From contig JANQKF010000034.1 in NCBI GenBank assembly GCA_028281285.1, positions 62,001 to 126,000 of the forward strand: DNA of 64,000 nt, written 5' to 3'. A program made the translations under genes and the position numbers. The notes beneath the pieces are model-generated. The model was not told the DNA's origin, searched no databases, and was given only the letters and a program-made list of their open reading frames with translations. Origin of the DNA: Cyclobacteriaceae bacterium. GTDB lineage: Bacteria; Bacteroidota; Bacteroidia; Cytophagales; Cyclobacteriaceae. Positions within the stretch are counted from its first letter, which is position 1. Every line of letters starts with the position of its first letter. Below are positions 1 through 64,000 of this stretch, piece by piece.

Positions 1-435
1 ACATCAGAGCAAGTTGAGCTGACCAAAGAATTGACTGCCATTGAAGACCTTTTAGAGATCAACAAAATGAAGAATTCCGAGCAGGAGAATATTACTTTAA
101 CCTCATCGGGGGTGAAGGGCTTTCACCTCGTTGCTCCCTTGATCCTGGTGAATCTGGTCGAAAATGCCTGCAAGCATAGCAATGCTGTCAGTAATCCTGA
201 GGGGTTTATTAAGGTAGATGTTAATATAAACGATCAGGACGAATGCATATGTGAAATTGCTAATTCTGTGAAACCAAAAAGCAATTTGGTCCAAGGGGAA
301 GTCGGTGGAGTTGGATTACAAAATGTAATGCAACGTCTTGAGTTGCAGTATGGAGATCGGTACTCTTTTGAGAAAATTGAAGAGAACAATGTTTATCGAT
401 TGATTTTAAAATTGCCATTGGAAAGAAAGAAATGA
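1..435 (+). CDS. LytS/YehU-type sensor histidine kinase, C-terminal part
   Basis: The frame is open from base 1, so this is the 3' end of a larger gene cut by the window edge. The visible part is the ATP-binding region of a LytS-like (His_kinase/HATPase) sensor kinase: an N-box with the core NLVENACKHS near residues 53-62, then a glycine-rich G2-type segment (GGVGLQNVMQRLELQYG) near the end. This family usually has an N-terminal membrane region and autophosphorylates a His to feed a LytTR response regulator. The stop codon overlaps the start of the next gene (ATGA at 432-435), so the two are translationally coupled and surely a cognate pair. The signal sensed cannot be told from this part. 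Confidence 0.9.
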   Translation, partial: TSEQVELTKELTAIEDLLEINKMKNSEQENITLTSSGVKGFHLVAPLILVNLVENACKHSNAVSNPEGFIKVDVNINDQDECICEIANSVKPKSNLVQGEVGGVGLQNVMQRLELQYGDRYSFEKIEENNVYRLILKLPLERKK

Positions 436-1160
436 AAGAGGAATTGAGTGTATTGATTGTCGATGATGAACAACCAGCTCGAGAGTTGCTTCAGAATTAT
501 GTAGGCAAAATGGAAGAGCTGGTTCTTGCCGGGACCTGTTCCAGTGCTCTGGAGGCAAAGCGATTTATAGAAAGTAATAAGGTCGACATTCTGCTGTCAG
601 ATATACAAATGGATGATCTCACCGGTATAGACTTGCTCAAAACTCTTAAGGATCAACCTATTACCATTTTCACCACTGCTTTTTCCGAATATGCATTAGA
701 AGGATATGACCTGGATGTGGTCGATTATTTGGTTAAACCAATTTCATTTCAACGTTTCTGCAAGGCAATTGATAAGGCAAAGGACCTTATCGATTTCCAA
801 AACAAACCGGTTATGCGGAAAGGAAGTGATCCTGTAGAATCGGCCTATTTCTTTGTAAAAACGAATCGCAAGATGGTTCGTGTGGAATACAATGAATTGC
901 TCTTTGTGGAGAGTTTCGGGGAATATGTAAAGCTACATACTAGTGAAGATGTTCATCTGGCACTTCAAACTACTGCATACATGGAAGAGATGTTACCTTA
1001 TGAGAAATTCGTGAGGATTCACAGATCTTATATAGTCAATATGGATCACATTCGGGAATTGGAAGGAAACATGGTGAAAGTGGAAGATCACATCCTCACC
1101 ATAAGCAAGAGGATGAGAGACAATCTGTTGAAAAGAATGCGTGATAGGGGAATTGTCTAG
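432..1160 (+). CDS. LytTR-family response regulator
   Basis: 242 residues, the usual size for a LytR/AlgR regulator. An N-terminal receiver domain (about 1-120) has the acidic pair DD at 11-12, phospho-acceptor Asp57 in LLSDIQMDD, and the conserved Lys in VVDYLVKPIS. A LytTR DNA-binding domain follows (about 138-240) with the typical LLFVESFGEYVKLHT and FVRIHRSYIVNM segments. It receives phosphate from the kinase encoded immediately upstream (ATGA overlap) and then binds DNA through a beta-rich domain. Targets are unknown. Its stop codon (1158-1160) overlaps the stop of the antisense small ORF that ends at 1157-1159. Confidence 0.95.
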   Translation: MKEELSVLIVDDEQPARELLQNYVGKMEELVLAGTCSSALEAKRFIESNKVDILLSDIQMDDLTGIDLLKTLKDQPITIFTTAFSEYALEGYDLDVVDYLVKPISFQRFCKAIDKAKDLIDFQNKPVMRKGSDPVESAYFFVKTNRKMVRVEYNELLFVESFGEYVKLHTSEDVHLALQTTAYMEEMLPYEKFVRIHRSYIVNMDHIRELEGNMVKVEDHILTISKRMRDNLLKRMRDRGIV

Positions 1161-1333
1161 TCTTTACCCTCAGCCTTCTTTAACTCGAAGTACCCCCAGA
1201 CCAGGCTGGCACCACAAATCAATGAAATTATATGATTGTTGATGGAACCGGAATCAATGATCCCATAGGTCGCGGCTGTAAGTCCGAGAATTCCTATGAC
1301 GAGCAAAACGACTCGGGTATTCTTAATGTGTAT
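1157..1333 (-). CDS. Small two-helix membrane ORF without an ATG start
   Basis: On the minus strand, directly after the TAA (1358-1360) of the next upstream gene and in the same frame, 67 codons stay open to a TAG at 1157-1159. The translation looks like a real small membrane protein: basic start (HIKNTR), hydrophobic VVLLVIGILGLTAATYGII, a polar turn with NNH, then IISLICGASLVWGYFEL and a KK tail. There is no ATG in the frame. The natural position for Met reads ATA (1331-1333, followed by HIKN); a TTG lies nine codons further on. It may use a rare start, be a gene whose start was lost by a point change, or be expressed by readthrough. Function unknown. Confidence 0.45.
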   Translation of the reverse strand: MHIKNTRVVLLVIGILGLTAATYGIIDSGSINNHIISLICGASLVWGYFELKKAEGKD

Positions 1334-1357
1334 ACGACCTGCTATTTGGGATTTTGT

Positions 1358-1777
1358 TTAAATCACATCATAAGGAACAAGGTCGGGTTCTAGAAAGCTG
1401 GTTTTTGCTGTGCTTGATTCGAAAAGATCAAATGAGTAATGACTATCCAGTAAATGCTTAAAGTCAAATTTCAATCTTGGATTCTCCTTAATGAACTCAG
1501 AAAATGTGTGAGTCGAAGATTTTAAAATGAAATGATAAACCGTGCGCACTGCAGCTACAGTCACCGTTTCATTGTATTTGTCGGCATCACCATGATAAGT
1601 AGCGAATGCTTTGATCTGTTTGGTGATGTTGTCAATTGCATTCCTGACCCCATGCTTTCTTATATGGATCCAGGCCAGCCTTAGGTGAGCTTCATGTGTG
1701 AATAAACTTGGTTCTAATGAAAGGTCTTCAAACTGTTTTTCAAATGCCTCATCGCTGAGTTGATAGTGTTTTTCCAT
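1358..1777 (-). CDS. Uncharacterised protein of about 139 residues
   Basis: 139 residues, no signal peptide, no membrane segment, predicted cytoplasmic. It contains a His-rich segment (FTHEAHLRLAWIHIRKHG, residues 26-43), a central motif with YHGDADKYNETVTVAAVRTVYHF, and ends in FLEPDLVPYDVI. I recognise this pattern as a recurrent uncharacterised family in Bacteroidota but know no function. The two conserved His/Glu clusters could bind a metal, which is inference only. It runs toward the small membrane ORF and is read divergently from the DUF819 gene 226 bases away. Confidence 0.75.
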   Translation of the reverse strand: MEKHYQLSDEAFEKQFEDLSLEPSLFTHEAHLRLAWIHIRKHGVRNAIDNITKQIKAFATYHGDADKYNETVTVAAVRTVYHFILKSSTHTFSEFIKENPRLKFDFKHLLDSHYSFDLFESSTAKTSFLEPDLVPYDVI

Positions 1778-2003
1778 GATCTTTAAAATTTAAGCAAAAG
1801 ACTGTTTACTGGCTGAGAGCCATTTAGGTTACGTTAATCATACTATTTTTTTTCGGAACTGTGGAATGCGGAAAGAATAGACTTTAGAATTCTTTATTTT
1901 TAGAGGTTATGTCCGGAGACAATCGGCCTTATTTTTTCCAAACCTCCCAACGTCAAATTCAGGGAGTTAGTTTGGTTTTTCATGTCTTAACCCGGCCTTT
2001 AAG

Positions 2004-3143
2004 ATGAGTGTGGAATGGATCGCTGTTGTTATTGTGTTCTTCACTGTAGCGACCGTAAGATGGTTAGGGAGTCGAGAATCAAAAGTAGTAAAAGCTATAC
2101 TGAATTGGTTTCCCGCTATTCTATTTGCCTATGTGATTCCTGCAGCGTTTACTCATGCATTTGATCTGGATCTCAAGCAAGTCACATTGCATGGGTTGAG
2201 CAAAGAATGGATCATTCCTTTTACCATTCTACTGGTGATGACGGCCCTTCCTTTTCGACAATTGAAAATCGTTGGGATACGACCCATTGTTGTCTTTGTT
2301 TTTGGTTCGCTCGTCATTGCCGTATTGCCAGTGCTATTGGTACTTGTTTTCGGTACTATAGATTCATCCAATAGTTCCTTGTTCCTGGATCAGAGTTATT
2401 GGAAGGGATTGGTGCCAATAGTAGGTGGATGGATTGGGGGAAGTACAAGCCAATTAGTATTGAAGGAGGTGATAGGAACTGATGAAGGACTATTTCTTTC
2501 AATTCTGGTTCTGGATAATGTTTTGGTAAATATTTGGACAATCCTGATGTTCCAGCTGATCAAAAGGAGCAATAAGTTGAATTCTTTTTTCAATATAAAA
2601 AGCCGTATTGATCTTATAGAGGATTCGCTTGATGCAAATGACAAGGTGCTGAACCCCTGGCAAACGCTTGGCATTATACTGTCAATCACCGCAGTGGTCA
2701 ACCTGATAATAACCTCTTTTCTTGCCAAAGTGATTGTCTTGTCAATTGGAGGATTGATACTGGGAAATGTCTTGAGAAGATGGAACGCCAAGTTTGTATT
2801 GAAGCTTGGAGGAGTTGCTATCGTAGTAATTATGGCCATTCTAGGGCTGAAGCTGGATTTTTCAAATTTTGCATTGCCTGCGGTTCTGGTAGTTCTGGTG
2901 GTGATTTGGCTGATTTTACATTATATATTTATGATGGGCGCGGCTGTACTTCTAAAGCTGAACCTGGCTTGGGTTCCTATTGCAAGTATGGCCAATCTTG
3001 GAGGTATTTCAACGGCTCCGGCAGTGACCTCCGCTTATCGTAAAGAACTGATGCCTCATGCCATTCTATTAGCTATTCTAAGTATGGTCACAGGTACAAT
3101 GTGGGGTCTGGTGACCATTTACTTATTCGAACTTCTCATCTAA
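2004..3143 (+). CDS. DUF819-family integral membrane protein
   Basis: 379 residues with about ten hydrophobic segments over the whole length, so an inner-membrane protein. The central GGWIGGSTSQLVLKEV segment followed by SILVLDNVLVNIWT, and the ANLGGISTAPAVTSAY segment near the C-terminus, resemble the DUF819 (YjcL-like) family, which has two inverted-repeat-like halves and is thought to be a transporter of unknown substrate. The family assignment is from remembered sequence patterns. It is followed, 110 bases on, by the PiT phosphate transporter on the same strand; whether they share a transcript is not clear. Confidence 0.7.
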   Translation: MSVEWIAVVIVFFTVATVRWLGSRESKVVKAILNWFPAILFAYVIPAAFTHAFDLDLKQVTLHGLSKEWIIPFTILLVMTALPFRQLKIVGIRPIVVFVFGSLVIAVLPVLLVLVFGTIDSSNSSLFLDQSYWKGLVPIVGGWIGGSTSQLVLKEVIGTDEGLFLSILVLDNVLVNIWTILMFQLIKRSNKLNSFFNIKSRIDLIEDSLDANDKVLNPWQTLGIILSITAVVNLIITSFLAKVIVLSIGGLILGNVLRRWNAKFVLKLGGVAIVVIMAILGLKLDFSNFALPAVLVVLVVIWLILHYIFMMGAAVLLKLNLAWVPIASMANLGGISTAPAVTSAYRKELMPHAILLAILSMVTGTMWGLVTIYLFELLI

Positions 3144-3253
3144 TACATATCAGCTCGTCAGATTTAACATTTTGACAATCTTAATCAATGGATGTTATGA
3201 TGTGTTAATCTTACCTTACCTTTTAATCTGATTTGGCCAATGGCCTTAATTCA

Positions 3254-5491
3254 ATGCAGGATATTTACCTATACCTGGTCATACTCCTTTTTTTACTCGC
3301 TATTCTCGATTTGGTAGTTGGTGTTAGTAATGATGCAGTCAACTTTTTGAACTCCGCGGTTGGCTCAAAAGTAGCTCCTCGTCACATCATAATGATCATT
3401 GCTTCATTAGGTATTTTAATGGGTGCCACGTTTAGCAGTGGAATGATGGAAGTTGCACGGAGTGGGATTTTCAACCCGGAAACCTTTTCAATGGAAGAGG
3501 TTATGGTCATCTTTCTCGCGGTGATGATCACCGATGTGATCTTGCTGGACCTCTTCAATACCTTTGGAATGCCTACCTCAACCACGGTTTCGATCGTATT
3601 CGAATTATTAGGGGCAGCAGTAGCAATGGCGGTCTTGAAACTGGGGGAGGCCGAAGGCAGCTTTTCTAGCTTCAACGAATATATCAACTCGTCCGGAGCC
3701 ATTACCATTATCTCAGGAATTTTCATCTCAGTTGGTATTGCCTTTGTTATCGGGGCAGTGGTGCAGTACATCTCTCGACTTTTACTTTCATTTCAATTGA
3801 ACAAGAGAATGAAGTGGGTAGGCGGTGTATGGTCAGGGATGGCCTTGGCGGCTTTGACTTATTTTCTTCTTGTTAAAGGGGCTAGTGGAGCTTCATTTAT
3901 GAGTACATCCACAGTTCAATGGATTGAACAACATGCCCCAATTCTTCTACTCCTGGGTTTCATTTTCTGGACCATTGTGATGCAGATATGTGTATCTGTT
4001 TTAAGATGGAATGTGCTAAAGTTTGTTGTGCTATTCGGAACGTTTTCGTTGGCCATGTCATTTGCGGGGAATGATTTGGTCAACTTTATCGGAGTTCCGA
4101 TGGCCGGATTTGAATCTTTCAATGCCTGGAATGAATCTGGAATACCGGCTACAGATTTCATGATGACCGATCTAAGTGAGCCGATAAGAACAAAGCCTTA
4201 TTTGCTGATACTTGCAGGTCTGATAATGGTAATCACGCTATGGTTTTCTAAGAAGGCGCGTTCTGTGACTGAAACAGAAGTGAATCTAGCCAGGCAAGAT
4301 GAGGGTAGTGAACGTTTTCAATCCAATGCATTGGCAAGAGGTCTGGTGAGATGGTCTATTTCGGCCAACTCTTATGTTGGGAAGGTAATTCCTCAGAGCT
4401 GGATCGATAAGGCGGAATCCAGTTTTGACAAGGTTGAAGAGACTACCGATACCATTGATACGGATCCACCTGCCTTTGATCTGGTAAGAGCTTCAGTGAA
4501 TTTGACTATGGCAAGCGTATTGATTGCCTTTGCAACATCCTTGAAACTGCCCCTCTCTACAACTTACGTATCATTTATGGTGGCCATGGGCACCTCGCTT
4601 TCGGATCGTGCATGGGGGAGGAGTAGTGCAGTCTATAGAGTGGCCGGTGTCATTAATGTGATTGGAGGCTGGTTCTTCACTGCTATAATAGCCTTCGCAG
4701 CAGCGGCACTTTTCGCTACGTTTATGCACTTCTTCGGACTCTGGGGAATTGGGATATTGGTTTTACTGGCACTTTTTATGATAAGCAGGACCTTTCTTTA
4801 TCACCGGAAAAAAGAGCAAAAAAAGGAAATGGACCGGCAATTCACTGAAATCGGAAATGAGCTGTCTTCAGATGGCGTCATCGTGGATACCTCTCAAAAA
4901 ATTGCATCAAGTTTGAAGCTGATTCGTGATACCTATGCCTCTTCACTTGATGGGTTGATTTCAGAGAACCTAAAACAGCTTCAAAATTCAAGGAAGCAAA
5001 TCAAGGAACTCAGTTCAAAAAATGAGCTTATTAAACAGAAGCTTTTTGATTTGATAAAACGAATTGATCCTGAGGACACAGACGTAAGTAGGGTTTATCT
5101 TCTTGTGTATGATTTAGAACAGGACATTGTTCAATCCGCCAGTCTTATCACCGAAAGCTGTTCCAGCCATGTTGATGATAGCCTTGAGCCCTTTGATGAA
5201 AAGACTATCGAGGAGCTTGAATCTCTCAGATATCAGGTGGTGAATTATCTGGATTTGATTATAGACATATTGTCCTCCCACAGATTTGACCGAATTGACC
5301 GTGTTATTGTTGAAAAGACAAAGGTCTTTAACCTATTGGAATCTTATTTGGGACAGAAAGTAGATCAGGTAAAATCGGATGATATTGGAATGAGAAACAG
5401 TCTGTTGTTCTTTACTATTGTTTTGGAAACAAAAGATTTGGTGGCGGTAGCGGCAAGGTTTGTGAAGCTCTATAACAGGTCGGTCAACTGA
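3254..5491 (+). CDS. PiT-family inorganic phosphate transporter with C-terminal PhoU-like helical region
   Basis: I chose the ATG at 3254 (MQDIYLYLVILL) over an in-frame TTG at 3233, since it starts directly at the first membrane helix. The protein is about 745 residues. It carries both PiT repeat signatures: GVSNDAVNFLNSAVGS near the start and AGNDLVNFIGVPMAG in the middle, plus a third region with LKLPLSTTYVSFMVAMGTS. Roughly residues 1-525 are membrane-spanning; the rest (about 525-745) is soluble, helical and charged, similar in character to PhoU-like partner domains, so transporter and regulatory subunit may be fused. Expected function is proton- or sodium-driven phosphate uptake at the inner membrane. 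The usual PiT length is 400-500 residues, so the tail is an addition. Confidence 0.88.
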   Translation: MQDIYLYLVILLFLLAILDLVVGVSNDAVNFLNSAVGSKVAPRHIIMIIASLGILMGATFSSGMMEVARSGIFNPETFSMEEVMVIFLAVMITDVILLDLFNTFGMPTSTTVSIVFELLGAAVAMAVLKLGEAEGSFSSFNEYINSSGAITIISGIFISVGIAFVIGAVVQYISRLLLSFQLNKRMKWVGGVWSGMALAALTYFLLVKGASGASFMSTSTVQWIEQHAPILLLLGFIFWTIVMQICVSVLRWNVLKFVVLFGTFSLAMSFAGNDLVNFIGVPMAGFESFNAWNESGIPATDFMMTDLSEPIRTKPYLLILAGLIMVITLWFSKKARSVTETEVNLARQDEGSERFQSNALARGLVRWSISANSYVGKVIPQSWIDKAESSFDKVEETTDTIDTDPPAFDLVRASVNLTMASVLIAFATSLKLPLSTTYVSFMVAMGTSLSDRAWGRSSAVYRVAGVINVIGGWFFTAIIAFAAAALFATFMHFFGLWGIGILVLLALFMISRTFLYHRKKEQKKEMDRQFTEIGNELSSDGVIVDTSQKIASSLKLIRDTYASSLDGLISENLKQLQNSRKQIKELSSKNELIKQKLFDLIKRIDPEDTDVSRVYLLVYDLEQDIVQSASLITESCSSHVDDSLEPFDEKTIEELESLRYQVVNYLDLIIDILSSHRFDRIDRVIVEKTKVFNLLESYLGQKVDQVKSDDIGMRNSLLFFTIVLETKDLVAVAARFVKLYNRSVN

Positions 5492-5494
5492 TAG

Positions 5495-5926
5495 TCAGAC
5501 TTCAAGTCGGTCTTGGTAAGGTACCGTTTCTCCATGCTCCAAGTACCTTTTCAGAATTCGGAGGTACATCGCCCAACAATAACAAGAGATAGTATAATGT
5601 TCATTCTGCTGCTTCCATCCTTTATGGTAGAAGTTTAAGATGGTGTTTTCCTCTTCATGCAAAAGGCTGAAGCCAACAACACTACCTTCCCAATCCTCCT
5701 GAGCATCAGTAATACTCAATACAAAAGCTCTATCAGGAACAACTACTGAAACCACAGCTTTCCAGTTATATGCAGGACCAAATCCCAGTTGATATTCACT
5801 ATTTAAATTCGGTGAACCTGAGGATGATTCAGTCCACCACTGATTAAGACCATCAGGTGTGCTGATTGCTTCAAATACCCGGTTGGCTGGGGCTTTTATT
5901 GGCAATGTATGATATATATCGGGCAT
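5495..5926 (-). CDS. SRPBCC (AHSA1-type) domain protein
   Basis: The start is set at the ATG giving MPDIYHTLPIKAPANRVF, because the family begins just before this strand; an in-frame ATG at 5959 would add an 11-residue tail without similarity. The protein is about 143 residues: one START/Bet v1-like fold with the typical features KAPANRVFEAISTPDGLNQWW at the N-terminus, GSVVGFSLLHEEENTILNFYHKGW in the middle and a C-terminal helix MYLRILKRYLEHGE. Such proteins bind hydrophobic ligands in a cavity; the substrate of this subgroup is unknown. It is convergent with the PiT gene, only 3 bases away. Confidence 0.85.
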   Translation of the reverse strand: MPDIYHTLPIKAPANRVFEAISTPDGLNQWWTESSSGSPNLNSEYQLGFGPAYNWKAVVSVVVPDRAFVLSITDAQEDWEGSVVGFSLLHEEENTILNFYHKGWKQQNEHYTISCYCWAMYLRILKRYLEHGETVPYQDRLEV

Positions 5927-6100
5927 GACGTTAATTTCTTCATTACCAAGAAGAAACACAAGCCTGATCGTTTCGGTGTAGTGATGGTCGGGCTTGATTG
6001 ACTCTAAATGACATTGTCAAGAATATTATTAAAAAACAATTATAAATAATCGCTTATACCAGACCTTGTTTCACCTGGAATATCGATTGACCATATAATA

Positions 6101-6850
6101 TTATAGCGCTATCCAACCTGACTTGGGCAGTGACTTACCTGACAAAGCCACGTCTACCGCATATTTGGCTTGCAGTCGAGTCGAGTCCAATGTGGGAAGC
6201 TCAGAGTTCTCTTCAGTGATGATCAGTGGAATTTCAGTGCAGCCAAGAATGACACATTCAGCACCTTGAGCTTTTAAGTCTTTTATGGCCTGAACAAATA
6301 CTTGAATCGTCTCTTCCTTGAAGACACTTTGGCAAAGTTCATCAAAGATGGCATCATTGATTTTTGATCTGGTGTCGTCATCCGGAATCAATTTCTCCAG
6401 CCCATACCTTTCAAAAGCACCGGGATAGACGGGACCGGTCATGGTCCATTTGGTGCCGAGCAAAGCCACTTTCTTCCACCCATTTCTGGCAATTTCCTTG
6501 CATACCACATGCGCAATATGGAGTCCGGGAATGGGTTGATCGTCAATGATTTTTTCCAAAACAATATGAGAAGTATTATCGGGACAAATGAAAAAATCAG
6601 CCCCGGCTTTTGCTACTTGCTCAATTCCATCGGCATGAAACTTACCTACTATTTCATGGTCATCAGATTCCCAACCTTTCATACTCAGTCCCATAGGGAT
6701 GGCACTTACTACGATGTTCGGATGCATATGAGCCCCTAGTTCTTTTGCACCTTCACGACAGGTGGTAATGAATGAAAGTGTACCGCCTTCATAGCTATGG
6801 GCAGCAATTCCAATGGTCTTGAACTGGTTATAATTCTGTTCGGTAGTCAT
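6101..6850 (-). CDS. Aspartate/glutamate racemase family protein
   Basis: 249 residues, typical for the Asp/Glu/hydantoin racemase superfamily. Two duplicated alpha/beta domains each give one catalytic cysteine: Cys89 in FFICPDNTSH and Cys203 in VILGCTEIPL. This is the two-base, cofactor-free racemisation mechanism. The CPDNT form marks the broad-specificity amino-acid racemase branch rather than MurI, so D-amino-acid formation is likely but the exact substrate cannot be told. Cytoplasmic. It is a single gene with gaps of 100-170 bases on each side. Confidence 0.85.
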   Translation of the reverse strand: MTTEQNYNQFKTIGIAAHSYEGGTLSFITTCREGAKELGAHMHPNIVVSAIPMGLSMKGWESDDHEIVGKFHADGIEQVAKAGADFFICPDNTSHIVLEKIIDDQPIPGLHIAHVVCKEIARNGWKKVALLGTKWTMTGPVYPGAFERYGLEKLIPDDDTRSKINDAIFDELCQSVFKEETIQVFVQAIKDLKAQGAECVILGCTEIPLIITEENSELPTLDSTRLQAKYAVDVALSGKSLPKSGWIAL

Positions 6851-6950
6851 AGTCTAAGTATACGCAGAAAGTATCATGTGGGAGGCGTCCCGGTTTGACA
6901 AAAGTTATTGAACCAGTCTTACTTAAAAGAGAGTCTTATTAGACCTCTTG

Positions 6951-8513
6951 TTATTCAAGGAGAATCTTTGTCTTATGAGGACTTATTATTGACACTCCAA
7001 TAAGAGCAACGGAGATAAGAATACACAACCAAGCGAATGAATTGCCGATGTAATTAAAAATGGTGGTTACACCTTTGACGGGTACATGTGCATTAATTAC
7101 ACGAATATTTTTGTCATAGGCATCGAGCCGAGCCAATGCATTCCCATGAGGATCAAAAATCACAGATTGCCCGGTTCCGGTGGGGCGTACTATGGAAACG
7201 CCATTTTCTATCCCTCTATAGAGCGAATAGTCGCCATGATAGGGCGAGACGCCAAGCCAATCATTGGCCGGCACTAGAAGTATATCGGCACTACCGGATT
7301 GAGTAATTAATTCTGGGAAGTCGGCATCATAGCATATGGCCGTTGTCAAGGCTCCGTATTCTGTTTCAATAATGTCCAATATTCCATCACCTGGAAGAGA
7401 AGCATCCATAAAAGGAACCGGATAAGCTTTTTCGTAGGTGTCAACAATTTCTCCCTGAGGTGTTATTAACAATGATTTGTTTTCGTACTGAGGCCCTCCC
7501 TCGACATAAGGAAGCAGAACTGCCATAGAAGTGAGTATGTAAGCATTTTCCTGCCTTGCTACATTTTGTGCTTTTCGAATAGCTCGTTCCTCATGGTGCT
7601 GAAATATAGAGAGGTTCGTCTCTGACCATACAATGATTTTCGCTCCATTCCTGGCCTCCTGTTTGGTGATTTCGATGATTTTGTCCTCAAAATTCTCGAG
7701 AGCCCTCATAGAATCACTAAACCTTGGATCGCTCGGGTTTTTTTGAAAATCTATGATTGCTTCAAATAGCCTTTGCATTTGCGGAGAACTTCCCGCACTA
7801 GGCCCAAACTGAACCTTTTCTCCAAAAAAGTCCTCATAGATATCTTCAAAGAGTTCGAATTCTTCCACAACAATGCCTGAGACTTTCACCGTTTCCTGAA
7901 GTGGATTAACGACTCTGAGTTTAATCATACCAAAAACCAAAATAATCGAAAGGGCAAGGCCATAGTGCTTCAGACTTGGTCTGTACTTTTCTTTTAATAG
8001 GTATGGAACAACAGCAGAAGCAAGCCAGTACATCATAAATGAGATCCCCCAAACTCCGGTGATTGATGCAAGTTGATTAAGTTCGGTGAATCCCGTTTGT
8101 GAAGCAGCCAAAGCGCCTATGGAGCTTAGAGGAAAAGAGACCAAATATTCATAAGAGACTGCAATCACGGGAAAAAATAGAAAAGCATATTTTGGATTTA
8201 ACCTTCGATAAAAAATGCGATCCAGCAAGTATGGGATCATTTCAAGGACTCCGGAAAGAGCAGCCGTTACTATAACTGCCGATGGTGGTAGTGCTGAGGA
8301 GAACAAACCTGAGATAAAAAGGAAGACCGACATGTAAAGAACCGACCATAGATACCCTTTAAAAACTTTGCTTTCACGTGTGAAATACAGTAAACCAATA
8401 GGTACTATCCAACCTGCTATCCCAATCTGGAAGACGGGGCCACATAGCAATACGCTTATTGAACCGACCAATAGGAATAGCCATTTGGTTTTAGGATGTT
8501 GTAAATTGAGCAT
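6951..8513 (-). CDS. Apolipoprotein N-acyltransferase-like membrane nitrilase
   Basis: 520 residues. The N-terminal 200 residues form about six membrane helices, followed by a carbon-nitrogen hydrolase domain (about 210-490) and a final helix (about 493-512). This is the architecture of Lnt. The catalytic triad is present: Glu298 in IIVWSETN, Lys362 in YEKAYPVPF and Cys394 in TTAICYDADFPEL. Lnt transfers an acyl chain to the N-terminal cysteine of lipoproteins. The linker at 220-275 is unusually long and acidic, and overall it looks more distant than a canonical Lnt, so a related periplasmic amidase or acyltransferase is possible. The genome may have a separate true lnt. Confidence 0.75.
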   Translation of the reverse strand: MLNLQHPKTKWLFLLVGSISVLLCGPVFQIGIAGWIVPIGLLYFTRESKVFKGYLWSVLYMSVFLFISGLFSSALPPSAVIVTAALSGVLEMIPYLLDRIFYRRLNPKYAFLFFPVIAVSYEYLVSFPLSSIGALAASQTGFTELNQLASITGVWGISFMMYWLASAVVPYLLKEKYRPSLKHYGLALSIILVFGMIKLRVVNPLQETVKVSGIVVEEFELFEDIYEDFFGEKVQFGPSAGSSPQMQRLFEAIIDFQKNPSDPRFSDSMRALENFEDKIIEITKQEARNGAKIIVWSETNLSIFQHHEERAIRKAQNVARQENAYILTSMAVLLPYVEGGPQYENKSLLITPQGEIVDTYEKAYPVPFMDASLPGDGILDIIETEYGALTTAICYDADFPELITQSGSADILLVPANDWLGVSPYHGDYSLYRGIENGVSIVRPTGTGQSVIFDPHGNALARLDAYDKNIRVINAHVPVKGVTTIFNYIGNSFAWLCILISVALIGVSIISPHKTKILLE

Positions 8514-8573
8514 GACCTTTTTTAGCCAAGATTAGACTCAAACAAACTCCCTTTCGACCGAGAACGTGAACTA

Positions 8574-9716
8574 CTACTGATTTCGAGTCAGTTTTTTACG
8601 ATATTCGGACGGGGTGGAAGACGTCACCTTTTTAAAAGCAGTGTTGAAGGATGATTTGGAGTTAAATCCCGATTGATAAAGTATTTCAAGAATGGTCATC
8701 TTCGAATCGGTCGATTCTTGCATCAACTTCTGAGCATATTGAACCCTTAACCTGTTGATGAAATCATAGAAGGAAGATCCGGTTTTTTCATTGATGATTT
8801 GGGATAATTCCCGCGGTTTCATTTGTACCATTTCCGCCAGGCCATTAAGTGAGAGTGATGGGTTCAGAAATGGTTTTTCTTCAGCCATGAGCTTATTCAA
8901 AGTTTCAAATCCCTTCGTTTTGTCTTCGTCAGTAAGCTTTGATTTGGTGTACTTATCAGCCATTTCCGATAGTTCAATGCCGGAAAAAAGGTTGGGTTGC
9001 TTTAACGCCTTAAAGAGGATTCGGTTAATGACATAAAAGGTGAGGGCTATAAACCCTACGAGGATATATGGAGTGAGTTCTTTGAATCGTGTGTATGGCA
9101 GAAAGCTGGTAAGAATGGAGAATCCTGTAACAGCAATAAATGACTTTAGTAAAAACCATAGCCAACCCAGGGAATAGGGAGCTAAATCGGAGAAACCTTC
9201 CGAGATAATTCTTTTGTATCGTTTGACCTCCTTAACTGACAAAAACAAATACAACAGTATGTGGAGATAGAAGGGGATAACCGACATGCCTTGCGCAAAG
9301 GTCAATTCATAATTATAGATTTTTTCGAGGGCCTCCTGCTTGACATCATCCGGAGTAGTGATATAGTTGATGATGGTTAAAATACTGAATAGAATAAAAG
9401 GGAGAAAGTGAATGATCAGAGCCTTGACTTTCAAGTTGAAGTCCTTGTAGATTACCGTTTTGCTATAAAAAAAGATTAATGGACCATAGGCAAGAAGAAG
9501 GGCAAGGTCCATAAAAGAGAAGAGGCCTAGCAAATCGAATCGACCCTGTTCAGTGAAGAACATGAATACAAGGTTGGCCGAGCATGCAATGAAAAACGTA
9601 CCCAACAAGTAATTGGAAGTCCTTTTTCCCTTCTTATGCGAAACAAGGAACAGCCCCAGAAAGAGGAACTGCGAGATAGCAATGATTAATAGAGTAGAGT
9701 TAAGATCGAATATCAT
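8574..9716 (-). CDS. AraC-family regulator with multi-TM N-terminal sensor
   Basis: 380 residues. The first 235 are hydrophobic with about seven membrane helices; the C-terminal 110 or so carry an AraC/XylS double helix-turn-helix (SLSLNGLAEMVQMKPRELS, then TILEILYQSGFNSKSSFNTAFKKVTSSTPSEYR). This membrane-bound AraC form is common in Bacteroidota and links a membrane signal to transcription. It ends 60 bases upstream of the Lnt-like gene on the same strand, which it could control, though that is only positional inference. Confidence 0.9.
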   Translation of the reverse strand: MIFDLNSTLLIIAISQFLFLGLFLVSHKKGKRTSNYLLGTFFIACSANLVFMFFTEQGRFDLLGLFSFMDLALLLAYGPLIFFYSKTVIYKDFNLKVKALIIHFLPFILFSILTIINYITTPDDVKQEALEKIYNYELTFAQGMSVIPFYLHILLYLFLSVKEVKRYKRIISEGFSDLAPYSLGWLWFLLKSFIAVTGFSILTSFLPYTRFKELTPYILVGFIALTFYVINRILFKALKQPNLFSGIELSEMADKYTKSKLTDEDKTKGFETLNKLMAEEKPFLNPSLSLNGLAEMVQMKPRELSQIINEKTGSSFYDFINRLRVQYAQKLMQESTDSKMTILEILYQSGFNSKSSFNTAFKKVTSSTPSEYRKKLTRNQ

Positions 9717-9777
9717 TGACCAACCTTGTGATGGCCAATTTAAATCTTAATCTAAAGTCACCAAAACTTTTGAATGT

Positions 9778-10833
9778 CTAGAATTGCACATCATAAATAA
9801 CTGGGAATTGTTCAGGAATCTCTTCCTTGTTTTCTCCCAGATTCTGCCTTAAATCAATCTCTATTCCACGGGCAATGGTGGAAATCGGAACGTCATTGGC
9901 TGTTCCTTCAAATGGGTTTTCACCGGTTCGTCCAATTCGCTCCATAGTATGGAATGTCCAGGCAATGGCCACATATACCGGGATACTCGCCCAAATGAAA
10001 ATAGAACCTATGAAGTCGTTATTCACGGCTATTTCTTTTCCAATCTCAACGAATTGAGGTACCATAGCTACGGGTAACAACATCATAAGTATCCACATGA
10101 AGTAGTAATTTAATGTTGCGAAGTGACGAGGGTAAGGAAAGTTCTTGATACGTTCGGATTTGCCTTGCAGAGTGAATAATTCTTCCAATACTTTCTCGAG
10201 TTGCAAAAATGCAAATTCCCATATGACTCCACGATCCTTTAGCCTTTTGATATGGTGCGATTGCTGGTAGAGCAGAGCAGTTTGCTTGTTGTCATTCTTC
10301 ATAATTTCCTTCAGATCTTCATCCGATAAATAGGGCTGAAGGTCATCCGCTAAATCACTACGCATTTCAGGAGGTTTTACATCCCATTCCGCATTGGTCT
10401 TAAGTTCCAACTGGGTTTCCCATGGTCGTTTTGCACGCATGGCATGTCGAAGCGCTGTCATCCATGCAATATGTCGATAGGTAAGGGTTTTGACCTCTGC
10501 TTTAATTTCTTCTGTTGGCATTGGTTCTTTCGCATGATCATTAGATACCATGTCCTGGACGAACATGCCAAAAGTGCGTGAAGTGTTCACGATACCACCC
10601 CAGATTTTGCGTGCTTCCCAAATTCTGTCATATGCTGCGTTGTTTTGAAAACCAATTACAAAAGCAACGGCCGTACCAATTAAAGCAAGTGGAGTCCAAG
10701 GGATTTTGAGCCAATGAAGATCCAAAAAATTATAGGCTGCCACCCAGGCTGTAATAATAATCAGGAAGCGCAAGGTGTCAAATCGAGTCCAAAGGGCCAT
10801 GTCCTTGGCCCTATACTTTCGTTGGGTATACAT
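9778..10833 (-). CDS. Bestrophin-family anion channel (UPF0187)
   Basis: 351 residues. The N-terminal hydrophobic pair (LRFLIIITAWVAAYNF and WTPLALIGTAVAFVIGFQNNAAYDRIWEARK) and the following IVNTSRTFG are hallmarks of the bestrophin family; two further helices lie at about 240-300, and the C-terminus has the GENPFEGTANDVPIS segment that matches the cytosolic gate region. Bacterial homologues form pentameric ion channels in the inner membrane. Selectivity (anion or cation) cannot be told from sequence. A charged insert of about 90 residues (110-200) sits between the first and second helix pairs. Confidence 0.9.
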   Translation of the reverse strand: MYTQRKYRAKDMALWTRFDTLRFLIIITAWVAAYNFLDLHWLKIPWTPLALIGTAVAFVIGFQNNAAYDRIWEARKIWGGIVNTSRTFGMFVQDMVSNDHAKEPMPTEEIKAEVKTLTYRHIAWMTALRHAMRAKRPWETQLELKTNAEWDVKPPEMRSDLADDLQPYLSDEDLKEIMKNDNKQTALLYQQSHHIKRLKDRGVIWEFAFLQLEKVLEELFTLQGKSERIKNFPYPRHFATLNYYFMWILMMLLPVAMVPQFVEIGKEIAVNNDFIGSIFIWASIPVYVAIAWTFHTMERIGRTGENPFEGTANDVPISTIARGIEIDLRQNLGENKEEIPEQFPVIYDVQF

Positions 10834-10922
10834 AGTTCAGGATGCTAAAGGTTGATTGACTAATATAATAAAACCCACAGGATGATTTGAGATTGAGGTG
10901 TTATTGATTTTAAGCTTGGGGA

Positions 10923-11366
10923 TCACCTTGAGTTTTCGGCAAATGCCTTAAACTGATCCATCCACTTTTGGCTTTGTTTCTTAAAGACCCCCGGGAATAA
11001 TTTGGCCATAAGATTGGGAATAAAGCCATTGAACTGCGTATACTCCACTTCGGAGATAAACCTTGTTTGATTCTCTGACAATTTTTCGAAGCGTGTTGTC
11101 TGCGTGTTGGTCATATGAGGATGTTCGTAAAGGGCTTTTTTTTCAATAGGCAGGTTATTGGTGATAATGGTTTCGGTTAACTCCATTTTTCGCTTTCCCT
11201 GCTGATAAATGATTCTGGATCTTGCATCTTCAGCATTCGGTTCTCCTTCGATAGGCTCGATGGATTTAAAACCGTCTTGCCACTTGGCAAAGTGCTCTTT
11301 ATCCGCCCAAAGATCAGCCACCTGGTCGATCGGTAGCTCAATGTTAATTGTACAGGTGTATTTCAT
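10923..11366 (-). CDS. SRPBCC-family lipid/hydrophobic ligand-binding protein
   Basis: 147 residues with one Bet v1-like/polyketide-cyclase fold: N-terminal strand CTINIELPIDQVADLWADKEHFAKWQDGF, central strands, and a long C-terminal helix (FKKQSQKWMDQFKAFAE). No catalytic residues can be assigned. It starts 8 bases after the stop of the DUF1428 gene, so the two are probably co-transcribed, and a second SRPBCC gene sits at 5495-5926. Ligand unknown. Confidence 0.85.
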   Translation of the reverse strand: MKYTCTINIELPIDQVADLWADKEHFAKWQDGFKSIEPIEGEPNAEDARSRIIYQQGKRKMELTETIITNNLPIEKKALYEHPHMTNTQTTRFEKLSENQTRFISEVEYTQFNGFIPNLMAKLFPGVFKKQSQKWMDQFKAFAENSR

Positions 11367-11374
11367 GGAGATGA

Positions 11375-11743
11375 TTAGACAAGTGAATGAAACCCTCCAT
11401 AAACCATCCGACTGGCATCAAAGATCAATCGGGACGGATCTGTCAATGGAGCAACAAGGTCAGTCATTCTTGGGTCGGTCGGAACTTTCTGATTGGCAAG
11501 GTCTCGATTTTCACGCGAGTCAAAGACCGTCCAGCCAAATATGATTACTTCGTCCTGTGTTGCATCCACCGCTTCAATAAAGGAACGAATTCCTTCAAAT
11601 TCCAGATCGTCACCGACATATTCGAAATAAGCGATTGCTCCATACTCCTTCCAAATTTCAGCAACTTTCTCAGCGACATTCCTGTATTCCTCCAGATGCT
11701 TTCTGGGGATGGGAAGTACGAATCCGTCAATATAATTTGCCAT
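11375..11743 (-). CDS. DUF1428-family protein
   Basis: 122 residues. The opening MANYIDGFVLPIPRKHLEEYR, the segment TQDEVIIFGWTVFDSRENRD and the closing DASRMVYGGFHSLV match the DUF1428 (YbaA-like) family, a small alpha+beta ferredoxin-like fold with no proven function. It belongs to a tight minus-strand run with the GGCT-like gene upstream (34 bases) and the SRPBCC gene downstream (8 bases). Full length for the family. Confidence 0.85.
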   Translation of the reverse strand: MANYIDGFVLPIPRKHLEEYRNVAEKVAEIWKEYGAIAYFEYVGDDLEFEGIRSFIEAVDATQDEVIIFGWTVFDSRENRDLANQKVPTDPRMTDLVAPLTDPSRLIFDASRMVYGGFHSLV

Positions 11744-11777
11744 GCTTTTTTATTTTTTGAGAAACGCGACCATTGGG

Positions 11778-12176
11778 TCATTGAATTTTTTCTAAATATT
11801 CGACAGGAAAACCAAGTCCTTTTGCCAGGTTAAATAGCGATTTTGCGTAGGATTCGTTGGTTCCTGTAAGTAATTCCAGTGGCAAATTGTAGCAAATTGC
11901 CTTCACGGTTTCATTATTCTCTAAATGAATCTCTACTTCTTCAGGGATATAGTCAGCTACGCTTGGTTCTGCGTACAGTTTATGAATTCTGTCTCCATTG
12001 ACTGATATCAATAGCCCATACGACCTATCCCCCTTGCTTGGGATTAAGGAGGCTCGATTTCCAATTTTCAGCGCATAATTCTGCAAATAGCCTTGTCTGG
12101 GGTTCTTAGGATCCAGTCTGTTCCTCGATAAAAGATCGATATCCATAAACAAGCCGTAGAAGAAAATCTCAATCAT
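11778..12176 (-). CDS. Gamma-glutamylcyclotransferase-like (AIG2/GGCT fold) protein
   Basis: 132 residues. The N-terminus FFYGLFMDIDLLSRN corresponds to the YGSNM-type substrate loop of the GGCT fold, and LYAEPSVADYIPEEV carries an acidic residue in the place of the family's catalytic Glu. The canonical glycine-serine loop is replaced by GLFM, so cyclotransferase activity is doubtful. It may be a GGCT-like binding protein. Cytoplasmic; first gene of the three-gene run ending at 10923. Confidence 0.65.
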   Translation of the reverse strand: MIEIFFYGLFMDIDLLSRNRLDPKNPRQGYLQNYALKIGNRASLIPSKGDRSYGLLISVNGDRIHKLYAEPSVADYIPEEVEIHLENNETVKAICYNLPLELLTGTNESYAKSLFNLAKGLGFPVEYLEKIQ

Positions 12177-12236
12177 CCGTGATTCTTTATGTTTATTTAA
12201 GGAAGTTCGACAAAAGATTCCAGAGAGACAATTGGC

Positions 12237-13601
12237 TCACTTGGGACTGTCCGTGCAAAATTCATCCAGTTTTTCTTGAGCTTCTTCGAAACCCAATTTC
12301 AAGGCTTTCTTCCAAGCATTACATGCTTCTCCTGTCTTGCCTTGCTTTTGTCTAATCAGACCTAGGTTGAAGTAGGGGCGAGCATAATCTGGGTCAAATT
12401 TTATTGCTATTTCGGTGTCCTCCAAAGCTGAGTCTAGTTTGTCTAACATTAGGTTTGCATATGCTCTATGGGCATATGCATTGGGCAACCCTCCTAATTT
12501 TATCGATTCATTTAGATCTTCAATTGCTTGACTATATTGTCCCAGAAGAATTTTAGAGTATCCTCTGTTGTTCCAACTATACTCCATTTTTGGATCTAAC
12601 TCCAGAGATTTATTATAATGCTGGATTGACTCTTCTACTCTGTCCAATTTCGTTTTCAAAGCACCCATATTGAACCAAAAAATTGATGAATCAGGGTCGA
12701 GCTCTGTTGCTTTCTCATAGTCTTTCAAAGCATCATCTAGTAAGTTGAGGCGTGACTTTGCTAGCCCTCTATTATTCCATGCTTTAGCATCATTTGCCTC
12801 GAGCTCCAAGGTTTTAGAGTAAGATCTTATGGAGTTTTCATATTCTTCCCTGTCGAACTCAGCTTTTCCCTTCCAATACCAATCGTTGGCCGTAAATTCG
12901 CTTTCAGTTTTACTTTCTTGAAGTGTCTCTTCGAATTCTATTACCTTCTCTTTTTCTTCTTTACTCAAGTTCTCTGAGTTTTCCGCAATTTTGACCTTTT
13001 CTAATTCACCTCTCAAAGTCTCAAGTTGTATTTGTAATCTTTCTTTAGCTTCTTTTCGTTGTTTGTCATGTTTCCCTTTTTCTTCTTCAATCATTTCCTC
13101 ACTGACCCTTTTGAAGTTTTTTTCTAATAAATCAATTGCACGGCTGATAGGCTTTTGGGCTCGATCTTCTACTTGTGATTTTAACCAATCTTCGGTCAAC
13201 GATTCGTCCAGCCTAGTCTTGACCTCCTTGTCCAGAGCTTTTTGCAATTCGCGATTCATAAATTCCCTAATGACCCTTCTACCAAAGAAGTTAAAAAAGA
13301 AACCAGCAAATAGAAGCACTCCACCACCAACACCTAGGTAAATATTGAGGCGTTGATCACTCTTTTCATACATTAATCTTGATTCTTTAATCGCATGATC
13401 AATAGCCTCACCAACCCGTTTCGATTCGGTATTTCGTAACTCCTCCAAATGACCTTGAGACTTATCTAACTTTTTCTCGAGCGCTTCAATCTCATTTTTG
13501 AGTTCTTGAATTTGATGTTCAGTTTTTGAAATTGAGTCCTGAGGGATTTTTTCTGACATATGAGTCAGACCAACAATGAAGATTGCAAATAAGAAATTCA
13601 T
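12237..13601 (-). CDS. Membrane-anchored coiled-coil and TPR protein
   Basis: 454 residues. A short hydrophobic N-terminus (MNFLFAIFIVGLTH) is followed by a coiled coil (about 20-65), a membrane helix (about 88-108, GVGGGVLLFAGFFFNFFG), a second charged coiled coil (about 120-235) and six tetratricopeptide repeats (about 240-450), each about 34 residues with typical WNNRGLAKSRL / YEKATELDPDS consensus. TPRs bind partner proteins; the anchor places them at the inner membrane. No enzyme domain. It stands alone, so the partner is unknown. The upstream 254 bases up to nhaB are AT-rich. Confidence 0.8.
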   Translation of the reverse strand: MNFLFAIFIVGLTHMSEKIPQDSISKTEHQIQELKNEIEALEKKLDKSQGHLEELRNTESKRVGEAIDHAIKESRLMYEKSDQRLNIYLGVGGGVLLFAGFFFNFFGRRVIREFMNRELQKALDKEVKTRLDESLTEDWLKSQVEDRAQKPISRAIDLLEKNFKRVSEEMIEEEKGKHDKQRKEAKERLQIQLETLRGELEKVKIAENSENLSKEEKEKVIEFEETLQESKTESEFTANDWYWKGKAEFDREEYENSIRSYSKTLELEANDAKAWNNRGLAKSRLNLLDDALKDYEKATELDPDSSIFWFNMGALKTKLDRVEESIQHYNKSLELDPKMEYSWNNRGYSKILLGQYSQAIEDLNESIKLGGLPNAYAHRAYANLMLDKLDSALEDTEIAIKFDPDYARPYFNLGLIRQKQGKTGEACNAWKKALKLGFEEAQEKLDEFCTDSPK

Positions 13602-13719
13602 AATAGACCAAGTATTGAGATTATTATAAGTTAATTAGATTTTGATTAATTCTATGTTTTAATGTTGTAATTCTAATTAAAATTCATGATAGGATTTATC
13701 GAAAACAGAGGCAATACTG

Positions 13720-13744
13720 ACCAATTTTGTTGACGAAAATTGGT
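13720..13744. promoter_or_regulatory. 9-bp inverted repeat upstream of nhaB
   Basis: ACCAATTTT and AAAATTGGT are perfect inverted copies around a 7-base loop, 112 bases before the nhaB start and 119 bases before the TPR gene in the divergent direction. No U-tract follows, so an operator is more likely than a terminator. Nothing else recognisable was found in the 254-base AT-rich gap 13602-13855. Confidence 0.35.
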
Positions 13745-13855
13745 TGATCGTAAACTCTATTGGATGATATAGGTTAGGTAGTAAGAAACTACGATTGCAT
13801 AGAGTGGTTAACCTGAGACGGTATTACGACTACTCTACATATTAAACAGGTCTGA

Positions 13856-15322
13856 ATGAAAAAACTTTTTTTAGGGAATAGTCCCAAGTGGTTTAAAATT
13901 ACAATGCTTGCCTTCTTGATTATCAACCCATTGGTGTATCTCACCTTTGGTGCTACTGTGGTCTCCTGGCTGTTTATTGGTGAATTTATCTTTACGCTAG
14001 CGATGGCACTGAAGTGCTATCCCCTTCAATCAGGTGGTCTTTTGGCCATAGAAGTCCTGCTGTTGGGATTGACAACTCCGGAAAAGGCCTACTATGAGGT
14101 GAGTGCAAACTTAGAGGTGATCCTCTTGCTGGTATTTATGGTAGCAGGCATCTACTTTATGAAGCCGATGTTGATGTACATATTCAGTAAGCTCTTCGTC
14201 AAGGTAAAGTCGAAGCTGCTACTGTCAGTCTTATTCGTTTTCCTTTCAGCGGTGCTGTCTGCTTTTCTGGATGCGCTTACAGTGATGGCTGTTTTAATCA
14301 GCATTTCGGTAGGCTTCTACGGAGTTTATCATAAAATCAGCTCCAGTTCGGAAGACTATAACCGTGACGGTACACTGGATAGGCTGGATTTAAGAGGAGA
14401 TGCTTTCCAACAGTTCAAGAGTTTTCTGAGAAGTCTCATTATGCATGGTGCGGTAGGAACAGCTTTGGGCGGAGTTTGTACCTTGGTGGGTGAGCCTCAA
14501 AACCTTCTGATTGGTGAACGATTGGGCTGGCATTTTGGCGATTTTTTCTTCGCTATGGCACCTATTACCATTCCGGTATTGTTCTGTGGGATTGCAACGA
14601 CAGCGATTTTGGAATTAACAGGATGGTTTGGTTTTGGAACTCCGTTACCACCCGTTGCCAGACAAATTATCGAAGGTTATGTGAGGGAAGAAGACCTCAA
14701 GCGTACCAGAGAACAGAAGATGGATTTAAGAGTACAGGCGGTGGCCGCTGTCTTGCTGATCATTGGTTTGGCTTTTCATCTCGCACCAGTGGGTTTCATC
14801 GGCTTGGGGCTAATCGTCTTTCAAACAGTCTTTTTGGGAATTACCGAGGAACACGCCTTGGGCAAGGCATTTGAAGAGGCATTGCCATTTACTTCCTTAC
14901 TAGTCATTTTCTTTGGTATTGTGGCTATGATCCATGATCAAAAATTGTTTGCCCCGGTAATTGAATGGGCGCTGAGTCAAGACCTCAATAGGCAACCTGA
15001 ACTATTCTATTTGGCAAATGGTCTTCTATCCGCCATCAGTGATAATGTCTTTGTCGCCACCGTCTATATCGGAGAAATAGAACAGGCGTTTCAACAAGGT
15101 TTGATCGACAGAGAACATTTTGAGAAATTGGCCATCGCTGTGAACACGGGTACAAATCTGCCGAGTGTGGCCACGCCAAATGGTCAGGCAGCTTTTCTTT
15201 TCTTACTCACATCGTCTTTGGCTCCGTTGATAGGCCTGTCTTATGGTAAGATGGTTAAGATGGTGATCCCATATACCATTGTCCTGGGAGGAGTAGGGTG
15301 GATTTTAATTCGATTGATGTAG
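13856..15322 (+). CDS. nhaB: Na+/H+ antiporter NhaB
   Basis: 488 residues, slightly shorter than the about 513-residue proteobacterial NhaB. The match to NhaB is strong from end to end: NSPKWFKITMLAFLIINPLVYL, the run GEFIFTLAMALKCYPLQSGG, LSAFLDALTVMAVLIS, GTALGGVCTLVGEPQNLLIG, and INTGTNLPSVATPNGQAAFLF near the C-terminus. It is an inner-membrane exchanger that expels Na+ in return for protons, supporting pH and salt homeostasis. The protein ends near the first Arg after the last helix, lacking the extra C-terminal helix of E. coli NhaB. The gene is monocistronic, with a purL fragment 31 bases downstream. Confidence 0.93.
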   Translation: MKKLFLGNSPKWFKITMLAFLIINPLVYLTFGATVVSWLFIGEFIFTLAMALKCYPLQSGGLLAIEVLLLGLTTPEKAYYEVSANLEVILLLVFMVAGIYFMKPMLMYIFSKLFVKVKSKLLLSVLFVFLSAVLSAFLDALTVMAVLISISVGFYGVYHKISSSSEDYNRDGTLDRLDLRGDAFQQFKSFLRSLIMHGAVGTALGGVCTLVGEPQNLLIGERLGWHFGDFFFAMAPITIPVLFCGIATTAILELTGWFGFGTPLPPVARQIIEGYVREEDLKRTREQKMDLRVQAVAAVLLIIGLAFHLAPVGFIGLGLIVFQTVFLGITEEHALGKAFEEALPFTSLLVIFFGIVAMIHDQKLFAPVIEWALSQDLNRQPELFYLANGLLSAISDNVFVATVYIGEIEQAFQQGLIDREHFEKLAIAVNTGTNLPSVATPNGQAAFLFLLTSSLAPLIGLSYGKMVKMVIPYTIVLGGVGWILIRLM

Positions 15323-15752
15323 TAAGCTTTTAGTCTCTTATTAGTAATCAGGCCTAAACCCTTTCAGCCACCCAATCCCTGGCATTAATAAACGCTTTGA
15401 TGCAGGGACTCAACACATCGGCTCTATGTTCAGCTGGATAATTCCCCGAGTTCTATGGGAAGAAAAAGCGTTTGAAGTGAAGCACAACCACCACTTCTAC
15501 AACTTGTCTTAATCCGTATTTCTACTAGGTCTGCGTATTTCTTACCCTTTTACTTTTTCGAGTATTTCTCCTCTCGGAAAGGTATCTCTGGCTTCTCAAA
15601 TTTGAATTATCGAAAGCTTTCTCCGATGACTGAGGGCCTTGGCGAAGTCTTTTGAATTGGAGCAGACCCCAATTTAAAAACGGCCTTTCTATGGGGTAAA
15701 CATAGAGGCGGAAACCGAAAAGCCTTATGAGTAGGATCAAAATTATATTACT
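15323..15752. other. 430-base gap holding a purL fragment and leader of the orphan gene
   Basis: This gap has no intact gene. Its left part (15354-15479) is the decayed purL 3' end. The right part (15480-15752) shows no credible coding frame; an imperfect hairpin at 15684-15708 (CTATG and CATAG arms) lies 45 bases before the orphan gene. A 71-codon minus-strand frame at 15525-15740 is basic and low-complexity and I do not regard it as a gene. Confidence 0.6.
15354..15479 (-). pseudogene. Displaced/duplicated 3' end of purL
   Basis: The minus-strand translation reads HFKRFFFP, a TAG stop, then NSGNYPAEHRADVLSPCIKA and FINARDWVAERV, ending in TAG. This matches the last 40 residues of intact PurL (HFERSVFPWNWGNYPAENKS and so on), with about 80% nucleotide identity by eye and a nonsense codon where Trp should be. 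A 27-base stretch at 15369-15395 is identical to 16210-16236. The copy has the same orientation as purL and lies 0.7 kb beyond its stop, so it is a remnant of a duplicated or displaced purL 3' end. Confidence 0.88.
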
Positions 15753-16025
15753 ATGTCACAACAACAAAACCAGCCAGCAATTGGCACAGCTCAATCAAGT
15801 AACACAAGGCTCTGGGGGAAATTTGGTTCTCTTGGATTGTCGAATGGTAACCTCATTGGTAATTTTTATCCTACCGATGGGTCAGCGCATCAAACTGTAG
15901 TGATTCCAATGGAACAAAAGGACTATGTGATGGCTGCTTTGGTAAATCAGCTTACCACGCTGACCGGATTTAATAAGCCCTTTGCTGCTTACGTAACTGT
16001 TGAGTCTCTCTTTATCTACAAGTGA
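15753..16025 (+). CDS. Orphan 90-residue protein between two purL 3' ends
   Basis: 90 residues with no recognised family. The N-terminus is Gln/Asn/Ser-rich and probably disordered (MSQQQNQPAIGTAQSSNT); the remainder (LWGKFGSLGLSNGNLIGNFY, VVIPMEQKDYVMAALVNQL, PFAAYVTVESLFIYK) could form a small beta-rich fold. No signal peptide. It lies alone on the plus strand inside the island bracketed by the purL fragment and purL, and is followed by a hairpin. It may be cargo of a past insertion. Function unknown. Confidence 0.55.
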   Translation: MSQQQNQPAIGTAQSSNTRLWGKFGSLGLSNGNLIGNFYPTDGSAHQTVVIPMEQKDYVMAALVNQLTTLTGFNKPFAAYVTVESLFIYK

Positions 16026-16037
16026 TACTCGTGGATT

Positions 16038-16065
16038 GTAGGCCATGGTATTCGCTATGGCCTAC
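16038..16065. terminator. Hairpin after the orphan gene
   Basis: GTAGGCCAT and ATGGCCTAC form a perfect 9-bp stem with a 10-base loop, starting 12 bases after the stop at 16025. The following bases (TAATTACG) are not a real U-tract, so it may be a weak terminator or an mRNA 3'-end stabiliser. Confidence 0.5.
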
Positions 16066-16191
16066 TAATTACGAAGTTGGCATTAAGTCAATCAAATCAG
16101 AAACATGGTTGTAAAGACAATCCAGTGGAATAGACCCTACTCGGGAAAATGGTTTTTACACTAGGGAGATTCTGAAAGACATTAAATCAAG

Positions 16192-19100
16192 TTAATTATG
16201 ATTTTCAGTCACCCAATCCCTGGCATTAATAAACGCCTTAATCCAAGGGCTTAGCACATCCGATTTATTTTCAGCTGGATAATTGCCCCAGTTCCATGGG
16301 AATACCGAACGCTCGAAGTGTGGCATAATGGCGAGATGACGACCGTCCTCGCTTGCTAATCCGGCAACATGGTAGTCGGAACCATTCGGAGAAGCCGGAT
16401 AAGCTTCGTGAGAATACTTAGCGATCACATGATACTCTTCTTCAGCTTCTGGCAATTGGAAATTACCCTCTCCGTGAGCTACCCAAATACCCAGCCTGGA
16501 GCCAGATAGATTACCCAACATTACCGAGTTATTCTCAGGAATGGTCACGTTTACAAACCCCGACTCGAACTTATGAGCAATATTGTGATCCAGTTTTGGA
16601 TGGATCTCATGTTCAGGATAGAGCAACCCGAGCTCACCCATTAACTGACAACCATTACAGATGCCTAACGAGATAGTATCTTCGCGAGCATAGAAATTGT
16701 CAAGGGCCGCTTTCGCTTTTTCATTATAGAGGAAAGCTCCTGCCCAACCCTTTGCTGAACCCAGTACATCTGAATTGGAGAATCCACCCACAAAAGCAAT
16801 AAAGTTGACATCACTTAAGTCTTCAGCACCAGAGATAAGATCAGTCATATGAATATCCTTTACATCAAAACCGGCCAAATGCATGGCATAGGCCATTTCA
16901 CGGTCACCATTAACCCCCTTCTCACGGATGATAGCTGCCTTGATTCCCGTCTGTTCTTTTCGATCAGGATTCAACCCTAATGCCACATATTGTCCTTCAA
17001 AGCCATCAGGGAATTGGAAGGAGAGTGGCTGGTTTTTATAATTGTCAAAACGCTGTTTGGCCAGGTCTTCTCCTGATTGTTTTTGGTCCAGGAGGTAAGA
17101 CGTCTTGTACCAGGTGTCTCTTAGACTCGCAATGTCAAGCAGGTAACTTTGTGTATTTGTTTGGACCGATAGGATTAGTTCACCTATCGGATTTCCGATT
17201 TCAACAACTGACGCATCGATGCTGTCGAACATTTCTTTGATTTGAACCAGGTCATTGTCATCCACTTGTAAAATCAATGCAGGCTGTTCTGAGAAGAAGA
17301 GGGAAATATCATCAACTCCTTGAATTTCTTTCAGATTAACAGCAACACCAAGATCTACCTGGGCGAACGTCATTTCCAGTAATACAGTGATCAGTCCACC
17401 AGCCGAGACATCATGACCAGCCATGATTTTTCCTTCTTCAATCAAGGCTTGTACCATATTGAAGGTCCTGACAAACCGATCACTATCATCAATAGTTGGA
17501 GCAGTTTTCCCCACTTTACTTAGGGTTTGTGCAAAGGAACTTCCCGCTAAGCTGAATTTGCCATCGGATAGATCTACATAAAGGAGCGTAGATTCAAAAT
17601 CAGGTTGTAGGACAGGCTCCACTACTTTCTTTAGGTCACTTACAGATCCTGCTGCAGAGATAATTACGGTTCCGGGAGAGTAGACTACATCGTCCTTATA
17701 CTTCTGGGTCATCGACATGGAGTCTTTTCCAGTGGGGACATTGATTCCCAAAGAGCAAGCGAAATCCGAAACAGCTTGTACAGCCTTGTACAGTCTTGCG
17801 TTTTCACCTGGATTTTTTGCAGGCCACATCCAATTGGCACTAAGCGAAACGCCTTTTAATCCTTTTTCCAATGGTGCCCAGATAATGTTGGTCAACGCTT
17901 CAGCAATGGACAATTGTGAGCCAGCGACAGGATCAGTCAGTGCGGATACCGGTGCATGACCTATGGACGTAGCAATTCCTTTTTCTCCACGGTAGTCAAG
18001 CGCCATTACACCCACATTATTCAATGGAAGTTGAATAGGACCGGCTGTCTGCTGTTTTGCGACTCTACCGGTCACACAACGATCAACTTTGTTGGTGAGC
18101 CAGTCCTTACAAGCCACTGCTTCTAGTTGAAGCACTGCATTCAGGTATTCCTGAAGCTTTTTGATATCATAAGAAATGTCCTCATAGTCCTCTGCAATGC
18201 TTTCGTCCTCCAGAATGGTTTTAGGGGATGATCCAAACATGTGGGCCAGTTCCCAATCGATAGGGTGTTCTCCGGACTCCTTATTCTCAAATTTAAAGTG
18301 GTGGTCGCCTGTTGTTTCTCCTACCACATAGATTGGAGCACGTTCTCTTTTGGCCACCCTTTCCAGGTACTCAATATCTTCCTTACCAATCACCAAGCCC
18401 ATTCGTTCCTGGGATTCATTGCCGATAATCTCTTTGTCCGATAGTGTAGGATCACCCACTGGAAGTTTCTTCACGTCAATAGTGCCTCCTGTTTCTTCCA
18501 CTAATTCAGAAAGGCAGTTCAAGTGTCCCCCAGCTCCATGATCGTGAATGGAAATGATTGGATTCTTTCCGTCTTCTGACATAGCTCTGACCGCATTATA
18601 GACACGTTTTTGCATCTCCGGGTTAGACCGTTGAATGGCGTTGAGTTCGATACCACTTGAGAATTCTCCGGTATCCACCGAGGAGACGGAACTTCCTCCC
18701 ATACCAATGCGATAGTTGTCGCCACCCATGATCACGATTTGGTCACCCGCTTTTGGTGTAGCTTTTAATGCATCCACCTTCTTCCCGTAGCCAATGCCTC
18801 CGGCCAGCATAATAACTTTATCGAAGCCGTGTTTCTTTCCACCTTCCTCATGTTCAAAGGTTAGAACCGAACCCGAGATCAGAGGCTGGCCAAACTTGTT
18901 CCCGAAATCAGAAGCTCCATTGGAAGCTTTGATAAGGATATCCATTGGGGTTTGATAGAGCCATTTTCGCTCCGGCATATTGGCTTCCCAACTTCTTCCC
19001 TCTTCCAGGCGCGAATAGGAGGTCATATAAACTGCGGTTCCCGCCAAAGGCATAGAACCTTTTCCACCCGCCATTCTATCTCTGATTTCACCTCCGGAAC

Positions 19101-19890
19101 CGGTAGCTGCTCCATTAAAGGGCTCGACCGTAGTAGGGAAGTTATGAGTTTCAGCTTTTAGCGAGATGACCGAATCAAAGTCTTTGGTTTCAAACCAATC
19201 CGCTTTGTCTTGTGACTTCTGAGCGAACTGTTCTACGGTTGGACCCTCGATAAAGGCAACATTGTCCTTATAAGCTGAGACCAGACCATCCGGGTTTTCC
19301 TGCGATGTTCTTTTGATCAACTTGAACAATGAGTTTGGCATCTCCTGACCATCAATAATGAAAGTGCCGTTGAAGATCTTATGGCGACAGTGCTCCGAAT
19401 TCACTTGCGAAAAGCCGAACACTTCTCCATCGGTCAGCTTTCTACCCAACTGCTTGCTGACGTCATCCAGGTATTCAATTTCCTCCTCGCTTAGCGCAAG
19501 TCCCTCTTGCTCATTATAGGAGGCGATATCATCAATATAAAGAACAGGATCAGGTTGCTTTTCAATAGTAAAAATGTCCTGATTCAGGCCAGAGTATAAC
19601 ACCTGAAGCATGGGGTCGTAAGCCGCGTTTTCTGAGGCAACCTTTTCGTATTCTTCGATCCGTTCGATGCCCTCAATTCCCATGTTCTGGGTAATTTCCA
19701 CGGCATTGGTACTCCATGGAGTAATCATTTCTTTTCGAGGCCCAACAAAAAAGCCCTTCAGCGTTTGGTCATCAAGTAAAGACGCGTTGCCAAAGAGCCA
19801 TTCGAGTTTCGGTATGTCTTGAGATTGGATTGACGAAGAGAGGCCAATGGCATAAATTTTACCGGCCCCGGCATCGAAAAATTGGATCAT
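16192..19890 (-). CDS. purL: Phosphoribosylformylglycinamidine synthase, single-chain
   Basis: 1232 residues, the large single-chain form (as in E. coli, about 1295). It converts FGAR plus glutamine and ATP to FGAM, step four of purine synthesis. An N-terminal linker region is followed by the duplicated AIRS-like synthetase domains (QVNSEHCRHKIFNGTF, KAETHNFPTTVEPFNGAATG, ISIHDHGAGGHLNCLSELVE, MAGHDVSAGGL) and a C-terminal glutaminase domain with nucleophile Cys in LGICNGCQLMGELGLL and the closing PHFERSVFPW. Cytoplasmic. A -7-like box lies 37 bases upstream. The 3' end overlaps a 27-base direct repeat shared with the fragment at 15354-15479. Confidence 0.97.
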   Translation of the reverse strand: MIQFFDAGAGKIYAIGLSSSIQSQDIPKLEWLFGNASLLDDQTLKGFFVGPRKEMITPWSTNAVEITQNMGIEGIERIEEYEKVASENAAYDPMLQVLYSGLNQDIFTIEKQPDPVLYIDDIASYNEQEGLALSEEEIEYLDDVSKQLGRKLTDGEVFGFSQVNSEHCRHKIFNGTFIIDGQEMPNSLFKLIKRTSQENPDGLVSAYKDNVAFIEGPTVEQFAQKSQDKADWFETKDFDSVISLKAETHNFPTTVEPFNGAATGSGGEIRDRMAGGKGSMPLAGTAVYMTSYSRLEEGRSWEANMPERKWLYQTPMDILIKASNGASDFGNKFGQPLISGSVLTFEHEEGGKKHGFDKVIMLAGGIGYGKKVDALKATPKAGDQIVIMGGDNYRIGMGGSSVSSVDTGEFSSGIELNAIQRSNPEMQKRVYNAVRAMSEDGKNPIISIHDHGAGGHLNCLSELVEETGGTIDVKKLPVGDPTLSDKEIIGNESQERMGLVIGKEDIEYLERVAKRERAPIYVVGETTGDHHFKFENKESGEHPIDWELAHMFGSSPKTILEDESIAEDYEDISYDIKKLQEYLNAVLQLEAVACKDWLTNKVDRCVTGRVAKQQTAGPIQLPLNNVGVMALDYRGEKGIATSIGHAPVSALTDPVAGSQLSIAEALTNIIWAPLEKGLKGVSLSANWMWPAKNPGENARLYKAVQAVSDFACSLGINVPTGKDSMSMTQKYKDDVVYSPGTVIISAAGSVSDLKKVVEPVLQPDFESTLLYVDLSDGKFSLAGSSFAQTLSKVGKTAPTIDDSDRFVRTFNMVQALIEEGKIMAGHDVSAGGLITVLLEMTFAQVDLGVAVNLKEIQGVDDISLFFSEQPALILQVDDNDLVQIKEMFDSIDASVVEIGNPIGELILSVQTNTQSYLLDIASLRDTWYKTSYLLDQKQSGEDLAKQRFDNYKNQPLSFQFPDGFEGQYVALGLNPDRKEQTGIKAAIIREKGVNGDREMAYAMHLAGFDVKDIHMTDLISGAEDLSDVNFIAFVGGFSNSDVLGSAKGWAGAFLYNEKAKAALDNFYAREDTISLGICNGCQLMGELGLLYPEHEIHPKLDHNIAHKFESGFVNVTIPENNSVMLGNLSGSRLGIWVAHGEGNFQLPEAEEEYHVIAKYSHEAYPASPNGSDYHVAGLASEDGRHLAIMPHFERSVFPWNWGNYPAENKSDVLSPWIKAFINARDWVTENHN

Positions 19891-19926
19891 TACAGCGGGT
19901 TTATCGGGGTGTACTTTTTACCCTCG

Positions 19927-19934
19927 CAAAATTA
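19927..19934 (-). promoter_or_regulatory. Putative -7 box of purL
   Basis: Read on the minus strand the sequence is TAATTTTG, an exact match to the Bacteroidota TAnnTTTG -7 element, 37 bases before the purL ATG. A convincing TTG -33 box was not found, so this is tentative. Confidence 0.4.
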
Positions 19935-20332
19935 GCAAAAGATTTGATTTTCAGAACTATTTGCTGGCTTATCGGAACGGTCTGATCCACATGAATTACC
20001 AAATATTGAGATGTGTGAAAATACGGCCCTTCCAGTATATTCTCCTGATTGAAAAGTCCACTTATTTCCACTCGTGTTCCTGACCTGTCAGTATCCCAAT
20101 TTTGAAATGTCAATCAGGAAAAACTTTCCTTGATTAGTATTGATCCTGCTATTAAGTATAAATACCTATGCACGGGTAAATCTACTTGATCTTCCAGAAG
20201 GGTCTTTAATACGCTGTTTTCCCAATGTAAGTGGTGAGACCTTTAAATAGTCAAACAGACGGGTGGCATGTTAAATAACAGCCGGGTACTGTGACTCAAA
20301 CTGTTTAGGATAATTATTTAGGCTGAGGAACC

Positions 20333-20366
20333 GAAACCCTATTCAGGGGACGCCTGGTAGGGTTTC
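20333..20366. other. Strong imperfect hairpin upstream of the orphan CPPTCG gene
   Basis: GAAACCCTA and TAGGGTTTC are perfect 9-bp inverted arms (20333-20341 and 20358-20366); inside them CAGG and CCTG can extend the stem. No U-tract follows, so it is not a standard terminator. It lies 127 bases before the start of the gene at 20493 and above the possible promoter at 20419. It may belong to an RNA or be a protein-binding site. Confidence 0.45.
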
Positions 20367-20418
20367 ACTATTAACCTATTGATATTCAATGGATAGATTT
20401 CCATGATTAGCCTAAAAA

Positions 20419-20426
20419 TATATTTG
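20419..20426 (+). promoter_or_regulatory. Putative -7 box of the gene at 20493
   Basis: TATATTTG matches TAnnTTTG exactly. A TTT (20398-20400) 18 bases upstream is a weak -33 candidate. The leader would be about 60 bases. Confidence 0.4.
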
Positions 20427-20492
20427 TCTTTGATGCTCACAGTTTTTATTTATATTCTTTATACTAAATCACAATTCTTATAGATAATTCTA

Positions 20493-21239
20493 ATGAAAAA
20501 AATAAATGATAAACTCGCAGATTCCTTGCAATCAGGATGGTCGAGATTACCACAAGAAAAAGTGAATAATTGCTTTGAAAAGTATGACCAAGTCAAAGAA
20601 GAGTACAACCGGATCACCGGGGTTGACTTTGGCCCGGTAAACCCTAGGCCAGGTTCAGAATCGAACTTCTATAAGGGAATCAAAAATTGGGGTCCCGACT
20701 CAAACCTATCTTTTAATATGGGTGTGGATTTCAATGAGCACTTCAACCCATATTTCGAAATGAAAGGTAAATATGCCTGCACGGTGGGGATTAAAAAGCA
20801 CTTAACCCAAACTTTTATATCGGCTCATAGAACAAGACATGGGGGACATATTGGGGTGTCAGTAGACTATAAAAATGAAGTATGCTCCAATTGGGCCCTG
20901 ATCCCCTATTATATGGTAAGCCGCATATTCTTTCAAACAATTAGTTTGGATGGGGGAGGACAAGGAATCAAGGTGGACGAACGAACACGATTACTTCAGC
21001 GCCCGAAGCGTGTTAGGAAGTTTATTATTCAGGAGGAAGATATCCAGGCAATGCGAGCCGTAATTCAGGAGAAGAGCCATATTAAAGTCCATTTTGGAGT
21101 GAATTACGGCCATTCCGCCAATAAGCAAATCGCCTTTACTCCGGTCATTGAAATATCGAATTCTCCGGAACTCACATTGGACGATGATGGAGGTACTTAT
21201 TTGGATTTTGTGCATGCCTGTCCTCCAACATGTGGGTAG
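20493..21239 (+). CDS. Uncharacterised 248-residue protein with C-terminal CPPTCG
   Basis: 248 residues, no signal peptide, no membrane helix, no family I recognise. Seen in the sequence: a helical charged N-terminus (residues 1-40), a segment with FGPVNPRPGSESN, a His/Arg-rich stretch (AHRTRHGGHIGVSVDY), an acidic patch (SPELTLDDDGGTYLD) and the terminal FVHACPPTCG with two cysteines three residues apart. Such a Cys-Pro-Pro-Thr-Cys end may bind metal, form a disulfide or be a modification site; all of this is speculation. It precedes a membrane protein, kinase and regulator by 20 bases and probably starts that operon. Confidence 0.6.
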   Translation: MKKINDKLADSLQSGWSRLPQEKVNNCFEKYDQVKEEYNRITGVDFGPVNPRPGSESNFYKGIKNWGPDSNLSFNMGVDFNEHFNPYFEMKGKYACTVGIKKHLTQTFISAHRTRHGGHIGVSVDYKNEVCSNWALIPYYMVSRIFFQTISLDGGGQGIKVDERTRLLQRPKRVRKFIIQEEDIQAMRAVIQEKSHIKVHFGVNYGHSANKQIAFTPVIEISNSPELTLDDDGGTYLDFVHACPPTCG

Positions 21240-21259
21240 TAGAATAGAATAAGCCATCA

Positions 21260-21901
21260 ATGGACGTTCTTAGCTTTTTAAGTAATTTTTCATATCTGCT
21301 CTTAATAATTCCTTTGGCCATTGGCATGGTCAAAAGGAAAAAGCTGAGAAAGGAACAACGGCTGGTGTTGGTACTGGTGGCTATAACACTTGTCAGTGAC
21401 AGTATCACTTTCTATTTGAAAGTAAGAGAGATCAATAATCTATGGGTATATCACTTTTTTGTACCCATTTACTTTCTCGTTCTGGTCGAAATTTACAAAC
21501 AGGAACTGTCAGTTCTATTCAGTGGAAAGGTCTTTGATATCTTCAGAGGACTTTGGATCGCATTTGTAATTGTAAATAGTATTTGGTTCCAACCTCTGAA
21601 TACCTTCAACTCAAATGCGATTACCACTTCAAGTCTGGTCTATATCATTCTCTCCCTTGCCTACTTCTACAGATTATTGAAAAAGCCTCTGAACTACAGA
21701 TTGGAGACAACACCGATGTTTTGGTTGAACACGGGAGTTCTTCTGTACTATTCCGGAACTCTCGTCATGTTTATTCTGATCAATAATTTTTTGGATGAAG
21801 ACAGACCAGCAATAATCAACTTTTGGGCGTTGAATGTCTTCTTTAGTATTCTGTTTACAGGATTTTACATTGTCTCACTGCTATCAAATCCTAAGGAATG
21901 A
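21260..21901 (+). CDS. Six-helix membrane protein partnering a NarL-type kinase
   Basis: 213 residues with about six hydrophobic segments (residues 7-24, 40-55, 64-79, 93-112, 120-137 and the two following 155-210). No recognised domain. It has the character of a membrane sensor: the ATG of the next gene, the histidine kinase, overlaps its stop (ATGA, 21898-21901), and that kinase has only one helix of its own. I infer it supplies the signal-sensing part. Such split sensor/kinase arrangements are common in Bacteroidota. Confidence 0.75.
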   Translation: MDVLSFLSNFSYLLLIIPLAIGMVKRKKLRKEQRLVLVLVAITLVSDSITFYLKVREINNLWVYHFFVPIYFLVLVEIYKQELSVLFSGKVFDIFRGLWIAFVIVNSIWFQPLNTFNSNAITTSSLVYIILSLAYFYRLLKKPLNYRLETTPMFWLNTGVLLYYSGTLVMFILINNFLDEDRPAIINFWALNVFFSILFTGFYIVSLLSNPKE

Positions 21902-22686
21902 CATCTTCTCAATTACTCTTGGGCGTTATGTTGGGTATGTTCGTACTTGCACTGGGAGTAGTATTTTTTTTCTTGGCCTATCAGCGCAGGTTGCATAAAC
22001 AGCAACAAGAACATCAAAAGAAAGAGGCGGATTATCAGCAGCAATTGTTAAGAGCCAACTTGCAAAGTCAGGAGAAGGAGCGTAACAGGATTGGCAAGGA
22101 TCTTCATGATGAGGTAGGAGCCTTACTTTCAACCTCAAAGCTTTATTTCAGGCATTTGGAACAGGAAGTCGATCCCCAGAAGTTTTCAGAGTTAAAGGAG
22201 AAAGCATTGACCGTTCTGGATCAAACCATGACGAGCGTACGAAGAGTGTCACATGATTTAAAACCTGTAGTGCTGGAGCGGCTCGGTCTTGTAGAGGCTA
22301 TTTCCAATATAGCAGAACAGTTAAATGAGAGCCAGGCCATGCAGGTAGTGTTCTCAAATAAATGGGAGGGGAGCCTGGACAAAGAATTTGAATTAAACTG
22401 GTTTCGGATTGTTCAGGAACTGATGAACAATGCGCTTAAGCATTCCCAGGCTACTCAGGTACATCTTGAGCTTAATGGAGATGAGCAACGTTTGGTTCTT
22501 AATTATCATGATAATGGTGTGGGTTTGGCAGACCCTTCATCAATGATGGGGAAGGGACTTGGGATGCAAAATATTACTGGCCGACTGAGTTTGATGCATG
22601 GAGAACTTTCCGTGGAGGAGAATAACAGAGAAGGACTTTCTCTCAAGCTGCAATCGGCCACAAACGAAATTGAAAAAGGAAACTAA
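21898..22686 (+). CDS. NarL/LiaS-type sensor histidine kinase
   Basis: 262 residues. One membrane helix (about 5-27), a coiled coil (about 30-60), then a HisKA_3 dimerisation domain with the phosphorylated His70 in ERNRIGKDLHDEVGALLS and a HATPase domain (VQELMNNALKHSQATQV N-box, YHDNGVGL G1 and GKGLGMQNITGRL G2). It autophosphorylates His70 and passes phosphate to the regulator encoded next, whose ATG overlaps its stop. The lack of a sensor domain suggests input through the membrane partner upstream. Confidence 0.95.
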   Translation: MTSSQLLLGVMLGMFVLALGVVFFFLAYQRRLHKQQQEHQKKEADYQQQLLRANLQSQEKERNRIGKDLHDEVGALLSTSKLYFRHLEQEVDPQKFSELKEKALTVLDQTMTSVRRVSHDLKPVVLERLGLVEAISNIAEQLNESQAMQVVFSNKWEGSLDKEFELNWFRIVQELMNNALKHSQATQVHLELNGDEQRLVLNYHDNGVGLADPSSMMGKGLGMQNITGRLSLMHGELSVEENNREGLSLKLQSATNEIEKGN

Positions 22687-23333
22687 TGATACAAGTAGCA
22701 ATTTGTGATGATCATAAACTCTTCAGAGAGGGAATTCGGTTTTTACTCGAACAGATGTCAACTATTCACGTCTTGTATGAGGCAGGGAATGGGCAGGAAC
22801 TGCTGGAGAAGCTGGAAAATGAACAGCCAAATGTATTGCTCCTAGACCTTGAAATGCCAGATATGGATGGGGTGGAAACATTGAAAAGGATCAGACCACA
22901 ATACCCTGATCTAGGCGTTATCATTCTCACCACGCATAGTGACACCAAAATGGTGGCGTATTTGATGGAACTTGGTGCAAATAGCTACTTGTTGAAGGAT
23001 GCAGAGCCTGAAACTCTTCAACGAGGGATTGAGTCAGTCTATCATGAAGGTTATTATTTTACGCGTGAGGTTTCCAAGGCAATGCTCGGAGGTCTAAAAG
23101 GCAACACCCGGAAAAAGCCAACACTGAAAAATAATGTCACAATCTCAGAGCGTGAAATGGAAGTACTGGAGCTGATCTGTCAGGAATATACCGCCAAGGA
23201 AATTGCTGACAAACTCTTTATCAGCAGCCGAACTGCTGAAGGACATCGAAGGAGTTTGATTGAAAAACTAGGAGTAAAAAATACGGCAGGCTTAATCGTT
23301 AAGGCAATTAAGGAGGGTGTCATTGAGATTTAA
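22686..23333 (+). CDS. NarL/FixJ-family response regulator
   Basis: 215 residues. The receiver domain (1-120) has DD at 8-9, phospho-acceptor Asp54 in LLLDLEMPDMDG and Lys in YLLKDAEP; the LuxR-type helix-turn-helix (about 150-212) has ISEREMEVLELICQEYTAKE and SSRTAEGHRRSLIEKLGV. It is the cognate of the kinase at 21898-22686 (1-base stop/start overlap). Targets unknown. It converges with the FtsX permease gene (21 bases apart), so no shared terminator space. Confidence 0.95.
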   Translation: MIQVAICDDHKLFREGIRFLLEQMSTIHVLYEAGNGQELLEKLENEQPNVLLLDLEMPDMDGVETLKRIRPQYPDLGVIILTTHSDTKMVAYLMELGANSYLLKDAEPETLQRGIESVYHEGYYFTREVSKAMLGGLKGNTRKKPTLKNNVTISEREMEVLELICQEYTAKEIADKLFISSRTAEGHRRSLIEKLGVKNTAGLIVKAIKEGVIEI

Positions 23334-23354
23334 TTCCTAATACTTGGTCATTCA

Positions 23355-26039
23355 CTATTCATTCTTCAGAGTCCTTGCCGGATTGGTTAATGCTGCCTTT
23401 CTCGTCTTATTTCCAATAGTAATCAAAATGATTGCAATCAAACCAATGACAGGTAGTGCAAAGAATAAAACGTTAACATCCACCCGTACCAGGAAGGAGT
23501 CAAGCCAATTATTGATCAACCAATAGGCTAGAGGGACGGCCACAATAGTGGCAATAGAAACCAACCAAAGGTATTCTGTTGTGAGGACACGAATGATTTC
23601 AGCTATGCCGGCCCCCAAAACCTTGCGAATACTGACTTCCTTCATTTTTTGATTGATCAGGAAAGACGACAGCCCGAAGATTCCAAGACATGAGATAAAA
23701 ATGGCCACAATCGCAAAGAATTGAAGTACTGAATTGAATCGTCTGTCGGCTTCATAGATGGCATTGAAGTTTTGGTCTACAAATGAGGCTTCAAATGGTG
23801 AGCCAGGGAAGAACGCACTATAACTCTCTTCAAGGAATCGCATGGTTTCTGTAATACCCTGGGTTTCCACCCTGACGTTGAAATAGTTGCCACCACCGTT
23901 GATCAATTGCATTGCCAGCGGTTCAATGGCAAAGTTGACACCCATCTGGCTAAAATTCTCAACTACACCAACGATTTGTGGAGTTACACCATTTGTGAAA
24001 TCAAGCCGCTTACCTATGGCATCTTCCGGACTCTCATAGTTATAGCGTTCGACAGCCTCCCGATTGAGGAGAATAACATTTTGATCACCTACCAGGGAGG
24101 GATCGAAATCTCGGCCTGCAATGATGTCTAAGTCATAGAAGTTCACATAGCCGTGATCAACAAAGCTTCTGTATAGCATTACCGTTTCACCGGAAGGCCG
24201 ATCCATCCTGTTTATAGTTTGGAAGAACTGGTTTCTGACACCGGGTATAATCGAAGATAGGGTGGTTGCCCTGATACGTGAGTTGCGTTCAATTTCTCCC
24301 TGAAAGGCTTGGGTCTTTTGAGCATATGTGGAATCACGTAAGTATCCCGGAGGGCCCTGAATGGCCAGCGTTTGCTCCATATTCATCCCCATATCGGCAT
24401 TCAACATAAATTGGATTTGCGAACGGATGGCCAGAATCCCTGAAAGCATGACAAGGACAATGGTAAACTGTAAAAAGATTAATGATTTCCTGAGCATCGT
24501 ACCCTGTGATGAGCTCGCGAAATTTCCACGGAGCACTTTAATGGGATCAAAACGTGTGAGAACTAACGCAGGATATAACCCTGTGAGCAATGATCCAATA
24601 AGGAAAACGACCAGGTACATGATCCAAAAGGGGAGGAATTCCATAAAATAGTCGAAAGCGGAATAGCCTATCAACTGATGAAATTTGGGTATCACCAAAA
24701 GGATTATTCCTGAAGCGAGGATCAAGGCGAAGAGATTGATCAGAACTGCTTCAAGCAGGAATTGCTGTACCAACTGTTTTTTATAGGCACCTAACGATTT
24801 TCTAATACCAATTTCTTTCGCTCGCTTGACCGCTTTGGCCGAAGCAAGGTTAATGAAGTTCGTCCAGGCAATTAAAACGATTAAAACGCCAATCACCTTA
24901 AATAGTGTAATGACTCTGAGGTTACCAGCCGGTTTCATTTGGTTGCCATAGTCCTGCACAAAGTGAATATCGGTTAGAGGGTGGGCCATAATTGACTGCT
25001 CACGACCCTGGTTAGCATTATAAGGTGCACGATATCTCTTTAGCCATTCCACCAATTTGGGTTGTAACTCTTCTCTGTTCACTCCGGGTAGCACCTTTAT
25101 GTAGTTGTGGTAACCTGAAAGACGCCATCTCAACTCGTTTTCATCCATCTGCGGAAAGAATGTGGCCATTTGATCATTCACCTGCGTCACGCAAAGCAGT
25201 GCATTGGGATTGATGATGTGCGTGTTTTCGGGGAGGTCCTCATAAACTCCTTTTACCTGCAATTCCAATTGCCAGGGAAAGTCAGTGGCATTGAAAGTAA
25301 TCAGCTTTCCAATTGCATTCTCATTTCCAAAAATCCGCATGGATTCTGATTGGGATAAAAAGATCGTTCCTGGTTGATCGAGGTCGTATTTGTTACCTTC
25401 AACCAACTTGAAATCAAAAACATCAAAGAAAGAGCCGGTTGAGAACATCGTATTCTCAGTAGTATAACCTTGGGCATCGTAGGTGAGTACTCCGGGAATT
25501 TGATAGAGTTGCGTGGCACTCATCACCTCGGGCATGTCATCAGCTACTCGAGATTGAATTCCCATATAATGTCCGGCAGACTTGGAATCGATTTCTCCGG
25601 TTCCCATATCGGTAGAGATGCGAGACAATCGGTAAATGCCTCCATCACTTTGGTCATGAATCAGGTCGTAACTGGTTTCAAAGTTGACGTATTGGAAGAT
25701 CAGTACACTTGCTACAATACCCGTAGCGAGACCAAAAATACTGATCAATGAATGTTCTTTGTCTCTCCAGATGTTTCGAAAGGATATTTTCAGATAGTTT
25801 TTGAACATGTCGAATGGTGTAAAACGTGGTATAATTTTGAATTTTCGTATGATCGAAGGCCTTAGCATTTTTCTGACCTCCCTTTTATAGATGGACTTGG
25901 CTTCTTTAGAACCAAGTGTATTGAAGTTTTCGGCAAAGGATTCTTCCAGATCTCCTGCGAGTTCGTTGTAGAGCTCCTGTTTGCACAAAAAAGCAAAGAG
26001 CCAATGATAAAACTTTGGTATGTGCTCCTCAGGCAACAC
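23355..26039 (-). CDS. FtsX/MacB-type ABC permease with N-terminal prefix domain
   Basis: 894 residues. A soluble prefix of about 75 residues (HIPKFYHWLFAFLCKQELYNELAGDLEESF) of the kind found on PadR-linked permeases, then one helix, a MacB-type periplasmic domain, three helices, a second periplasmic domain and three C-terminal helices; the FtsX signature appears twice (IGIRKSLGAYKKQLVQQFLLEAVLI and VSIRKVLGAGIAEIIRVLTTEYLWL). No ATP-binding domain is fused or nearby. These permeases couple with a separate LolD-like ATPase to export peptides, antibiotics or lipids. The start codon overlaps the end of the PadR gene (26029-26039). Confidence 0.9.
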   Translation of the reverse strand: MLPEEHIPKFYHWLFAFLCKQELYNELAGDLEESFAENFNTLGSKEAKSIYKREVRKMLRPSIIRKFKIIPRFTPFDMFKNYLKISFRNIWRDKEHSLISIFGLATGIVASVLIFQYVNFETSYDLIHDQSDGGIYRLSRISTDMGTGEIDSKSAGHYMGIQSRVADDMPEVMSATQLYQIPGVLTYDAQGYTTENTMFSTGSFFDVFDFKLVEGNKYDLDQPGTIFLSQSESMRIFGNENAIGKLITFNATDFPWQLELQVKGVYEDLPENTHIINPNALLCVTQVNDQMATFFPQMDENELRWRLSGYHNYIKVLPGVNREELQPKLVEWLKRYRAPYNANQGREQSIMAHPLTDIHFVQDYGNQMKPAGNLRVITLFKVIGVLIVLIAWTNFINLASAKAVKRAKEIGIRKSLGAYKKQLVQQFLLEAVLINLFALILASGIILLVIPKFHQLIGYSAFDYFMEFLPFWIMYLVVFLIGSLLTGLYPALVLTRFDPIKVLRGNFASSSQGTMLRKSLIFLQFTIVLVMLSGILAIRSQIQFMLNADMGMNMEQTLAIQGPPGYLRDSTYAQKTQAFQGEIERNSRIRATTLSSIIPGVRNQFFQTINRMDRPSGETVMLYRSFVDHGYVNFYDLDIIAGRDFDPSLVGDQNVILLNREAVERYNYESPEDAIGKRLDFTNGVTPQIVGVVENFSQMGVNFAIEPLAMQLINGGGNYFNVRVETQGITETMRFLEESYSAFFPGSPFEASFVDQNFNAIYEADRRFNSVLQFFAIVAIFISCLGIFGLSSFLINQKMKEVSIRKVLGAGIAEIIRVLTTEYLWLVSIATIVAVPLAYWLINNWLDSFLVRVDVNVLFFALPVIGLIAIILITIGNKTRKAALTNPARTLKNE

Positions 26040-26370
26040 TGTATTTGACCCAGCTTAAATCACCAATTGATTTGTGAAACTCCTTGCGTACTGCTTCAGC
26101 TTCTTTTAATGCACTCTTTCCGAGGTTGGTTACCTCATAGTATTTCTTGCTTTTGCCACCGCGCACTTTGGTGGCTTCTCCAAATTTGGAATCCAAAAAG
26201 CCTTTTTCCTCTAATCTGGATAGTGCACTATGTAGCGCACCTCGACTGATGGACCTCTCAGTTTTTTCCGCGATTTCCTTTTGAATTTTTACTCCGTAGG
26301 CCTCCTTTTCGAGAGCCATAACAGAAAGCAAGACGATCTCTTGAAATTCTCCCAGGTAAGTTCCTTTCAT
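26029..26370 (-). CDS. PadR-family transcriptional repressor
   Basis: 113 residues, typical small PadR. The winged-helix N-terminus (EIVLLSVMALEKEAYGVKIQKEIAEKTERSISRGALHSALSRLEEKGFLDSKF) is followed by a basic wing (GGKSKKYYEVTNLGKSALKEAEAVR). PadR proteins are dimeric repressors inactivated by ligands such as phenolics or drugs. The 11-base overlap with the permease downstream makes this a repressor-transporter pair; the permease's N-terminal prefix domain is usually found with PadR. Its own promoter carries a repeated palindromic box (26376-26415), indicating autorepression. Confidence 0.92.
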   Translation of the reverse strand: MKGTYLGEFQEIVLLSVMALEKEAYGVKIQKEIAEKTERSISRGALHSALSRLEEKGFLDSKFGEATKVRGGKSKKYYEVTNLGKSALKEAEAVRKEFHKSIGDLSWVKYSVA

Positions 26371-26375
26371 ATTGT

Positions 26376-26415
26376 ATTCATTTATGAACTAAATATAATG
26401 CATTCATTTACGAAC
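26376..26415. promoter_or_regulatory. PadR operator candidate: two copies of TTCATTTAyGAA
   Basis: ATTCATTTATGAAC (26376-26389) and ATTCATTTACGAAC (26402-26415) are 13/14 identical and 26 bases apart. The first contains a perfect palindrome TTCAT-TT-ATGAA. They lie just before the PadR ATG (26368-26370) and flank a -7-like box (TATATTTA on the minus strand, near 26391-26399). This fits autorepression by the adjacent regulator. Confidence 0.55.
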
Positions 26416-26520
26416 ATTATCAATTTGGGTTCGATTTTATTTTGATATAAGGAAAAGGGTGGGGGATTACGATAAATAGAACAAAGGCACCAATGTGCCT
26501 CTGTTGGCGTCATTATCATA

Positions 26521-26545
26521 AAAAGGGAGCGTTAAGCTCCCTTTT
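26521..26545 (-). terminator. Strong hairpin terminator after the 26548-27129 gene
   Basis: AAAAGGGAGC and GCTCCCTTTT are perfect 10-bp inverted arms with loop GTTAA, starting two bases beyond the stop of the minus-strand gene. The T-run forms part of the stem on each strand, so it may work in both directions and also block readthrough toward PadR. Confidence 0.8.
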
Positions 26546-26547
26546 CA

Positions 26548-27129
26548 CTAATGGCCATTTCTTCTATCGATCACCATACTTTTTGATTCATCAAGTATTG
26601 GTCTTATCGCGTCAATTTGTAGAAAGACATCATGAACGAGAGAAGTCAAATAATTCATACGCTCAAGGGTATTCATGTCTCTCCAACCTTCCTGATCATA
26701 AACCTCTATATTATTGGTGAATTCATTTTGTTGACTCTTTAGTCTCATCAGAGACATTGCAAGGTCCAAATCCAGATCGTTCATCTTACCTGTATTTAAT
26801 GCCAGATCGAATACATATTCCTGAAAACGAGGGGCAATTTTTCCAAACCAGAAGTTATAGAATTGCACAGAACCTTCCTTGCGGTATTCTTTTGGAATAT
26901 TGACATTAAGAGAATCTCTGAGTTTGGCATAATAAGTTTCCAGACCATCCACCCTTGAAATATTGAAATCAATTTCAGCCTCTAATTTTTCCAGCAATTG
27001 CTGGGTCTCAATACGTGATTTTCTGTTTTCACTCCAGTCATTTGCTTTAAGCGCAAGCCAAACACCTATGACCAACAGGACAAACTGAAATAACGCAGAG
27101 CCAACCTTATCCCAGAAGCTCTTCTTCAT
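26548..27129 (-). CDS. Single-pass membrane protein of unknown function
   Basis: 193 residues. A membrane anchor (about 8-25, ALFQFVLLVIGVWLALKAND) with a following WSENRKSR... and a long helical soluble part. The anchor motif VLLVIGVWLALKANDW resembles the Bacteroidota DUF6090-like proteins (LLVIGILIALQINNWNE), which are uncharacterised. Cysteine-free, mostly alpha-helical with a coiled-coil-like segment 30-75. It stands between PadR and the M20 peptidase, ends at the terminator at 26521, and starts 46 bases after the peptidase stop, so it may be the last gene of that operon. Confidence 0.6.
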   Translation of the reverse strand: MKKSFWDKVGSALFQFVLLVIGVWLALKANDWSENRKSRIETQQLLEKLEAEIDFNISRVDGLETYYAKLRDSLNVNIPKEYRKEGSVQFYNFWFGKIAPRFQEYVFDLALNTGKMNDLDLDLAMSLMRLKSQQNEFTNNIEVYDQEGWRDMNTLERMNYLTSLVHDVFLQIDAIRPILDESKSMVIDRRNGH

Positions 27130-27175
27130 TTAATGATTTTTACTCGTCTTTATCGATGACCGTCCTATCATCGGT

Positions 27176-28783
27176 TTAGTTGTTTTTCTTAATTGTAGGA
27201 TACGTAATTCCCAACTGCTCAAGATAGGAGTCATATTTGGTTTCATCATAATAGAATTTCTCAAGCAGAGGACGATAGGTCTCCATGATCTGCTTGTTCA
27301 GATAGATTGGTGGCTTATCCGTATCAGAGATCATAGGCTTATATGTCGTTCTCGTAGTCTGAACGTTGTTGAAGTAATCCCAGGCATCAGCCACAATTTC
27401 AGGTTTCAGAAGAAGATCAATAATCGTCATGGCCTCTGCTTTTGCCCCTACCGTAGCACCTTTATGAGCAATAGGTGTTGCCATAGCGATAGCATTTGAC
27501 CAGTGATGCCCTTGAAGCCCCGGAATATTTGAGGGGAACCTCATAGTTACTGTCGGTACTTTCCAGGACACATCTCCGATATCATCGGATCCACCACTTC
27601 GAACAATGGTAGATGGCAGACCAAGCGAAGCAAGTCGGGTGGCCAACCCACCAGTGAAGGTGGAACTCACCTCTTCTTGCACGGCCTTGGCCAGTTGCTG
27701 ATCTTCTTCGGACCATTCTGGCAATCCTACAACTTTAATATTCTCGTACATGGCTTGCGCAACCGCCTTGTTGAAATGACGAGGCCAAGCGGTACCAAGA
27801 ATTCTGGAGGTCATTTTGGTATCTGTCATCAAGGCTGCACCTGCAGCAATATTGTTGGCATCATTGTACATTTTCATAATACCCTCATAGGTGACATCCC
27901 TCAAATAAAACCAAATGGAAGCTTTGGATGGGACTACATTCGGTTGATCTCCTGCATCAGTGAATATCGAGTGAGATCTCTTCAGCCAGTGGAGGTGTTC
28001 TCGTTTATAATTCCATCCAATGTTCATTAATTCTGCCGCATCCAGGGCACTTCTTCCTCTCCACGGAGCACCAGCTGCATGTGCCGCTTCACCTTCAAAG
28101 GTATATTCGACAGAGATCAGGCCAGTCCCTGAGGCGGGTCCCCATGAAACGGAAAAATTGCTGCTTACATGTGTGAATATGCAAACGTCAACATCATCGA
28201 ATAGTCCATCTCTTGTGAAATAAGCCTTAGTAGCTACGAGTTCTTCGGCAATTCCTGGCCAAAGCACCAAAGTGCCCTGAATACCCTCTCTTTCCATCAC
28301 TTGTTTCACTGCCAATGCCGCTGTGATATTCAATGGAATTCCGGAGTTATGACCTTCACCATGTCCGGGGGCACCGTCTACAATTGGATCGTGATATGCC
28401 ACTCCGGGCTTTTGGGAGGCTTTAGGGATATTGTCCACATCGCTGCCCAAGGCAATCACAGGTTTACCGGATCCCCATTTTGCGAACCAAGCAGTAGGCA
28501 CTCCGGAAACACCTCTTTCTATTGTAAATCCATTATCTTCCAATATTCCGGTCAGGTATTTGGAGGATTCGAATTCCTGGAAACCCAGTTCAGCGAAGCT
28601 GAAGATCTTATCGATCATTACTTGAGTTTGTTTGTGATTGTCCTGAACAATTTGGGCAACCTCTTCCTTAAATTTTTCGATCTGCTTTTTGCTGTATTTT
28701 TTCTGTGCTTGCAATGAAACGGATACAAGCAGCATGAAGGCGCATAACCAGGCCAGGGTTTTAGTCGTTTGGGAAAATTTCAT
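27176..28783 (-). CDS. Exported M20-family amidohydrolase (AbgB-like)
   Basis: The start is placed at the ATG at 28781-28783 giving MKFSQTTKTLAWLCAFMLLVSVSLQAQ, a clear signal peptide; an upstream in-frame ATG at 28816 adds 11 residues. The mature enzyme is about 510 residues, near AbgB length. Metal-site features of the M20D group are visible: ALGSDVDNIP, GHGEGHNSGIPLN and GIAEELVATKAYF, with later HVSSNFS and SGGSDDIGDVSW. AbgB cleaves p-aminobenzoyl-glutamate; related ones are dipeptidases. The exported location suggests a peptide or N-acyl amino acid hydrolase in the periplasm. It lies 20 bases downstream of the FtsX permease gene (28837), so may be co-transcribed. Confidence 0.85.
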   Translation of the reverse strand: MKFSQTTKTLAWLCAFMLLVSVSLQAQKKYSKKQIEKFKEEVAQIVQDNHKQTQVMIDKIFSFAELGFQEFESSKYLTGILEDNGFTIERGVSGVPTAWFAKWGSGKPVIALGSDVDNIPKASQKPGVAYHDPIVDGAPGHGEGHNSGIPLNITAALAVKQVMEREGIQGTLVLWPGIAEELVATKAYFTRDGLFDDVDVCIFTHVSSNFSVSWGPASGTGLISVEYTFEGEAAHAAGAPWRGRSALDAAELMNIGWNYKREHLHWLKRSHSIFTDAGDQPNVVPSKASIWFYLRDVTYEGIMKMYNDANNIAAGAALMTDTKMTSRILGTAWPRHFNKAVAQAMYENIKVVGLPEWSEEDQQLAKAVQEEVSSTFTGGLATRLASLGLPSTIVRSGGSDDIGDVSWKVPTVTMRFPSNIPGLQGHHWSNAIAMATPIAHKGATVGAKAEAMTIIDLLLKPEIVADAWDYFNNVQTTRTTYKPMISDTDKPPIYLNKQIMETYRPLLEKFYYDETKYDSYLEQLGITYPTIKKNN

Positions 28784-28836
28784 AGCTATAATGTTGAAGG
28801 ATGCATTGCGCATCACTCCAAAATAAGGAATTTTAG

Positions 28837-31197
28837 CTATTCATGTCGCAATGCTTTTATGGGGTTCTGCATGGCAGTTTTAACGGACTGAATGCTTACA
28901 GTGACGATAGTGACGACAAAAACCAGTAAACCAGCCAATATGAACACCAACAATTGCAAATCTATTCGATAAGCAAAACCTTCAAGCCATTTTGAAATCA
29001 GATAATAGCCCGAAAGACCGGCTAATAAAGTGGCAAGCAGAAGTGATGAGACGAACTCACGATTAAAAATCATTAAAAGATTGATGATTGATGCTCCTAG
29101 CACCTTTCTGATTCCTACTTCCTTGATTTTCAATTCTGCGATGTAGGCTGTAAGGCCAATTAGTCCCAGAACCGCCAAGCCGATAGCAAGGCTGGACAGA
29201 ATAACGCTGAGCTTCGCAGTGTGGGCGTCATTGGCGTAGGCTTTTTTGATATCCACATCCATAAGCTCAAACTTGACAGGGCTTTCCGGTACGAATTGAT
29301 CCCATACACTTGAAATGAAATCCAGGGTATTTTTCATATTGGTGGTGTTGACCTTTACCAATATGTTTTGGTTAACATATTCCCTGTCATCGCGAGCGAA
29401 GATGATCATTGGGGTTACTTCTTGATGGAGTGAAAAAAAGTTGTAGTCATTGAATACCCCACGGATTTCATAATAGGTCGGTGTTGGACTATTAGGACGT
29501 GTGGTTATGCGTTTACCGATAGGGTTGTCCCATCCGAATTTCTGAACGAATTTCTCATTAACAAGCAGCGATGTTCTTGGATGTTCATTACTCTGCTCTT
29601 CAAAATACGGTCCGTAGAGTCCTTCAATGCCAAGGGTTTCAAAGTAGTCAAAATCTACTCCAGCACTGAGCGCATCACTGTAAATCACCTCGGCTTCCTC
29701 AGGTTTATAGCTCATCGTATAATCCTCGTCACCAGGAACGTAGCCTTGAGAAACTCTAATTACGGAGGGGTTCTCTATTAACCTTGACTTGAGACTTTTA
29801 ATTTTTTCAGTGCCTTTTAGCCCCCATGCTTGTTTTAGTTTTATCACCCCTTCTGTATTGAAACCTAGTTCCTTATTGGCCAAAAATTGAAGTTGTTTAT
29901 TAGTGATGTATGCCATAGAACCCAGTCCGATTAAAAGGGTAAATTGACCAGTAATCATGATTCGTCTTATTAACAGGCCACCTTTCATGGATTGGCTTTC
30001 CTTCTTGAGCAGATTCAGGATTTTCAGGCGGGGCAAAACAACGGATGGATATATTCCTGCAAATGCCCCCGTCAAAATTGTGATGAAGACGAGGATGAAT
30101 GCGTAGTTGAAATCAATCAGAAACTTATTCTGCAGTTGAATTCCTATGAAGTTACTGAAAGGGGGTAGAACTGCCTCAATCAACAGGATGACAAAAGGAA
30201 GACAAAGACTTGCCACCAGAATTGATTCAATCAAGAATTGAAACGAGAGCTGCCTTTTAGTACTTCCCAATACTTTTCTCATGGCAATCTCTCCACTTCT
30301 TTTGGAATAAAGCGCAGAGGAGAGATTAGTATAATTAGTGATTGATATAAGTAAAATGATAAGGGCAATAATGGAGAAAATCAGGAGCTGAGATTTGTTG
30401 CCACCTGGTTTTAACTCAAACGTCATTTTTGAATTAAGATGTATGCTCTCAATGGGTTGTGCCCTTACTTCAGATAGCGAGTCGTACTCATTTAGTCCAA
30501 GATTCATCTGTTGAATCTTTTCCGCCACTTCTAGGGGATTGGTGCCATTGCTTAAGGAAGAATAAAAAATTGCACCACCTCTTTCAGTGCTTAAATAATT
30601 GGGATGGACAATGAGTTGCTCAAAATCTAAATGAGTGTTTGACGGCAAGTCCTCAAGTACTCCGGTTACTTGTACAAGAAGTGTATCATATTTGAAAGTG
30701 GCACCGATTGCGTCATTTTTTCCAAAGTATTTTTGAGCAAGAGAACTTGTGATAATGGCCGAAAAGGGTTCTTGTGCAAAGGATTCAAGATTACCCTGGA
30801 GAACTTTGAAATCAAAAACATCGAAAAACTGAGAACCGGGTTCTAAAATCAAAGTCTTGTTAGTATTGAATTTCTTTTCACCAACAACGCTATATCTTGA
30901 TGGAGTTCTTCGAATTCGGACATAATAATTCATGCCTGGTATCGGATTCTTCATCAATTCATGGGTGTATTGTAATTCGAGTGATGGAATCCATGGACCA
31001 TAGACCCTTTTCCCTGCAAAGCGATAAGTATTTTCCGGATCATGATGGAAGTCATCATAACTGAATTCATGCCTGCTGTAAAGAAGAACCAGCGCGCAGC
31101 ATGTGAGCCCAACCGACAACCCGATGAAATTGATTGAATGGTAGAGTTTTTGACGCCCAATATTTCGAATTGCTACTTTGAGAAAGCTCCTGATCAT
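28837..31197 (-). CDS. FtsX/MacB-type ABC permease (two MacB periplasmic domains)
   Basis: 786 residues: one N-terminal helix (about 20-40, FIGLSVGLTCCALVLLYSR), a periplasmic MacB-PCD domain, three helices at about 270-370, a second periplasmic domain and three helices at the end, with FtsX signatures IAMRKVLGSTKRQLSFQFLIESILV and VGIRKVLGASIINLLMIFNREFVS. No ATPase domain. It is a relative of the permease at 32031 and lacks the prefix domain of the one at 23355. Expected to work with a LolD/MacB-type ATPase encoded elsewhere. Confidence 0.9.
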   Translation of the reverse strand: MIRSFLKVAIRNIGRQKLYHSINFIGLSVGLTCCALVLLYSRHEFSYDDFHHDPENTYRFAGKRVYGPWIPSLELQYTHELMKNPIPGMNYYVRIRRTPSRYSVVGEKKFNTNKTLILEPGSQFFDVFDFKVLQGNLESFAQEPFSAIITSSLAQKYFGKNDAIGATFKYDTLLVQVTGVLEDLPSNTHLDFEQLIVHPNYLSTERGGAIFYSSLSNGTNPLEVAEKIQQMNLGLNEYDSLSEVRAQPIESIHLNSKMTFELKPGGNKSQLLIFSIIALIILLISITNYTNLSSALYSKRSGEIAMRKVLGSTKRQLSFQFLIESILVASLCLPFVILLIEAVLPPFSNFIGIQLQNKFLIDFNYAFILVFITILTGAFAGIYPSVVLPRLKILNLLKKESQSMKGGLLIRRIMITGQFTLLIGLGSMAYITNKQLQFLANKELGFNTEGVIKLKQAWGLKGTEKIKSLKSRLIENPSVIRVSQGYVPGDEDYTMSYKPEEAEVIYSDALSAGVDFDYFETLGIEGLYGPYFEEQSNEHPRTSLLVNEKFVQKFGWDNPIGKRITTRPNSPTPTYYEIRGVFNDYNFFSLHQEVTPMIIFARDDREYVNQNILVKVNTTNMKNTLDFISSVWDQFVPESPVKFELMDVDIKKAYANDAHTAKLSVILSSLAIGLAVLGLIGLTAYIAELKIKEVGIRKVLGASIINLLMIFNREFVSSLLLATLLAGLSGYYLISKWLEGFAYRIDLQLLVFILAGLLVFVVTIVTVSIQSVKTAMQNPIKALRHE

Positions 31198-31211
31198 GAT
31201 TGAAATATTAT

Positions 31212-32006
31212 TTAATTATATATATAAGTCTTCCTTTCCTGGTCAACCCAGTTGTTGTCTTTTTTGAGATACGCCCTGGTAGAGGCTATACGATCGCCCA
31301 GTTCATAGAATGTTTCGACCTTACGCCATTCGGCATAAACTCCATCAACGAATCGACTTGCCGTTTCTCTAAATCGGAGTTGATCATCATAGGCATATAT
31401 CGTCTTCGTATTTTCTTTCCAGCTTCCTTCGATCCAACGGTAACCGGTCTTTTGGCTAAGGAGATTGTGTCGATAATCGTATTCATCCTTCCAGCTAGGT
31501 GTCCAACTACTGTCTTTAAAACTTGAATAAGTCTGTCTGGATTTCAGATCACCGGAATACTGCGTTTCAACTTTTCGGGAGGTTGCCCATTTGTTGTCTT
31601 TATATTGCTCAATACTCTCCAATACCGGCCTTCCTGCATCATCATTGATGATCAAAAATCTCAATGTGGCCAACCATTGCTCGTTTTTCCAGGAATACCA
31701 AACCTTTTTTACAAGGAGATCTTTTTCATTGAAGGTATATTCCATTCGCTGAGCATTTCTCCATTCTTTTTCTTTGAAAGTTTGAAAGCTGGTAGCAATC
31801 AATAACCCTTGATCATTGTATTCATTCTGTTCTCGTTTTGAGTCTTGCCACGTCCTATCAATTGGTCTCTGAATCAGGATTTCGGTCAACCTTGGTTCTA
31901 TTTTATGGCCTTCAATGGTAGGCGGCACATCCAACGATCTGAAGATGATTGCCGTGATAATTGGGGTGAGTAGTAATCCGGTCCATATGATCGCTTGTCT
32001 TTTCAT
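31212..32006 (-). CDS. Membrane-anchored protein of eight aromatic tandem repeats
   Basis: 264 residues. An N-terminal anchor or uncleaved signal (about 7-22, IIWTGLLLTPIITAII) is followed, after a linker, by eight repeats of about 28-29 residues, each centred on Trp and Tyr: Trp at 53, 82, 111, 140, 168, 196, about 225 and 253, with the form W-x-x-x-x-R/K-x-E-Y-x-Y-x-x-x-x-L. This looks like a solenoid of beta-hairpins similar in style to YD or DUF3836 repeats, probably in the periplasm. It sits 14 bases from one FtsX permease gene and 24 bases from the other, so I infer a role with them. No enzyme motif. Confidence 0.65.
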   Translation of the reverse strand: MKRQAIIWTGLLLTPIITAIIFRSLDVPPTIEGHKIEPRLTEILIQRPIDRTWQDSKREQNEYNDQGLLIATSFQTFKEKEWRNAQRMEYTFNEKDLLVKKVWYSWKNEQWLATLRFLIINDDAGRPVLESIEQYKDNKWATSRKVETQYSGDLKSRQTYSSFKDSSWTPSWKDEYDYRHNLLSQKTGYRWIEGSWKENTKTIYAYDDQLRFRETASRFVDGVYAEWRKVETFYELGDRIASTRAYLKKDNNWVDQERKTYIYN

Positions 32007-32030
32007 AATCTTGAGTTTTTGACCTTGTTA

Positions 32031-34421
32031 TTATTCATTTTTTAGGGCTAAGACAGGGTTGGCGTGAGCAGATTTCAACGATTGCAGTGCAGTGATAAGG
32101 AAGACTATCAGATACACGAGAAAGAGCGCTATAAAATAGGTCTCAGGGCGGAGTGTAATTGTATATGCATATTCATTAAGCCATTGGCTAACCAGCCAAT
32201 AGCTTAACATACTGCCAATAATGGCTGCAATAAAAATTGCAATTGAAAGCTGTTTATTTAGAAGTCCCACAATTTGGGTTAACGTTGCCCCTAAGACCTT
32301 TCTCACTGCGATTTCTTTAGATCTTAAGCCAACGATATAAATCATGAATCCGATCAGGCCGAGTAGAGACAGCGATATTGCAAGTAGGGAGAAGACCAGA
32401 CTCACCTGGCTCGTTTGTCTTTCCTGATCATACAGTTGTTTCACTGCATCGTCCATCATGTTATACTCGATGGGTGTATCGGGTTTTAATTTAAACCATG
32501 CATTTTCAATGATGTCAGTCACCTGTTTCATGTCCGGGACTGCTGCTCGAACCAGTATATTGGTGTTTACAAACCGAGGATAAGGGCGCAGTGAAATGAT
32601 TTGGGGAGTCACTTTTTCTTTTAATGTGTAGAAATGAAAATCTTTAAACACCGCTGAGACTTCCCGGTTGAGTTCATTTTCAGTATTGGGCCTTAGAATT
32701 ATCTTCTTACCGATGGGATCATCCTGCCAACCATAGAGGTTGACAAAACTCTGATTGACAAGAGAGGTGATCTGACCACTGTCAGAATTGAGAATTTTAT
32801 TTTTGAATTCACCTGAAATTACTTCCATGCCCATTACATCGAAGTAGTCAATGCCTACTCCATAGGAGAGGAGGTTCTCATAGATTTCATCAGACCCCTC
32901 CGGTTTATAGGCCAGTGGGGTCATACCATCACCAATCATAGGACCAAAGGCAACGGCTTCTATCTGAGGGTGTTTAAGTAGCTCGGTTTTGAAAGTTCTG
33001 TAGTTTTCGAATTCACCGATATTAAAGGCATTTTGGACCCTGATGACTCCGGTGGGGTCGAAGCCCATGTCTTTACTGTCAAGGTAGTTGATTTGACGAT
33101 TCATGAACCAGGCTGAAATACCAAGTGTGAACAATACGATGAATTGGATGAACAATAGAACATTTCTTAGCTTGACGCCTCCGGAGTGATGAACCGCAGT
33201 CTTGCTTTTGATTAGAGAACTGATATTGGCGTTGTTAAGGACGCTGATAGGGTAAACCACAGTAATGAAGCTGACAGTAATGATGAAAAGAATACTAGCT
33301 ATCCAATAGACCGGTGAAGTAAACAGCCTGTTTTCCAGGTTGATACCCAAATAATCTCCAAATGTTGGGATAGTGAATTTTAGCCCAATAAGTACTAAGG
33401 GGACAGCCAAGGCGGTGATAATGAGAGATTCGTAAACGAATGTCCTCATCACATGCTGTTTAGACTCTCCAAGCACTTTCCTAATTCCTATTTCCTGCCC
33501 TTTTCCGCTGTAAATTGCCAAGGATAGATTGACGTAGTTCGCTACTGAAATCAATAAAATCAGTCCGCCAATGACAATAAATACCGTGAGTTGAAGTCGG
33601 TCTCCAATGCCACCCGAACCAAATGAGGAGGCTGAATCAAAATAGATGTCAGGTAAGCCTATCAGGGCCACATCAGTTAGTTCATGATATTCATCAAGCG
33701 CGACCCCTTCCATGTTAAGGATCTTGTCTTTTAGTAATTCCGGAGACGCATCATCAACCAATTTGATATAGGAGTTGGTATGATAATGATCATTGCCGAA
33801 CGGTTGTGGATCCGTGTAAAGCAGTTCAAAGTCCAGGTGCGAGTTAGTAGGTAGGTCTTTAATTACACCATTTACCTTAATCAGCTTATCACCAAACTCG
33901 ATTACCTCACCAAGTGCCTGTCCATCAAGAAAGTATTTTTCCCGAACCGACTCGGTAATGACTACGCTATAAGGTTCTTCAAGAACCCCATTCGGATTTC
34001 CCTCTACAAATTCAAAATTGAAAAAGTCGAAGAACCGTGATCCGGGATCGGTCTGATAGATTTTCTTTTCAGAGAACCGTTTGCCCTTATATGACAAGAA
34101 TGATTGTTGGAAACTGTTAAGTTGAAGTACATCTTCGACTTCAGGATATTTACCAGAGAGGAGCTCAAGAGCATGTTCGGCACCTAAGTTTGAAAACCAG
34201 AGATCAGAGTTTGTCTTTGCCTCCATCCTGTAGATGTTGTTGGCGTCCGGATGAAATTCATCATAGGTGTATTCGTGCTCAGCATAAAGTGCGATCAACA
34301 CAGCCGCGGTCATTCCCAGAGCTAGTCCGGCTATATTGAGGAAGTTGAGTATACCGCCTTTTAAAAAGTGACGTCTGACAAGGTTGAAAAATATTTTGAC
34401 CATTGAGTAGGTTTTGTTCAA
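32031..34421 (-). CDS. FtsX/MacB-type ABC permease (two MacB periplasmic domains)
   Basis: 796 residues, same layout as the permease at 28837: an N-terminal helix (LNIAGLALGMTAAVLIALYAE), MacB-like periplasmic domain, central helices with EIGIRKVLGESKQHVMRTFVYESL, second periplasmic domain, and C-terminal helices with EIAVRKVLGATLTQIVGLLNKQLS. It heads a minus-strand operon with the repeat protein, another permease and the M20 peptidase. Its start is 136 bases from the divergent kinase at 34557 and the shared gap holds a GTTAA box array, so regulation by OmpR-type regulator is likely. Confidence 0.9.
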   Translation of the reverse strand: MNKTYSMVKIFFNLVRRHFLKGGILNFLNIAGLALGMTAAVLIALYAEHEYTYDEFHPDANNIYRMEAKTNSDLWFSNLGAEHALELLSGKYPEVEDVLQLNSFQQSFLSYKGKRFSEKKIYQTDPGSRFFDFFNFEFVEGNPNGVLEEPYSVVITESVREKYFLDGQALGEVIEFGDKLIKVNGVIKDLPTNSHLDFELLYTDPQPFGNDHYHTNSYIKLVDDASPELLKDKILNMEGVALDEYHELTDVALIGLPDIYFDSASSFGSGGIGDRLQLTVFIVIGGLILLISVANYVNLSLAIYSGKGQEIGIRKVLGESKQHVMRTFVYESLIITALAVPLVLIGLKFTIPTFGDYLGINLENRLFTSPVYWIASILFIITVSFITVVYPISVLNNANISSLIKSKTAVHHSGGVKLRNVLLFIQFIVLFTLGISAWFMNRQINYLDSKDMGFDPTGVIRVQNAFNIGEFENYRTFKTELLKHPQIEAVAFGPMIGDGMTPLAYKPEGSDEIYENLLSYGVGIDYFDVMGMEVISGEFKNKILNSDSGQITSLVNQSFVNLYGWQDDPIGKKIILRPNTENELNREVSAVFKDFHFYTLKEKVTPQIISLRPYPRFVNTNILVRAAVPDMKQVTDIIENAWFKLKPDTPIEYNMMDDAVKQLYDQERQTSQVSLVFSLLAISLSLLGLIGFMIYIVGLRSKEIAVRKVLGATLTQIVGLLNKQLSIAIFIAAIIGSMLSYWLVSQWLNEYAYTITLRPETYFIALFLVYLIVFLITALQSLKSAHANPVLALKNE

Positions 34422-34448
34422 ACATACGCTAGGGGTACACCTTGGTCG

Positions 34449-34540
34449 ATTAATGTGGAGTTAAGCTTGTTTACGAAAAAATTAAAGTGGTTAAAGAAAA
34501 GTTAAATTCTAACTCTAAGCCTTAAAATCACGTATTTTGG
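34449..34540. promoter_or_regulatory. Phased GTTAA box array and -7 element, HK1 promoter
   Basis: GTTAA-like boxes occur at 34460 (GTTAAG), 34481 (ATTAAA), 34490 (GTTAAA) and 34501 (GTTAAA), with weaker ones at 34449 and 34470; a -7-like TATTTTGG follows at 34533. Spacings between the four main boxes are 21, 9 and 11 bases. The same spacing occurs in the array at 39019. Direct repeats about one helical turn apart are typical of OmpR-family binding. The array sits between the divergent FtsX permease operon (ATG 34421) and the kinase (ATG 34557). Confidence 0.6.
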
Positions 34541-34556
34541 AGTACTTCCTGTTAAA

Positions 34557-35876
34557 ATGAAGCTGTCAAAACGTACTATAGGATTTGTTATTGCCATTGC
34601 CACCATCGCTTTGGTTGGGTTATCGGTATTGCAAGTCATGAACCTCAGGAATGCCATGCAGACCAATGAACAAATCTTTTTGCAAAAAGTAGATTTGGCC
34701 TCAGGATTGATTAGCAAAACGTTCGACAAACAGGAAAAACTGCCAAACATCCTACATAATGCAGCCATCAAAGTGAAGAAAAGTGGCGAGTTGAATGATC
34801 CCGAAATTGATCTGGCACTATCCAAATTGATCGATGAAGTGCTTGAAAGTTGCGGACTTGACATCCCTTATGAGTATGCCGTTTATGAGCATAAGAAAGA
34901 TTTATCAGGGCTGTTCTCTTTTGTCATGGGCGATGAGGGTAGCACGCTAGACTTTGAACTGCCAAGTTGCGAAGATCCCCATCGTGTAGGAAATGCTTGG
35001 GCGTCACTAACCTGCAACAAAGGCTTTGGGTTGAACAACAACTACCATTTAGGGGTGTTTTTTCCAAGAAAGGACGCCTATGTCTTTGCCCAGTCAAGTG
35101 GTGCGTTGATGGTTTCCATAGTCTTTATCGCACTTCTACTTTGCTGCTTTGCCTATACGGTCATGGTGATTCAAAAGCAAAAGAAGTTGTCAACAATAAA
35201 GAATGAATTCATTAATAATCTTACTCATGAATTCAAAACCCCGATAGCTTCCATTTCTCTTGCGGCTAATATGTTGAAAAATAATGAGGAGGATATTGAC
35301 GATAAAAGAAAGGTTAACTACCTGAACCTTATTGATCATGAAACCAAGCGGCTGGAGGGTCAGGTCGATAAAGTGCTCCAGATTGCAATGATAGATTCAG
35401 GAAACTTCTCATTGGAAAAGAAGCGATTGAATGTTCACGACATCATTGAGCGCGTGGTGGAAAGTATGAACCTTGTTGTATCAAAACGAAAAGGAAGAAT
35501 CGAACTAAATCTGCGTGCCCAGCAATCCGAGTTAATGGCGGATGAGACACATTTGGTCAACATCATATACAATCTTGTCGACAATGCACTCAAATACACC
35601 ATGGACGTTCCGCAGATCAAAATATCTACCGTGGACAGCAAAGACGGTGTGGAAATAACGGTTAAAGACAACGGAATCGGTATAGGGGAAGAGATTCAGA
35701 AGTACATCTTTGACAAGTTTTATCGTGCCGAAACCGGTGATGTTCATAATGTCAAAGGGTTTGGTCTGGGCTTGAGCTATGTGAAAAAGATTATAGAAGC
35801 ACACAAAGGAAAGATTGCCTTGAGCAGTCAGATCGACAAAGGCAGCGAGTTCCGTCTTTATTTTCCATTTAATTAG
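34557..35876 (+). CDS. Sensor histidine kinase (OmpR-partner type)
   Basis: 439 residues. Helix 1 at about 9-29, a periplasmic domain (about 30-180) with three cysteines (Cys99, 138, 153), helix 2 at about 183-205, then HisKA with His224 in NEFINNLTHEFKTPIASIS and HATPase (NIIYNLVDNALKY, VKDNGIGIGEEI, VKGFGLGLSYVKKIIEAHKG). It hands phosphate to the regulator encoded 5 bases downstream. A second kinase at 39109 has the same domain organisation and near-identical kinase motifs, so they are paralogues. The ligand is not known; the Cys-containing periplasmic part suggests redox or metal input. Confidence 0.95.
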   Translation: MKLSKRTIGFVIAIATIALVGLSVLQVMNLRNAMQTNEQIFLQKVDLASGLISKTFDKQEKLPNILHNAAIKVKKSGELNDPEIDLALSKLIDEVLESCGLDIPYEYAVYEHKKDLSGLFSFVMGDEGSTLDFELPSCEDPHRVGNAWASLTCNKGFGLNNNYHLGVFFPRKDAYVFAQSSGALMVSIVFIALLLCCFAYTVMVIQKQKKLSTIKNEFINNLTHEFKTPIASISLAANMLKNNEEDIDDKRKVNYLNLIDHETKRLEGQVDKVLQIAMIDSGNFSLEKKRLNVHDIIERVVESMNLVVSKRKGRIELNLRAQQSELMADETHLVNIIYNLVDNALKYTMDVPQIKISTVDSKDGVEITVKDNGIGIGEEIQKYIFDKFYRAETGDVHNVKGFGLGLSYVKKIIEAHKGKIALSSQIDKGSEFRLYFPFN

Positions 35877-35881
35877 TATTC

Positions 35882-36568
35882 ATGGGCAGAATTCTCTTGG
35901 TCGAGGATGACGATAGTTTTGGGTATATCCTAAAGGAATATCTGGAGATCAATGATTTTCAGGTGACCTGGGCAAAGGATGGAGAAGAAGGCTTAAAGAC
36001 CTTTGAGCAGGGAGTATACGACCTGTGCATCCTCGATGTGATGATGCCTTTGAAAGACGGCTATACTTTGGCCAAAGAGATTCAGGATCATGACCCCGAT
36101 GTCCCTTTTATCTTTCTAACCGCCAAGGCACTGAAAATTGACAAACTTAAAGGATTTCGTCTGGGTTGTGACGATTATGTGGTAAAACCAATTGATGAAG
36201 AGCTTTTTATAGCCCGCGTGAAGGCAATCATCAAAAGAACCGCACCTGATGCTGAGAATGGTAATGGAAAAACGACTACCCATCGAATAGGGAAATATTT
36301 ATTCGATTATACCAATCAGGCATTGATTGTTGATTCGAATGTACAACGCCTGACCACCAAGGAAGCCAAATTGCTACAACTACTTTGCGAAAAGAAAAAC
36401 CAGGTTCTCGACAGAAATAAAGCATTGAAACTGGTTTGGGGTGAAAGTGATTTTTTCAATAGGAAGAGTATGGATGTTTTTATCCATAAACTCAGAAAAT
36501 ACCTCGAAGAAGACCCCACTGTCAAAATCACCAATGTACACGGCAAGGGCTTTATTCTAGAAGACTGA
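35882..36568 (+). CDS. OmpR/PhoB-family response regulator
   Basis: 228 residues. Receiver domain (1-120) with acidic DD at 9-10, Asp52 in LCILDVMMPLKDGY, and Lys in YVVKPIDEELF; a winged-helix DNA-binding domain at about 130-228 (LTTKEAKLLQLLCEKKNQVL, RKSMDVFIHKLRKYLEEDP, ITNVHGKGFILED). Partner of the kinase 5 bases upstream. A near-copy at 40431 shares the tail NVHGKGFILED exactly, so both likely bind similar DNA; this fits the shared box arrays. Confidence 0.95.
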   Translation: MGRILLVEDDDSFGYILKEYLEINDFQVTWAKDGEEGLKTFEQGVYDLCILDVMMPLKDGYTLAKEIQDHDPDVPFIFLTAKALKIDKLKGFRLGCDDYVVKPIDEELFIARVKAIIKRTAPDAENGNGKTTTHRIGKYLFDYTNQALIVDSNVQRLTTKEAKLLQLLCEKKNQVLDRNKALKLVWGESDFFNRKSMDVFIHKLRKYLEEDPTVKITNVHGKGFILED

Positions 36569-36655
36569 TGTGTAAAAAACAGCCTTAAATACTTATATTT
36601 TTTCTGGAAATCTGTATCTTTAGTAGAGTCTATCAATCAGTAATTAGATACTACT

Positions 36656-36949
36656 ATGGGATTAAAGCAAAGTTTAGAAGATAACAAACAGTTCATTTTG
36701 GATAGCCTTCCAACTGACGAACTAAAAGAACAATTTTTATCCAACCTGGAAAACGTGGAAGAGACCACAGCTCCAACTGCTGAGGAACAGACAGCTGAGG
36801 CACAGGCACCGGATCATATATCCGAAGAAATGTATGACTCCATTAAAAAAGAGATTGAGGCTGCTCCTAAACAGGTTAAAATGAGCGCGGAGGAGGAAAA
36901 AGCTGCTATTGAAGAGGCATTGAAAAACCCTCCAACCGCGGAAGAGTAA
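36656..36949 (+). CDS. Small acidic helical protein, unknown function
   Basis: 97 residues, very rich in Glu and Ala, with no membrane segment or signal peptide. It is predicted to be helical with a central low-complexity linker (EETTAPTAEEQTAEAQAP) and a charged C-terminus (SAEEEKAAIEEALKNPPTAEE). I do not recognise the family. It follows the HK1/RR1 pair by 87 bases and converges with the aminotransferase gene with no gap (stop at 36949, next stop at 36950). It may belong to the same transcript as the two-component pair; role unknown. Confidence 0.6.
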   Translation: MGLKQSLEDNKQFILDSLPTDELKEQFLSNLENVEETTAPTAEEQTAEAQAPDHISEEMYDSIKKEIEAAPKQVKMSAEEEKAAIEEALKNPPTAEE

Positions 36950-38392
36950 TCACTCCTCGAATTTCTTATTCAGGAACTTGTTACAAAAGGAGAGGAATCG
37001 TTCGATGTCTTGAAAATTGGTGATATAGCCAATTGACACCCGGACGGCTCCTCTTTTTTGTCCCAAGAACTCTATCAGATCGAAGTAATCTTTTTTTCCC
37101 CGTTTTGTAAAGTACGATTTAAGTCGTTCCTTATTTAAAGTGTGATTTGTTTCATCAATGCCAGGATTGCAGAAACAACCGGTTCGGATTGAAATATTCT
37201 CCTCGTATGCTTTCTGTTCTATGGTGATGAAATCATACATTTTTCCTGAAGGATCAAAAAAGTTCATGGCCAAAGTTCCACCTCGATTCAGCCCTGTCTG
37301 TGGCCCATAGACTTCAACCAGTGATCGACCATTTGAATGTTTAATATCCTGAAGCTTAGAAAGTAGGTATCTCGTAAGACAATCAACTCTGGTTTTGATG
37401 GTTTGAATTCCAATTGCTTCTACGTAATCCAGTCCTGATTTGATGGCTGGAATGTCAAGATAGTTGACAGTTCCATCCTCGAATCTGGCAGCGTCCTGCT
37501 CCAGGTGATATCCATCTCCTTTTATAGAAACAATCGTGATAGTACCTCCGGCAAATGAGGGCTTTTTCAATTTTGAGAAAGTGTCCTTTTTGACTAGTAA
37601 AGCTCCCAAGCCTGTAGGGTAACCGAATATCTTATAGAATGATAGTGCTATGAATTCAGGTTGATGGATACTTAAATCCAGAATATCACTTGGGGCAAAC
37701 GCAGCGGCATCAAGCAGTACGTCCCAACCTCGGGATTGTGCTTCTGTAATCAAACTCAGATCATGCTTTACACCTGATACATTTGATTGGGCTGGAAAAG
37801 CAAAGAGCTTATTTTCTCCTTTCAATTCTCTCAGGCTATCGATTAATTGTGCTTCATCAACCCTAAGGTTTGAAAGAATAGGAGAGTACTGGAAATTACA
37901 ATTTTTGCTCCTGGCATATTCCCTGATTCCATTGACAGAATTATGATTATCGACAGTTAGTACAAGTTGATCCTTTTCAGTAAATGGATATGATTCACCT
38001 ACAATTTTAATGGCGGCTGATGCATTTGCCGTGAAAATGCAGATGTAATTATCTCCGGCATTAAAATAATCCAGTACTCTTTTTCTTGTCTCTTTGATAT
38101 GGTTTTCTGCTAAGGCCGAGCTAGGATTGATAGAATGCGGGTTACCTAAGACGGCATTGGCTAAAAAGTCATGGTGGGATTTCAACTGGCTTACACCATA
38201 GAGCTGACCTCCGGTGAAATCAAGGTAAGTATGACGCTGTTCATCCAGGCGCGCAAAGTCTTTGATGCGCAATTCGTCCAGGGATTTAGTGGTTTCGTAT
38301 TCCGGGTATTGTCTTATGAAGTTTTCAAATTCCGGAGTTTGATCGACTTGTCGATTGCGAAACAGGAAAGGCAAAAAACTGGGCCGTTTCAT
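36950..38392 (-). CDS. Moco-sulfurase-like class V aminotransferase (PLP)
   Basis: I chose the ATG at 38392, which overlaps the stop of the upstream rhodanese gene (ATGA, 38389-38392); longer in-frame starts to 38452 exist but would run deep into that gene. About 480 residues. Motifs match the N-terminal cysteine-desulfurase part of MOCOS/ABA3: YLDFTGGQLYGVSQ, GNPHS, VDNHNSVNGIREYA, FAFPAQSNVSG, PLP lysine Lys254 in SFYKIFGYPTGLGAL, and SIRTGCFCNPG (Cys406, Cys408). MOCOS makes a Mo-bound persulfide from cysteine; the C-terminal MOSC domain of MOCOS is absent here. Substrate unproven. Cytoplasmic. Confidence 0.8.
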   Translation of the reverse strand: MKRPSFLPFLFRNRQVDQTPEFENFIRQYPEYETTKSLDELRIKDFARLDEQRHTYLDFTGGQLYGVSQLKSHHDFLANAVLGNPHSINPSSALAENHIKETRKRVLDYFNAGDNYICIFTANASAAIKIVGESYPFTEKDQLVLTVDNHNSVNGIREYARSKNCNFQYSPILSNLRVDEAQLIDSLRELKGENKLFAFPAQSNVSGVKHDLSLITEAQSRGWDVLLDAAAFAPSDILDLSIHQPEFIALSFYKIFGYPTGLGALLVKKDTFSKLKKPSFAGGTITIVSIKGDGYHLEQDAARFEDGTVNYLDIPAIKSGLDYVEAIGIQTIKTRVDCLTRYLLSKLQDIKHSNGRSLVEVYGPQTGLNRGGTLAMNFFDPSGKMYDFITIEQKAYEENISIRTGCFCNPGIDETNHTLNKERLKSYFTKRGKKDYFDLIEFLGQKRGAVRVSIGYITNFQDIERFLSFCNKFLNKKFEE

Positions 38393-38973
38393 TGGTTTCT
38401 TTCTAAGAGTGAATCCTTGCATGAAAGCTCTTCCAGGGGTCTGTCTACCCAATAATTAAGACCACCAAGAAGATTATGGATTTTGTCGAATCCATGGGTC
38501 GAAAGGGTCTGACTTACTCGAGTGCTTCTGGCACTGATCGAGCAAAGAACAACGATTTTTTTGTCCTTGTATTTCTCAAGCTCATCTAGTCGATCGTTAA
38601 TTTCAGTGATTGGGATATTGATGGAATTTTTAAGGCGACTAAGTCGCGACTCCACATTTTCATATTCTGCAACAGATCGAACATCGAGTAGAATAATTTC
38701 TTGGTTTTTGGACAGAAGATCACAGAGCTGTGCTGGCCAGATATTGGTATACTTTAGCCCGGCACTGGGGTTGGTTAAGTTAATCCTGGCCATTCCGCAA
38801 GTCCCACAGTTTCCCGGCTCATACACAATATGGGTGTCTTCCTTACATCCGCATGGAGGGCATACATACTCCTCCTCTTGGGCGAAAAGTAGATTTTGGC
38901 TGAGCAGGAAATATGCCACCAAAAGACCAGTCCAAATCAGATATTTTTGAGTTTTTGACGATGACTTAATCAT
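38389..38973 (-). CDS. Exported rhodanese-domain protein with heavy-metal-binding-type Cys region
   Basis: 194 residues. A hydrophobic N-terminus (about 10-31, LIWTGLLVAYFLLSQNLLFAQ) looks like a signal peptide. Residues 36-62 (YVCPPCGCKEDTHIVYEPGNCGTCGM) hold Cys38, 41, 43, 56 and 59, similar to heavy-metal-binding domains with CxxCGM. A rhodanese domain follows (about 75-180), with active-site Cys144 in VVLCSISARS and a GGLNYW end. Rhodaneses carry sulfane sulfur as a persulfide. It overlaps the aminotransferase gene, which may supply sulfur, but the signal peptide puts it outside the cytoplasm, an apparent mismatch. Confidence 0.8.
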   Translation of the reverse strand: MIKSSSKTQKYLIWTGLLVAYFLLSQNLLFAQEEEYVCPPCGCKEDTHIVYEPGNCGTCGMARINLTNPSAGLKYTNIWPAQLCDLLSKNQEIILLDVRSVAEYENVESRLSRLKNSINIPITEINDRLDELEKYKDKKIVVLCSISARSTRVSQTLSTHGFDKIHNLLGGLNYWVDRPLEELSCKDSLLERNQ

Positions 38974-39018
38974 GTTTCAAATGTACTCGGTGGAACAAGG
39001 CATTGAGCCCAAGGGGAT

Positions 39019-39064
39019 GTTAAGGTGTGGTAAGAAGCTGTTAAATGTGTTAATGAAAGGTTAA
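39019..39064. promoter_or_regulatory. Phased GTTAA box array, HK2 / rhodanese promoter region
   Basis: GTTAAG at 39019, GGTAAG at 39029, GTTAAA at 39040, GTTAAT at 39049 and GTTAAT at 39060. Main spacings are 21, 9 and 11, the same as in the array at 34460. It lies between the divergent rhodanese operon (ATG 38973) and the HK2 kinase (ATG 39109). A direct repeat of this pitch is typical of OmpR-type regulators. Confidence 0.65.
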
Positions 39065-39071
39065 TGAATCC

Positions 39072-39099
39072 TTGTGAGAGGTTATAATCGTTAATTTTG
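39072..39099 (+). promoter_or_regulatory. Promoter TTG-N17-TAATTTTG of the HK2 operon
   Basis: TTG at 39072-39074, 17 bases, then TAATTTTG at 39092-39099: a full match to the Bacteroidota -33 / -7 consensus (TTG, TAnnTTTG). The last GTTAA box (39060) is just upstream. The -7 box ends 9 bases before the ATG at 39109, so transcription would begin only a few bases before the start: a nearly leaderless mRNA. Confidence 0.65.
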
Positions 39100-39108
39100 A
39101 AGCTTCAG

Positions 39109-40434
39109 ATGAGATTCTCAAAGCTCACTATCTATATCGTTCTTATCGTGGTGGCGGCTTCTATGGCCGGGCTGGTCTATGTTCAACTTCGAATATTCAA
39201 TGCTGATGTGGAAGTATACAGACAGCAGTTCAATTTGACCATTAACGAATACTTTACAGGAATTAGAGAATCTATAAAGGGGGATAAAGTTTGGGTTGAT
39301 CAGGTAAACAACTTTAAAGGAAGGGAAGAGTTTGTTATTTCTTCATTTGAAAAGCCACCGGAGTTAGAGATCCTCGCAGAGCTAAAGAACAAGGTGGATC
39401 GGGTTTTCGAGCGAAACAGTTTGCGAATAGAGTATGAAATACGGGGAGTGCTTCAATCAGACCACCGATGTCAATTCTACATGAAAGACGAGGAATTGGA
39501 AAGAGACCCTTTCTTAATGGGTGTGATAAAAGCAGATCATTTTATGTGTCTGTGCGGTCCTGATGTGGGACAAGGGCATGGAAGGCATGGTGCTGGCAAA
39601 TACACTGCATTTGATGTGAGCTTTCACTACCCAAACTTTATTGGTGAAAATGCTGCAATGCTTCGGATTACCATTCTTTTACTGGCAGTAATCATCCTTG
39701 CATTTTCATATACAGTAATCACACTTAATAAACAGAAGAAACTCTCCCAACTCAAGAACGACTTTATCAATAATCTCACTCATGAGTTCAAAACACCAAT
39801 ATTTTCGATCTCACTTGCCTCGGGCCTTTTGAGAAAATCTGATGCTGTAAAGGACAGTCCCAGGCTTACTAAGTACACCGAGTTGATCGATAATGAAGGG
39901 AAACGCCTTAAGAGCCAGGTAGACAAAGTGCTGCAAATGGCCCTGATAGATTCAGGAAATTTCAAATTGGAAAAGAAGCAAATTGATCTTCATACTTTAA
40001 TCATAAAAGTTGCAAAGAGCTTTGAATTGATAATTAATGAAAGAGATGGGGAATTGCGCCTTGAATTAGATGCCAATCAGCATATCATCCACGCTGATGA
40101 AACACACTTGAATAATATCATCTATAACCTTCTTGATAATGCCCAGAAATACACGGATGAGAAACCGGAGATAGTGATTACCACTATGGACGAATTGGAT
40201 GGAGTGGCATTATTGGTTAAGGACAATGGAATTGGAATGGGCAGGGAAGCCCAGCGCTTTATTTTCGATAAGTTTTATCGTGCCGAATCGGGAAATGTAC
40301 ACAATGTCAAGGGTTTTGGGCTGGGACTTAGTTACGTCAAAAGTGTTGTTGAGGCACATAAGGGTCGAATTAGCCTGAAGAGCCAGCAGAATGTGGGCAG
40401 CGAATTTAAAGTGTTTTTACCTAAAAGCTTATGA
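39109..40434 (+). CDS. Sensor histidine kinase (paralogue of the one at 34557)
   Basis: I use the ATG at 39109 (MRFSKLTIYIVLIVV), not the TTG at 39097 inside the -7 promoter box. The protein is 441 residues: helix 1 at about 8-28, periplasmic domain 29-183, helix 2 about 185-207, HisKA with His225 in NNLTHEFKTPIFSIS, and HATPase (NIIYNLLDNAQKYTDE, VKDNGIGMG, VKGFGLGLSYVKSVVEAHKG). Its periplasmic domain has a Cys/His-rich part, residues 119-160, with Cys121, His144, Cys147, Cys149, His157 and His160, suggestive of metal binding. Next gene overlaps (ATGA, 40431-40434). Confidence 0.95.
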   Translation: MRFSKLTIYIVLIVVAASMAGLVYVQLRIFNADVEVYRQQFNLTINEYFTGIRESIKGDKVWVDQVNNFKGREEFVISSFEKPPELEILAELKNKVDRVFERNSLRIEYEIRGVLQSDHRCQFYMKDEELERDPFLMGVIKADHFMCLCGPDVGQGHGRHGAGKYTAFDVSFHYPNFIGENAAMLRITILLLAVIILAFSYTVITLNKQKKLSQLKNDFINNLTHEFKTPIFSISLASGLLRKSDAVKDSPRLTKYTELIDNEGKRLKSQVDKVLQMALIDSGNFKLEKKQIDLHTLIIKVAKSFELIINERDGELRLELDANQHIIHADETHLNNIIYNLLDNAQKYTDEKPEIVITTMDELDGVALLVKDNGIGMGREAQRFIFDKFYRAESGNVHNVKGFGLGLSYVKSVVEAHKGRISLKSQQNVGSEFKVFLPKSL

Positions 40435-41120
40435 GTAGGAAGGTTCAAATATTGTTAGTTGAGGACGATCATAACCTCGGTTATATTTTAAAGGAGTATA
40501 TATCGATGCATGACTTTGAAGTCTACTGGGCAAAGGACGGTCAAATGGGGCTTGATGCATTTAAAAACGGCACTTACGAATTGTGTGTGCTGGATGTGAT
40601 GATGCCAAAAATGGATGGGTTTACCCTGGCAGAAGAAATAAAGGCCATTGCTCCTAATCATCCGATTATATTCCTGACAGCAAAATCTTTGAAGGTCGAC
40701 AAACTTAAAGGCTTTAAGATTGGCGCTGATGACTACATCGTCAAACCGGTGGACGAAGAGGAATTGATAGCCCGAATCAATGCTATCATCAAACGAAGTG
40801 CATTTGGTAACCACCCAGAGGCAGATACTGAATATCAAATTGGTAGTTATACCTTTAATTTTTTGAACCAGACCCTCGAGAGAGACGGACAGAAGCAGAG
40901 CATAACAACCAAAGAGGCTGAGGTGCTCCGCCAGCTTTGCCTGAATAAAGGGAAACTGCTGGATAGGCAATTCACGCTGAAGCAACTCTGGGGAGAGACT
41001 GACTATTTTAACAGGCGGAGTATGGATGTGTTTATTTCAAAACTCCGCAAATACTTAAGTCACGATCCCAATATCAAAATCACCAATGTGCATGGTAAAG
41101 GTTTTATTCTTGAGGATTGA
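40431..41120 (+). CDS. OmpR/PhoB-family response regulator (paralogue of the one at 35882)
   Basis: 229 residues. Receiver domain with DD at 12-13, Asp55 in LCVLDVMMPKMDGF and Lys in YIVKPVDEEEL; winged-helix domain at about 130-229 with ITTKEAEVLRQLCLNKGKLLD and RRSMDVFISKLRKYLSHDP. Cognate of the kinase whose stop it overlaps. The recognition-helix region (FNRRSMDVFISKLRKYL) is almost the same as in the regulator at 35882 (FNRKSMDVFIHKLRKYL), supporting cross-binding to the two GTTAA arrays. It converges with hutI 18 bases away. Confidence 0.95.
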   Translation: MSRKVQILLVEDDHNLGYILKEYISMHDFEVYWAKDGQMGLDAFKNGTYELCVLDVMMPKMDGFTLAEEIKAIAPNHPIIFLTAKSLKVDKLKGFKIGADDYIVKPVDEEELIARINAIIKRSAFGNHPEADTEYQIGSYTFNFLNQTLERDGQKQSITTKEAEVLRQLCLNKGKLLDRQFTLKQLWGETDYFNRRSMDVFISKLRKYLSHDPNIKITNVHGKGFILED

Positions 41121-41138
41121 GTTTTGTTGGAAAAGATA

Positions 41139-42371
41139 TCAACCAAATTCTCCACCATTAATAAACACTGTGCCTATCCAATCAACCCCAAAATTGTAAG
41201 CAATGGTGGCAGGTGTTATCGGTTCTTTGCTAATTATAAAATTGGCTTTTTTCCCTTTGGTAATACTTCCTACCTCGTTTTCCAACTCCAGGGCAAAGGC
41301 CGCGTTGTAGGTCGTAGCATTGATCGCTTCTTCTGGCAATAGTCTCATCTTGATGCATGCAAGGCTATTTATCAGAGACATATTGAACGAAGGGGCAGAT
41401 CCTGGATTAAAATCAGAGGCCAAAACTAAGGGTAATCCATTTTCTATGATTTTTCTGGCTGGAGAGAAAGGGATATTAATAAAGAAAGAACAACCAGGAA
41501 GCGCGACTGGAATAGTATCCGAATCTTTAAGAAGATTGATTTCTTCTTCTGTCAGCACCTCCAAATGATCTACTGATAGGGCATTATTGGAAATTGCAAC
41601 CTCAATTCCTCCTATGGAATTAAATTGATTGACATGCACTTTGGGCCGTAGCTCATACTTGTCCGCTGCGACAAGTACTTCCTCCATCTGTTCCGGGGTA
41701 TAATAACCGACCTCGCAGAAAGTATCTACATAGTCGGCCAGGCCTGTAGAATAGATTTCCGGGAGCATCTCCTGAATGATCGAAGTGATGTACTTTTCCT
41801 TGTTCTCATCTGGAAAGGCATGCGCACCGAGAAATGTAGCCTTGATAGGAATGTCAAAACTATCTTTGAGGCGAGCAATCACTTGAAGCATCTTTAACTC
41901 TGCTTCGGTGGTAAGCCCATAACCACTTTTGATTTCTATGGCTCCCGTACCATGTCGAATCGCATTGGACAACCTTGAGGCGGCTCCTTCATAGAGCTCA
42001 TCAATCGAGGCATTTTGGAGTTTCTTTGCCGAATTTAGGATCCCTCCACCTGCTTTCGCAATGGATTGATAGTCCATTCCCTTGATTTTCATCACGAACT
42101 CCTCTTCGCGGTTGGCTGCAAAAACCATATGAGTGTGGCTGTCTACGAATGTGGGCATCAATAACCGTCCTTGCACGTCAATTGTCTCATTTACCGTTCG
42201 ACTGTCCCATGTAGTCATTGCTCCGTATTCAGCTATGAGATCATCTTCAACTAGCAAATAGGCATCTTCAATCACAGGTAAATCGCTCATCATTGAACCG
42301 CGAATAATAGCTGAAGACGATTCTCTCACCTGTACTAACTGCCCAATATTTTTAAACAATGTTCTCATCAA
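41139..42371 (-). CDS. hutI: Imidazolonepropionase
   Basis: 410 residues, typical of HutI (amidohydrolase superfamily). It hydrolyses 4-imidazolone-5-propanoate to N-formimino-glutamate, third step of histidine breakdown. Metal and substrate motifs: VDSHTHMVFAANREEEF (HxH, residues about 77-92), AGGGI, the GAIEIKSGYGL stretch, FLGAHAFP, KVHVNQFNS, SVDHLEV and ASDFNPGSAPS with the catalytic Asp. Cytoplasmic. It overlaps hutU by 4 bases (ATGA), so the pair is one operon. hutH and the formiminoglutamate enzyme are not visible in this window. Confidence 0.97.
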   Translation of the reverse strand: MMRTLFKNIGQLVQVRESSSAIIRGSMMSDLPVIEDAYLLVEDDLIAEYGAMTTWDSRTVNETIDVQGRLLMPTFVDSHTHMVFAANREEEFVMKIKGMDYQSIAKAGGGILNSAKKLQNASIDELYEGAASRLSNAIRHGTGAIEIKSGYGLTTEAELKMLQVIARLKDSFDIPIKATFLGAHAFPDENKEKYITSIIQEMLPEIYSTGLADYVDTFCEVGYYTPEQMEEVLVAADKYELRPKVHVNQFNSIGGIEVAISNNALSVDHLEVLTEEEINLLKDSDTIPVALPGCSFFINIPFSPARKIIENGLPLVLASDFNPGSAPSFNMSLINSLACIKMRLLPEEAINATTYNAAFALELENEVGSITKGKKANFIISKEPITPATIAYNFGVDWIGTVFINGGEFG

Positions 42372-44368
42372 TCAAGAAGCTGGTTAAGTGTATCATCTGA
42401 AACCAAACTGGGCAAAGTGACTTTGAGGTTGGGTTCAGCTTCCATGGCGCGTCTGATGGTACTTATTGCATGCGGGTTACGAGCCCAGTTGCGTCTTGCA
42501 ATACCATTATTTACATCCCAATGCAACATACTTTTTAGTCTCCTCTCTGAGTCCTCACTACCGTCAAGTAACATTCCGAAACCACCATTGATGACTTCAC
42601 CCCAGCCTACACCACCTCCATTGTGCAATGAAATCCAGGTTGCCCCTCGGAAGCCATCTCCGACAAAGTTTTGAACGGCCATATCAGCTGTAAAACTCGA
42701 ACCATCGTAAATATTGGATGTTTCACGATAGGGCGAATCAGTCCCCGAAACATCATGATGGTCACGCCCAAGCACGACCGGGCCAATTTCTTTATTAGCG
42801 ATGGCATCGTTGAATGCCTTGGCGATCTTCATTCTACCCTCGGCATCTGCATAAAGGATTCTGGCCTGTGAACCCACTACTAATTTGTTCTTTTGTGCTT
42901 CTTTTACCCAGTGTAGATTGTCTTGAAGTTGTGGATGAATTTCTTTCGGGGCGGTCTTTAAAATGTCTTCCAATATTTTGGCAGCTATTTGATCCGTTTT
43001 TCGAAGATCGTCTGATTTTCCAGATGTACATACCCATCGGAAAGGACCGAATCCATAGTCGAAACACAACGGCCCCATGATATCCTGCACATAGGAGGGG
43101 TACTTAAATCGAATTCCATCTTCGGCCATTACATCTGCTCCTGCTCTTGAAGCCTCAAGTAGAAAAGCATTTCCGTAATCAAAAAAGTAGGTGCCTTTGG
43201 CGGTATGTTTGTTGACCGCAGCAGCATGTCTTCTCAATGTAGAATAAATCTCCTCTTTGAATTTGGCGGGGTCACTGGCCATCATGTCGTTGGCCACCTC
43301 GAAACCAATACCGACAGGGTAGTATCCCCCGGCAAATGGATTGTGGAGTGAGGTCTGATCTGACCCAAAATCAACATACAATCCTGCTTCATCAAATTTT
43401 TCCCATACTTCAACTATGTTCCCTAAATAGGCAAATGAAGTGTTCATTTTAGCCTGTTTGGCAGCCAGCACTTTTTCAATCAAAAGATTAATATCTTCAA
43501 CTACTTCGTCTACCCATCCCTGTTCATATCTTTTGTAGGCGGCCTTTGGATTTACTTCAGCGGTGACTGAAACCACCCCTGCAATTTTTGCGGCCTTTGG
43601 CTGTGCACCACTCATTCCACCAAGACCAGAGGTTACGAACAACAAACCACCGAAGTCGTTGGATGCCGCTTTCATTCTGGCTGCGTTCAGTACGGTAATG
43701 GTCGTTCCATGCACAATTCCTTGTGGCCCAATGTACATATATGAGCCAGCAGTCATTTGTCCATATTGTGTGACGCCCAGTGCATTGTATTTTTCCCAAT
43801 CATCGGGCTGAGAATAGTTGGGAATCATCATGCCATTTGTGACCACTACTCGAGGAGCATCTTTATGAGAAGGGAAAAGCCCCAGCGGATGACCAGAATA
43901 CATGACCAATGTCTGCTCATCGGTCATTTCGCTCAAGTATTTCATTGTGATCAGGTACTGTGCCCAGTTTTGAAATACTGCCCCATTCCCCCCATAAGTG
44001 ATCAACTCATAGGGGTGTTGAGCAACCCTTGGGTCAAGGTTGTTTTGAATCATCACCATAATGGCTTTAGCCTGCAGTGAAGTACCGGGATAGTCATCGA
44101 TCGATCGTGCGAACATTTCACCTTTCGGCATAAATCGATACATATAAATTCTCCCATAATCATCCAGTTCCAGAAGGAACTCAGAGGCTAATACTTGATG
44201 CCATTCCTCGGGAAAATACCTTAACGCATTCCTGATGGCTAATTTTTTCTCTTCTACTGTGAGAATTTCCTTTCGCTTAGGGGCACGATTGATTTCAGGA
44301 TCGAATTCCGGATAATCCGGTAATTCTAAAGGGATTCCTCTCTGGATTTGATCTTTTAAAAAACTCAA
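42368..44368 (-). CDS. hutU: Urocanate hydratase, long form
   Basis: 666 residues, about 100 longer than the proteobacterial urocanase (about 555), the long form often found in Bacteroidota. It converts urocanate to imidazolonepropionate using tightly bound NAD+ as an electrophile. Recognisable parts are the N-terminal YGGNGAVFQNWAQYLITMKYL, NAD-binding TSGLGGMSGAQPKAAKIAGV, VDFGSDQTSLHNPFAGGYYP, the catalytic region GPFRWVCTSGKSDDL with the conserved Cys, and WISLHNGGGVGWGEVINGG. The start ATG is 26 bases from a -7-like box (44394-44401). Confidence 0.97.
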   Translation of the reverse strand: MSFLKDQIQRGIPLELPDYPEFDPEINRAPKRKEILTVEEKKLAIRNALRYFPEEWHQVLASEFLLELDDYGRIYMYRFMPKGEMFARSIDDYPGTSLQAKAIMVMIQNNLDPRVAQHPYELITYGGNGAVFQNWAQYLITMKYLSEMTDEQTLVMYSGHPLGLFPSHKDAPRVVVTNGMMIPNYSQPDDWEKYNALGVTQYGQMTAGSYMYIGPQGIVHGTTITVLNAARMKAASNDFGGLLFVTSGLGGMSGAQPKAAKIAGVVSVTAEVNPKAAYKRYEQGWVDEVVEDINLLIEKVLAAKQAKMNTSFAYLGNIVEVWEKFDEAGLYVDFGSDQTSLHNPFAGGYYPVGIGFEVANDMMASDPAKFKEEIYSTLRRHAAAVNKHTAKGTYFFDYGNAFLLEASRAGADVMAEDGIRFKYPSYVQDIMGPLCFDYGFGPFRWVCTSGKSDDLRKTDQIAAKILEDILKTAPKEIHPQLQDNLHWVKEAQKNKLVVGSQARILYADAEGRMKIAKAFNDAIANKEIGPVVLGRDHHDVSGTDSPYRETSNIYDGSSFTADMAVQNFVGDGFRGATWISLHNGGGVGWGEVINGGFGMLLDGSEDSERRLKSMLHWDVNNGIARRNWARNPHAISTIRRAMEAEPNLKVTLPSLVSDDTLNQLLD

Positions 44369-44393
44369 TGGGTCGAGGGTTAAAAAATAAAAT

Positions 44394-44401
44394 CAAAGGT
44401 A
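44394..44401 (-). promoter_or_regulatory. Putative -7 box of hutU
   Basis: On the minus strand the sequence is TACCTTTG, a match to TAnnTTTG, 26 bases before the hutU ATG. No clear TTG box was found at the usual distance. Confidence 0.4.
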
Positions 44402-44432
44402 GTGAGATAATCCAAATACTTACAGAGCACAG

Positions 44433-45962
44433 CTACTTGATATTCTGAAAACGTTTGAGCCATTCTCGCCTTTCTTCGCTGAAGTAATACTCACGAGATT
44501 TCACTGGAGGCACGTGATGTTCCTGAAGGGGAATCAGTGAAGAATCCGGAAGATCCACCACCTCTTTAGGCAACATAGCAGACATCTGGTTTTTGATTCC
44601 CTGAAATTCAACACTGTTGGCCAGGTTGTGCCATTCATTTGGGTCTTTTTCCAGATCATAGAGTTCTTCACTACCGTCTACATAGTTGATATAATGCCAG
44701 TTTTTATACCTCACCGAGTAATCTCCAAAATCGTAGGTGGTGATAATCCCTCTTTCCAAGGAATTGTCTCCGACCATCAACAATGGCTTCAGACTGGAAC
44801 CATCGAGATCAGGGCGATCCGGTAGCCCGGCCAAATCGACAAGGGTAGGGTAGATATCCAATAGAGAGGTGAGATCGGTCACCGTCTTTCCTTTTGCCGA
44901 ACCCTCAGGCAGTTGTGCTAACCCTTCGGGCACTTTGATCATCATTACTGTACGAATGAGATTTTCCCAGAGGGCAAATTTGCGCCAGTGCATTTTCTCA
45001 CCAAGCTGCCAACCATGGTCTGACCAGATTACGACAATAGTGTTGTCCGCATATTGACTGTTTTCCAAGGAAGTCAACAATTCCCCTACCATGGCATCAG
45101 CGAAGGCAATTGAGGCGAGATATCCCTGAATCGCTTCCTTCCACTTCCCGGCTTCAATCACATGTTTGTGATAATTACCCCCTCTGCTAATCAGTTCTTT
45201 GGCCCTGGTTCCCAGATCCGTAGTATCATCTTCCAAGATTTCTGGCAACCGGATGTCTTCTAAAGGGAACATGTCAAAATATTTTTTTGGGGCATACCAA
45301 GGTAAGTGTGGCTTGTATATTCCGGCAGCGAGGAAAAATGGCTTGTCATGATCTTTTTCCAGTTGCGACTTGATGTAGCTCACGCTCTGATAGTCTGAGG
45401 TTTCCTCGTCTTCGAAGGGAAGGGCATACCAATCGAACATTTTGTACATGTATTTGAACTCCGGCATGTTTACCGGGTTTCCCTCGGGGATAAATTCTCT
45501 TGGCATATTGTTGGTCTGGGAAGGATAGTAGTCATCCCAGGTCCGTGGAGCCACCTGCGAGTAATGATAAATTTTTCCGGCACCTGCCGAATAGTAACCG
45601 TTGTCCCGAAAGTATTGACCCAGGGTTACTGCATCAGATAATTTGGGTACTTTCCTCCAGTCCTGGTAGTTGGAATACATGCCGGAGGTATATGTGTGGT
45701 AACCGGTCATTAATGTAGATCGTGAAGGGTTACATCCGGGGCTTGTGCAATAGTTCCTGGTGAAATTCACACCTTGATTTGCAAAAGCATTGAGGTTTGG
45801 AGTTAGTGCTTGCTTGTTTCCGGCAAGTGGTTGGACCCAGTCATTGAGATCGTCAATTGATATGAATAGGACATTAGGCTTTTGAATGAGTTCTTTTTCC
45901 TTCGGTGTACATCCAACAACCAGAAGGAGGGTCAAGATTGAAATGTTCAGGAGTCTATTCAT
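44433..45962 (-). CDS. Lipoprotein sulfatase, iduronate-2-sulfatase-like (S1)
   Basis: 509 residues. Lipoprotein signal with Cys18 in LLLVVGCTP. The sulfatase signature C-x-P-S-R is present: Cys77 in GCNPSRSTLMTGYHTYTSG, where the Cys is oxidised to formylglycine. Metal ligands include the DD pair in FISIDDLND (about 37-38) and VIWSDHGWQLGEKMHW later on. The overall pattern (FFLAAGIYKPHLPWYAPKKYFD, DLTSLLDIYPTLVDLAGLP) fits iduronate-2-sulfatase-like S1 enzymes acting on sulfated polysaccharides. It starts 2 bases after the FGE-type gene, so substrate protein and activator are co-produced, both with lipoprotein signals. Confidence 0.92.
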   Translation of the reverse strand: MNRLLNISILTLLLVVGCTPKEKELIQKPNVLFISIDDLNDWVQPLAGNKQALTPNLNAFANQGVNFTRNYCTSPGCNPSRSTLMTGYHTYTSGMYSNYQDWRKVPKLSDAVTLGQYFRDNGYYSAGAGKIYHYSQVAPRTWDDYYPSQTNNMPREFIPEGNPVNMPEFKYMYKMFDWYALPFEDEETSDYQSVSYIKSQLEKDHDKPFFLAAGIYKPHLPWYAPKKYFDMFPLEDIRLPEILEDDTTDLGTRAKELISRGGNYHKHVIEAGKWKEAIQGYLASIAFADAMVGELLTSLENSQYADNTIVVIWSDHGWQLGEKMHWRKFALWENLIRTVMMIKVPEGLAQLPEGSAKGKTVTDLTSLLDIYPTLVDLAGLPDRPDLDGSSLKPLLMVGDNSLERGIITTYDFGDYSVRYKNWHYINYVDGSEELYDLEKDPNEWHNLANSVEFQGIKNQMSAMLPKEVVDLPDSSLIPLQEHHVPPVKSREYYFSEERREWLKRFQNIK

Positions 45963-45964
45963 AG

Positions 45965-47041
45965 TTATTGAGGTTGATTGGAAACTGTTCGAAAGCCCAG
46001 ATGGGACATTCCGGAATCTGGAGTAGTGCCCTCTCTTGCGCTAGGCCGATAGTTCTCACAATAAGACACATGGCAGAGAAATGATCCTCCTTTATTCACA
46101 TACTTGGTCGCGTAGGGATTTCTACTATCAAAGCTGCGGTCTGGTCCTTGTGGATTCTTACAAACAGTCATACTGACAAGTTCAGTATAGTAGGATTCAT
46201 TAAACAAATCACTCACCCATTCCCACACATTACCTGTCATATCAGATAGTCCATAGCCATTGGAGGGAAAACTACCGACCGGAGCCGTACCTATGAAACC
46301 ATCTAACGCAGTATTTTGAATTGGAAAATCTCCTTGCCAAATATTGGCCAATTTTGGGTTTTTGCGTGGATCATCTTCGCCCCAACTGAATCTCATTTTG
46401 TTTAATCCGCCCCTCGCAGCGAATTCCCATTCAGCTTCGGTAGGCAGCCGTTTTCCTGCCCATTCGCAATATGCCAATGCGTCCTCATGACTAATGTGTA
46501 CAACGGGGTGATCCATTAGGCTATTGATTGAGCTACCCGGACCCAGGGGATGCCTCCAATTTGCTCCAATTGTCCATTTCCACCATTGAGAAAAATCGTG
46601 AAGATTGCTTACTTCTTTTGGTGCCTCAAAAACCATTGAACCCGGCATCAACACACTGTCCGGAGGTTTGGGCGTTCCGGGTGGGACTTGTTTTTTAAGC
46701 TCTTCCCAGGATACTTCACGTTCTGCCACGGTTAGGTAACCAGTGGCTTTGACAAATTTTAAGTATTCGCGATTGGTAACTTCTGTTTTATCTAACCAAA
46801 ATCCATCAATCTCAACTTCGTGAGCTGGATACTCTCTTTGATACTCACCGGGTTGGTTGGCACCCATTTGAAATTTTCCGGAAGGAATCCATACCATCCT
46901 TTTTCCATCCACCTCGTGAATTTTCGCCTTTTCAATTGGTTCAAGTTGGTCCTTACTTTTGCCAGTATCACAACTCAAGATTGACAAAAGGAGGATTGGC
47001 AATAAGATGATATAATTGGCGAGTTTTCTCAACGGATGCAA
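45965..47041 (-). CDS. Lipoprotein formylglycine-generating enzyme (SUMF1 family)
   Basis: 358 residues. Lipobox ILSC at Cys24 after a hydrophobic stretch. The FGE-sulfatase domain (about 45-355) has MVWIPSGKFQMG, FWLDKTEVTNREYLKFV, SHEDALAYCEWAGKRLPTEAEWEFAARGG, GNVWEWVSD, and near the C-terminus KGGSFLCHVSYCENYRPSAR with the catalytic copper-binding pair Cys323 and Cys328, equal to human FGE Cys336 and Cys341. So it appears active, unlike many EgtB/PvdO-type homologues. It converts the sulfatase Cys to formylglycine with O2. The lipoprotein signal puts it outside the cytoplasm, next to the sulfatase. Confidence 0.9.
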   Translation of the reverse strand: MHPLRKLANYIILLPILLLSILSCDTGKSKDQLEPIEKAKIHEVDGKRMVWIPSGKFQMGANQPGEYQREYPAHEVEIDGFWLDKTEVTNREYLKFVKATGYLTVAEREVSWEELKKQVPPGTPKPPDSVLMPGSMVFEAPKEVSNLHDFSQWWKWTIGANWRHPLGPGSSINSLMDHPVVHISHEDALAYCEWAGKRLPTEAEWEFAARGGLNKMRFSWGEDDPRKNPKLANIWQGDFPIQNTALDGFIGTAPVGSFPSNGYGLSDMTGNVWEWVSDLFNESYYTELVSMTVCKNPQGPDRSFDSRNPYATKYVNKGGSFLCHVSYCENYRPSAREGTTPDSGMSHLGFRTVSNQPQ

Positions 47042-47149
47042 AGTGAGAAATTAAGTTAACCATTTTCCCATTGTCAGATGAACAACATTCTGAAGAAGGG
47101 TAAAGTAGTACCAAAGAATAGCAACGCAGGATAAAATGTGTAGGAAGAA

Positions 47150-48181
47150 TTAATTCAGTGGTTTAAGGATTTTGTCCATTTCGACATAAGTTTCCTTTTG
47201 AAGTTCCTTCTTGAGCCTATTCGTCTCATCGACAAATAAACCTACCCCTTTGCGGCCGATAAAATAAAAGCCTTCGCGTAAATAGGCCTCCTTTGGATCA
47301 GTTTCTTTATTCAATTGCTCAGAGAGTTGGTCTAGTCTAAGCTCAAAATCTTTAATCAGACCGTTATATTTTTGATCAATTGCTCCATAGGCTTTTCTCA
47401 ACTCATGATTTGTGAGTAATTCCCCATAAATATCCGGATAGCGTCTGCGGGCGTGTATCATGTATTGAAGGATGTAGTATTTGAACTCGTAGTACGCAAA
47501 ATACGTCCCGGCTAAATCGGCTATGTGCTCTAAATATATTTGAGGATTATTCTTGGCTAACTCCCCATAATGATCGAAGAGGTCATAGGCCATTTTGGTG
47601 CCGTGATAGTAGGCATTCCATTCATCCATTAATCCATATATTCCATTGACCTGACTTCCCAGTTCTGTGTCTTTGGGATAAATGTAAGGACCAAATCTAA
47701 AGGTTCTAAGGTTCTTTGGAGTATACCTTGCAAGTTCATGGCTACTGAAGACCTCGGTGTGCTTAACGAGGTATATTTCTTCCGGAGTTATGAAAAAGGC
47801 GGAGTAATCATCACGAAATTTGTAACGAATTTCAGGAGATTTCTCAAGCATAACATAGGGATAGGAAGATGTAAAACCATGGTGTGTTTCGTGTACGATG
47901 GTATTTAAGGATCTTCGTATTCCTTCATCTGTATATTCCTCTATCCAAAGCATTGGTGATGATTCGGGAGGTAGCTTTATTCGAGTTCGACCCAATTGAA
48001 CTGTACTAGGCCTTCCTTCCAGCTTTTGCATCATTAAGTAATTGTCAGGACTATACTTCTCAATGTAATTCCACATTACTTGCTCTGCCTCAGCTTTGCT
48101 TAAACGCTGAGCCAAAAGCGGATATGATCCAATTATGAACAGGAGTGAGGTGGCCAGGAAGATGTGTCGAGTGAGTTTCAA
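47150..48181 (-). CDS. Exported putative zinc metallopeptidase (HETHH)
   Basis: 343 residues. Signal peptide MKLTRHIFLATSLLFIIGSYPLLAQ (cleavage near 25). His97-Glu-Thr-His-His101 in LNTIVHETHHGF is an HExxH zinc-peptidase motif; acidic residues in GLMDEWNAYYHG (about 190) are candidate third ligands. The rest (aromatic and charged, DLAGTYFAYYEFKYYILQYMIHARRR) does not resemble a family I can name. Predicted periplasmic. Neighbours are unrelated single genes. Peptidase activity is inferred only from the motif. Confidence 0.6.
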   Translation of the reverse strand: MKLTRHIFLATSLLFIIGSYPLLAQRLSKAEAEQVMWNYIEKYSPDNYLMMQKLEGRPSTVQLGRTRIKLPPESSPMLWIEEYTDEGIRRSLNTIVHETHHGFTSSYPYVMLEKSPEIRYKFRDDYSAFFITPEEIYLVKHTEVFSSHELARYTPKNLRTFRFGPYIYPKDTELGSQVNGIYGLMDEWNAYYHGTKMAYDLFDHYGELAKNNPQIYLEHIADLAGTYFAYYEFKYYILQYMIHARRRYPDIYGELLTNHELRKAYGAIDQKYNGLIKDFELRLDQLSEQLNKETDPKEAYLREGFYFIGRKGVGLFVDETNRLKKELQKETYVEMDKILKPLN

Positions 48182-48312
48182 TGAATTAACCTTCTTTAAT
48201 GATACTCCAAATCTTCGTGATTATTATGCCTGATTCAAAGTATTTATCATCTCAGGTTAATAACGCATTGTGGATTCAATGGTTAGAATAATTCGTTTTT
48301 ACTACTAATACT

Positions 48313-49038
48313 CTATTGAATGGATACAATTTGTGTCAGCTCATCAACGATGCTCTCAGATTTGGATTCGGCCTTTTTCAACGATTTTGATCTCGATTTC
48401 CAAAATTTCAGCCATCCAAACTCTCCATGGCGAACTTGCTTTTGACCAATAGCTATAGTGTCGCCAGCCGTAGTGGTCATAAACAGCATCGCAATATCAT
48501 GACTGGCTCCTCTGACCAAGTCTTCACCTGTTTCATAATGGAAATTCTGAATGGTATTAAAATCCAATTCAGTAGTAGACTCATCAAAAGGGTTTGGTAA
48601 GAATAGAAGAAGTGAACCATAATCAGAAACAACTACTTTTTGCTCTTCTTGATCAAAGATGACCATTCGCTTGGGAACAAAAAGATTGAGGAATACGCCA
48701 AGAGTTAAGACAATTAGAAAGAATCGGAAGGCGCCTTTGTCGATTTTTTCCTTTGCGGCCTGGTTACCAAATTGAGCAGTAAGACCTCTTAGAATCAACC
48801 AGATAAACACTGAGAGGACCACTGAAAACAATAGGGTGGTGATTAGTCGAGCCGTCAAAGTTCCTCCACCCAGTGTGGTATAATTGTCATGAAATGAGAT
48901 GATGTTTTCATGATAAAACGAATACGACTTTGCCGAGCCTGGTACAAAAATCCAATAGATCAATTTCGAAAGGCCATAACTGATACTGAAGGCACCAATA
49001 CCATAAAGAGAGAATGAAATGCAGCCCTTGTTCTTCAT
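48313..49038 (-). CDS. Membrane protein of unknown function
   Basis: The ATG at 49036-49038 overlaps the stop of the RidA gene (ATGA, 49035-49038) and begins MKNKGCISFSLYGIGAF; a start at 49062 would add 8 residues. About 241 residues with three membrane segments (about 7-26, 62-83, 104-121) and a soluble C-terminal region (DQEEQKVVVSDYGSLLLFLP...). No recognised domain. It is the last gene of the acylase-RidA-membrane operon, which is the only hint to its role. Confidence 0.65.
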   Translation of the reverse strand: MKNKGCISFSLYGIGAFSISYGLSKLIYWIFVPGSAKSYSFYHENIISFHDNYTTLGGGTLTARLITTLLFSVVLSVFIWLILRGLTAQFGNQAAKEKIDKGAFRFFLIVLTLGVFLNLFVPKRMVIFDQEEQKVVVSDYGSLLLFLPNPFDESTTELDFNTIQNFHYETGEDLVRGASHDIAMLFMTTTAGDTIAIGQKQVRHGEFGWLKFWKSRSKSLKKAESKSESIVDELTQIVSIQ

Positions 49039-49502
49039 CGGGTGGATTTGAGGGCGATGCATTCAATTTCCAGTTTGGCACCTAGTGCCAAACCTGTGGT
49101 ACCAAATGCACTTCTCGCTGGCTTTTTCTCAAAGTTGAAGTATTTCACATACTCTTCATTAAATTCTCCCCACTCACTTATGTCATCCATGAAGACGGTC
49201 ACCTTAATAACGTCTTCGAGTGATGAGCCTACTGCTTCGAGAATGGATTTCATATTCTCTATGGCTTGTTTTGCTTCTCCTTTCAGTCCGCCTGGTGCCA
49301 ACTCCAAAGTTCCGGGTAAGTTTCCGATCTGACCGGATAAGTAGACCGTATTGCCGACAATCACTGCATCAGAAAAAGGAAGGCCAAGTTTGGCCATCTG
49401 CTCGGATTGATAATGCTCTACTTGTTGAGCTCCTGGATGCTGATTCTCGCATGAAAAAATAAAAAGCGTTAATACCAAGGCTATTAAAAAATTGGTCTTC
49501 AT
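49035..49502 (-). CDS. Exported RidA/YjgF-family lipoprotein
   Basis: 155 residues. N-terminus MKTNFLIALVLTLFIFSCENQ with Cys18 looks like a lipoprotein signal, unusual because RidA is normally cytosolic. The RidA fold is complete: FSDAVIVGNTVYLSGQIG, IENMKSILEAVGSSLEDVIKVTVFMDD, FNEEYVKYF, and the Arg-containing KPARSAFGTTGLALGAKLEIECIAL, with the Arg that binds the substrate carboxylate in imine-hydrolysing members. RidA deaminates reactive enamines/imines. It starts 4 bases after the penicillin acylase stop, so the pair may work on the same compound. Confidence 0.85.
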   Translation of the reverse strand: MKTNFLIALVLTLFIFSCENQHPGAQQVEHYQSEQMAKLGLPFSDAVIVGNTVYLSGQIGNLPGTLELAPGGLKGEAKQAIENMKSILEAVGSSLEDVIKVTVFMDDISEWGEFNEEYVKYFNFEKKPARSAFGTTGLALGAKLEIECIALKSTR

Positions 49503-49506
49503 GACT

Positions 49507-51891
49507 TTATTTGTTAGGATTTAGGACGGTCTTTTCTACCGTCACTGACTCAATCTTGTTTCGACTATAATAGACTGGAAAGAACTCATCGTTCGCCCAG
49601 GATTCAAATAGATTGGAATAGAACGGACTCTCAGGATCACCGGACTGGCCGGGGGCATTCGTGCCGATTGCAGCGTCCCAGTCACCTGTGTTCACTATTA
49701 TTCGGAAAGACGCCCCGCTGGTTTGACGGTTCGCAGAACCAGTTGATCCGGGAGTGTAGCTATTACCTCCACGAGGTAATGGACCCAAGTTCAGTTTGTT
49801 TCTCACAACTTCATTGCTGGTTCTTCCAAGAGCGTGTGTTAAGGCGGTATGCTTGAATTTTTCCTGTCCATACTGCCATTTGGTCATATCCTCACCAAGC
49901 CTTTTCCGCAAACCTCGCATCGCTTGATTAAATGCCAGACTCAAGAACTGATCCCGTTCACTTTCAGGGCTGACCTCAAAGTGGGTTTCAGGCTTAGTAA
50001 TCCACTCCATAATCCGCGCCATCTGAACGCTGTTTATCGTACCGCGTAATTCTACGGGTATGTAGTTGGTGGCGGCCACTCTGCGTATTTGGTTTTCCCA
50101 GGCCACGTAAATTGTGGCTGCTATAGAATTTGGTTCTAGTCTGTAGTCCCAGCCCTGTAATTGTCGAGCAGCAGGCATATCCGCTGGTCGAAGATTTATC
50201 TTGGCGAGCATTGGAACAAGAATTCTGGCTGGTATAGAAAGATAGTCAACCTGAAGTGCTTTCATATCTTCCATGGTCAGTTTGTCTTTTGATGCCAGCA
50301 CTTCATTGACCCGGTCGCCACGATAAGGACCTGACCAGGAAAAGCCGATGGCATCCCAATGCTCATAATCTTCAGGAGTCACATTTTGGTTTGCTGTGGC
50401 GAAGAAACCCGCTTCCGGATTGGTTGTATTCGGTTTTTGAATAATCGGTAAGTATCCGTCCCATTCATATCGTCCATCTCCCGGAACAGGAACCAGACCA
50501 CTGAAGTTTCTGCGAATAGGTGCGATACCAACGGCCTGCCAACCAATATTACCTTCTTTATCAGCCCAGATCATATTTTCTCCGGGGATGTGACTGTAGT
50601 TACATGCTGCCCTGAACTCTTCCCAGGTTTTGGCTTGATCCATTCGAAGAGAAGCCAGGTAGGGCGATCCTCCAGGCTCTAGCCATGCGGCTCTCACGGC
50701 ATAGCCTTTATAATTGGCTGAGTCGATATAGGTTACCGGCCCATGTCGGGTATATCTTAGGTCCACAACCTTATCAGCTTGATCTTTTACCTTGATCGTC
50801 TCTTGGATCACCTCCATATCCACCCATTGACCTTTGTATTTGTATTGATTGAGATTGTCCTTGTTCAGATCATAGACATAAAGGTCTTCACCGTCAGTTC
50901 TGAAAACAGTGAGCCCCCAAGCTCCATATTCATTGTGACCAATAGAGATTCCTGGTATCTCCGGTTCACCACCTCCAATAACATTCCATCCTGGCGCTAC
51001 CAAATGTGCCATATATCGAAGAGATGGAACAGCGATAGTTCGGTGAGGATCATTGGCCATATAAGTATTTCCATCAACTGTTTTTGATCCACTGACCACC
51101 CAGTTGTTGCTACCTATCGAATAGGAATCGTCCAGATCGGTTTGTCCCATTGCAAGAAGGCGCTCCGAGTCAACAGAAGCCCTGTATTCAAGCATTATGT
51201 CTGTGGGCTGGAATTGGACCGGCCGTCTAAAGGAATTGTACAAGTGTAGAATGTTATATCGTAAAGACTCTTTGTTGATTGCGGGATCCAAACTAATATC
51301 CGGGTCTTTTGGGTGAAACCAGGATATTTTCTTTACTTCTTCTTCTCCGACTTCAGCTACTGCTCGACCGATGCTAAGTTCCTGCCCTATGTTGCCCAAT
51401 AGGCCTTGATGTCTGGAAATAACAACTTCAGGAGTCCATTTCTCAGGTAATATGTTGAGCATTTTAAACTCAATGGGGAGTTCACTAGGTTTTTGGAGTG
51501 CTTCTTCGATATAGGCGTTAACCCCATCGGTGTAGGCAGTGATGATCTCCACACCATCATCGTGATAATAATTCATCTCCTCAGTCATGTCCCCTCGAAA
51601 CTTGAAGAGTCGAGTTCCGCGATCTCTATCCAGCTCTTGTTCTCCAAGTATTTCTGCAACGGTTCCGGTAGCCTGTCGCCTCCAAATTTCGAATTGAAAC
51701 AATCGGTCCTTGGCGGCAGCGTACCCTTGGGCAAAAAAGAGATCATGCTGATTCTTGGCGTAGATATGATTTATACCCCATTCATCTCTTAGTATCTCAA
51801 CAGGTTCTTGAAGCCCTTCAACGTTCACCGTTGAAGTAGAATTACAGGCAAAGACAAATGGAATGAGAAGGAATAATGCTTTTGATTTCAT
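49507..51891 (-). CDS. Lipoprotein penicillin acylase-family Ntn-hydrolase
   Basis: 794 residues. Lipobox with Cys16 in LIPFVFACNS. Alpha part, spacer, then the beta part beginning at Ser261 in the GSNNWVVSG motif, the autocatalytic nucleophile. The following DPHRTIAVPSLRYMAHL, EYGAWGLTVFRTDGED and the later FFATANQNVTPEDY match the penicillin/acyl-homoserine-lactone acylase family. It hydrolyses amide bonds of N-acylated molecules at the cell surface; possible substrates are beta-lactams, N-acyl amino acids or homoserine lactones. First gene of a three-gene operon with RidA and a membrane protein. Confidence 0.9.
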   Translation of the reverse strand: MKSKALFLLIPFVFACNSTSTVNVEGLQEPVEILRDEWGINHIYAKNQHDLFFAQGYAAAKDRLFQFEIWRRQATGTVAEILGEQELDRDRGTRLFKFRGDMTEEMNYYHDDGVEIITAYTDGVNAYIEEALQKPSELPIEFKMLNILPEKWTPEVVISRHQGLLGNIGQELSIGRAVAEVGEEEVKKISWFHPKDPDISLDPAINKESLRYNILHLYNSFRRPVQFQPTDIMLEYRASVDSERLLAMGQTDLDDSYSIGSNNWVVSGSKTVDGNTYMANDPHRTIAVPSLRYMAHLVAPGWNVIGGGEPEIPGISIGHNEYGAWGLTVFRTDGEDLYVYDLNKDNLNQYKYKGQWVDMEVIQETIKVKDQADKVVDLRYTRHGPVTYIDSANYKGYAVRAAWLEPGGSPYLASLRMDQAKTWEEFRAACNYSHIPGENMIWADKEGNIGWQAVGIAPIRRNFSGLVPVPGDGRYEWDGYLPIIQKPNTTNPEAGFFATANQNVTPEDYEHWDAIGFSWSGPYRGDRVNEVLASKDKLTMEDMKALQVDYLSIPARILVPMLAKINLRPADMPAARQLQGWDYRLEPNSIAATIYVAWENQIRRVAATNYIPVELRGTINSVQMARIMEWITKPETHFEVSPESERDQFLSLAFNQAMRGLRKRLGEDMTKWQYGQEKFKHTALTHALGRTSNEVVRNKLNLGPLPRGGNSYTPGSTGSANRQTSGASFRIIVNTGDWDAAIGTNAPGQSGDPESPFYSNLFESWANDEFFPVYYSRNKIESVTVEKTVLNPNK

Positions 51892-52068
51892 GTTTAGCAG
51901 GTTGACATGGAAATCTAAGAAATATATTGCCTTCAGAAAATAAATGATGAATGGGTGGTAGTTGGTCGATGGGGTAAGACTTTCTATATATGTCGAATGA
52001 GTTTATAGGCGGTTGTGCAAAACCAAAGCAGGTATTTCACGTGTAACTCTTCATATCAACAACCGACC

Positions 52069-52512
52069 ATGAAAAAGACAATTCATTTATCACTGTTCCT
52101 TCTTTTTGTCTCCTTTAATCTTCAAGCTCAATCTGATGAGGCTCAAATCAAAGAAGTTGTTACTACTGCTTATGTTAATGGGATCCACAATGCCGGCCCA
52201 ATTCAGGATATCAAAGACGGGTTTCACCCAGCCTTCAAAATGATGGTGCTGTCCAATGATGGCGTAAATGAGGTATCTATACAGGATTGGGTGGAGCGTA
52301 TTGAAAACGGAAGAAAGAAAAACCCACCTAATCCCGATGCTCCTAAGGCGACTGGAGATTTTGCCAGAGTTACCGTTACAGGAACAAATGCTACCGTAGA
52401 GCTTCATTTAATGAGAAATGGGCGTAAGGTGTTTACCGACAACCTTGCTCTTTACAAATTTGGCAATGGATGGAAGATTGTCAGTAAGACCTTTTACAGA
52501 CACCCTAACTAG
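52069..52512 (+). CDS. Exported NTF2-like (lumazine-binding-like) protein
   Basis: The start is at 52069 (MKKTIHLSLFLLFVSFNLQAQ), a clear signal peptide; an ATG at 52015 would put 18 residues before it. 147 residues, about 127 after cleavage. SnoaL/NTF2-like alpha+beta barrel: AQIKEVVTTAYVNGIHNAG, HPAFKMMVLSND, SIQDWVERIENG, and ATVELHLMRNGRKVFTDNLALYKFGNGWKIVSKTFY, which matches the putative lumazine-binding group. Such folds bind small molecules or catalyse isomerisation. No catalytic pair is obvious. Its last 8 bases overlap the alpha/beta hydrolase on the opposite strand. Confidence 0.8.
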   Translation: MKKTIHLSLFLLFVSFNLQAQSDEAQIKEVVTTAYVNGIHNAGPIQDIKDGFHPAFKMMVLSNDGVNEVSIQDWVERIENGRKKNPPNPDAPKATGDFARVTVTGTNATVELHLMRNGRKVFTDNLALYKFGNGWKIVSKTFYRHPN

Positions 52513-53323
52513 ATTTCCGATAGAAGAATTGACTCAGGTTGTCTATCAATTTGCTATGTCCTGAATCGATTTCGATGATCTCAGGGTTGTCCAGCAAATT
52601 GACAAGCCGGGAAACCTCTTTCCGGCTGATTACTTTGTCATGCTTGCCCAGATAAAAGGTAAGTGTAGTTTGATGTGTATTGATTTGAGAAGCCAGTTTT
52701 TTCAAATCTGGTATAAAATGCCTTAGTACCACCCAACTGTAATATACTTGGGCCCTTTTGAATTCAGTGTCCATTTGAGTTTCAGCAAATCGGAGCGTGT
52801 AATTGTCCATCCATTTCGTTGCCTTCACCAGTTTAACTAGTCTGTTAAAGACTCTGGGGTTCTTGATTTGAGTCTTGAGTAGTCGCTTAAAAACGATAGG
52901 ATAAGTGGAGAAACGATAGGAAAAATGAGTGCTTATACCGTCCGGAGCGAGTAAGTGGACATGCCTGATCTTTAAAGGGAAAAGTTGGGCAGTAATCATA
53001 GCATATTTTCCGCCCATGCTGTAGCCCATGACTTCAAATTCTTTGATCGATTCTTTTTCCAGAAATAACTCCATGAAATTGAACCAATCCTTTGGATAGA
53101 ACGACTCTTGTTTTCGATTCCATTTGCTTTCTCCATGAAAGAAAGCATCGAAACTATATACAGTATATGTCCCCGTTAACGATTGATGAATCGTCTCATA
53201 GGCGAAACGATCCTGCCCAAACCCATGAAAGCAAAGCAATATCTTCGATTCGCCCTTCCATCTGGTATATTTCAAAGAAGCATTTTGAAATTCTATTAAA
53301 TCATGTTTTTCGTCTGGCATCAA
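52505..53323 (-). CDS. Alpha/beta hydrolase
   Basis: 272 residues. Core motifs: HGFG oxyanion-hole loop in LLCFHGFGQDRFAYE, nucleophile Ser102 in VMGYSMGGKYAM, a late His in IDSGHSKLIDN, with LTFYLGKHDKVIS holding the acid. No lid domain or signal peptide; cytoplasmic. Substrate cannot be predicted. It is divergent from the TetR regulator 219 bases away; its 3' end overlaps that of the NTF2-like gene by 8 bases. The shared upstream region has two inverted repeats that may be operators. Confidence 0.85.
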   Translation of the reverse strand: MMPDEKHDLIEFQNASLKYTRWKGESKILLCFHGFGQDRFAYETIHQSLTGTYTVYSFDAFFHGESKWNRKQESFYPKDWFNFMELFLEKESIKEFEVMGYSMGGKYAMITAQLFPLKIRHVHLLAPDGISTHFSYRFSTYPIVFKRLLKTQIKNPRVFNRLVKLVKATKWMDNYTLRFAETQMDTEFKRAQVYYSWVVLRHFIPDLKKLASQINTHQTTLTFYLGKHDKVISRKEVSRLVNLLDNPEIIEIDSGHSKLIDNLSQFFYRKSS

Positions 53324-53465
53324 TTCATAAGAATCGGGGCTTGCTAAAATGTCAAATGATTATGGTTTTATCTCCTTATTTCTCAAAATATTCTTTGGTA
53401 AGACGTCCGGTTATTGAGTTGAATAATTTCAAGAATTTTGAATTAAAGGCAACAAAAATTGCGTA

Positions 53466-53514
53466 TGACGCGTCAATAAGCCAGGCGGAAACTTTGAAAA
53501 ACCTCTGAGTTTCC
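53466..53514. promoter_or_regulatory. Inverted repeats in the hydrolase / TetR intergenic region
   Basis: TGACGCGTCA (53466-53475) is a perfect 10-base palindrome; GGAAACT (53487-53493) and AGTTTCC (53508-53514) form a second inverted repeat with a 14-base loop. They lie 28-77 bases before the TetR start. TetR-family repressors bind such palindromes, usually in their own promoter. The other 150 bases of the gap show nothing recognisable. Confidence 0.45.
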
Positions 53515-53542
53515 ATAGTTTTGGCTCGAAATTTAAAGAAAC

Positions 53543-54169
53543 GTGACGGTAAGAGAGAACATAGTAGAGGCGGCAAGTGAGCTGTTCATGCAGTTTGGCA
53601 TCCGAACGGTGACAATGGATGACATTGCCAAGCATCTGAGCATTTCGAAAAAGACGATTTATCAATATTTCAAAGACAAGCGGGAATTGGTGAATACCAT
53701 TACCAAACTGCACCTCGATATTGAAGAAGATAGATTTGAGGGGTTGATCGAAGAAAGTGACAATACAGTGCACGAACTTCTGCTTGTTTCTCAGTGTCTG
53801 AGAGACAGTATGAAGGAGATGAAGATCAATATCATGAACGAGCTTCAGAAATTTTACCCTGAAGCCTGGAGACTCTACATGGACTTCAAGAATGACGTGA
53901 TGAAGGAATCTATTCGAGATGTTATTGTAAGAGGACAAGGGGAAGGATATTTCAGAGCCGAGATTGACCCTGAATTAATTGCATTGATGCGAATTGAGCA
54001 GGTGCAGTCATTTTTTATGAATAACCTATATCCGAAGGATAAATACAGCTTAGCTGATGTTCAAATTCAGCTATTCGATCATTTTATACATGGCCTTTTT
54101 ACCATTGAAGGGCATAAACTTTTTAATCAATACACAACTAATAAGCAACAACATGAAACGCAAAATTAG
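53543..54169 (+). CDS. TetR/AcrR-family transcriptional regulator
   Basis: 208 residues with GTG start; the HTH begins almost at once (TVRENIVEAASELFMQFGIRTVTMDDIAKHLSISKKTIYQYFKDKRELV), so little room is left for a different start. The C-terminal ligand-binding region (about 60-200) is divergent. It precedes the TolC/MFP/RND efflux genes and its 3' end overlaps the tolC-like start by 17 bases, so it is likely the repressor of the operon, released by a toxic compound. Confidence 0.9.
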   Translation: MTVRENIVEAASELFMQFGIRTVTMDDIAKHLSISKKTIYQYFKDKRELVNTITKLHLDIEEDRFEGLIEESDNTVHELLLVSQCLRDSMKEMKINIMNELQKFYPEAWRLYMDFKNDVMKESIRDVIVRGQGEGYFRAEIDPELIALMRIEQVQSFFMNNLYPKDKYSLADVQIQLFDHFIHGLFTIEGHKLFNQYTTNKQQHETQN

Positions 54170-55499
54170 TGGTTCATTACTCGTTATGCTGTTTTCACTG
54201 ATTGGATTTTCAGTGAAAGCGCAGGAAGGGTTTTCACTTCAACAAGCTATCGAATATGCCTTGCTGAACAATGAAAACGTACTTAATGCCGAATTGAATA
54301 AGCAAGATGCGGAAGCCCAGGTGTTCGAAACCCGGGCAGATGGCTTACCGCAGGTTGATGCCAATTTTGCCTATATAAATAATACTCAAATACCGGTTAA
54401 TATAGTACCGGCTAACGTCTTCGATCCTACGGCTCCCGCAGATGCCACGGCAGCCATTCGTTTTGGAGTGCAGCACCAGGGAAGCCTGGGGGTGAGTGCA
54501 TCTCAAATGATTTGGGACGGGTCTTTCTTTATTGGCCTGAAAGCGGCCAAAATGCTCAGAGATAAAGTGGAGCAAGATAAGATCAAGGCAGAAATTGATG
54601 TTATAGGAACAGTTACCAAGGCTTACTATTTAGTTTTGGTCAATGAATCCCGGATTGGTCTAATTGATGCTAACTATTCTACATTGGAAAAGACGCTCAA
54701 CGAGACGAGGGAGTTATATGAGAATGGCTTCGCGGAGAAGATTGATGTAAGCCGTCTTCAGGTACAGCTAAATAACCTGGCAGCTGAAAAGACAGGTGTG
54801 GAAAGAGCAATTACCGGCACTAAGAACTTGCTGAAATTGGCAATGGGCATGCCGGTGAATCAGAATATCCAATTGACGGATCCTCTGGAGAGCATAGATT
54901 TTACATATAATGCTACCGAACTTGTCAATTTCAACTACCAGAACAGGGTGGAGGTTCAGCAGCTCAATTTCACCAGAAAATTGGCAGAACTTGATTTGAA
55001 GAACGTCCAATCCGGATACATTCCAAAAGTAAGCTTTAATGCTGCATGGGGAAGAAATTCAGGAAACGACAGTTTCAGCACTCTGTGGAGCAACGACTGG
55101 TTTACGAGTTCAAATGTTGGGATCAACGTAAGTATTCCGGTTTTCGATGGATTTAGAAAGAAACATTCAATCCAGCGAAAGAGAATTCAGCTTCAAACAC
55201 TGGACAATCAATTCAAGTACTTAACAAATTCCATTAGCCTTGAAATTATTGACGCCAAAAACAGTTTGGATCATAATCTCGAGAAGCTCGAAGTACAGCA
55301 AGGCAATATGGATCTCGCTCAGGAAGTAAGGGATGTTACCACTGAGAAATACAAAGAAGGAATCGGATCTAATCTGGAAGTGCTTAATGCCGAAAAGGAT
55401 TACAAAGAAGCCGAAACCAACTATCTGGAAGCCCTTTACAATGCCGTGATTTCCAAAGTGGATTTGGATCTGGCACTTGGAAAACTTCGAAAACAATAA
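54153..55499 (+). CDS. TolC-family outer-membrane efflux protein
   Basis: The start is at the ATG of MKRKISGSLLVMLFSLIGFSVKAQEG, a signal peptide; the frame is open to 54057 but that stretch lies within the TetR gene. 448 residues. Two OEP repeats with typical FSLQQAIEYALLNNENVLNAEL and AKDYKEAETNYLEALYNAVISKVDLDLALGKL, plus coiled-coil segments (about 170-230 and 360-420). It forms the outer-membrane channel of a tripartite pump. It overlaps TetR (17 bases) and is followed by the MFP and RND genes. Confidence 0.93.
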   Translation: MKRKISGSLLVMLFSLIGFSVKAQEGFSLQQAIEYALLNNENVLNAELNKQDAEAQVFETRADGLPQVDANFAYINNTQIPVNIVPANVFDPTAPADATAAIRFGVQHQGSLGVSASQMIWDGSFFIGLKAAKMLRDKVEQDKIKAEIDVIGTVTKAYYLVLVNESRIGLIDANYSTLEKTLNETRELYENGFAEKIDVSRLQVQLNNLAAEKTGVERAITGTKNLLKLAMGMPVNQNIQLTDPLESIDFTYNATELVNFNYQNRVEVQQLNFTRKLAELDLKNVQSGYIPKVSFNAAWGRNSGNDSFSTLWSNDWFTSSNVGINVSIPVFDGFRKKHSIQRKRIQLQTLDNQFKYLTNSISLEIIDAKNSLDHNLEKLEVQQGNMDLAQEVRDVTTEKYKEGIGSNLEVLNAEKDYKEAETNYLEALYNAVISKVDLDLALGKLRKQ

Positions 55500-55531
55500 T
55501 GACACACAAAACTTTTAAACAACATAGAATA

Positions 55532-56665
55532 ATGAAAGCTCAATCGATAACCACACTTTTTATAGCCGCTGTATTGGTAGTGGCATGTGGTCAGCAACCG
55601 GAAGGTGTTGATGCCAAGAAAGCTCGATTAACAGAAGCGAAGAGCGAAATGGTAGCCTTGAAAGCTGAAATAGCTACTCTTGAGAGAGAGATTGCTCAGG
55701 AAGATCCTGATTTCTTAAAATCTTCTGAAACAGCCGTTATGGTTACATCTTTGGCGGCAAACAAAGCGGAATTTCAGCATAAGATTGAAGTGAGAGGCTC
55801 AGTGATGTCCAGAACCAATATTAATATCAGTTCTGAAGTAATGGGTCAACTTAAAGCGGTAAATGTCAAGGAAGGACAACGAGTGCGAAAGGATCAGGTG
55901 ATTGCTGTTGTGGATTCGGAAAGCCTTGAAAAGCAAATTGATGAAGTGCAAACTCAACTTGGATTTGCGACTACTGTTTTTGAAAAGAGAGACCGACTTT
56001 GGAAAAAGAACATCGGTACCGAGATCGACTATTTGCAAGCCAAAAACAATAAGGAAGCTCTTGAAAGGCAATTGGAAACGTTGAACACTCAATTGGCCAA
56101 AATGGAGATTAAAGCCCCTCAGTCGGGTACTATTGAGGCTGTTCCTGCAAAGACTGGCGAAATCGTTCAGCCGGGAGCTCCGCTTGCATTCCTGGTGAGC
56201 AATGCCGACATGTATATCACTGCGGAGGTTTCGGAATCTTTCATTGGAAAATTCAACGTAGGAGATGCTGTAAGTGCAAGCATTCCTTCATTGGGAGAAT
56301 CATTTGAAACCAGAATCTCAAGCATAGGGAAGGTGATTAACCCGGAGAGTCGCACGTTCACTGTAGAGGTGAGATTGCCAAGAGTGGAGTCATACATGAA
56401 GGCCAACCTTGTTACTATACTTAATCTAACAGATTACAAAGTAGATGAGGCTGTAGTGATTCCCTCCAGAATAATTCAGGAAGACAAGCAAGGAAACTTC
56501 GTCTATTTGATTGATAACAACAAAGCAAAAAAGGTACACATCCAATTGGGTCAGTCTTACGATAACCACACTCAGGTAGTTGCTGGATTGAGCGGTGGTG
56601 AAACCATTATTGACAAAGGCAATCGAAGTGTAGCGGACGGTAGTGCAGTGTCTATCCAAAACTAA
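55532..56665 (+). CDS. RND-pump periplasmic adaptor (membrane fusion protein)
   Basis: Start at 55532 (MKAQSITTLFIAAVLVVACGQQ), a lipoprotein signal with Cys20; an in-frame ATG at 55499 overlaps the tolC stop and adds 11 residues. 377 residues. Short coiled coil near 35-60, then the HlyD-type lipoyl halves (VRGSVMSRTNINISSEVMGQLKAVNVKEGQRVRKDQVIAVVDSE and KMEIKAPQSGTIEAVPAKTGEIVQPGAPL), an alpha hairpin between them, a beta barrel and a membrane-proximal domain. It joins the RND pump and the TolC channel. Confidence 0.93.
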   Translation: MKAQSITTLFIAAVLVVACGQQPEGVDAKKARLTEAKSEMVALKAEIATLEREIAQEDPDFLKSSETAVMVTSLAANKAEFQHKIEVRGSVMSRTNINISSEVMGQLKAVNVKEGQRVRKDQVIAVVDSESLEKQIDEVQTQLGFATTVFEKRDRLWKKNIGTEIDYLQAKNNKEALERQLETLNTQLAKMEIKAPQSGTIEAVPAKTGEIVQPGAPLAFLVSNADMYITAEVSESFIGKFNVGDAVSASIPSLGESFETRISSIGKVINPESRTFTVEVRLPRVESYMKANLVTILNLTDYKVDEAVVIPSRIIQEDKQGNFVYLIDNNKAKKVHIQLGQSYDNHTQVVAGLSGGETIIDKGNRSVADGSAVSIQN

Positions 56666-56690
56666 TTCTCAACCTTAGACCATTTAGATT

Positions 56691-59600
56691 ATGGCAAACG
56701 AAAAGAATGATAAATATGTAATTGACAAGGAGTTTAAATTAACCTCCTTCTCATTGCGCAATAAGATTACGGTCTATGTGTTGACCTTTTTGATCGTGGC
56801 TACGGGAATTTATTCCTATATCACACTGCCCAAGGAGAACTTTCCTGAAGTGGAAATTCCTACGGTGTATGTGAGCACATTCCACCCGGGTAACTCACCG
56901 GAGGATATTGAAAATCTGATCACTCGTGAGATTGAGAAAGAGATTAATACAATCGAAGATGTGGATAATATTCAATCTACTTCAGTACAGGACTTCTCAT
57001 CAATTGTAGTAGAGTTCAATGTGGGAGCAGATGTTGATCAGGCGATAATTGATGTTAAGGATGCGGTGGATAGATCCAAATCTGAATTACCCTCAGATTT
57101 GAAGCAGGATCCGAACGTAATCAAGTTCAGTTTCTCCGAGAACTTCCCAATCCTCAATATCAACTTGACCGATCCTACGAAGACGTTGGATGAGCTCAAC
57201 GACTACGCAGAGTTGTTGGAAGACGAGATTGAGAAATTCCAGGAAGTTTCCAAAGTGGAGATTCGTGGTGTTGATGAGAAAGAAGTAAAGATTAAGGTGG
57301 ATCCTTTCAAGCTAGAGGCTAGAAAGGTAACCTTTAACGATATTGAAAACGCGATCAACGCAGAAAACGTGACCCTTTCAGGGGGTAACGTCATAGCAGA
57401 CGGCTTGAGAAGAAACGTGCGTGTGCTTGGTGAATTCAAGGATCCCAAGCAAATGGAAGAGATTGTTATCAGCAATGAAGATGGCAATATCGTCTACCTC
57501 AAGGATGTGGCAACCGTTGAGTTTGACTACAAAGACAAGCAAAACTATGCCCGACTCGATCTTGATCCTGTAGTCAAGGTGGATGTAATGAAGAGGAGTG
57601 GTCAGAACCTGTTGATTGCTACTGATAAGATTATGGGAGCCATTGCCAGTGCTCAGGCTACGGGTCAGATTCCCGAATCTGTTAAGGTGACGATCACTAA
57701 TGACCAGTCTAAGGACACGAGAGAGCAAGTGAGCAGCCTTGGTAACAATATCATCTTTGGAGTGATCCTGGTGGTTACCGTTTTGCTGTTCTTCCTCGGA
57801 ACAAGAAACTCCTTGTTCGTGGGTATGGCTATTCCGTTGTCAATGTTCATGGCGTTGATGATTCTTGGAATGATAGGTGTTACCATTAACGTGATGACCC
57901 TCTTCGCCTTGATTATGGCACTGGGTATGCTTGTGGATAATGGGATTGTGGTCGTGGAAAATATCTATCGTCTGATGGAGCAGGGACTGAGCCCTATGGC
58001 TGCGACTCGAAGAGGAGTCGGTGAAGTTGCCCTTCCAATTATCTCTTCAACGGCCACCACGTTAGCGGCATTTGTTCCTTTGGCCTTCTGGCCGGGTATG
58101 ATGGGTGAGTTCATGCTTTACCTTCCTTTGACGCTGATTATTACACTTGGGTCGTCTCTATTTGTAGCATTGGTGATCAACCCGGTATTCATCTCCACTT
58201 ATATGAGAGTAGATGGTAAAAAGGAGATCAATCATAGAAAAGTGTTAATTCGGTCAACTCTTGCCTTGGCTGCTGGTGCCGGAATTGGATTTGGAGCTGG
58301 AATAATTCCATTAGGTAATCTTTTGATGCTCATCGGATTCATCACATTGATGAACGTTTATGTGCTGGGGCCATTGTCAAGAAGGTTCCAGGCGAGATTC
58401 TTGCCTTGGCTGGAAGCACGATATGAAAGAGTGCTGAAAAGTGCGGTGAGAAGACCTCTAACTTACTTCGGAGGTGCTTTTGCAATGTTGATCATCTCCT
58501 TGATGATATTTGCGGCCAGGCAGCCTGAAGTAATCTTCTTCCCTGAGAACGAGCCGAAATATGTAAATGTATTTGTAGAGTTCCCTGTGGGAACCGATAT
58601 CGAGACAACCAATGAGTTTTCTAAACAAATTGAGGCCCAGGTAATCGATATTGTTAAGCCTTACGACAGAATTGTTGAGTCAGTAAGTACCAACGTCAGT
58701 CAAGGTGCAGCGGACCCTAATGACCCCTCTTCTGTTGGGCAGTCTGAAGAGCCGCATAAGGCCAGAATTACCGTGAACTTTATTGAAAATAAGTTGAGAG
58801 GTGATCTCAAGACCAGTGAAATCATGGAAGAGATTCGCTCGAAAGTACAATTAGAGCCAGGATTGACGCTTACAGTAGATAAGGATGCTGCTGGCCCTCC
58901 AGCAGGTAAACCGGTGAACCTGGAACTTTCTGGTGATGACCTTGAAACCTTGATCAATATAGGGGATGATGTACAACAGATGATTGCTGCCTCGGGAATT
59001 CAGGGTATTGAGAAACTGAAGAGTAGCATGGAGTTGGGTAAGCCTGAGTTGGTAGTGGATATCGATAGAGAGAAGGCAAGGAGGTTTGGACTTTCAACCT
59101 ATGCAGTGGCGAATGAAATCAGAACCGCTCTTTTCGGAAAAGAGGTTTCTAAATTCAAGGAAGGAGAAGATGATTACGAGGTGAACGTAAGACTTAACCA
59201 GGATTACCGATACAATATCGATGCATTGATGAATAAGCAGATCACTTTTAGAAACCAGAGTTCAGGTAGATTAGTGCAAGTTCCGATTTCCTCCGTTGCG
59301 GAAATTAGATATAGCTCTACTTACGGCTCAATCAAAAGGAAAGACCTTGAGCGAGTGATCACACTGAGTTCAAACGTCCTTGCTGGATTTAATCCAACAA
59401 AAATTAATGACGATTTAAAACTATTGATGGCAGAATACGATATGCCTACCGGATATAGTTATGCATTCACCGGTGAGCAGGAAGAGATGGCTGAGAACAT
59501 GGCCTTCCTTTCTCAAGCACTTGCCATTGCCGTATTCATGATCTTCCTGATCATTGTTTCACAGTTCAACAAGGTAACTGCACCATTCATCATCATGACT

Positions 59601-60170
59601 TCGGTGCTTTTGAGTACGATTGGTGTATTCCTTGGATTGGTCATCTTCAACATGAAGTTCATTGTGATCATGACCATGATTGGAATTATTGCACTTGCCG
59701 GTATTGTGGTAAACAATGCGATTGTATTGATTGACTTCATTGAACTGACGAGAAAACGGAGAAGAAAGGAGCTTGGACTTGAGGAGGATGCGAGGTTGCC
59801 TATGGATGAAGTATTGAATTCGATTATCGTTGCTGGTAAGACAAGGCTGCGACCTGTAATACTTACAGCTATCACTACTATACTTGGTTTGGTGCCTTTG
59901 GCGGTAGGATTGAACATTGACTTCATTAATACATTCTTCGCTTACAATCCTGATTTTTATGTTGGAGGTGATAATGTGATTTTCTGGGGACCAATGTCAT
60001 GGACTATCATATTTGGTTTAACATTTGCCACATTCCTGACGTTGATTATTGTACCAACTATGTACTTGTTGGCCGATAAGATGATGTATAGAATTGCAAA
60101 ATGGAGAGGAGACGTAAATGTTATTGATATGTCTTCATCTCCTGGAGAGACTAAAGAGGTTTTGGCCTGA
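56691..60170 (+). CDS. RND efflux transporter (AcrB/CusA superfamily)
   Basis: 1159 residues, about 100 longer than AcrB; the first helix is at about 26-44 and the DDI-like periplasmic domains surround helices 2-6 and 7-12. GMLVDNGIVVVENIYRLMEQG carries the Asp typical of TM4, and LAGIVVNNAIVLIDFIEL the TM10 region; TYEF-type porter segments are in between. A proton-driven exporter of drugs or other hydrophobic compounds in a TolC/MFP complex. The unusual stretch at about 1085-1110 (NTFFAYNPDFYVGGDNVIFWGPMS), between the last helices, is polar and aromatic. Last gene of the operon, followed by a terminator. Confidence 0.95.
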   Translation: MANEKNDKYVIDKEFKLTSFSLRNKITVYVLTFLIVATGIYSYITLPKENFPEVEIPTVYVSTFHPGNSPEDIENLITREIEKEINTIEDVDNIQSTSVQDFSSIVVEFNVGADVDQAIIDVKDAVDRSKSELPSDLKQDPNVIKFSFSENFPILNINLTDPTKTLDELNDYAELLEDEIEKFQEVSKVEIRGVDEKEVKIKVDPFKLEARKVTFNDIENAINAENVTLSGGNVIADGLRRNVRVLGEFKDPKQMEEIVISNEDGNIVYLKDVATVEFDYKDKQNYARLDLDPVVKVDVMKRSGQNLLIATDKIMGAIASAQATGQIPESVKVTITNDQSKDTREQVSSLGNNIIFGVILVVTVLLFFLGTRNSLFVGMAIPLSMFMALMILGMIGVTINVMTLFALIMALGMLVDNGIVVVENIYRLMEQGLSPMAATRRGVGEVALPIISSTATTLAAFVPLAFWPGMMGEFMLYLPLTLIITLGSSLFVALVINPVFISTYMRVDGKKEINHRKVLIRSTLALAAGAGIGFGAGIIPLGNLLMLIGFITLMNVYVLGPLSRRFQARFLPWLEARYERVLKSAVRRPLTYFGGAFAMLIISLMIFAARQPEVIFFPENEPKYVNVFVEFPVGTDIETTNEFSKQIEAQVIDIVKPYDRIVESVSTNVSQGAADPNDPSSVGQSEEPHKARITVNFIENKLRGDLKTSEIMEEIRSKVQLEPGLTLTVDKDAAGPPAGKPVNLELSGDDLETLINIGDDVQQMIAASGIQGIEKLKSSMELGKPELVVDIDREKARRFGLSTYAVANEIRTALFGKEVSKFKEGEDDYEVNVRLNQDYRYNIDALMNKQITFRNQSSGRLVQVPISSVAEIRYSSTYGSIKRKDLERVITLSSNVLAGFNPTKINDDLKLLMAEYDMPTGYSYAFTGEQEEMAENMAFLSQALAIAVFMIFLIIVSQFNKVTAPFIIMTSVLLSTIGVFLGLVIFNMKFIVIMTMIGIIALAGIVVNNAIVLIDFIELTRKRRRKELGLEEDARLPMDEVLNSIIVAGKTRLRPVILTAITTILGLVPLAVGLNIDFINTFFAYNPDFYVGGDNVIFWGPMSWTIIFGLTFATFLTLIIVPTMYLLADKMMYRIAKWRGDVNVIDMSSSPGETKEVLA

Positions 60171-60244
60171 TGTTTGTGTATAAGATAATTGTGGTGATAA
60201 TTGGTTCTTTCATAGAACCAGTTCATAGTTAAGGTTGATTTGGT

Positions 60245-60275
60245 GAGCCCCTGACAAGGTCGGGGGCTCTTTTTT
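60245..60275 (+). terminator. Rho-independent terminator of the efflux operon
   Basis: GAGCCCC (60245-60251) pairs with GGGGCTC (60263-60269), the stem is followed by TTTTTT (60270-60275). It lies 75 bases after the RND stop and 38 before the metallophosphoesterase start. Confidence 0.85.
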
Positions 60276-60312
60276 GATAGCTCCGTAAAATGGAGTGCGA
60301 AGTTGATTAAAG

Positions 60313-61566
60313 ATGCCGATAAGTAATTTTCAGTTTTTGCTCATTATCGCCTTTATGGTATGGATTGATTTCTATGCTTATCAGGCTACCAATACTTTAA
60401 TTAGCAAGAGCAAGGCCCCTTTTAGTAAATGGGTGAACGGTATCTATATATTTCAGGCCGTTTCACTGATTGGACTTGTGCTTTATCTCAGGTTCTCCCA
60501 GGCCGGTACGGTGCCATTCAGCTTTCTGGTTTCGATCATTATTATGGCCTATTCTGCTAAACTATTAGCCATAATATTTGTCCTGATAGACGATTTCAGG
60601 AGAGTAATTAAGTGGTTCTTTGAGCGAAGACGGGCCAGAACTAAAAAACAGCAACTTTCAGGCAAACAAATTCCCAGATCACAATTTTTGGCAAAGACTG
60701 CGGTGGTTGCGGCCACACTTCCGATCGCCACCATGAGTTTTGGTATTGTATCAGGAGCCTATGATTATCGTATCAGAAGGAGAAAGGTCTATTTGCCGAA
60801 TCTTCCAAAGTCATTTGATGGGATCAAAATTGGTCAGTTATCAGATATTCATAGTGGGAGTTTTTTCGATAAAAAGGCGGTACAAGGCGGCATAGATCTC
60901 TTATTAAAAGAGAAACCTGATGTTATCTTCTTTACCGGAGACCTTGTCAATAATCGCACGAGCGAGGTCAATGAATACTTTGATCTATTCACCAAGGTCA
61001 AAGCGGATCTGGGAGTGTATTCTACATTGGGCAATCATGATTATGGAGATTATATGCGTTGGCCTAGTCAGGCTGCCAAATCCAAAAACTTGCACGATAT
61101 GGTGGAGGCTCATCAACGTATGGGCTGGAATCTCCTATTGAATCAAAACACCTCCATTGAACAAAATGGAGACAAATTGGCCATCCTGGGCGTGGAGAAT
61201 TGGGGTGCTGGTCGATTTGCGAAATATGGCAACTTATCTGAAGCAAGAATGAATGCTGAGGGAGACGTGAAGTTGCTGCTATCCCACGACCCTAGCCATT
61301 GGGATGCGCAGGTAAGACCTGATTATCCTGATATTGATATGATGTTCGCAGGACATACTCATGGCATGCAATTGGGAGTTGAGATCGGAGATTTCCGGTG
61401 GAGCCCGTCTAAATGGATGTATAAACAATGGGCGGATTTATATCAGGAAGGCAATCAGTTTTTGTATGTAAACCGAGGGTTTGGATTTTTGGGTTTCCCC
61501 GGACGGATTGGCATCTATCCTGAAATCACCATTGTCGAGTTAAAATCCGGTATAGCCTCTGCCTAG
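60313..61566 (+). CDS. Membrane metallophosphoesterase (YkuE/YaeI-type)
   Basis: 417 residues. Several N-terminal helices (about 5-25, 35-55, 65-90) plus a further hydrophobic stretch before the catalytic domain (about 160-410). Five metallophosphatase motifs are present: IGQLSDIHSG, VIFFTGDLVNNR, YSTLGNHDYGDY, LLLSHDPSHW and MFAGHTHGMQLG. Binuclear metal site; related enzymes hydrolyse UDP-diacylglucosamine or phospholipids, so a lipid phosphodiesterase is plausible. The substrate is unproven. Stands alone between a terminator and the tricorn-type protease. Confidence 0.9.
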   Translation: MPISNFQFLLIIAFMVWIDFYAYQATNTLISKSKAPFSKWVNGIYIFQAVSLIGLVLYLRFSQAGTVPFSFLVSIIIMAYSAKLLAIIFVLIDDFRRVIKWFFERRRARTKKQQLSGKQIPRSQFLAKTAVVAATLPIATMSFGIVSGAYDYRIRRRKVYLPNLPKSFDGIKIGQLSDIHSGSFFDKKAVQGGIDLLLKEKPDVIFFTGDLVNNRTSEVNEYFDLFTKVKADLGVYSTLGNHDYGDYMRWPSQAAKSKNLHDMVEAHQRMGWNLLLNQNTSIEQNGDKLAILGVENWGAGRFAKYGNLSEARMNAEGDVKLLLSHDPSHWDAQVRPDYPDIDMMFAGHTHGMQLGVEIGDFRWSPSKWMYKQWADLYQEGNQFLYVNRGFGFLGFPGRIGIYPEITIVELKSGIASA

Positions 61567-61617
61567 GTTATTCAATCTTTTCGTAGATTCAGTCCGCATT
61601 TTACAATCACTGAATTT

Positions 61618-64000
61618 ATGAAAAAACTCACCACAACATTCTTATTACTGCTTTTTTGTTGTGCCCTTCAAGCACAGATTAACCCGAAATGGGTAAGGTA
61701 TCCTGCAATATCTCCTGATGGTCAACACATTGTATTTACTTACAAAGGTGATTTGTACCGGGTTTCGTCCAATGGAGGCGATGCTACCCAATTGACCTTT
61801 CACACTGCACACGACTACCGAGTGGTTTGGAGCAAAGACGGGAAGACCATTGCTTTCGCTTCGAATCGATATGGCAATTTCGACATCTTCACCATGGATC
61901 CTATGGGCGGTGAAGCTAGGAGATTGACTTTCCATAGTAATGATGAAACTCCATATACATTTTCACATGATGATAAACACGTAATCTTCGGAGGTCTGAG
62001 ACTTGATGTTGCGGAACACCGTCAATACCCCACTGGATCACAGCCTGAGCTATACAAGGTGCCTGTTGAAGGTGGAAGGGTAGATCAGGTATGGACCATC
62101 CCATCTGAGTATGTTCAGGTTAGCCGCAATGGCAACCAAATGCTCTACCATGATAAGAAGGGTGGAGAGAATGAGTTCAGAAAGCATCATAATTCCAGCA
62201 TCACCCGAGACATTTGGTTATACAACCGAAGGGGTGACAGTCATAGGATGATCACTACTTTCAACGGAGAGGATAGAGAGCCCATCTTTAGCAGCGATGA
62301 AAATAGTATCTACTATTTAAGCGAAGAGAGTGGGAACTCCAACATTCACAAGATGTCATTGTCGAACACATCACAGAATCAGAAGTTGACGAGCTTCACC
62401 ATGCACCCGGTGCGTTTTCTGACACAAGGTAGTGGTACGCTATGTTTTAGTCAGGATGGTGAGCTCTATACAATGGTAGAGGGAAATCAACCTCAAAAAC
62501 TAACCATCAACTTAAGAACCCAGGCCGTGGCCAATCCTGACAGCTACATTACTATTAATGGCGGTGTCAGAGAAATGGACATTTCTCCAAATGGAAAAGA
62601 AATTGCTTTTATCGCGAGAGGAGAGGTGTTTGTTACTTCAGTGGATGGGTCGTTGACTAAGAGAATTACCAACACCCCGGAAAACGAGCGCTTTGTGAAG
62701 TGGACAACGGATGGAAAGAACGTGGTCTATTCCAGTGAAAGAGGTGGAAAATGGCACATCTTTCAAACCAAGAAAGTTCGTGACGAAGAGCCGTTCTTTT
62801 ATGCTTCCACCTTACTTGAAGAGGAAACTTTAGTCAGTAATGAGTTCGACAACTACCTGCCGGAATTCTCTCCTGATGGTAAGAAAATGGCTTATGTGGA
62901 AGGTCGAAGGACCATCAAGGTAATGGATCTGGAATCTAAGAACACCACGACCTTGCTTACACCAGACGACCTCTATCACATGCGTGATGGCGATAAATAC
63001 TATCGTTGGAGTCCTGATAGTGAATGGCTATTAATTGGTTGGGGAAAAACATTAAGTAATGGTGAAGTATTGCTAATGTCGGCAGATGGTACTCAACGTC
63101 ATAACCTTACAGAGAGTGGCTATTACGACTATGCACCGAAATGGGTGAATGGAGGTAAACAAATGCTCTGGTTTAGTAATAGAAACGGACTGAAAAGCTA
63201 TGCAACAAGTGGTCAAAGTCAGAATGATGTGTATAGTATGTTCTTTTCTAAAGATGCCTGGGACAAATACAGACTAAGTAAAGAAGATTACGACCTGTTG
63301 AAAGAGACTGAAAAACTGAGCAAAGAGAAGGATAAGAAAGAGGAGGGTGAAAAGGACGATAAGAAAGAGGAGAAAAAGGAGGAAAGCAAAAAGCTGGAAT
63401 TTGATTGGGAAGATATGAAAGAGCGTACTGCTCGTTTCACTATCCATTCCAGTAGTCTTGGCGATGCTGTGCTTTCCAAGGACGGTGAAAAACTATACTA
63501 TCTGGCTCGATTCGAAAGAGGAATGAACTTGTGGACTACAAACCTTAGGACGCGAGCGACCAAAATGGCGATTACCCTGAATGCTGGATTTGGAAGCCTG
63601 ATGTGGGATAAGGACCAAAAGAATCTCTACTTATTGAGTGGAGGGAGAATTTCCAAGATCAATCCTGAAAGCGGCAAAAGAGATAATATCAGTATAGCTG
63701 GAGAAATGCAGCTAGATACCCAGAAAGAGATGGAAGCCATGTTTGATCATGTGTGGATTCGGACCAAGAATATTTTTTACGAACCCACCTTCCATGGTAT
63801 TGATTGGGATTTGATGAAAACGGAATACGGTAAGTATGTGCCACACTTGGGAAATGGTTATGAATTTGCAGAAATGCTCAACGAATTGCTTGGAGAGCTT
63901 AATGTTTCCCATGCCTATGCACGATATGGTAGCAGAATCAGCAATCCCGATGCGACTGCCTCCTTGGGTATATTTATTGACTACAAGCACAGAGGGGATG
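61618..64000 (+). CDS. Tricorn-type S41 protease, 5' part (cut by window edge)
   Basis: The gene starts at 61618 (MKKLTTTFLLLLFCCALQAQ, a signal peptide) and runs off the end at residue 794. Visible: beta-propeller of PD40-type repeats (PAISPDGQHIVFTYKGDLY, VVWSKDGKTIAFASNRYGNFDIFTMDPMGG and more), a second propeller, a Lys/Glu-rich low-complexity linker at about 562-585, and the C1-type segment of tricorn core proteases (WIRTKNIFYEPTFHGIDWDLMKTEYGKYVPHLGNGYEF). The PDZ and S41 catalytic parts would lie downstream. Members degrade peptides in the periplasm. The linker may be a flexible hinge between propellers. Confidence 0.88.
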   Translation, partial: MKKLTTTFLLLLFCCALQAQINPKWVRYPAISPDGQHIVFTYKGDLYRVSSNGGDATQLTFHTAHDYRVVWSKDGKTIAFASNRYGNFDIFTMDPMGGEARRLTFHSNDETPYTFSHDDKHVIFGGLRLDVAEHRQYPTGSQPELYKVPVEGGRVDQVWTIPSEYVQVSRNGNQMLYHDKKGGENEFRKHHNSSITRDIWLYNRRGDSHRMITTFNGEDREPIFSSDENSIYYLSEESGNSNIHKMSLSNTSQNQKLTSFTMHPVRFLTQGSGTLCFSQDGELYTMVEGNQPQKLTINLRTQAVANPDSYITINGGVREMDISPNGKEIAFIARGEVFVTSVDGSLTKRITNTPENERFVKWTTDGKNVVYSSERGGKWHIFQTKKVRDEEPFFYASTLLEEETLVSNEFDNYLPEFSPDGKKMAYVEGRRTIKVMDLESKNTTTLLTPDDLYHMRDGDKYYRWSPDSEWLLIGWGKTLSNGEVLLMSADGTQRHNLTESGYYDYAPKWVNGGKQMLWFSNRNGLKSYATSGQSQNDVYSMFFSKDAWDKYRLSKEDYDLLKETEKLSKEKDKKEEGEKDDKKEEKKEESKKLEFDWEDMKERTARFTIHSSSLGDAVLSKDGEKLYYLARFERGMNLWTTNLRTRATKMAITLNAGFGSLMWDKDQKNLYLLSGGRISKINPESGKRDNISIAGEMQLDTQKEMEAMFDHVWIRTKNIFYEPTFHGIDWDLMKTEYGKYVPHLGNGYEFAEMLNELLGELNVSHAYARYGSRISNPDATASLGIFIDYKHRGD

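Follow-up and report, generated by a model that had tools for sequence, protein, structure and literature searches.

The window, a stretch of 64,000 nucleotides from a Cyclobacteriaceae bacterium, harbors two histidine kinase-response regulator pairs (HK1-RR1 and HK2-RR2), each of which faces a divergent unit: the gene of an FtsX-type permease (FtsX_a) in pair 1, and an operon encoding a rhodanese-domain protein and an aminotransferase in pair 2 (see table). Both regulators matched Pfam PF00072 and PF00486 above cut-off, which places them in the OmpR/PhoB family. An alternative start of HK2 (TTG at 39097) overlaps its -7 element. The N-terminus of the rhodanese protein is Cys-rich and a metal-sensing role was considered; Pfam returned only a weak zf-LITAF-like match (E 0.24).

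Ahead of both kinase operons, four GTTAA-type boxes with offsets of 0, +21, +30 and +41 were read directly from the sequence. An earlier note on this DNA had described such an identically spaced array between each kinase operon and its divergent neighbor; re-reading returned the same coordinates and offsets, and the gene table agrees with this placement. Beyond these four boxes, each array has two further, partly degenerate positions at -11 and +10, resulting in a box pitch of 11/10/11/9/11. Read toward the kinase, the boxes of both arrays are GTTAA, and read toward the output gene, TTAAC.

Table. Features of the two divergent loci (positions in the window; offsets counted from box 0)
Feature	Position	Strand	Remarks
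Array 1, six box positions	34449..34506	+	34449 ATTAA, 34460 GTTAAG, 34470 TTTAC (degenerate), 34481 ATTAAA, 34490 GTTAAA, 34501 GTTAAA; profile match E 1.8e-12 in own genome, the site itself being in the profile
Array 2	39008..39065	+	39008 CCCAA (degenerate), 39019 GTTAAG, 39029 GGTAA (degenerate), 39040 GTTAAA, 39049 GTTAAT, 39060 GTTAAT; profile match E 1.4e-12, the site itself being in the profile
HK1 -7 element TATTTTGG at +73	34533..34540	+	one mismatch to TAnnTTTG
HK2 -7 element TAATTTTG at +73	39092..39099	+	TAnnTT at +73 in 8/8 array-2 loci
FtsX_a -7 element TATGTTTG (CAAACATA on +) at -41	34419..34426	-	exact CAAAnnTA in 5/8 array-1 loci
Rhodanese-operon -7 element TACATTTG (CAAATGTA on +) at -41	38978..38985	-	exact CAAAnnTA in 8/8 array-2 loci
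HK1 histidine kinase (HisKA + HATPase_c)	34557..35876	+	
RR1 OmpR-type response regulator (Response_reg + Trans_reg_C), RprY-like	35882..36568	+	
FtsX_a, MacB_PCD/FtsX permease, divergent gene of array 1	32031..34406	-	
HK2 histidine kinase	39109..40434	+	start ATG 39109
RR2 OmpR-type response regulator	40431..41120	+	60% identity to RR1
Rhodanese-domain protein, divergent gene of array 2	38389..38973	-	
Class-V aminotransferase, second gene in divergent operon of array 2	36950..38452	-	

The arrays are flanked on both sides by candidate promoter elements. TAnnTTTG is the -7 consensus of the Bacteroidota housekeeping promoter (PMC7366714), and matches to it occur at fixed distances in either direction. 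On the kinase side, the element that the earlier note had placed at +73 was found again in both arrays; HK1 keeps it in register at 6/8 array-1 loci and, in the other two, where the HK1 promoter is displaced, at that promoter. On the divergent strand, a TAnnTTTG absent from that note lies at exactly -41 in both arrays, and its exact form is lacking from 3/8 array-1 loci. Within the genus, -41 and +73 exceed all other offsets for this motif, the -41 element reaching a mean of 5.69 matches out of 6 vs 1.52 (sd 0.43) at other offsets, and at 18 other sites it still reached 4.17 vs 1.67 (sd 0.27). At 18 sites outside the genus, the scores of +73 and +74 are about equal, indicating a looser distance on the kinase side and a more rigid one on the divergent side. 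No TTTG near -33, the second element of the housekeeping promoter, is conserved in the spacers of either side. However, a -33 motif was likewise not identified in F. johnsoniae in the excerpts of the study cited for the consensus (PMC7366714), so its lack is no proof of activator dependence.

The 5.16-Mb genome contains the exact pattern of four TTAA boxes at two places, both of them these loci, vs no match for the backward control; thus the genome-wide motif search proposed in the earlier note recovered the two known arrays only. Over 59 genomes, the backward control gave 10 exact four-box matches in total. The pattern loses its specificity if one mismatch is allowed (4 matches vs 4 for the control, the two additional ones being array 1 on the opposite strand and a site on contig C33), and with three mismatches 22/100 shuffles reach the 4 matches present in the window. 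Dinucleotide shuffling of the two intergenic regions (20,000 rounds) brought at most 2 [GA]TTAA boxes into register vs 4 observed, and when as many boxes as observed (6 and 5) were placed at random, 31 of 100,000 trials reached 4 in register. A profile search of the same genome, in which 150 of 3,665 first-look candidates were scored, returned no other full array, the next-best match (E 0.09) and those below it being partial, and the exact three-box core was found nowhere else in it. Of the shared regulon that the note had envisaged, the common operator layout is supported, and its extent, as judged by full arrays and exact cores, shrinks to the two divergent promoters.

The note had also suggested comparing the box spacing with related genomes, and this comparison came out in its favor: the exact array is present at all 16 orthologous RR1/RR2 loci of nine genus genomes. 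At 14 of these 16 it precedes the kinase gene with a -7 element at +73, while at the remaining two the kinase gene retains the proximal boxes and an in-register -7. In G011 and G013, other genes intervene between HK1 and FtsX_a; there, the full array stays at FtsX_a, and HK1 retains the proximal boxes and the -7 at +73. Position and conservation thus lend good support to autoregulation, as the note had proposed. The FtsX_a ortholog occurs in exactly those 8/19 genus genomes having RR1, and the rhodanese gene in 6/8 of those with RR2, array 2 being kept without it in G009 and G010. The exact three-box core has 19 matches in the nine genomes with RR1/RR2, 18 of them at these loci, vs 2 in the ten genomes without these regulators and 3 for the backward control over all 19, one of them in the genome of the window. 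Three exact four-box matches of the genus lie outside regulator loci: two without a matrix match (G001:C1:1738017 and G006:C88) were taken as chance, and the third (G011:C2) has a matrix score of 29.6.

Beyond the genus, related arrays were found at homologous kinase operons of other genera and also in Fulvivirga, Aquimarina and one Saprospiraceae record. Among 118 family genomes (our own included) the array is present in 10, the regulator ortholog in 11 and both in 9 (Fisher p 6e-11), at cut-offs set after the fact (array E<=2.4e-4, regulator ortholog E<=1e-84). The eight best arrays outside the genus all adjoin a homologous kinase-regulator pair, and box 0 lies 85-109 bp from the kinase start at 11 of the 14 extra-genus loci measured, and 496 (G139), 372 (G068) and 66 bp (G115) from it elsewhere. 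With E<=0.05, 45 family genomes have a profile match; 35 had weaker matches only, and among 10 of these inspected a full array was seen in one (G071). The matches in G084 and G132 contained no full array on inspection. Among 22 relatives (L035-L056), 15 lacked a matrix match above 15, including 4/5 Saprospiraceae; in two Saprospiraceae of this kind, boxes spaced by 9 and 11 were noticed by eye only. Half-array profile matches also precede an HU-type gene in other genera. In the search of 59 genomes, exact four-box matches outside the genus number three (G029, G040, G038). In G029, the exact array precedes the FtsX_a ortholog and the regulator ortholog resides on a different contig. This case is weaker than it appears, since the matrix score (10.8) is about what the best backward control reached across all loci (10.6), a profile match is lacking, and next to the array lie a LytTR regulator and the kinase belonging to it.

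Taken together, we propose, with a probability of about three in four, that each array is the putative operator of the OmpR-family regulator encoded directly downstream, serving two divergent promoters. The boxes, both -7 elements, the fixed lengths, the conservation and the near-restriction to these loci are directly visible; from them we infer the identity of the binding protein, the pairing of its dimers and activation. Three regulator dimers would bind head-to-tail on the box pairs -11/0, +10/+21 and +30/+41, and since the spacing is 11 bp within and 10 and 9 bp between pairs, all boxes would lie on about one face of the helix. One promoter thus served would be that of the kinase-regulator operon, with its -7 at +73 (autoregulation), the other that of the output operon, with its -7 at -41, i.e. 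the FtsX-type permease in pair 1 and rhodanese plus aminotransferase in pair 2. The likeliest sign would be class-II-type activation of both sides.

The resemblance of the two loci might be thought a mere remnant of a recent event in which promoter and kinase operon were duplicated in tandem, as the operons are paralogs separated by about 4.5 kb. This is very improbable and, as the whole explanation, ruled out: in the tree the RR1/RR2 split predates the separation of the genera, the proteins of the two pairs are 60% and 41% identical, and relatives with one close regulator show the same layout. Moreover, the promoter spacers, although of equal length, are only 0.23 identical between array classes (outer flanks 0.31-0.37), whereas boxes (0.79), kinase -7 (0.81) and divergent -7 (0.69) persist. 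Real cross-talk, with RR1 and RR2 each binding both arrays and co-controlling the four operons, is a less likely reading than separate operators. It would agree with the common box layout, the equal lengths and the nearly identical recognition helices, which the earlier note had stressed; the FtsX_a array of G029 could also speak for it, as the only close regulator there groups, weakly, with the RR2 clade (UFBoot 71), although the LytTR pair next to that array weakens the point. However, the helices differ at K195/R and H202/S, and residue 13 (F/L) likewise separates RR1 from RR2, the kinases differ by A/F at H+7 (taken to correspond to T250 of EnvZ), and 8/58 array columns differ between the classes, each of these differences being fixed in 8 vs 8 orthologs. 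In addition, G002 has pair 1 alone, so the pairs are separable. The interface, recognition-helix and operator differences suggest insulation of the two pairs, although differences of this sort would also be expected anyway between old paralogs (26 regulator alignment columns separate the RR1 from the RR2 group). As the layout was kept while the residues that determine partner choice, and some of the operator, diverged, the two loops are probably insulated for the most part, and the comparative evidence speaks rather against free cross-talk.

Because the repeats run toward one promoter as GTTAA and toward the other as TTAAC, i.e. in opposite orientations, the array might instead repress the kinase side and activate the divergent side, or the reverse. 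The more rigid divergent-side distance outside the genus would fit such a polarity switch, as would arrays at output genes without an opposite kinase, which keep the -41 element in 5/6 (L246, L250) or 4/6 letters (L183). On the kinase side, by contrast, the boxes stop 27 bp before the -7 and leave it uncovered, at a distance fixed in 14/16 genus loci, and we consider a switch of this kind unlikely, about as much so as free cross-talk. That the boxes serve a different regulator, or a generic AT-rich upstream element, seems a good deal less probable still: other regulators abound in this genome (48 matches to RR1 at E<=0.001), and the half-arrays before the HU-type gene and the LytTR pair of G029 would suit it, but full arrays track these kinase-regulator loci across genomes, the exact core is rare elsewhere, and 7-kb stretches around seven other regulator paralogs of the same genome (L165-L171) gave no matrix match above 8.

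Returning to the putative operators of the downstream regulators, one might tentatively go further, with slightly less than even confidence, and regard them as a two-way promoter cassette of Bacteroidota that is portable. Here, a row of regulator dimers at a fixed length from two -7 elements without -33 motifs would drive the kinase operon in one direction and, in the other, an output gene that can be exchanged (FtsX permease, rhodanese, HlyD-type fusion protein, methyltransferase or TonB-type receptor), and could also serve outputs away from the kinase, while paralogs within one genome would keep the layout and change operator letters together with kinase-interface residues. The -33 element of Bacteroidota promoters is hard to identify. 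The conserved ruler from boxes to -7 on both sides offers a testable model of an OmpR-family regulator working with the RNA polymerase of this phylum. Furthermore, the array could be used as a signature to find outputs of RprY-like regulators, and the paired paralogs are a case for studying the joint divergence of operator and kinase specificity.

Among the closest known systems, RprXY belongs to Bacteroidota: in NCBIfam, both regulators score best against RprY (274.9 and 289.6 bits), yet both fall below the 370-bit cut-off of this equivalog (NF051850). A brief literature search, covering excerpts of PMC3764172, revealed no RprY operator with GTTAA boxes, and a small search of the open-access literature no mapped operator of such a kind in this phylum. 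In the PHO box, the winged-helix response regulator PhoB binds head-to-tail to direct repeat units of 11 bp, according to excerpts of PMC4415409. The arrays described here are likewise direct repeats on one strand with an 11-bp pitch within pairs; unlike the PHO box, they have 10 and 9 bp between pairs, GTTAA half-sites and six positions, add a second -7 at a fixed distance opposite, and occur as two full sites in the genome. Another OmpR-family regulator, AgrR of Cupriavidus metallidurans, was proposed as a type-II activator at most of its promoters with positive autoregulation, and among the sites tested for it is an intergenic region whose two divergent genes are both upregulated (PMC7380067). 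In the parts of that work considered, however, the AgrR core is an inverted repeat (6-4-6) with extra direct repeats at some operators, whereas direct repeats make up the arrays here. Finally, T250/L254/A255 are the residues that rewire EnvZ in the excerpts of PMC2991266 and PMC9208753, and, as among EnvZ/OmpR paralogs, few phosphotransfer-interface residues separate our two pairs, whose insulation we infer from fixed differences. The arrays are a real and old pattern, and a new example of a familiar type of switch.

The two box arrays, one between the divergent gene of an FtsX-type permease (FtsX_a) and the operon of histidine kinase HK1 and OmpR-type response regulator RR1, the other between a rhodanese/aminotransferase operon and the HK2-RR2 operon, most likely represent a real, conserved operator of RprY-like regulators, judging from sequence comparison; RprY is the best family for RR1 and RR2, with the family cut-off not reached. 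Direct reading agreed with the earlier note on the four boxes (offsets 0, +21, +30 and +41 from box 0 at 34460 and 39019) and on both kinase-side -7 elements (starting at 34533 and 39092). Exact matches to the four-TTAA spacing number two in the 5.16-Mb genome, both of them here, and the reversed pattern run as a chance check (backward control) gave none. With one mismatch allowed there were 4 matches versus 4 in the control, and thus only the exact form is informative. None of 20,000 dinucleotide shuffles of both intergenic regions had more than two boxes in common, and when equal numbers of boxes were placed at random, four coincided in 31 of 100,000 trials.

Alignment with related genomes, which the earlier note had proposed as a check, bore this out, as the exact spacing is kept at all 16 loci with RR1/RR2-level regulators, found in 9 of the 19 genus genomes (named GTDB records among the genus loci are the Roseivirga MAGs L035 and L036 and the Cytophagia MAG L037). 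The exact three-box core matched 19 times in these nine genomes, 18 of them at RR1/RR2 loci, and twice in the ten without such regulators; the backward control matched three times in all 19. FtsX_a orthologs (E<=1e-140, identity 57% or more) are present in exactly the eight genomes having RR1 and in 0/11 others, and the rhodanese gene (E<=1e-15) in six of eight RR2 genomes, G009 and G010 being without it. A 97-aa ORF without Pfam match follows RR1; it also occurs in the stretches of G001, G010, G011 and G013, and in none of G002, G007 and G009.

Furthermore, array alignment across relatives revealed extra box positions at +10 and -11, where the copies in the window are partly degenerate. The resulting pitch of 11/10/11/9/11 bp is compatible with three head-to-tail dimers on approximately one helix face. 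A divergent promoter element at -41 was exact in 13/16 genus arrays (array-1 5/8, array-2 8/8) and matched at least 5/6 letters in 14/16, the mean match being 5.69/6, compared with 1.52 (sd 0.43) for the remaining offsets. For an additional 18 sites (one off-locus G011 array and 17 from beyond the genus, some of them mutually close relatives) the mean was 4.17 versus 1.67 (sd 0.27), with at least 5/6 letters in 10/18. The kinase-side TAnnTT stands at +73 in 14/16 genus arrays; outside the genus, +73 and +74 are nearly equal (scores 3.11 and 2.94).

Features of the two intergenic regions and their neighbours (positions in the window)
Feature	Position	Strand	Remark
Array 1, box row	34449-34506	plus	
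Array 2, box row	39008-39065	plus	
Divergent promoter element TAnnTTTG	34419-34426	minus	offset exactly -41, before FtsX-type permease gene
Divergent promoter element TAnnTTTG	38978-38985	minus	offset exactly -41, before rhodanese gene
97-aa ORF	36656-36949	plus	after RR1
Rhodanese protein	38389-38973	minus	

When six array-1 loci with adjacent kinase were compared with eight array-2 loci across genomes, mean identity between the classes was 0.79 in the boxes, 0.81 in the kinase -7 and 0.69 in the divergent -7, versus 0.45 in array-internal spacers; the spacers to the two promoters reached 0.23 and the outer flanks 0.31-0.37. The two classes share the same promoter-spacer lengths, and the kinase-side spacer is fairly conserved within array 1 (0.63). 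The same comparison revealed no conserved TTTG-like -33 element, which is compatible with activator-dependent promoters, though such an absence counts for little in this phylum (PMC7366714).

A profile from the 16 genus arrays, searched with stricter filters in 118 family genomes, extended the association: each of the eight best other-genus arrays adjoins a homologous kinase-regulator pair, and on the divergent side three have an FtsX_a ortholog (G151, G111, G075), two a rhodanese (G139, G068), and the remaining ones a DUF4405 protein, a methyltransferase and an unassigned ORF. Among 14 loci measured outside the genus, 11 have box 0 at 85-109 bp ahead of the kinase start (66, 372 and 496 bp in the other three). 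Regulator orthologs (E<=1e-84) occurred in 11 of the 118 genomes, arrays (E<=2.4e-4) in 10 and both in 9 (Fisher p 6e-11, own genome included), with E thresholds chosen once the lists had been seen. Another 35 genomes gave weaker matches only; among ten inspected, a full array was present in one (G071), and five, all of other genera, showed a half-array match within a conserved GTTAA-rich stretch (L247, L253-L256; profile part -11 to +30) that extends, in L253, into a gene with an HU (Bac_DNA_binding) domain. Related arrays also precede kinase genes in a Fulvivirga record (L038, matrix score 36.7), a Bacteroidia MAG (L039, 25.0), Aquimarina (L040, 26.1) and a Saprospiraceae MAG (L045, 17.9); the top backward-control score was -0.9 among these four and 10.6 over all scanned loci. 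In 15 of the 22 relatives scanned (L035-L056) no match exceeded 15.

The array may also stand apart from the kinase. G011 and G013 have extra genes between HK1 and FtsX_a (PD40-like in both, in G013 by eye; thioredoxin-like too in G011), the full array remaining at FtsX_a while HK1 retains boxes +21/+30/+41 and the -7 at +73. In G029 an exact array precedes the FtsX_a ortholog with no HK1/HK2-type kinase nearby, and the regulator ortholog lies on a separate contig behind its own partial array; G071 and G141 carry arrays at the kinase (three boxes only in G141) and also at an HlyD-type gene beyond it. Together, these cases suggest that output genes standing apart from the kinase can be served by the array too. 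Another regulator is possible for the G029 array, because its weight-matrix score is only 10.8 and its neighbours on the side away from FtsX_a are a LytTR regulator and the kinase of that regulator (L183). On the FtsX_a-facing side, further TTAA boxes lie at about -11 and -21 (L183 4601-4667). Another identically spaced array of six positions (L177, G011:C2, 5213 minus; matrix 29.6) precedes a 151-aa ORF without Pfam match; that ORF is divergent from a gene judged hemE-like by eye, and the array has no match to the -41 element. Four GTTAA-type boxes near other regulator paralogs (L196 ~3736 minus in G010, score 22.4; L198 ~3165 plus in G009, 8.7) may be a shorter operator that uses the same code.

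Do both pairs act on one regulon? The earlier note had proposed a shared regulon with cross-talk, of which the common operator layout stands, whereas fixed kinase, regulator and operator differences lean against pooling. RR1 and RR2 are 60% identical, HK1 and HK2 41%. In a tree of joined regulator and kinase alignments (37 pairs), RR1 groups with those regulators of other genera that are linked to FtsX_a (support 90 to 100), and RR2 with the rhodanese-linked ones (95), so the split is old. Fixed differences that separate the eight RR1 orthologs from the eight of RR2 comprise kinase position H+7 (A/F), 26 regulator columns, including residue 13 (F/L) and, in the recognition helix, residues 195 (K/R) and 202 (H/S), and 8/58 operator columns; H+7 corresponds to T250 in EnvZ. 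T250 is one of three residues rewiring EnvZ (PMC2991266). Over the 37 pairs, H+7/residue-13 combinations were F/L 21, A/F 13, A/L 2 and S/F 1, a covariation that is no more than suggestive, since it reflects few independent changes on the tree. Cross-talk has its best hint in G029, which keeps an FtsX_a array though its sole close regulator falls, with weak support (71), beside RR2. The simplest reading of the sequences would be two loops that share a layout and are mostly insulated from each other, rather than one pooled regulon. As for inputs, the rhodanese protein has a Cys-rich N-terminus (CPPCGC...CGTCGM) and the HK2 periplasmic part a CLCG/His stretch; a signal involving metal or sulfur is conceivable.

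The operator design would be bidirectional and of fixed length, with predicted regulator docking. Tandem-repeat OmpR-family operators are a known class, to which these arrays add a new example.
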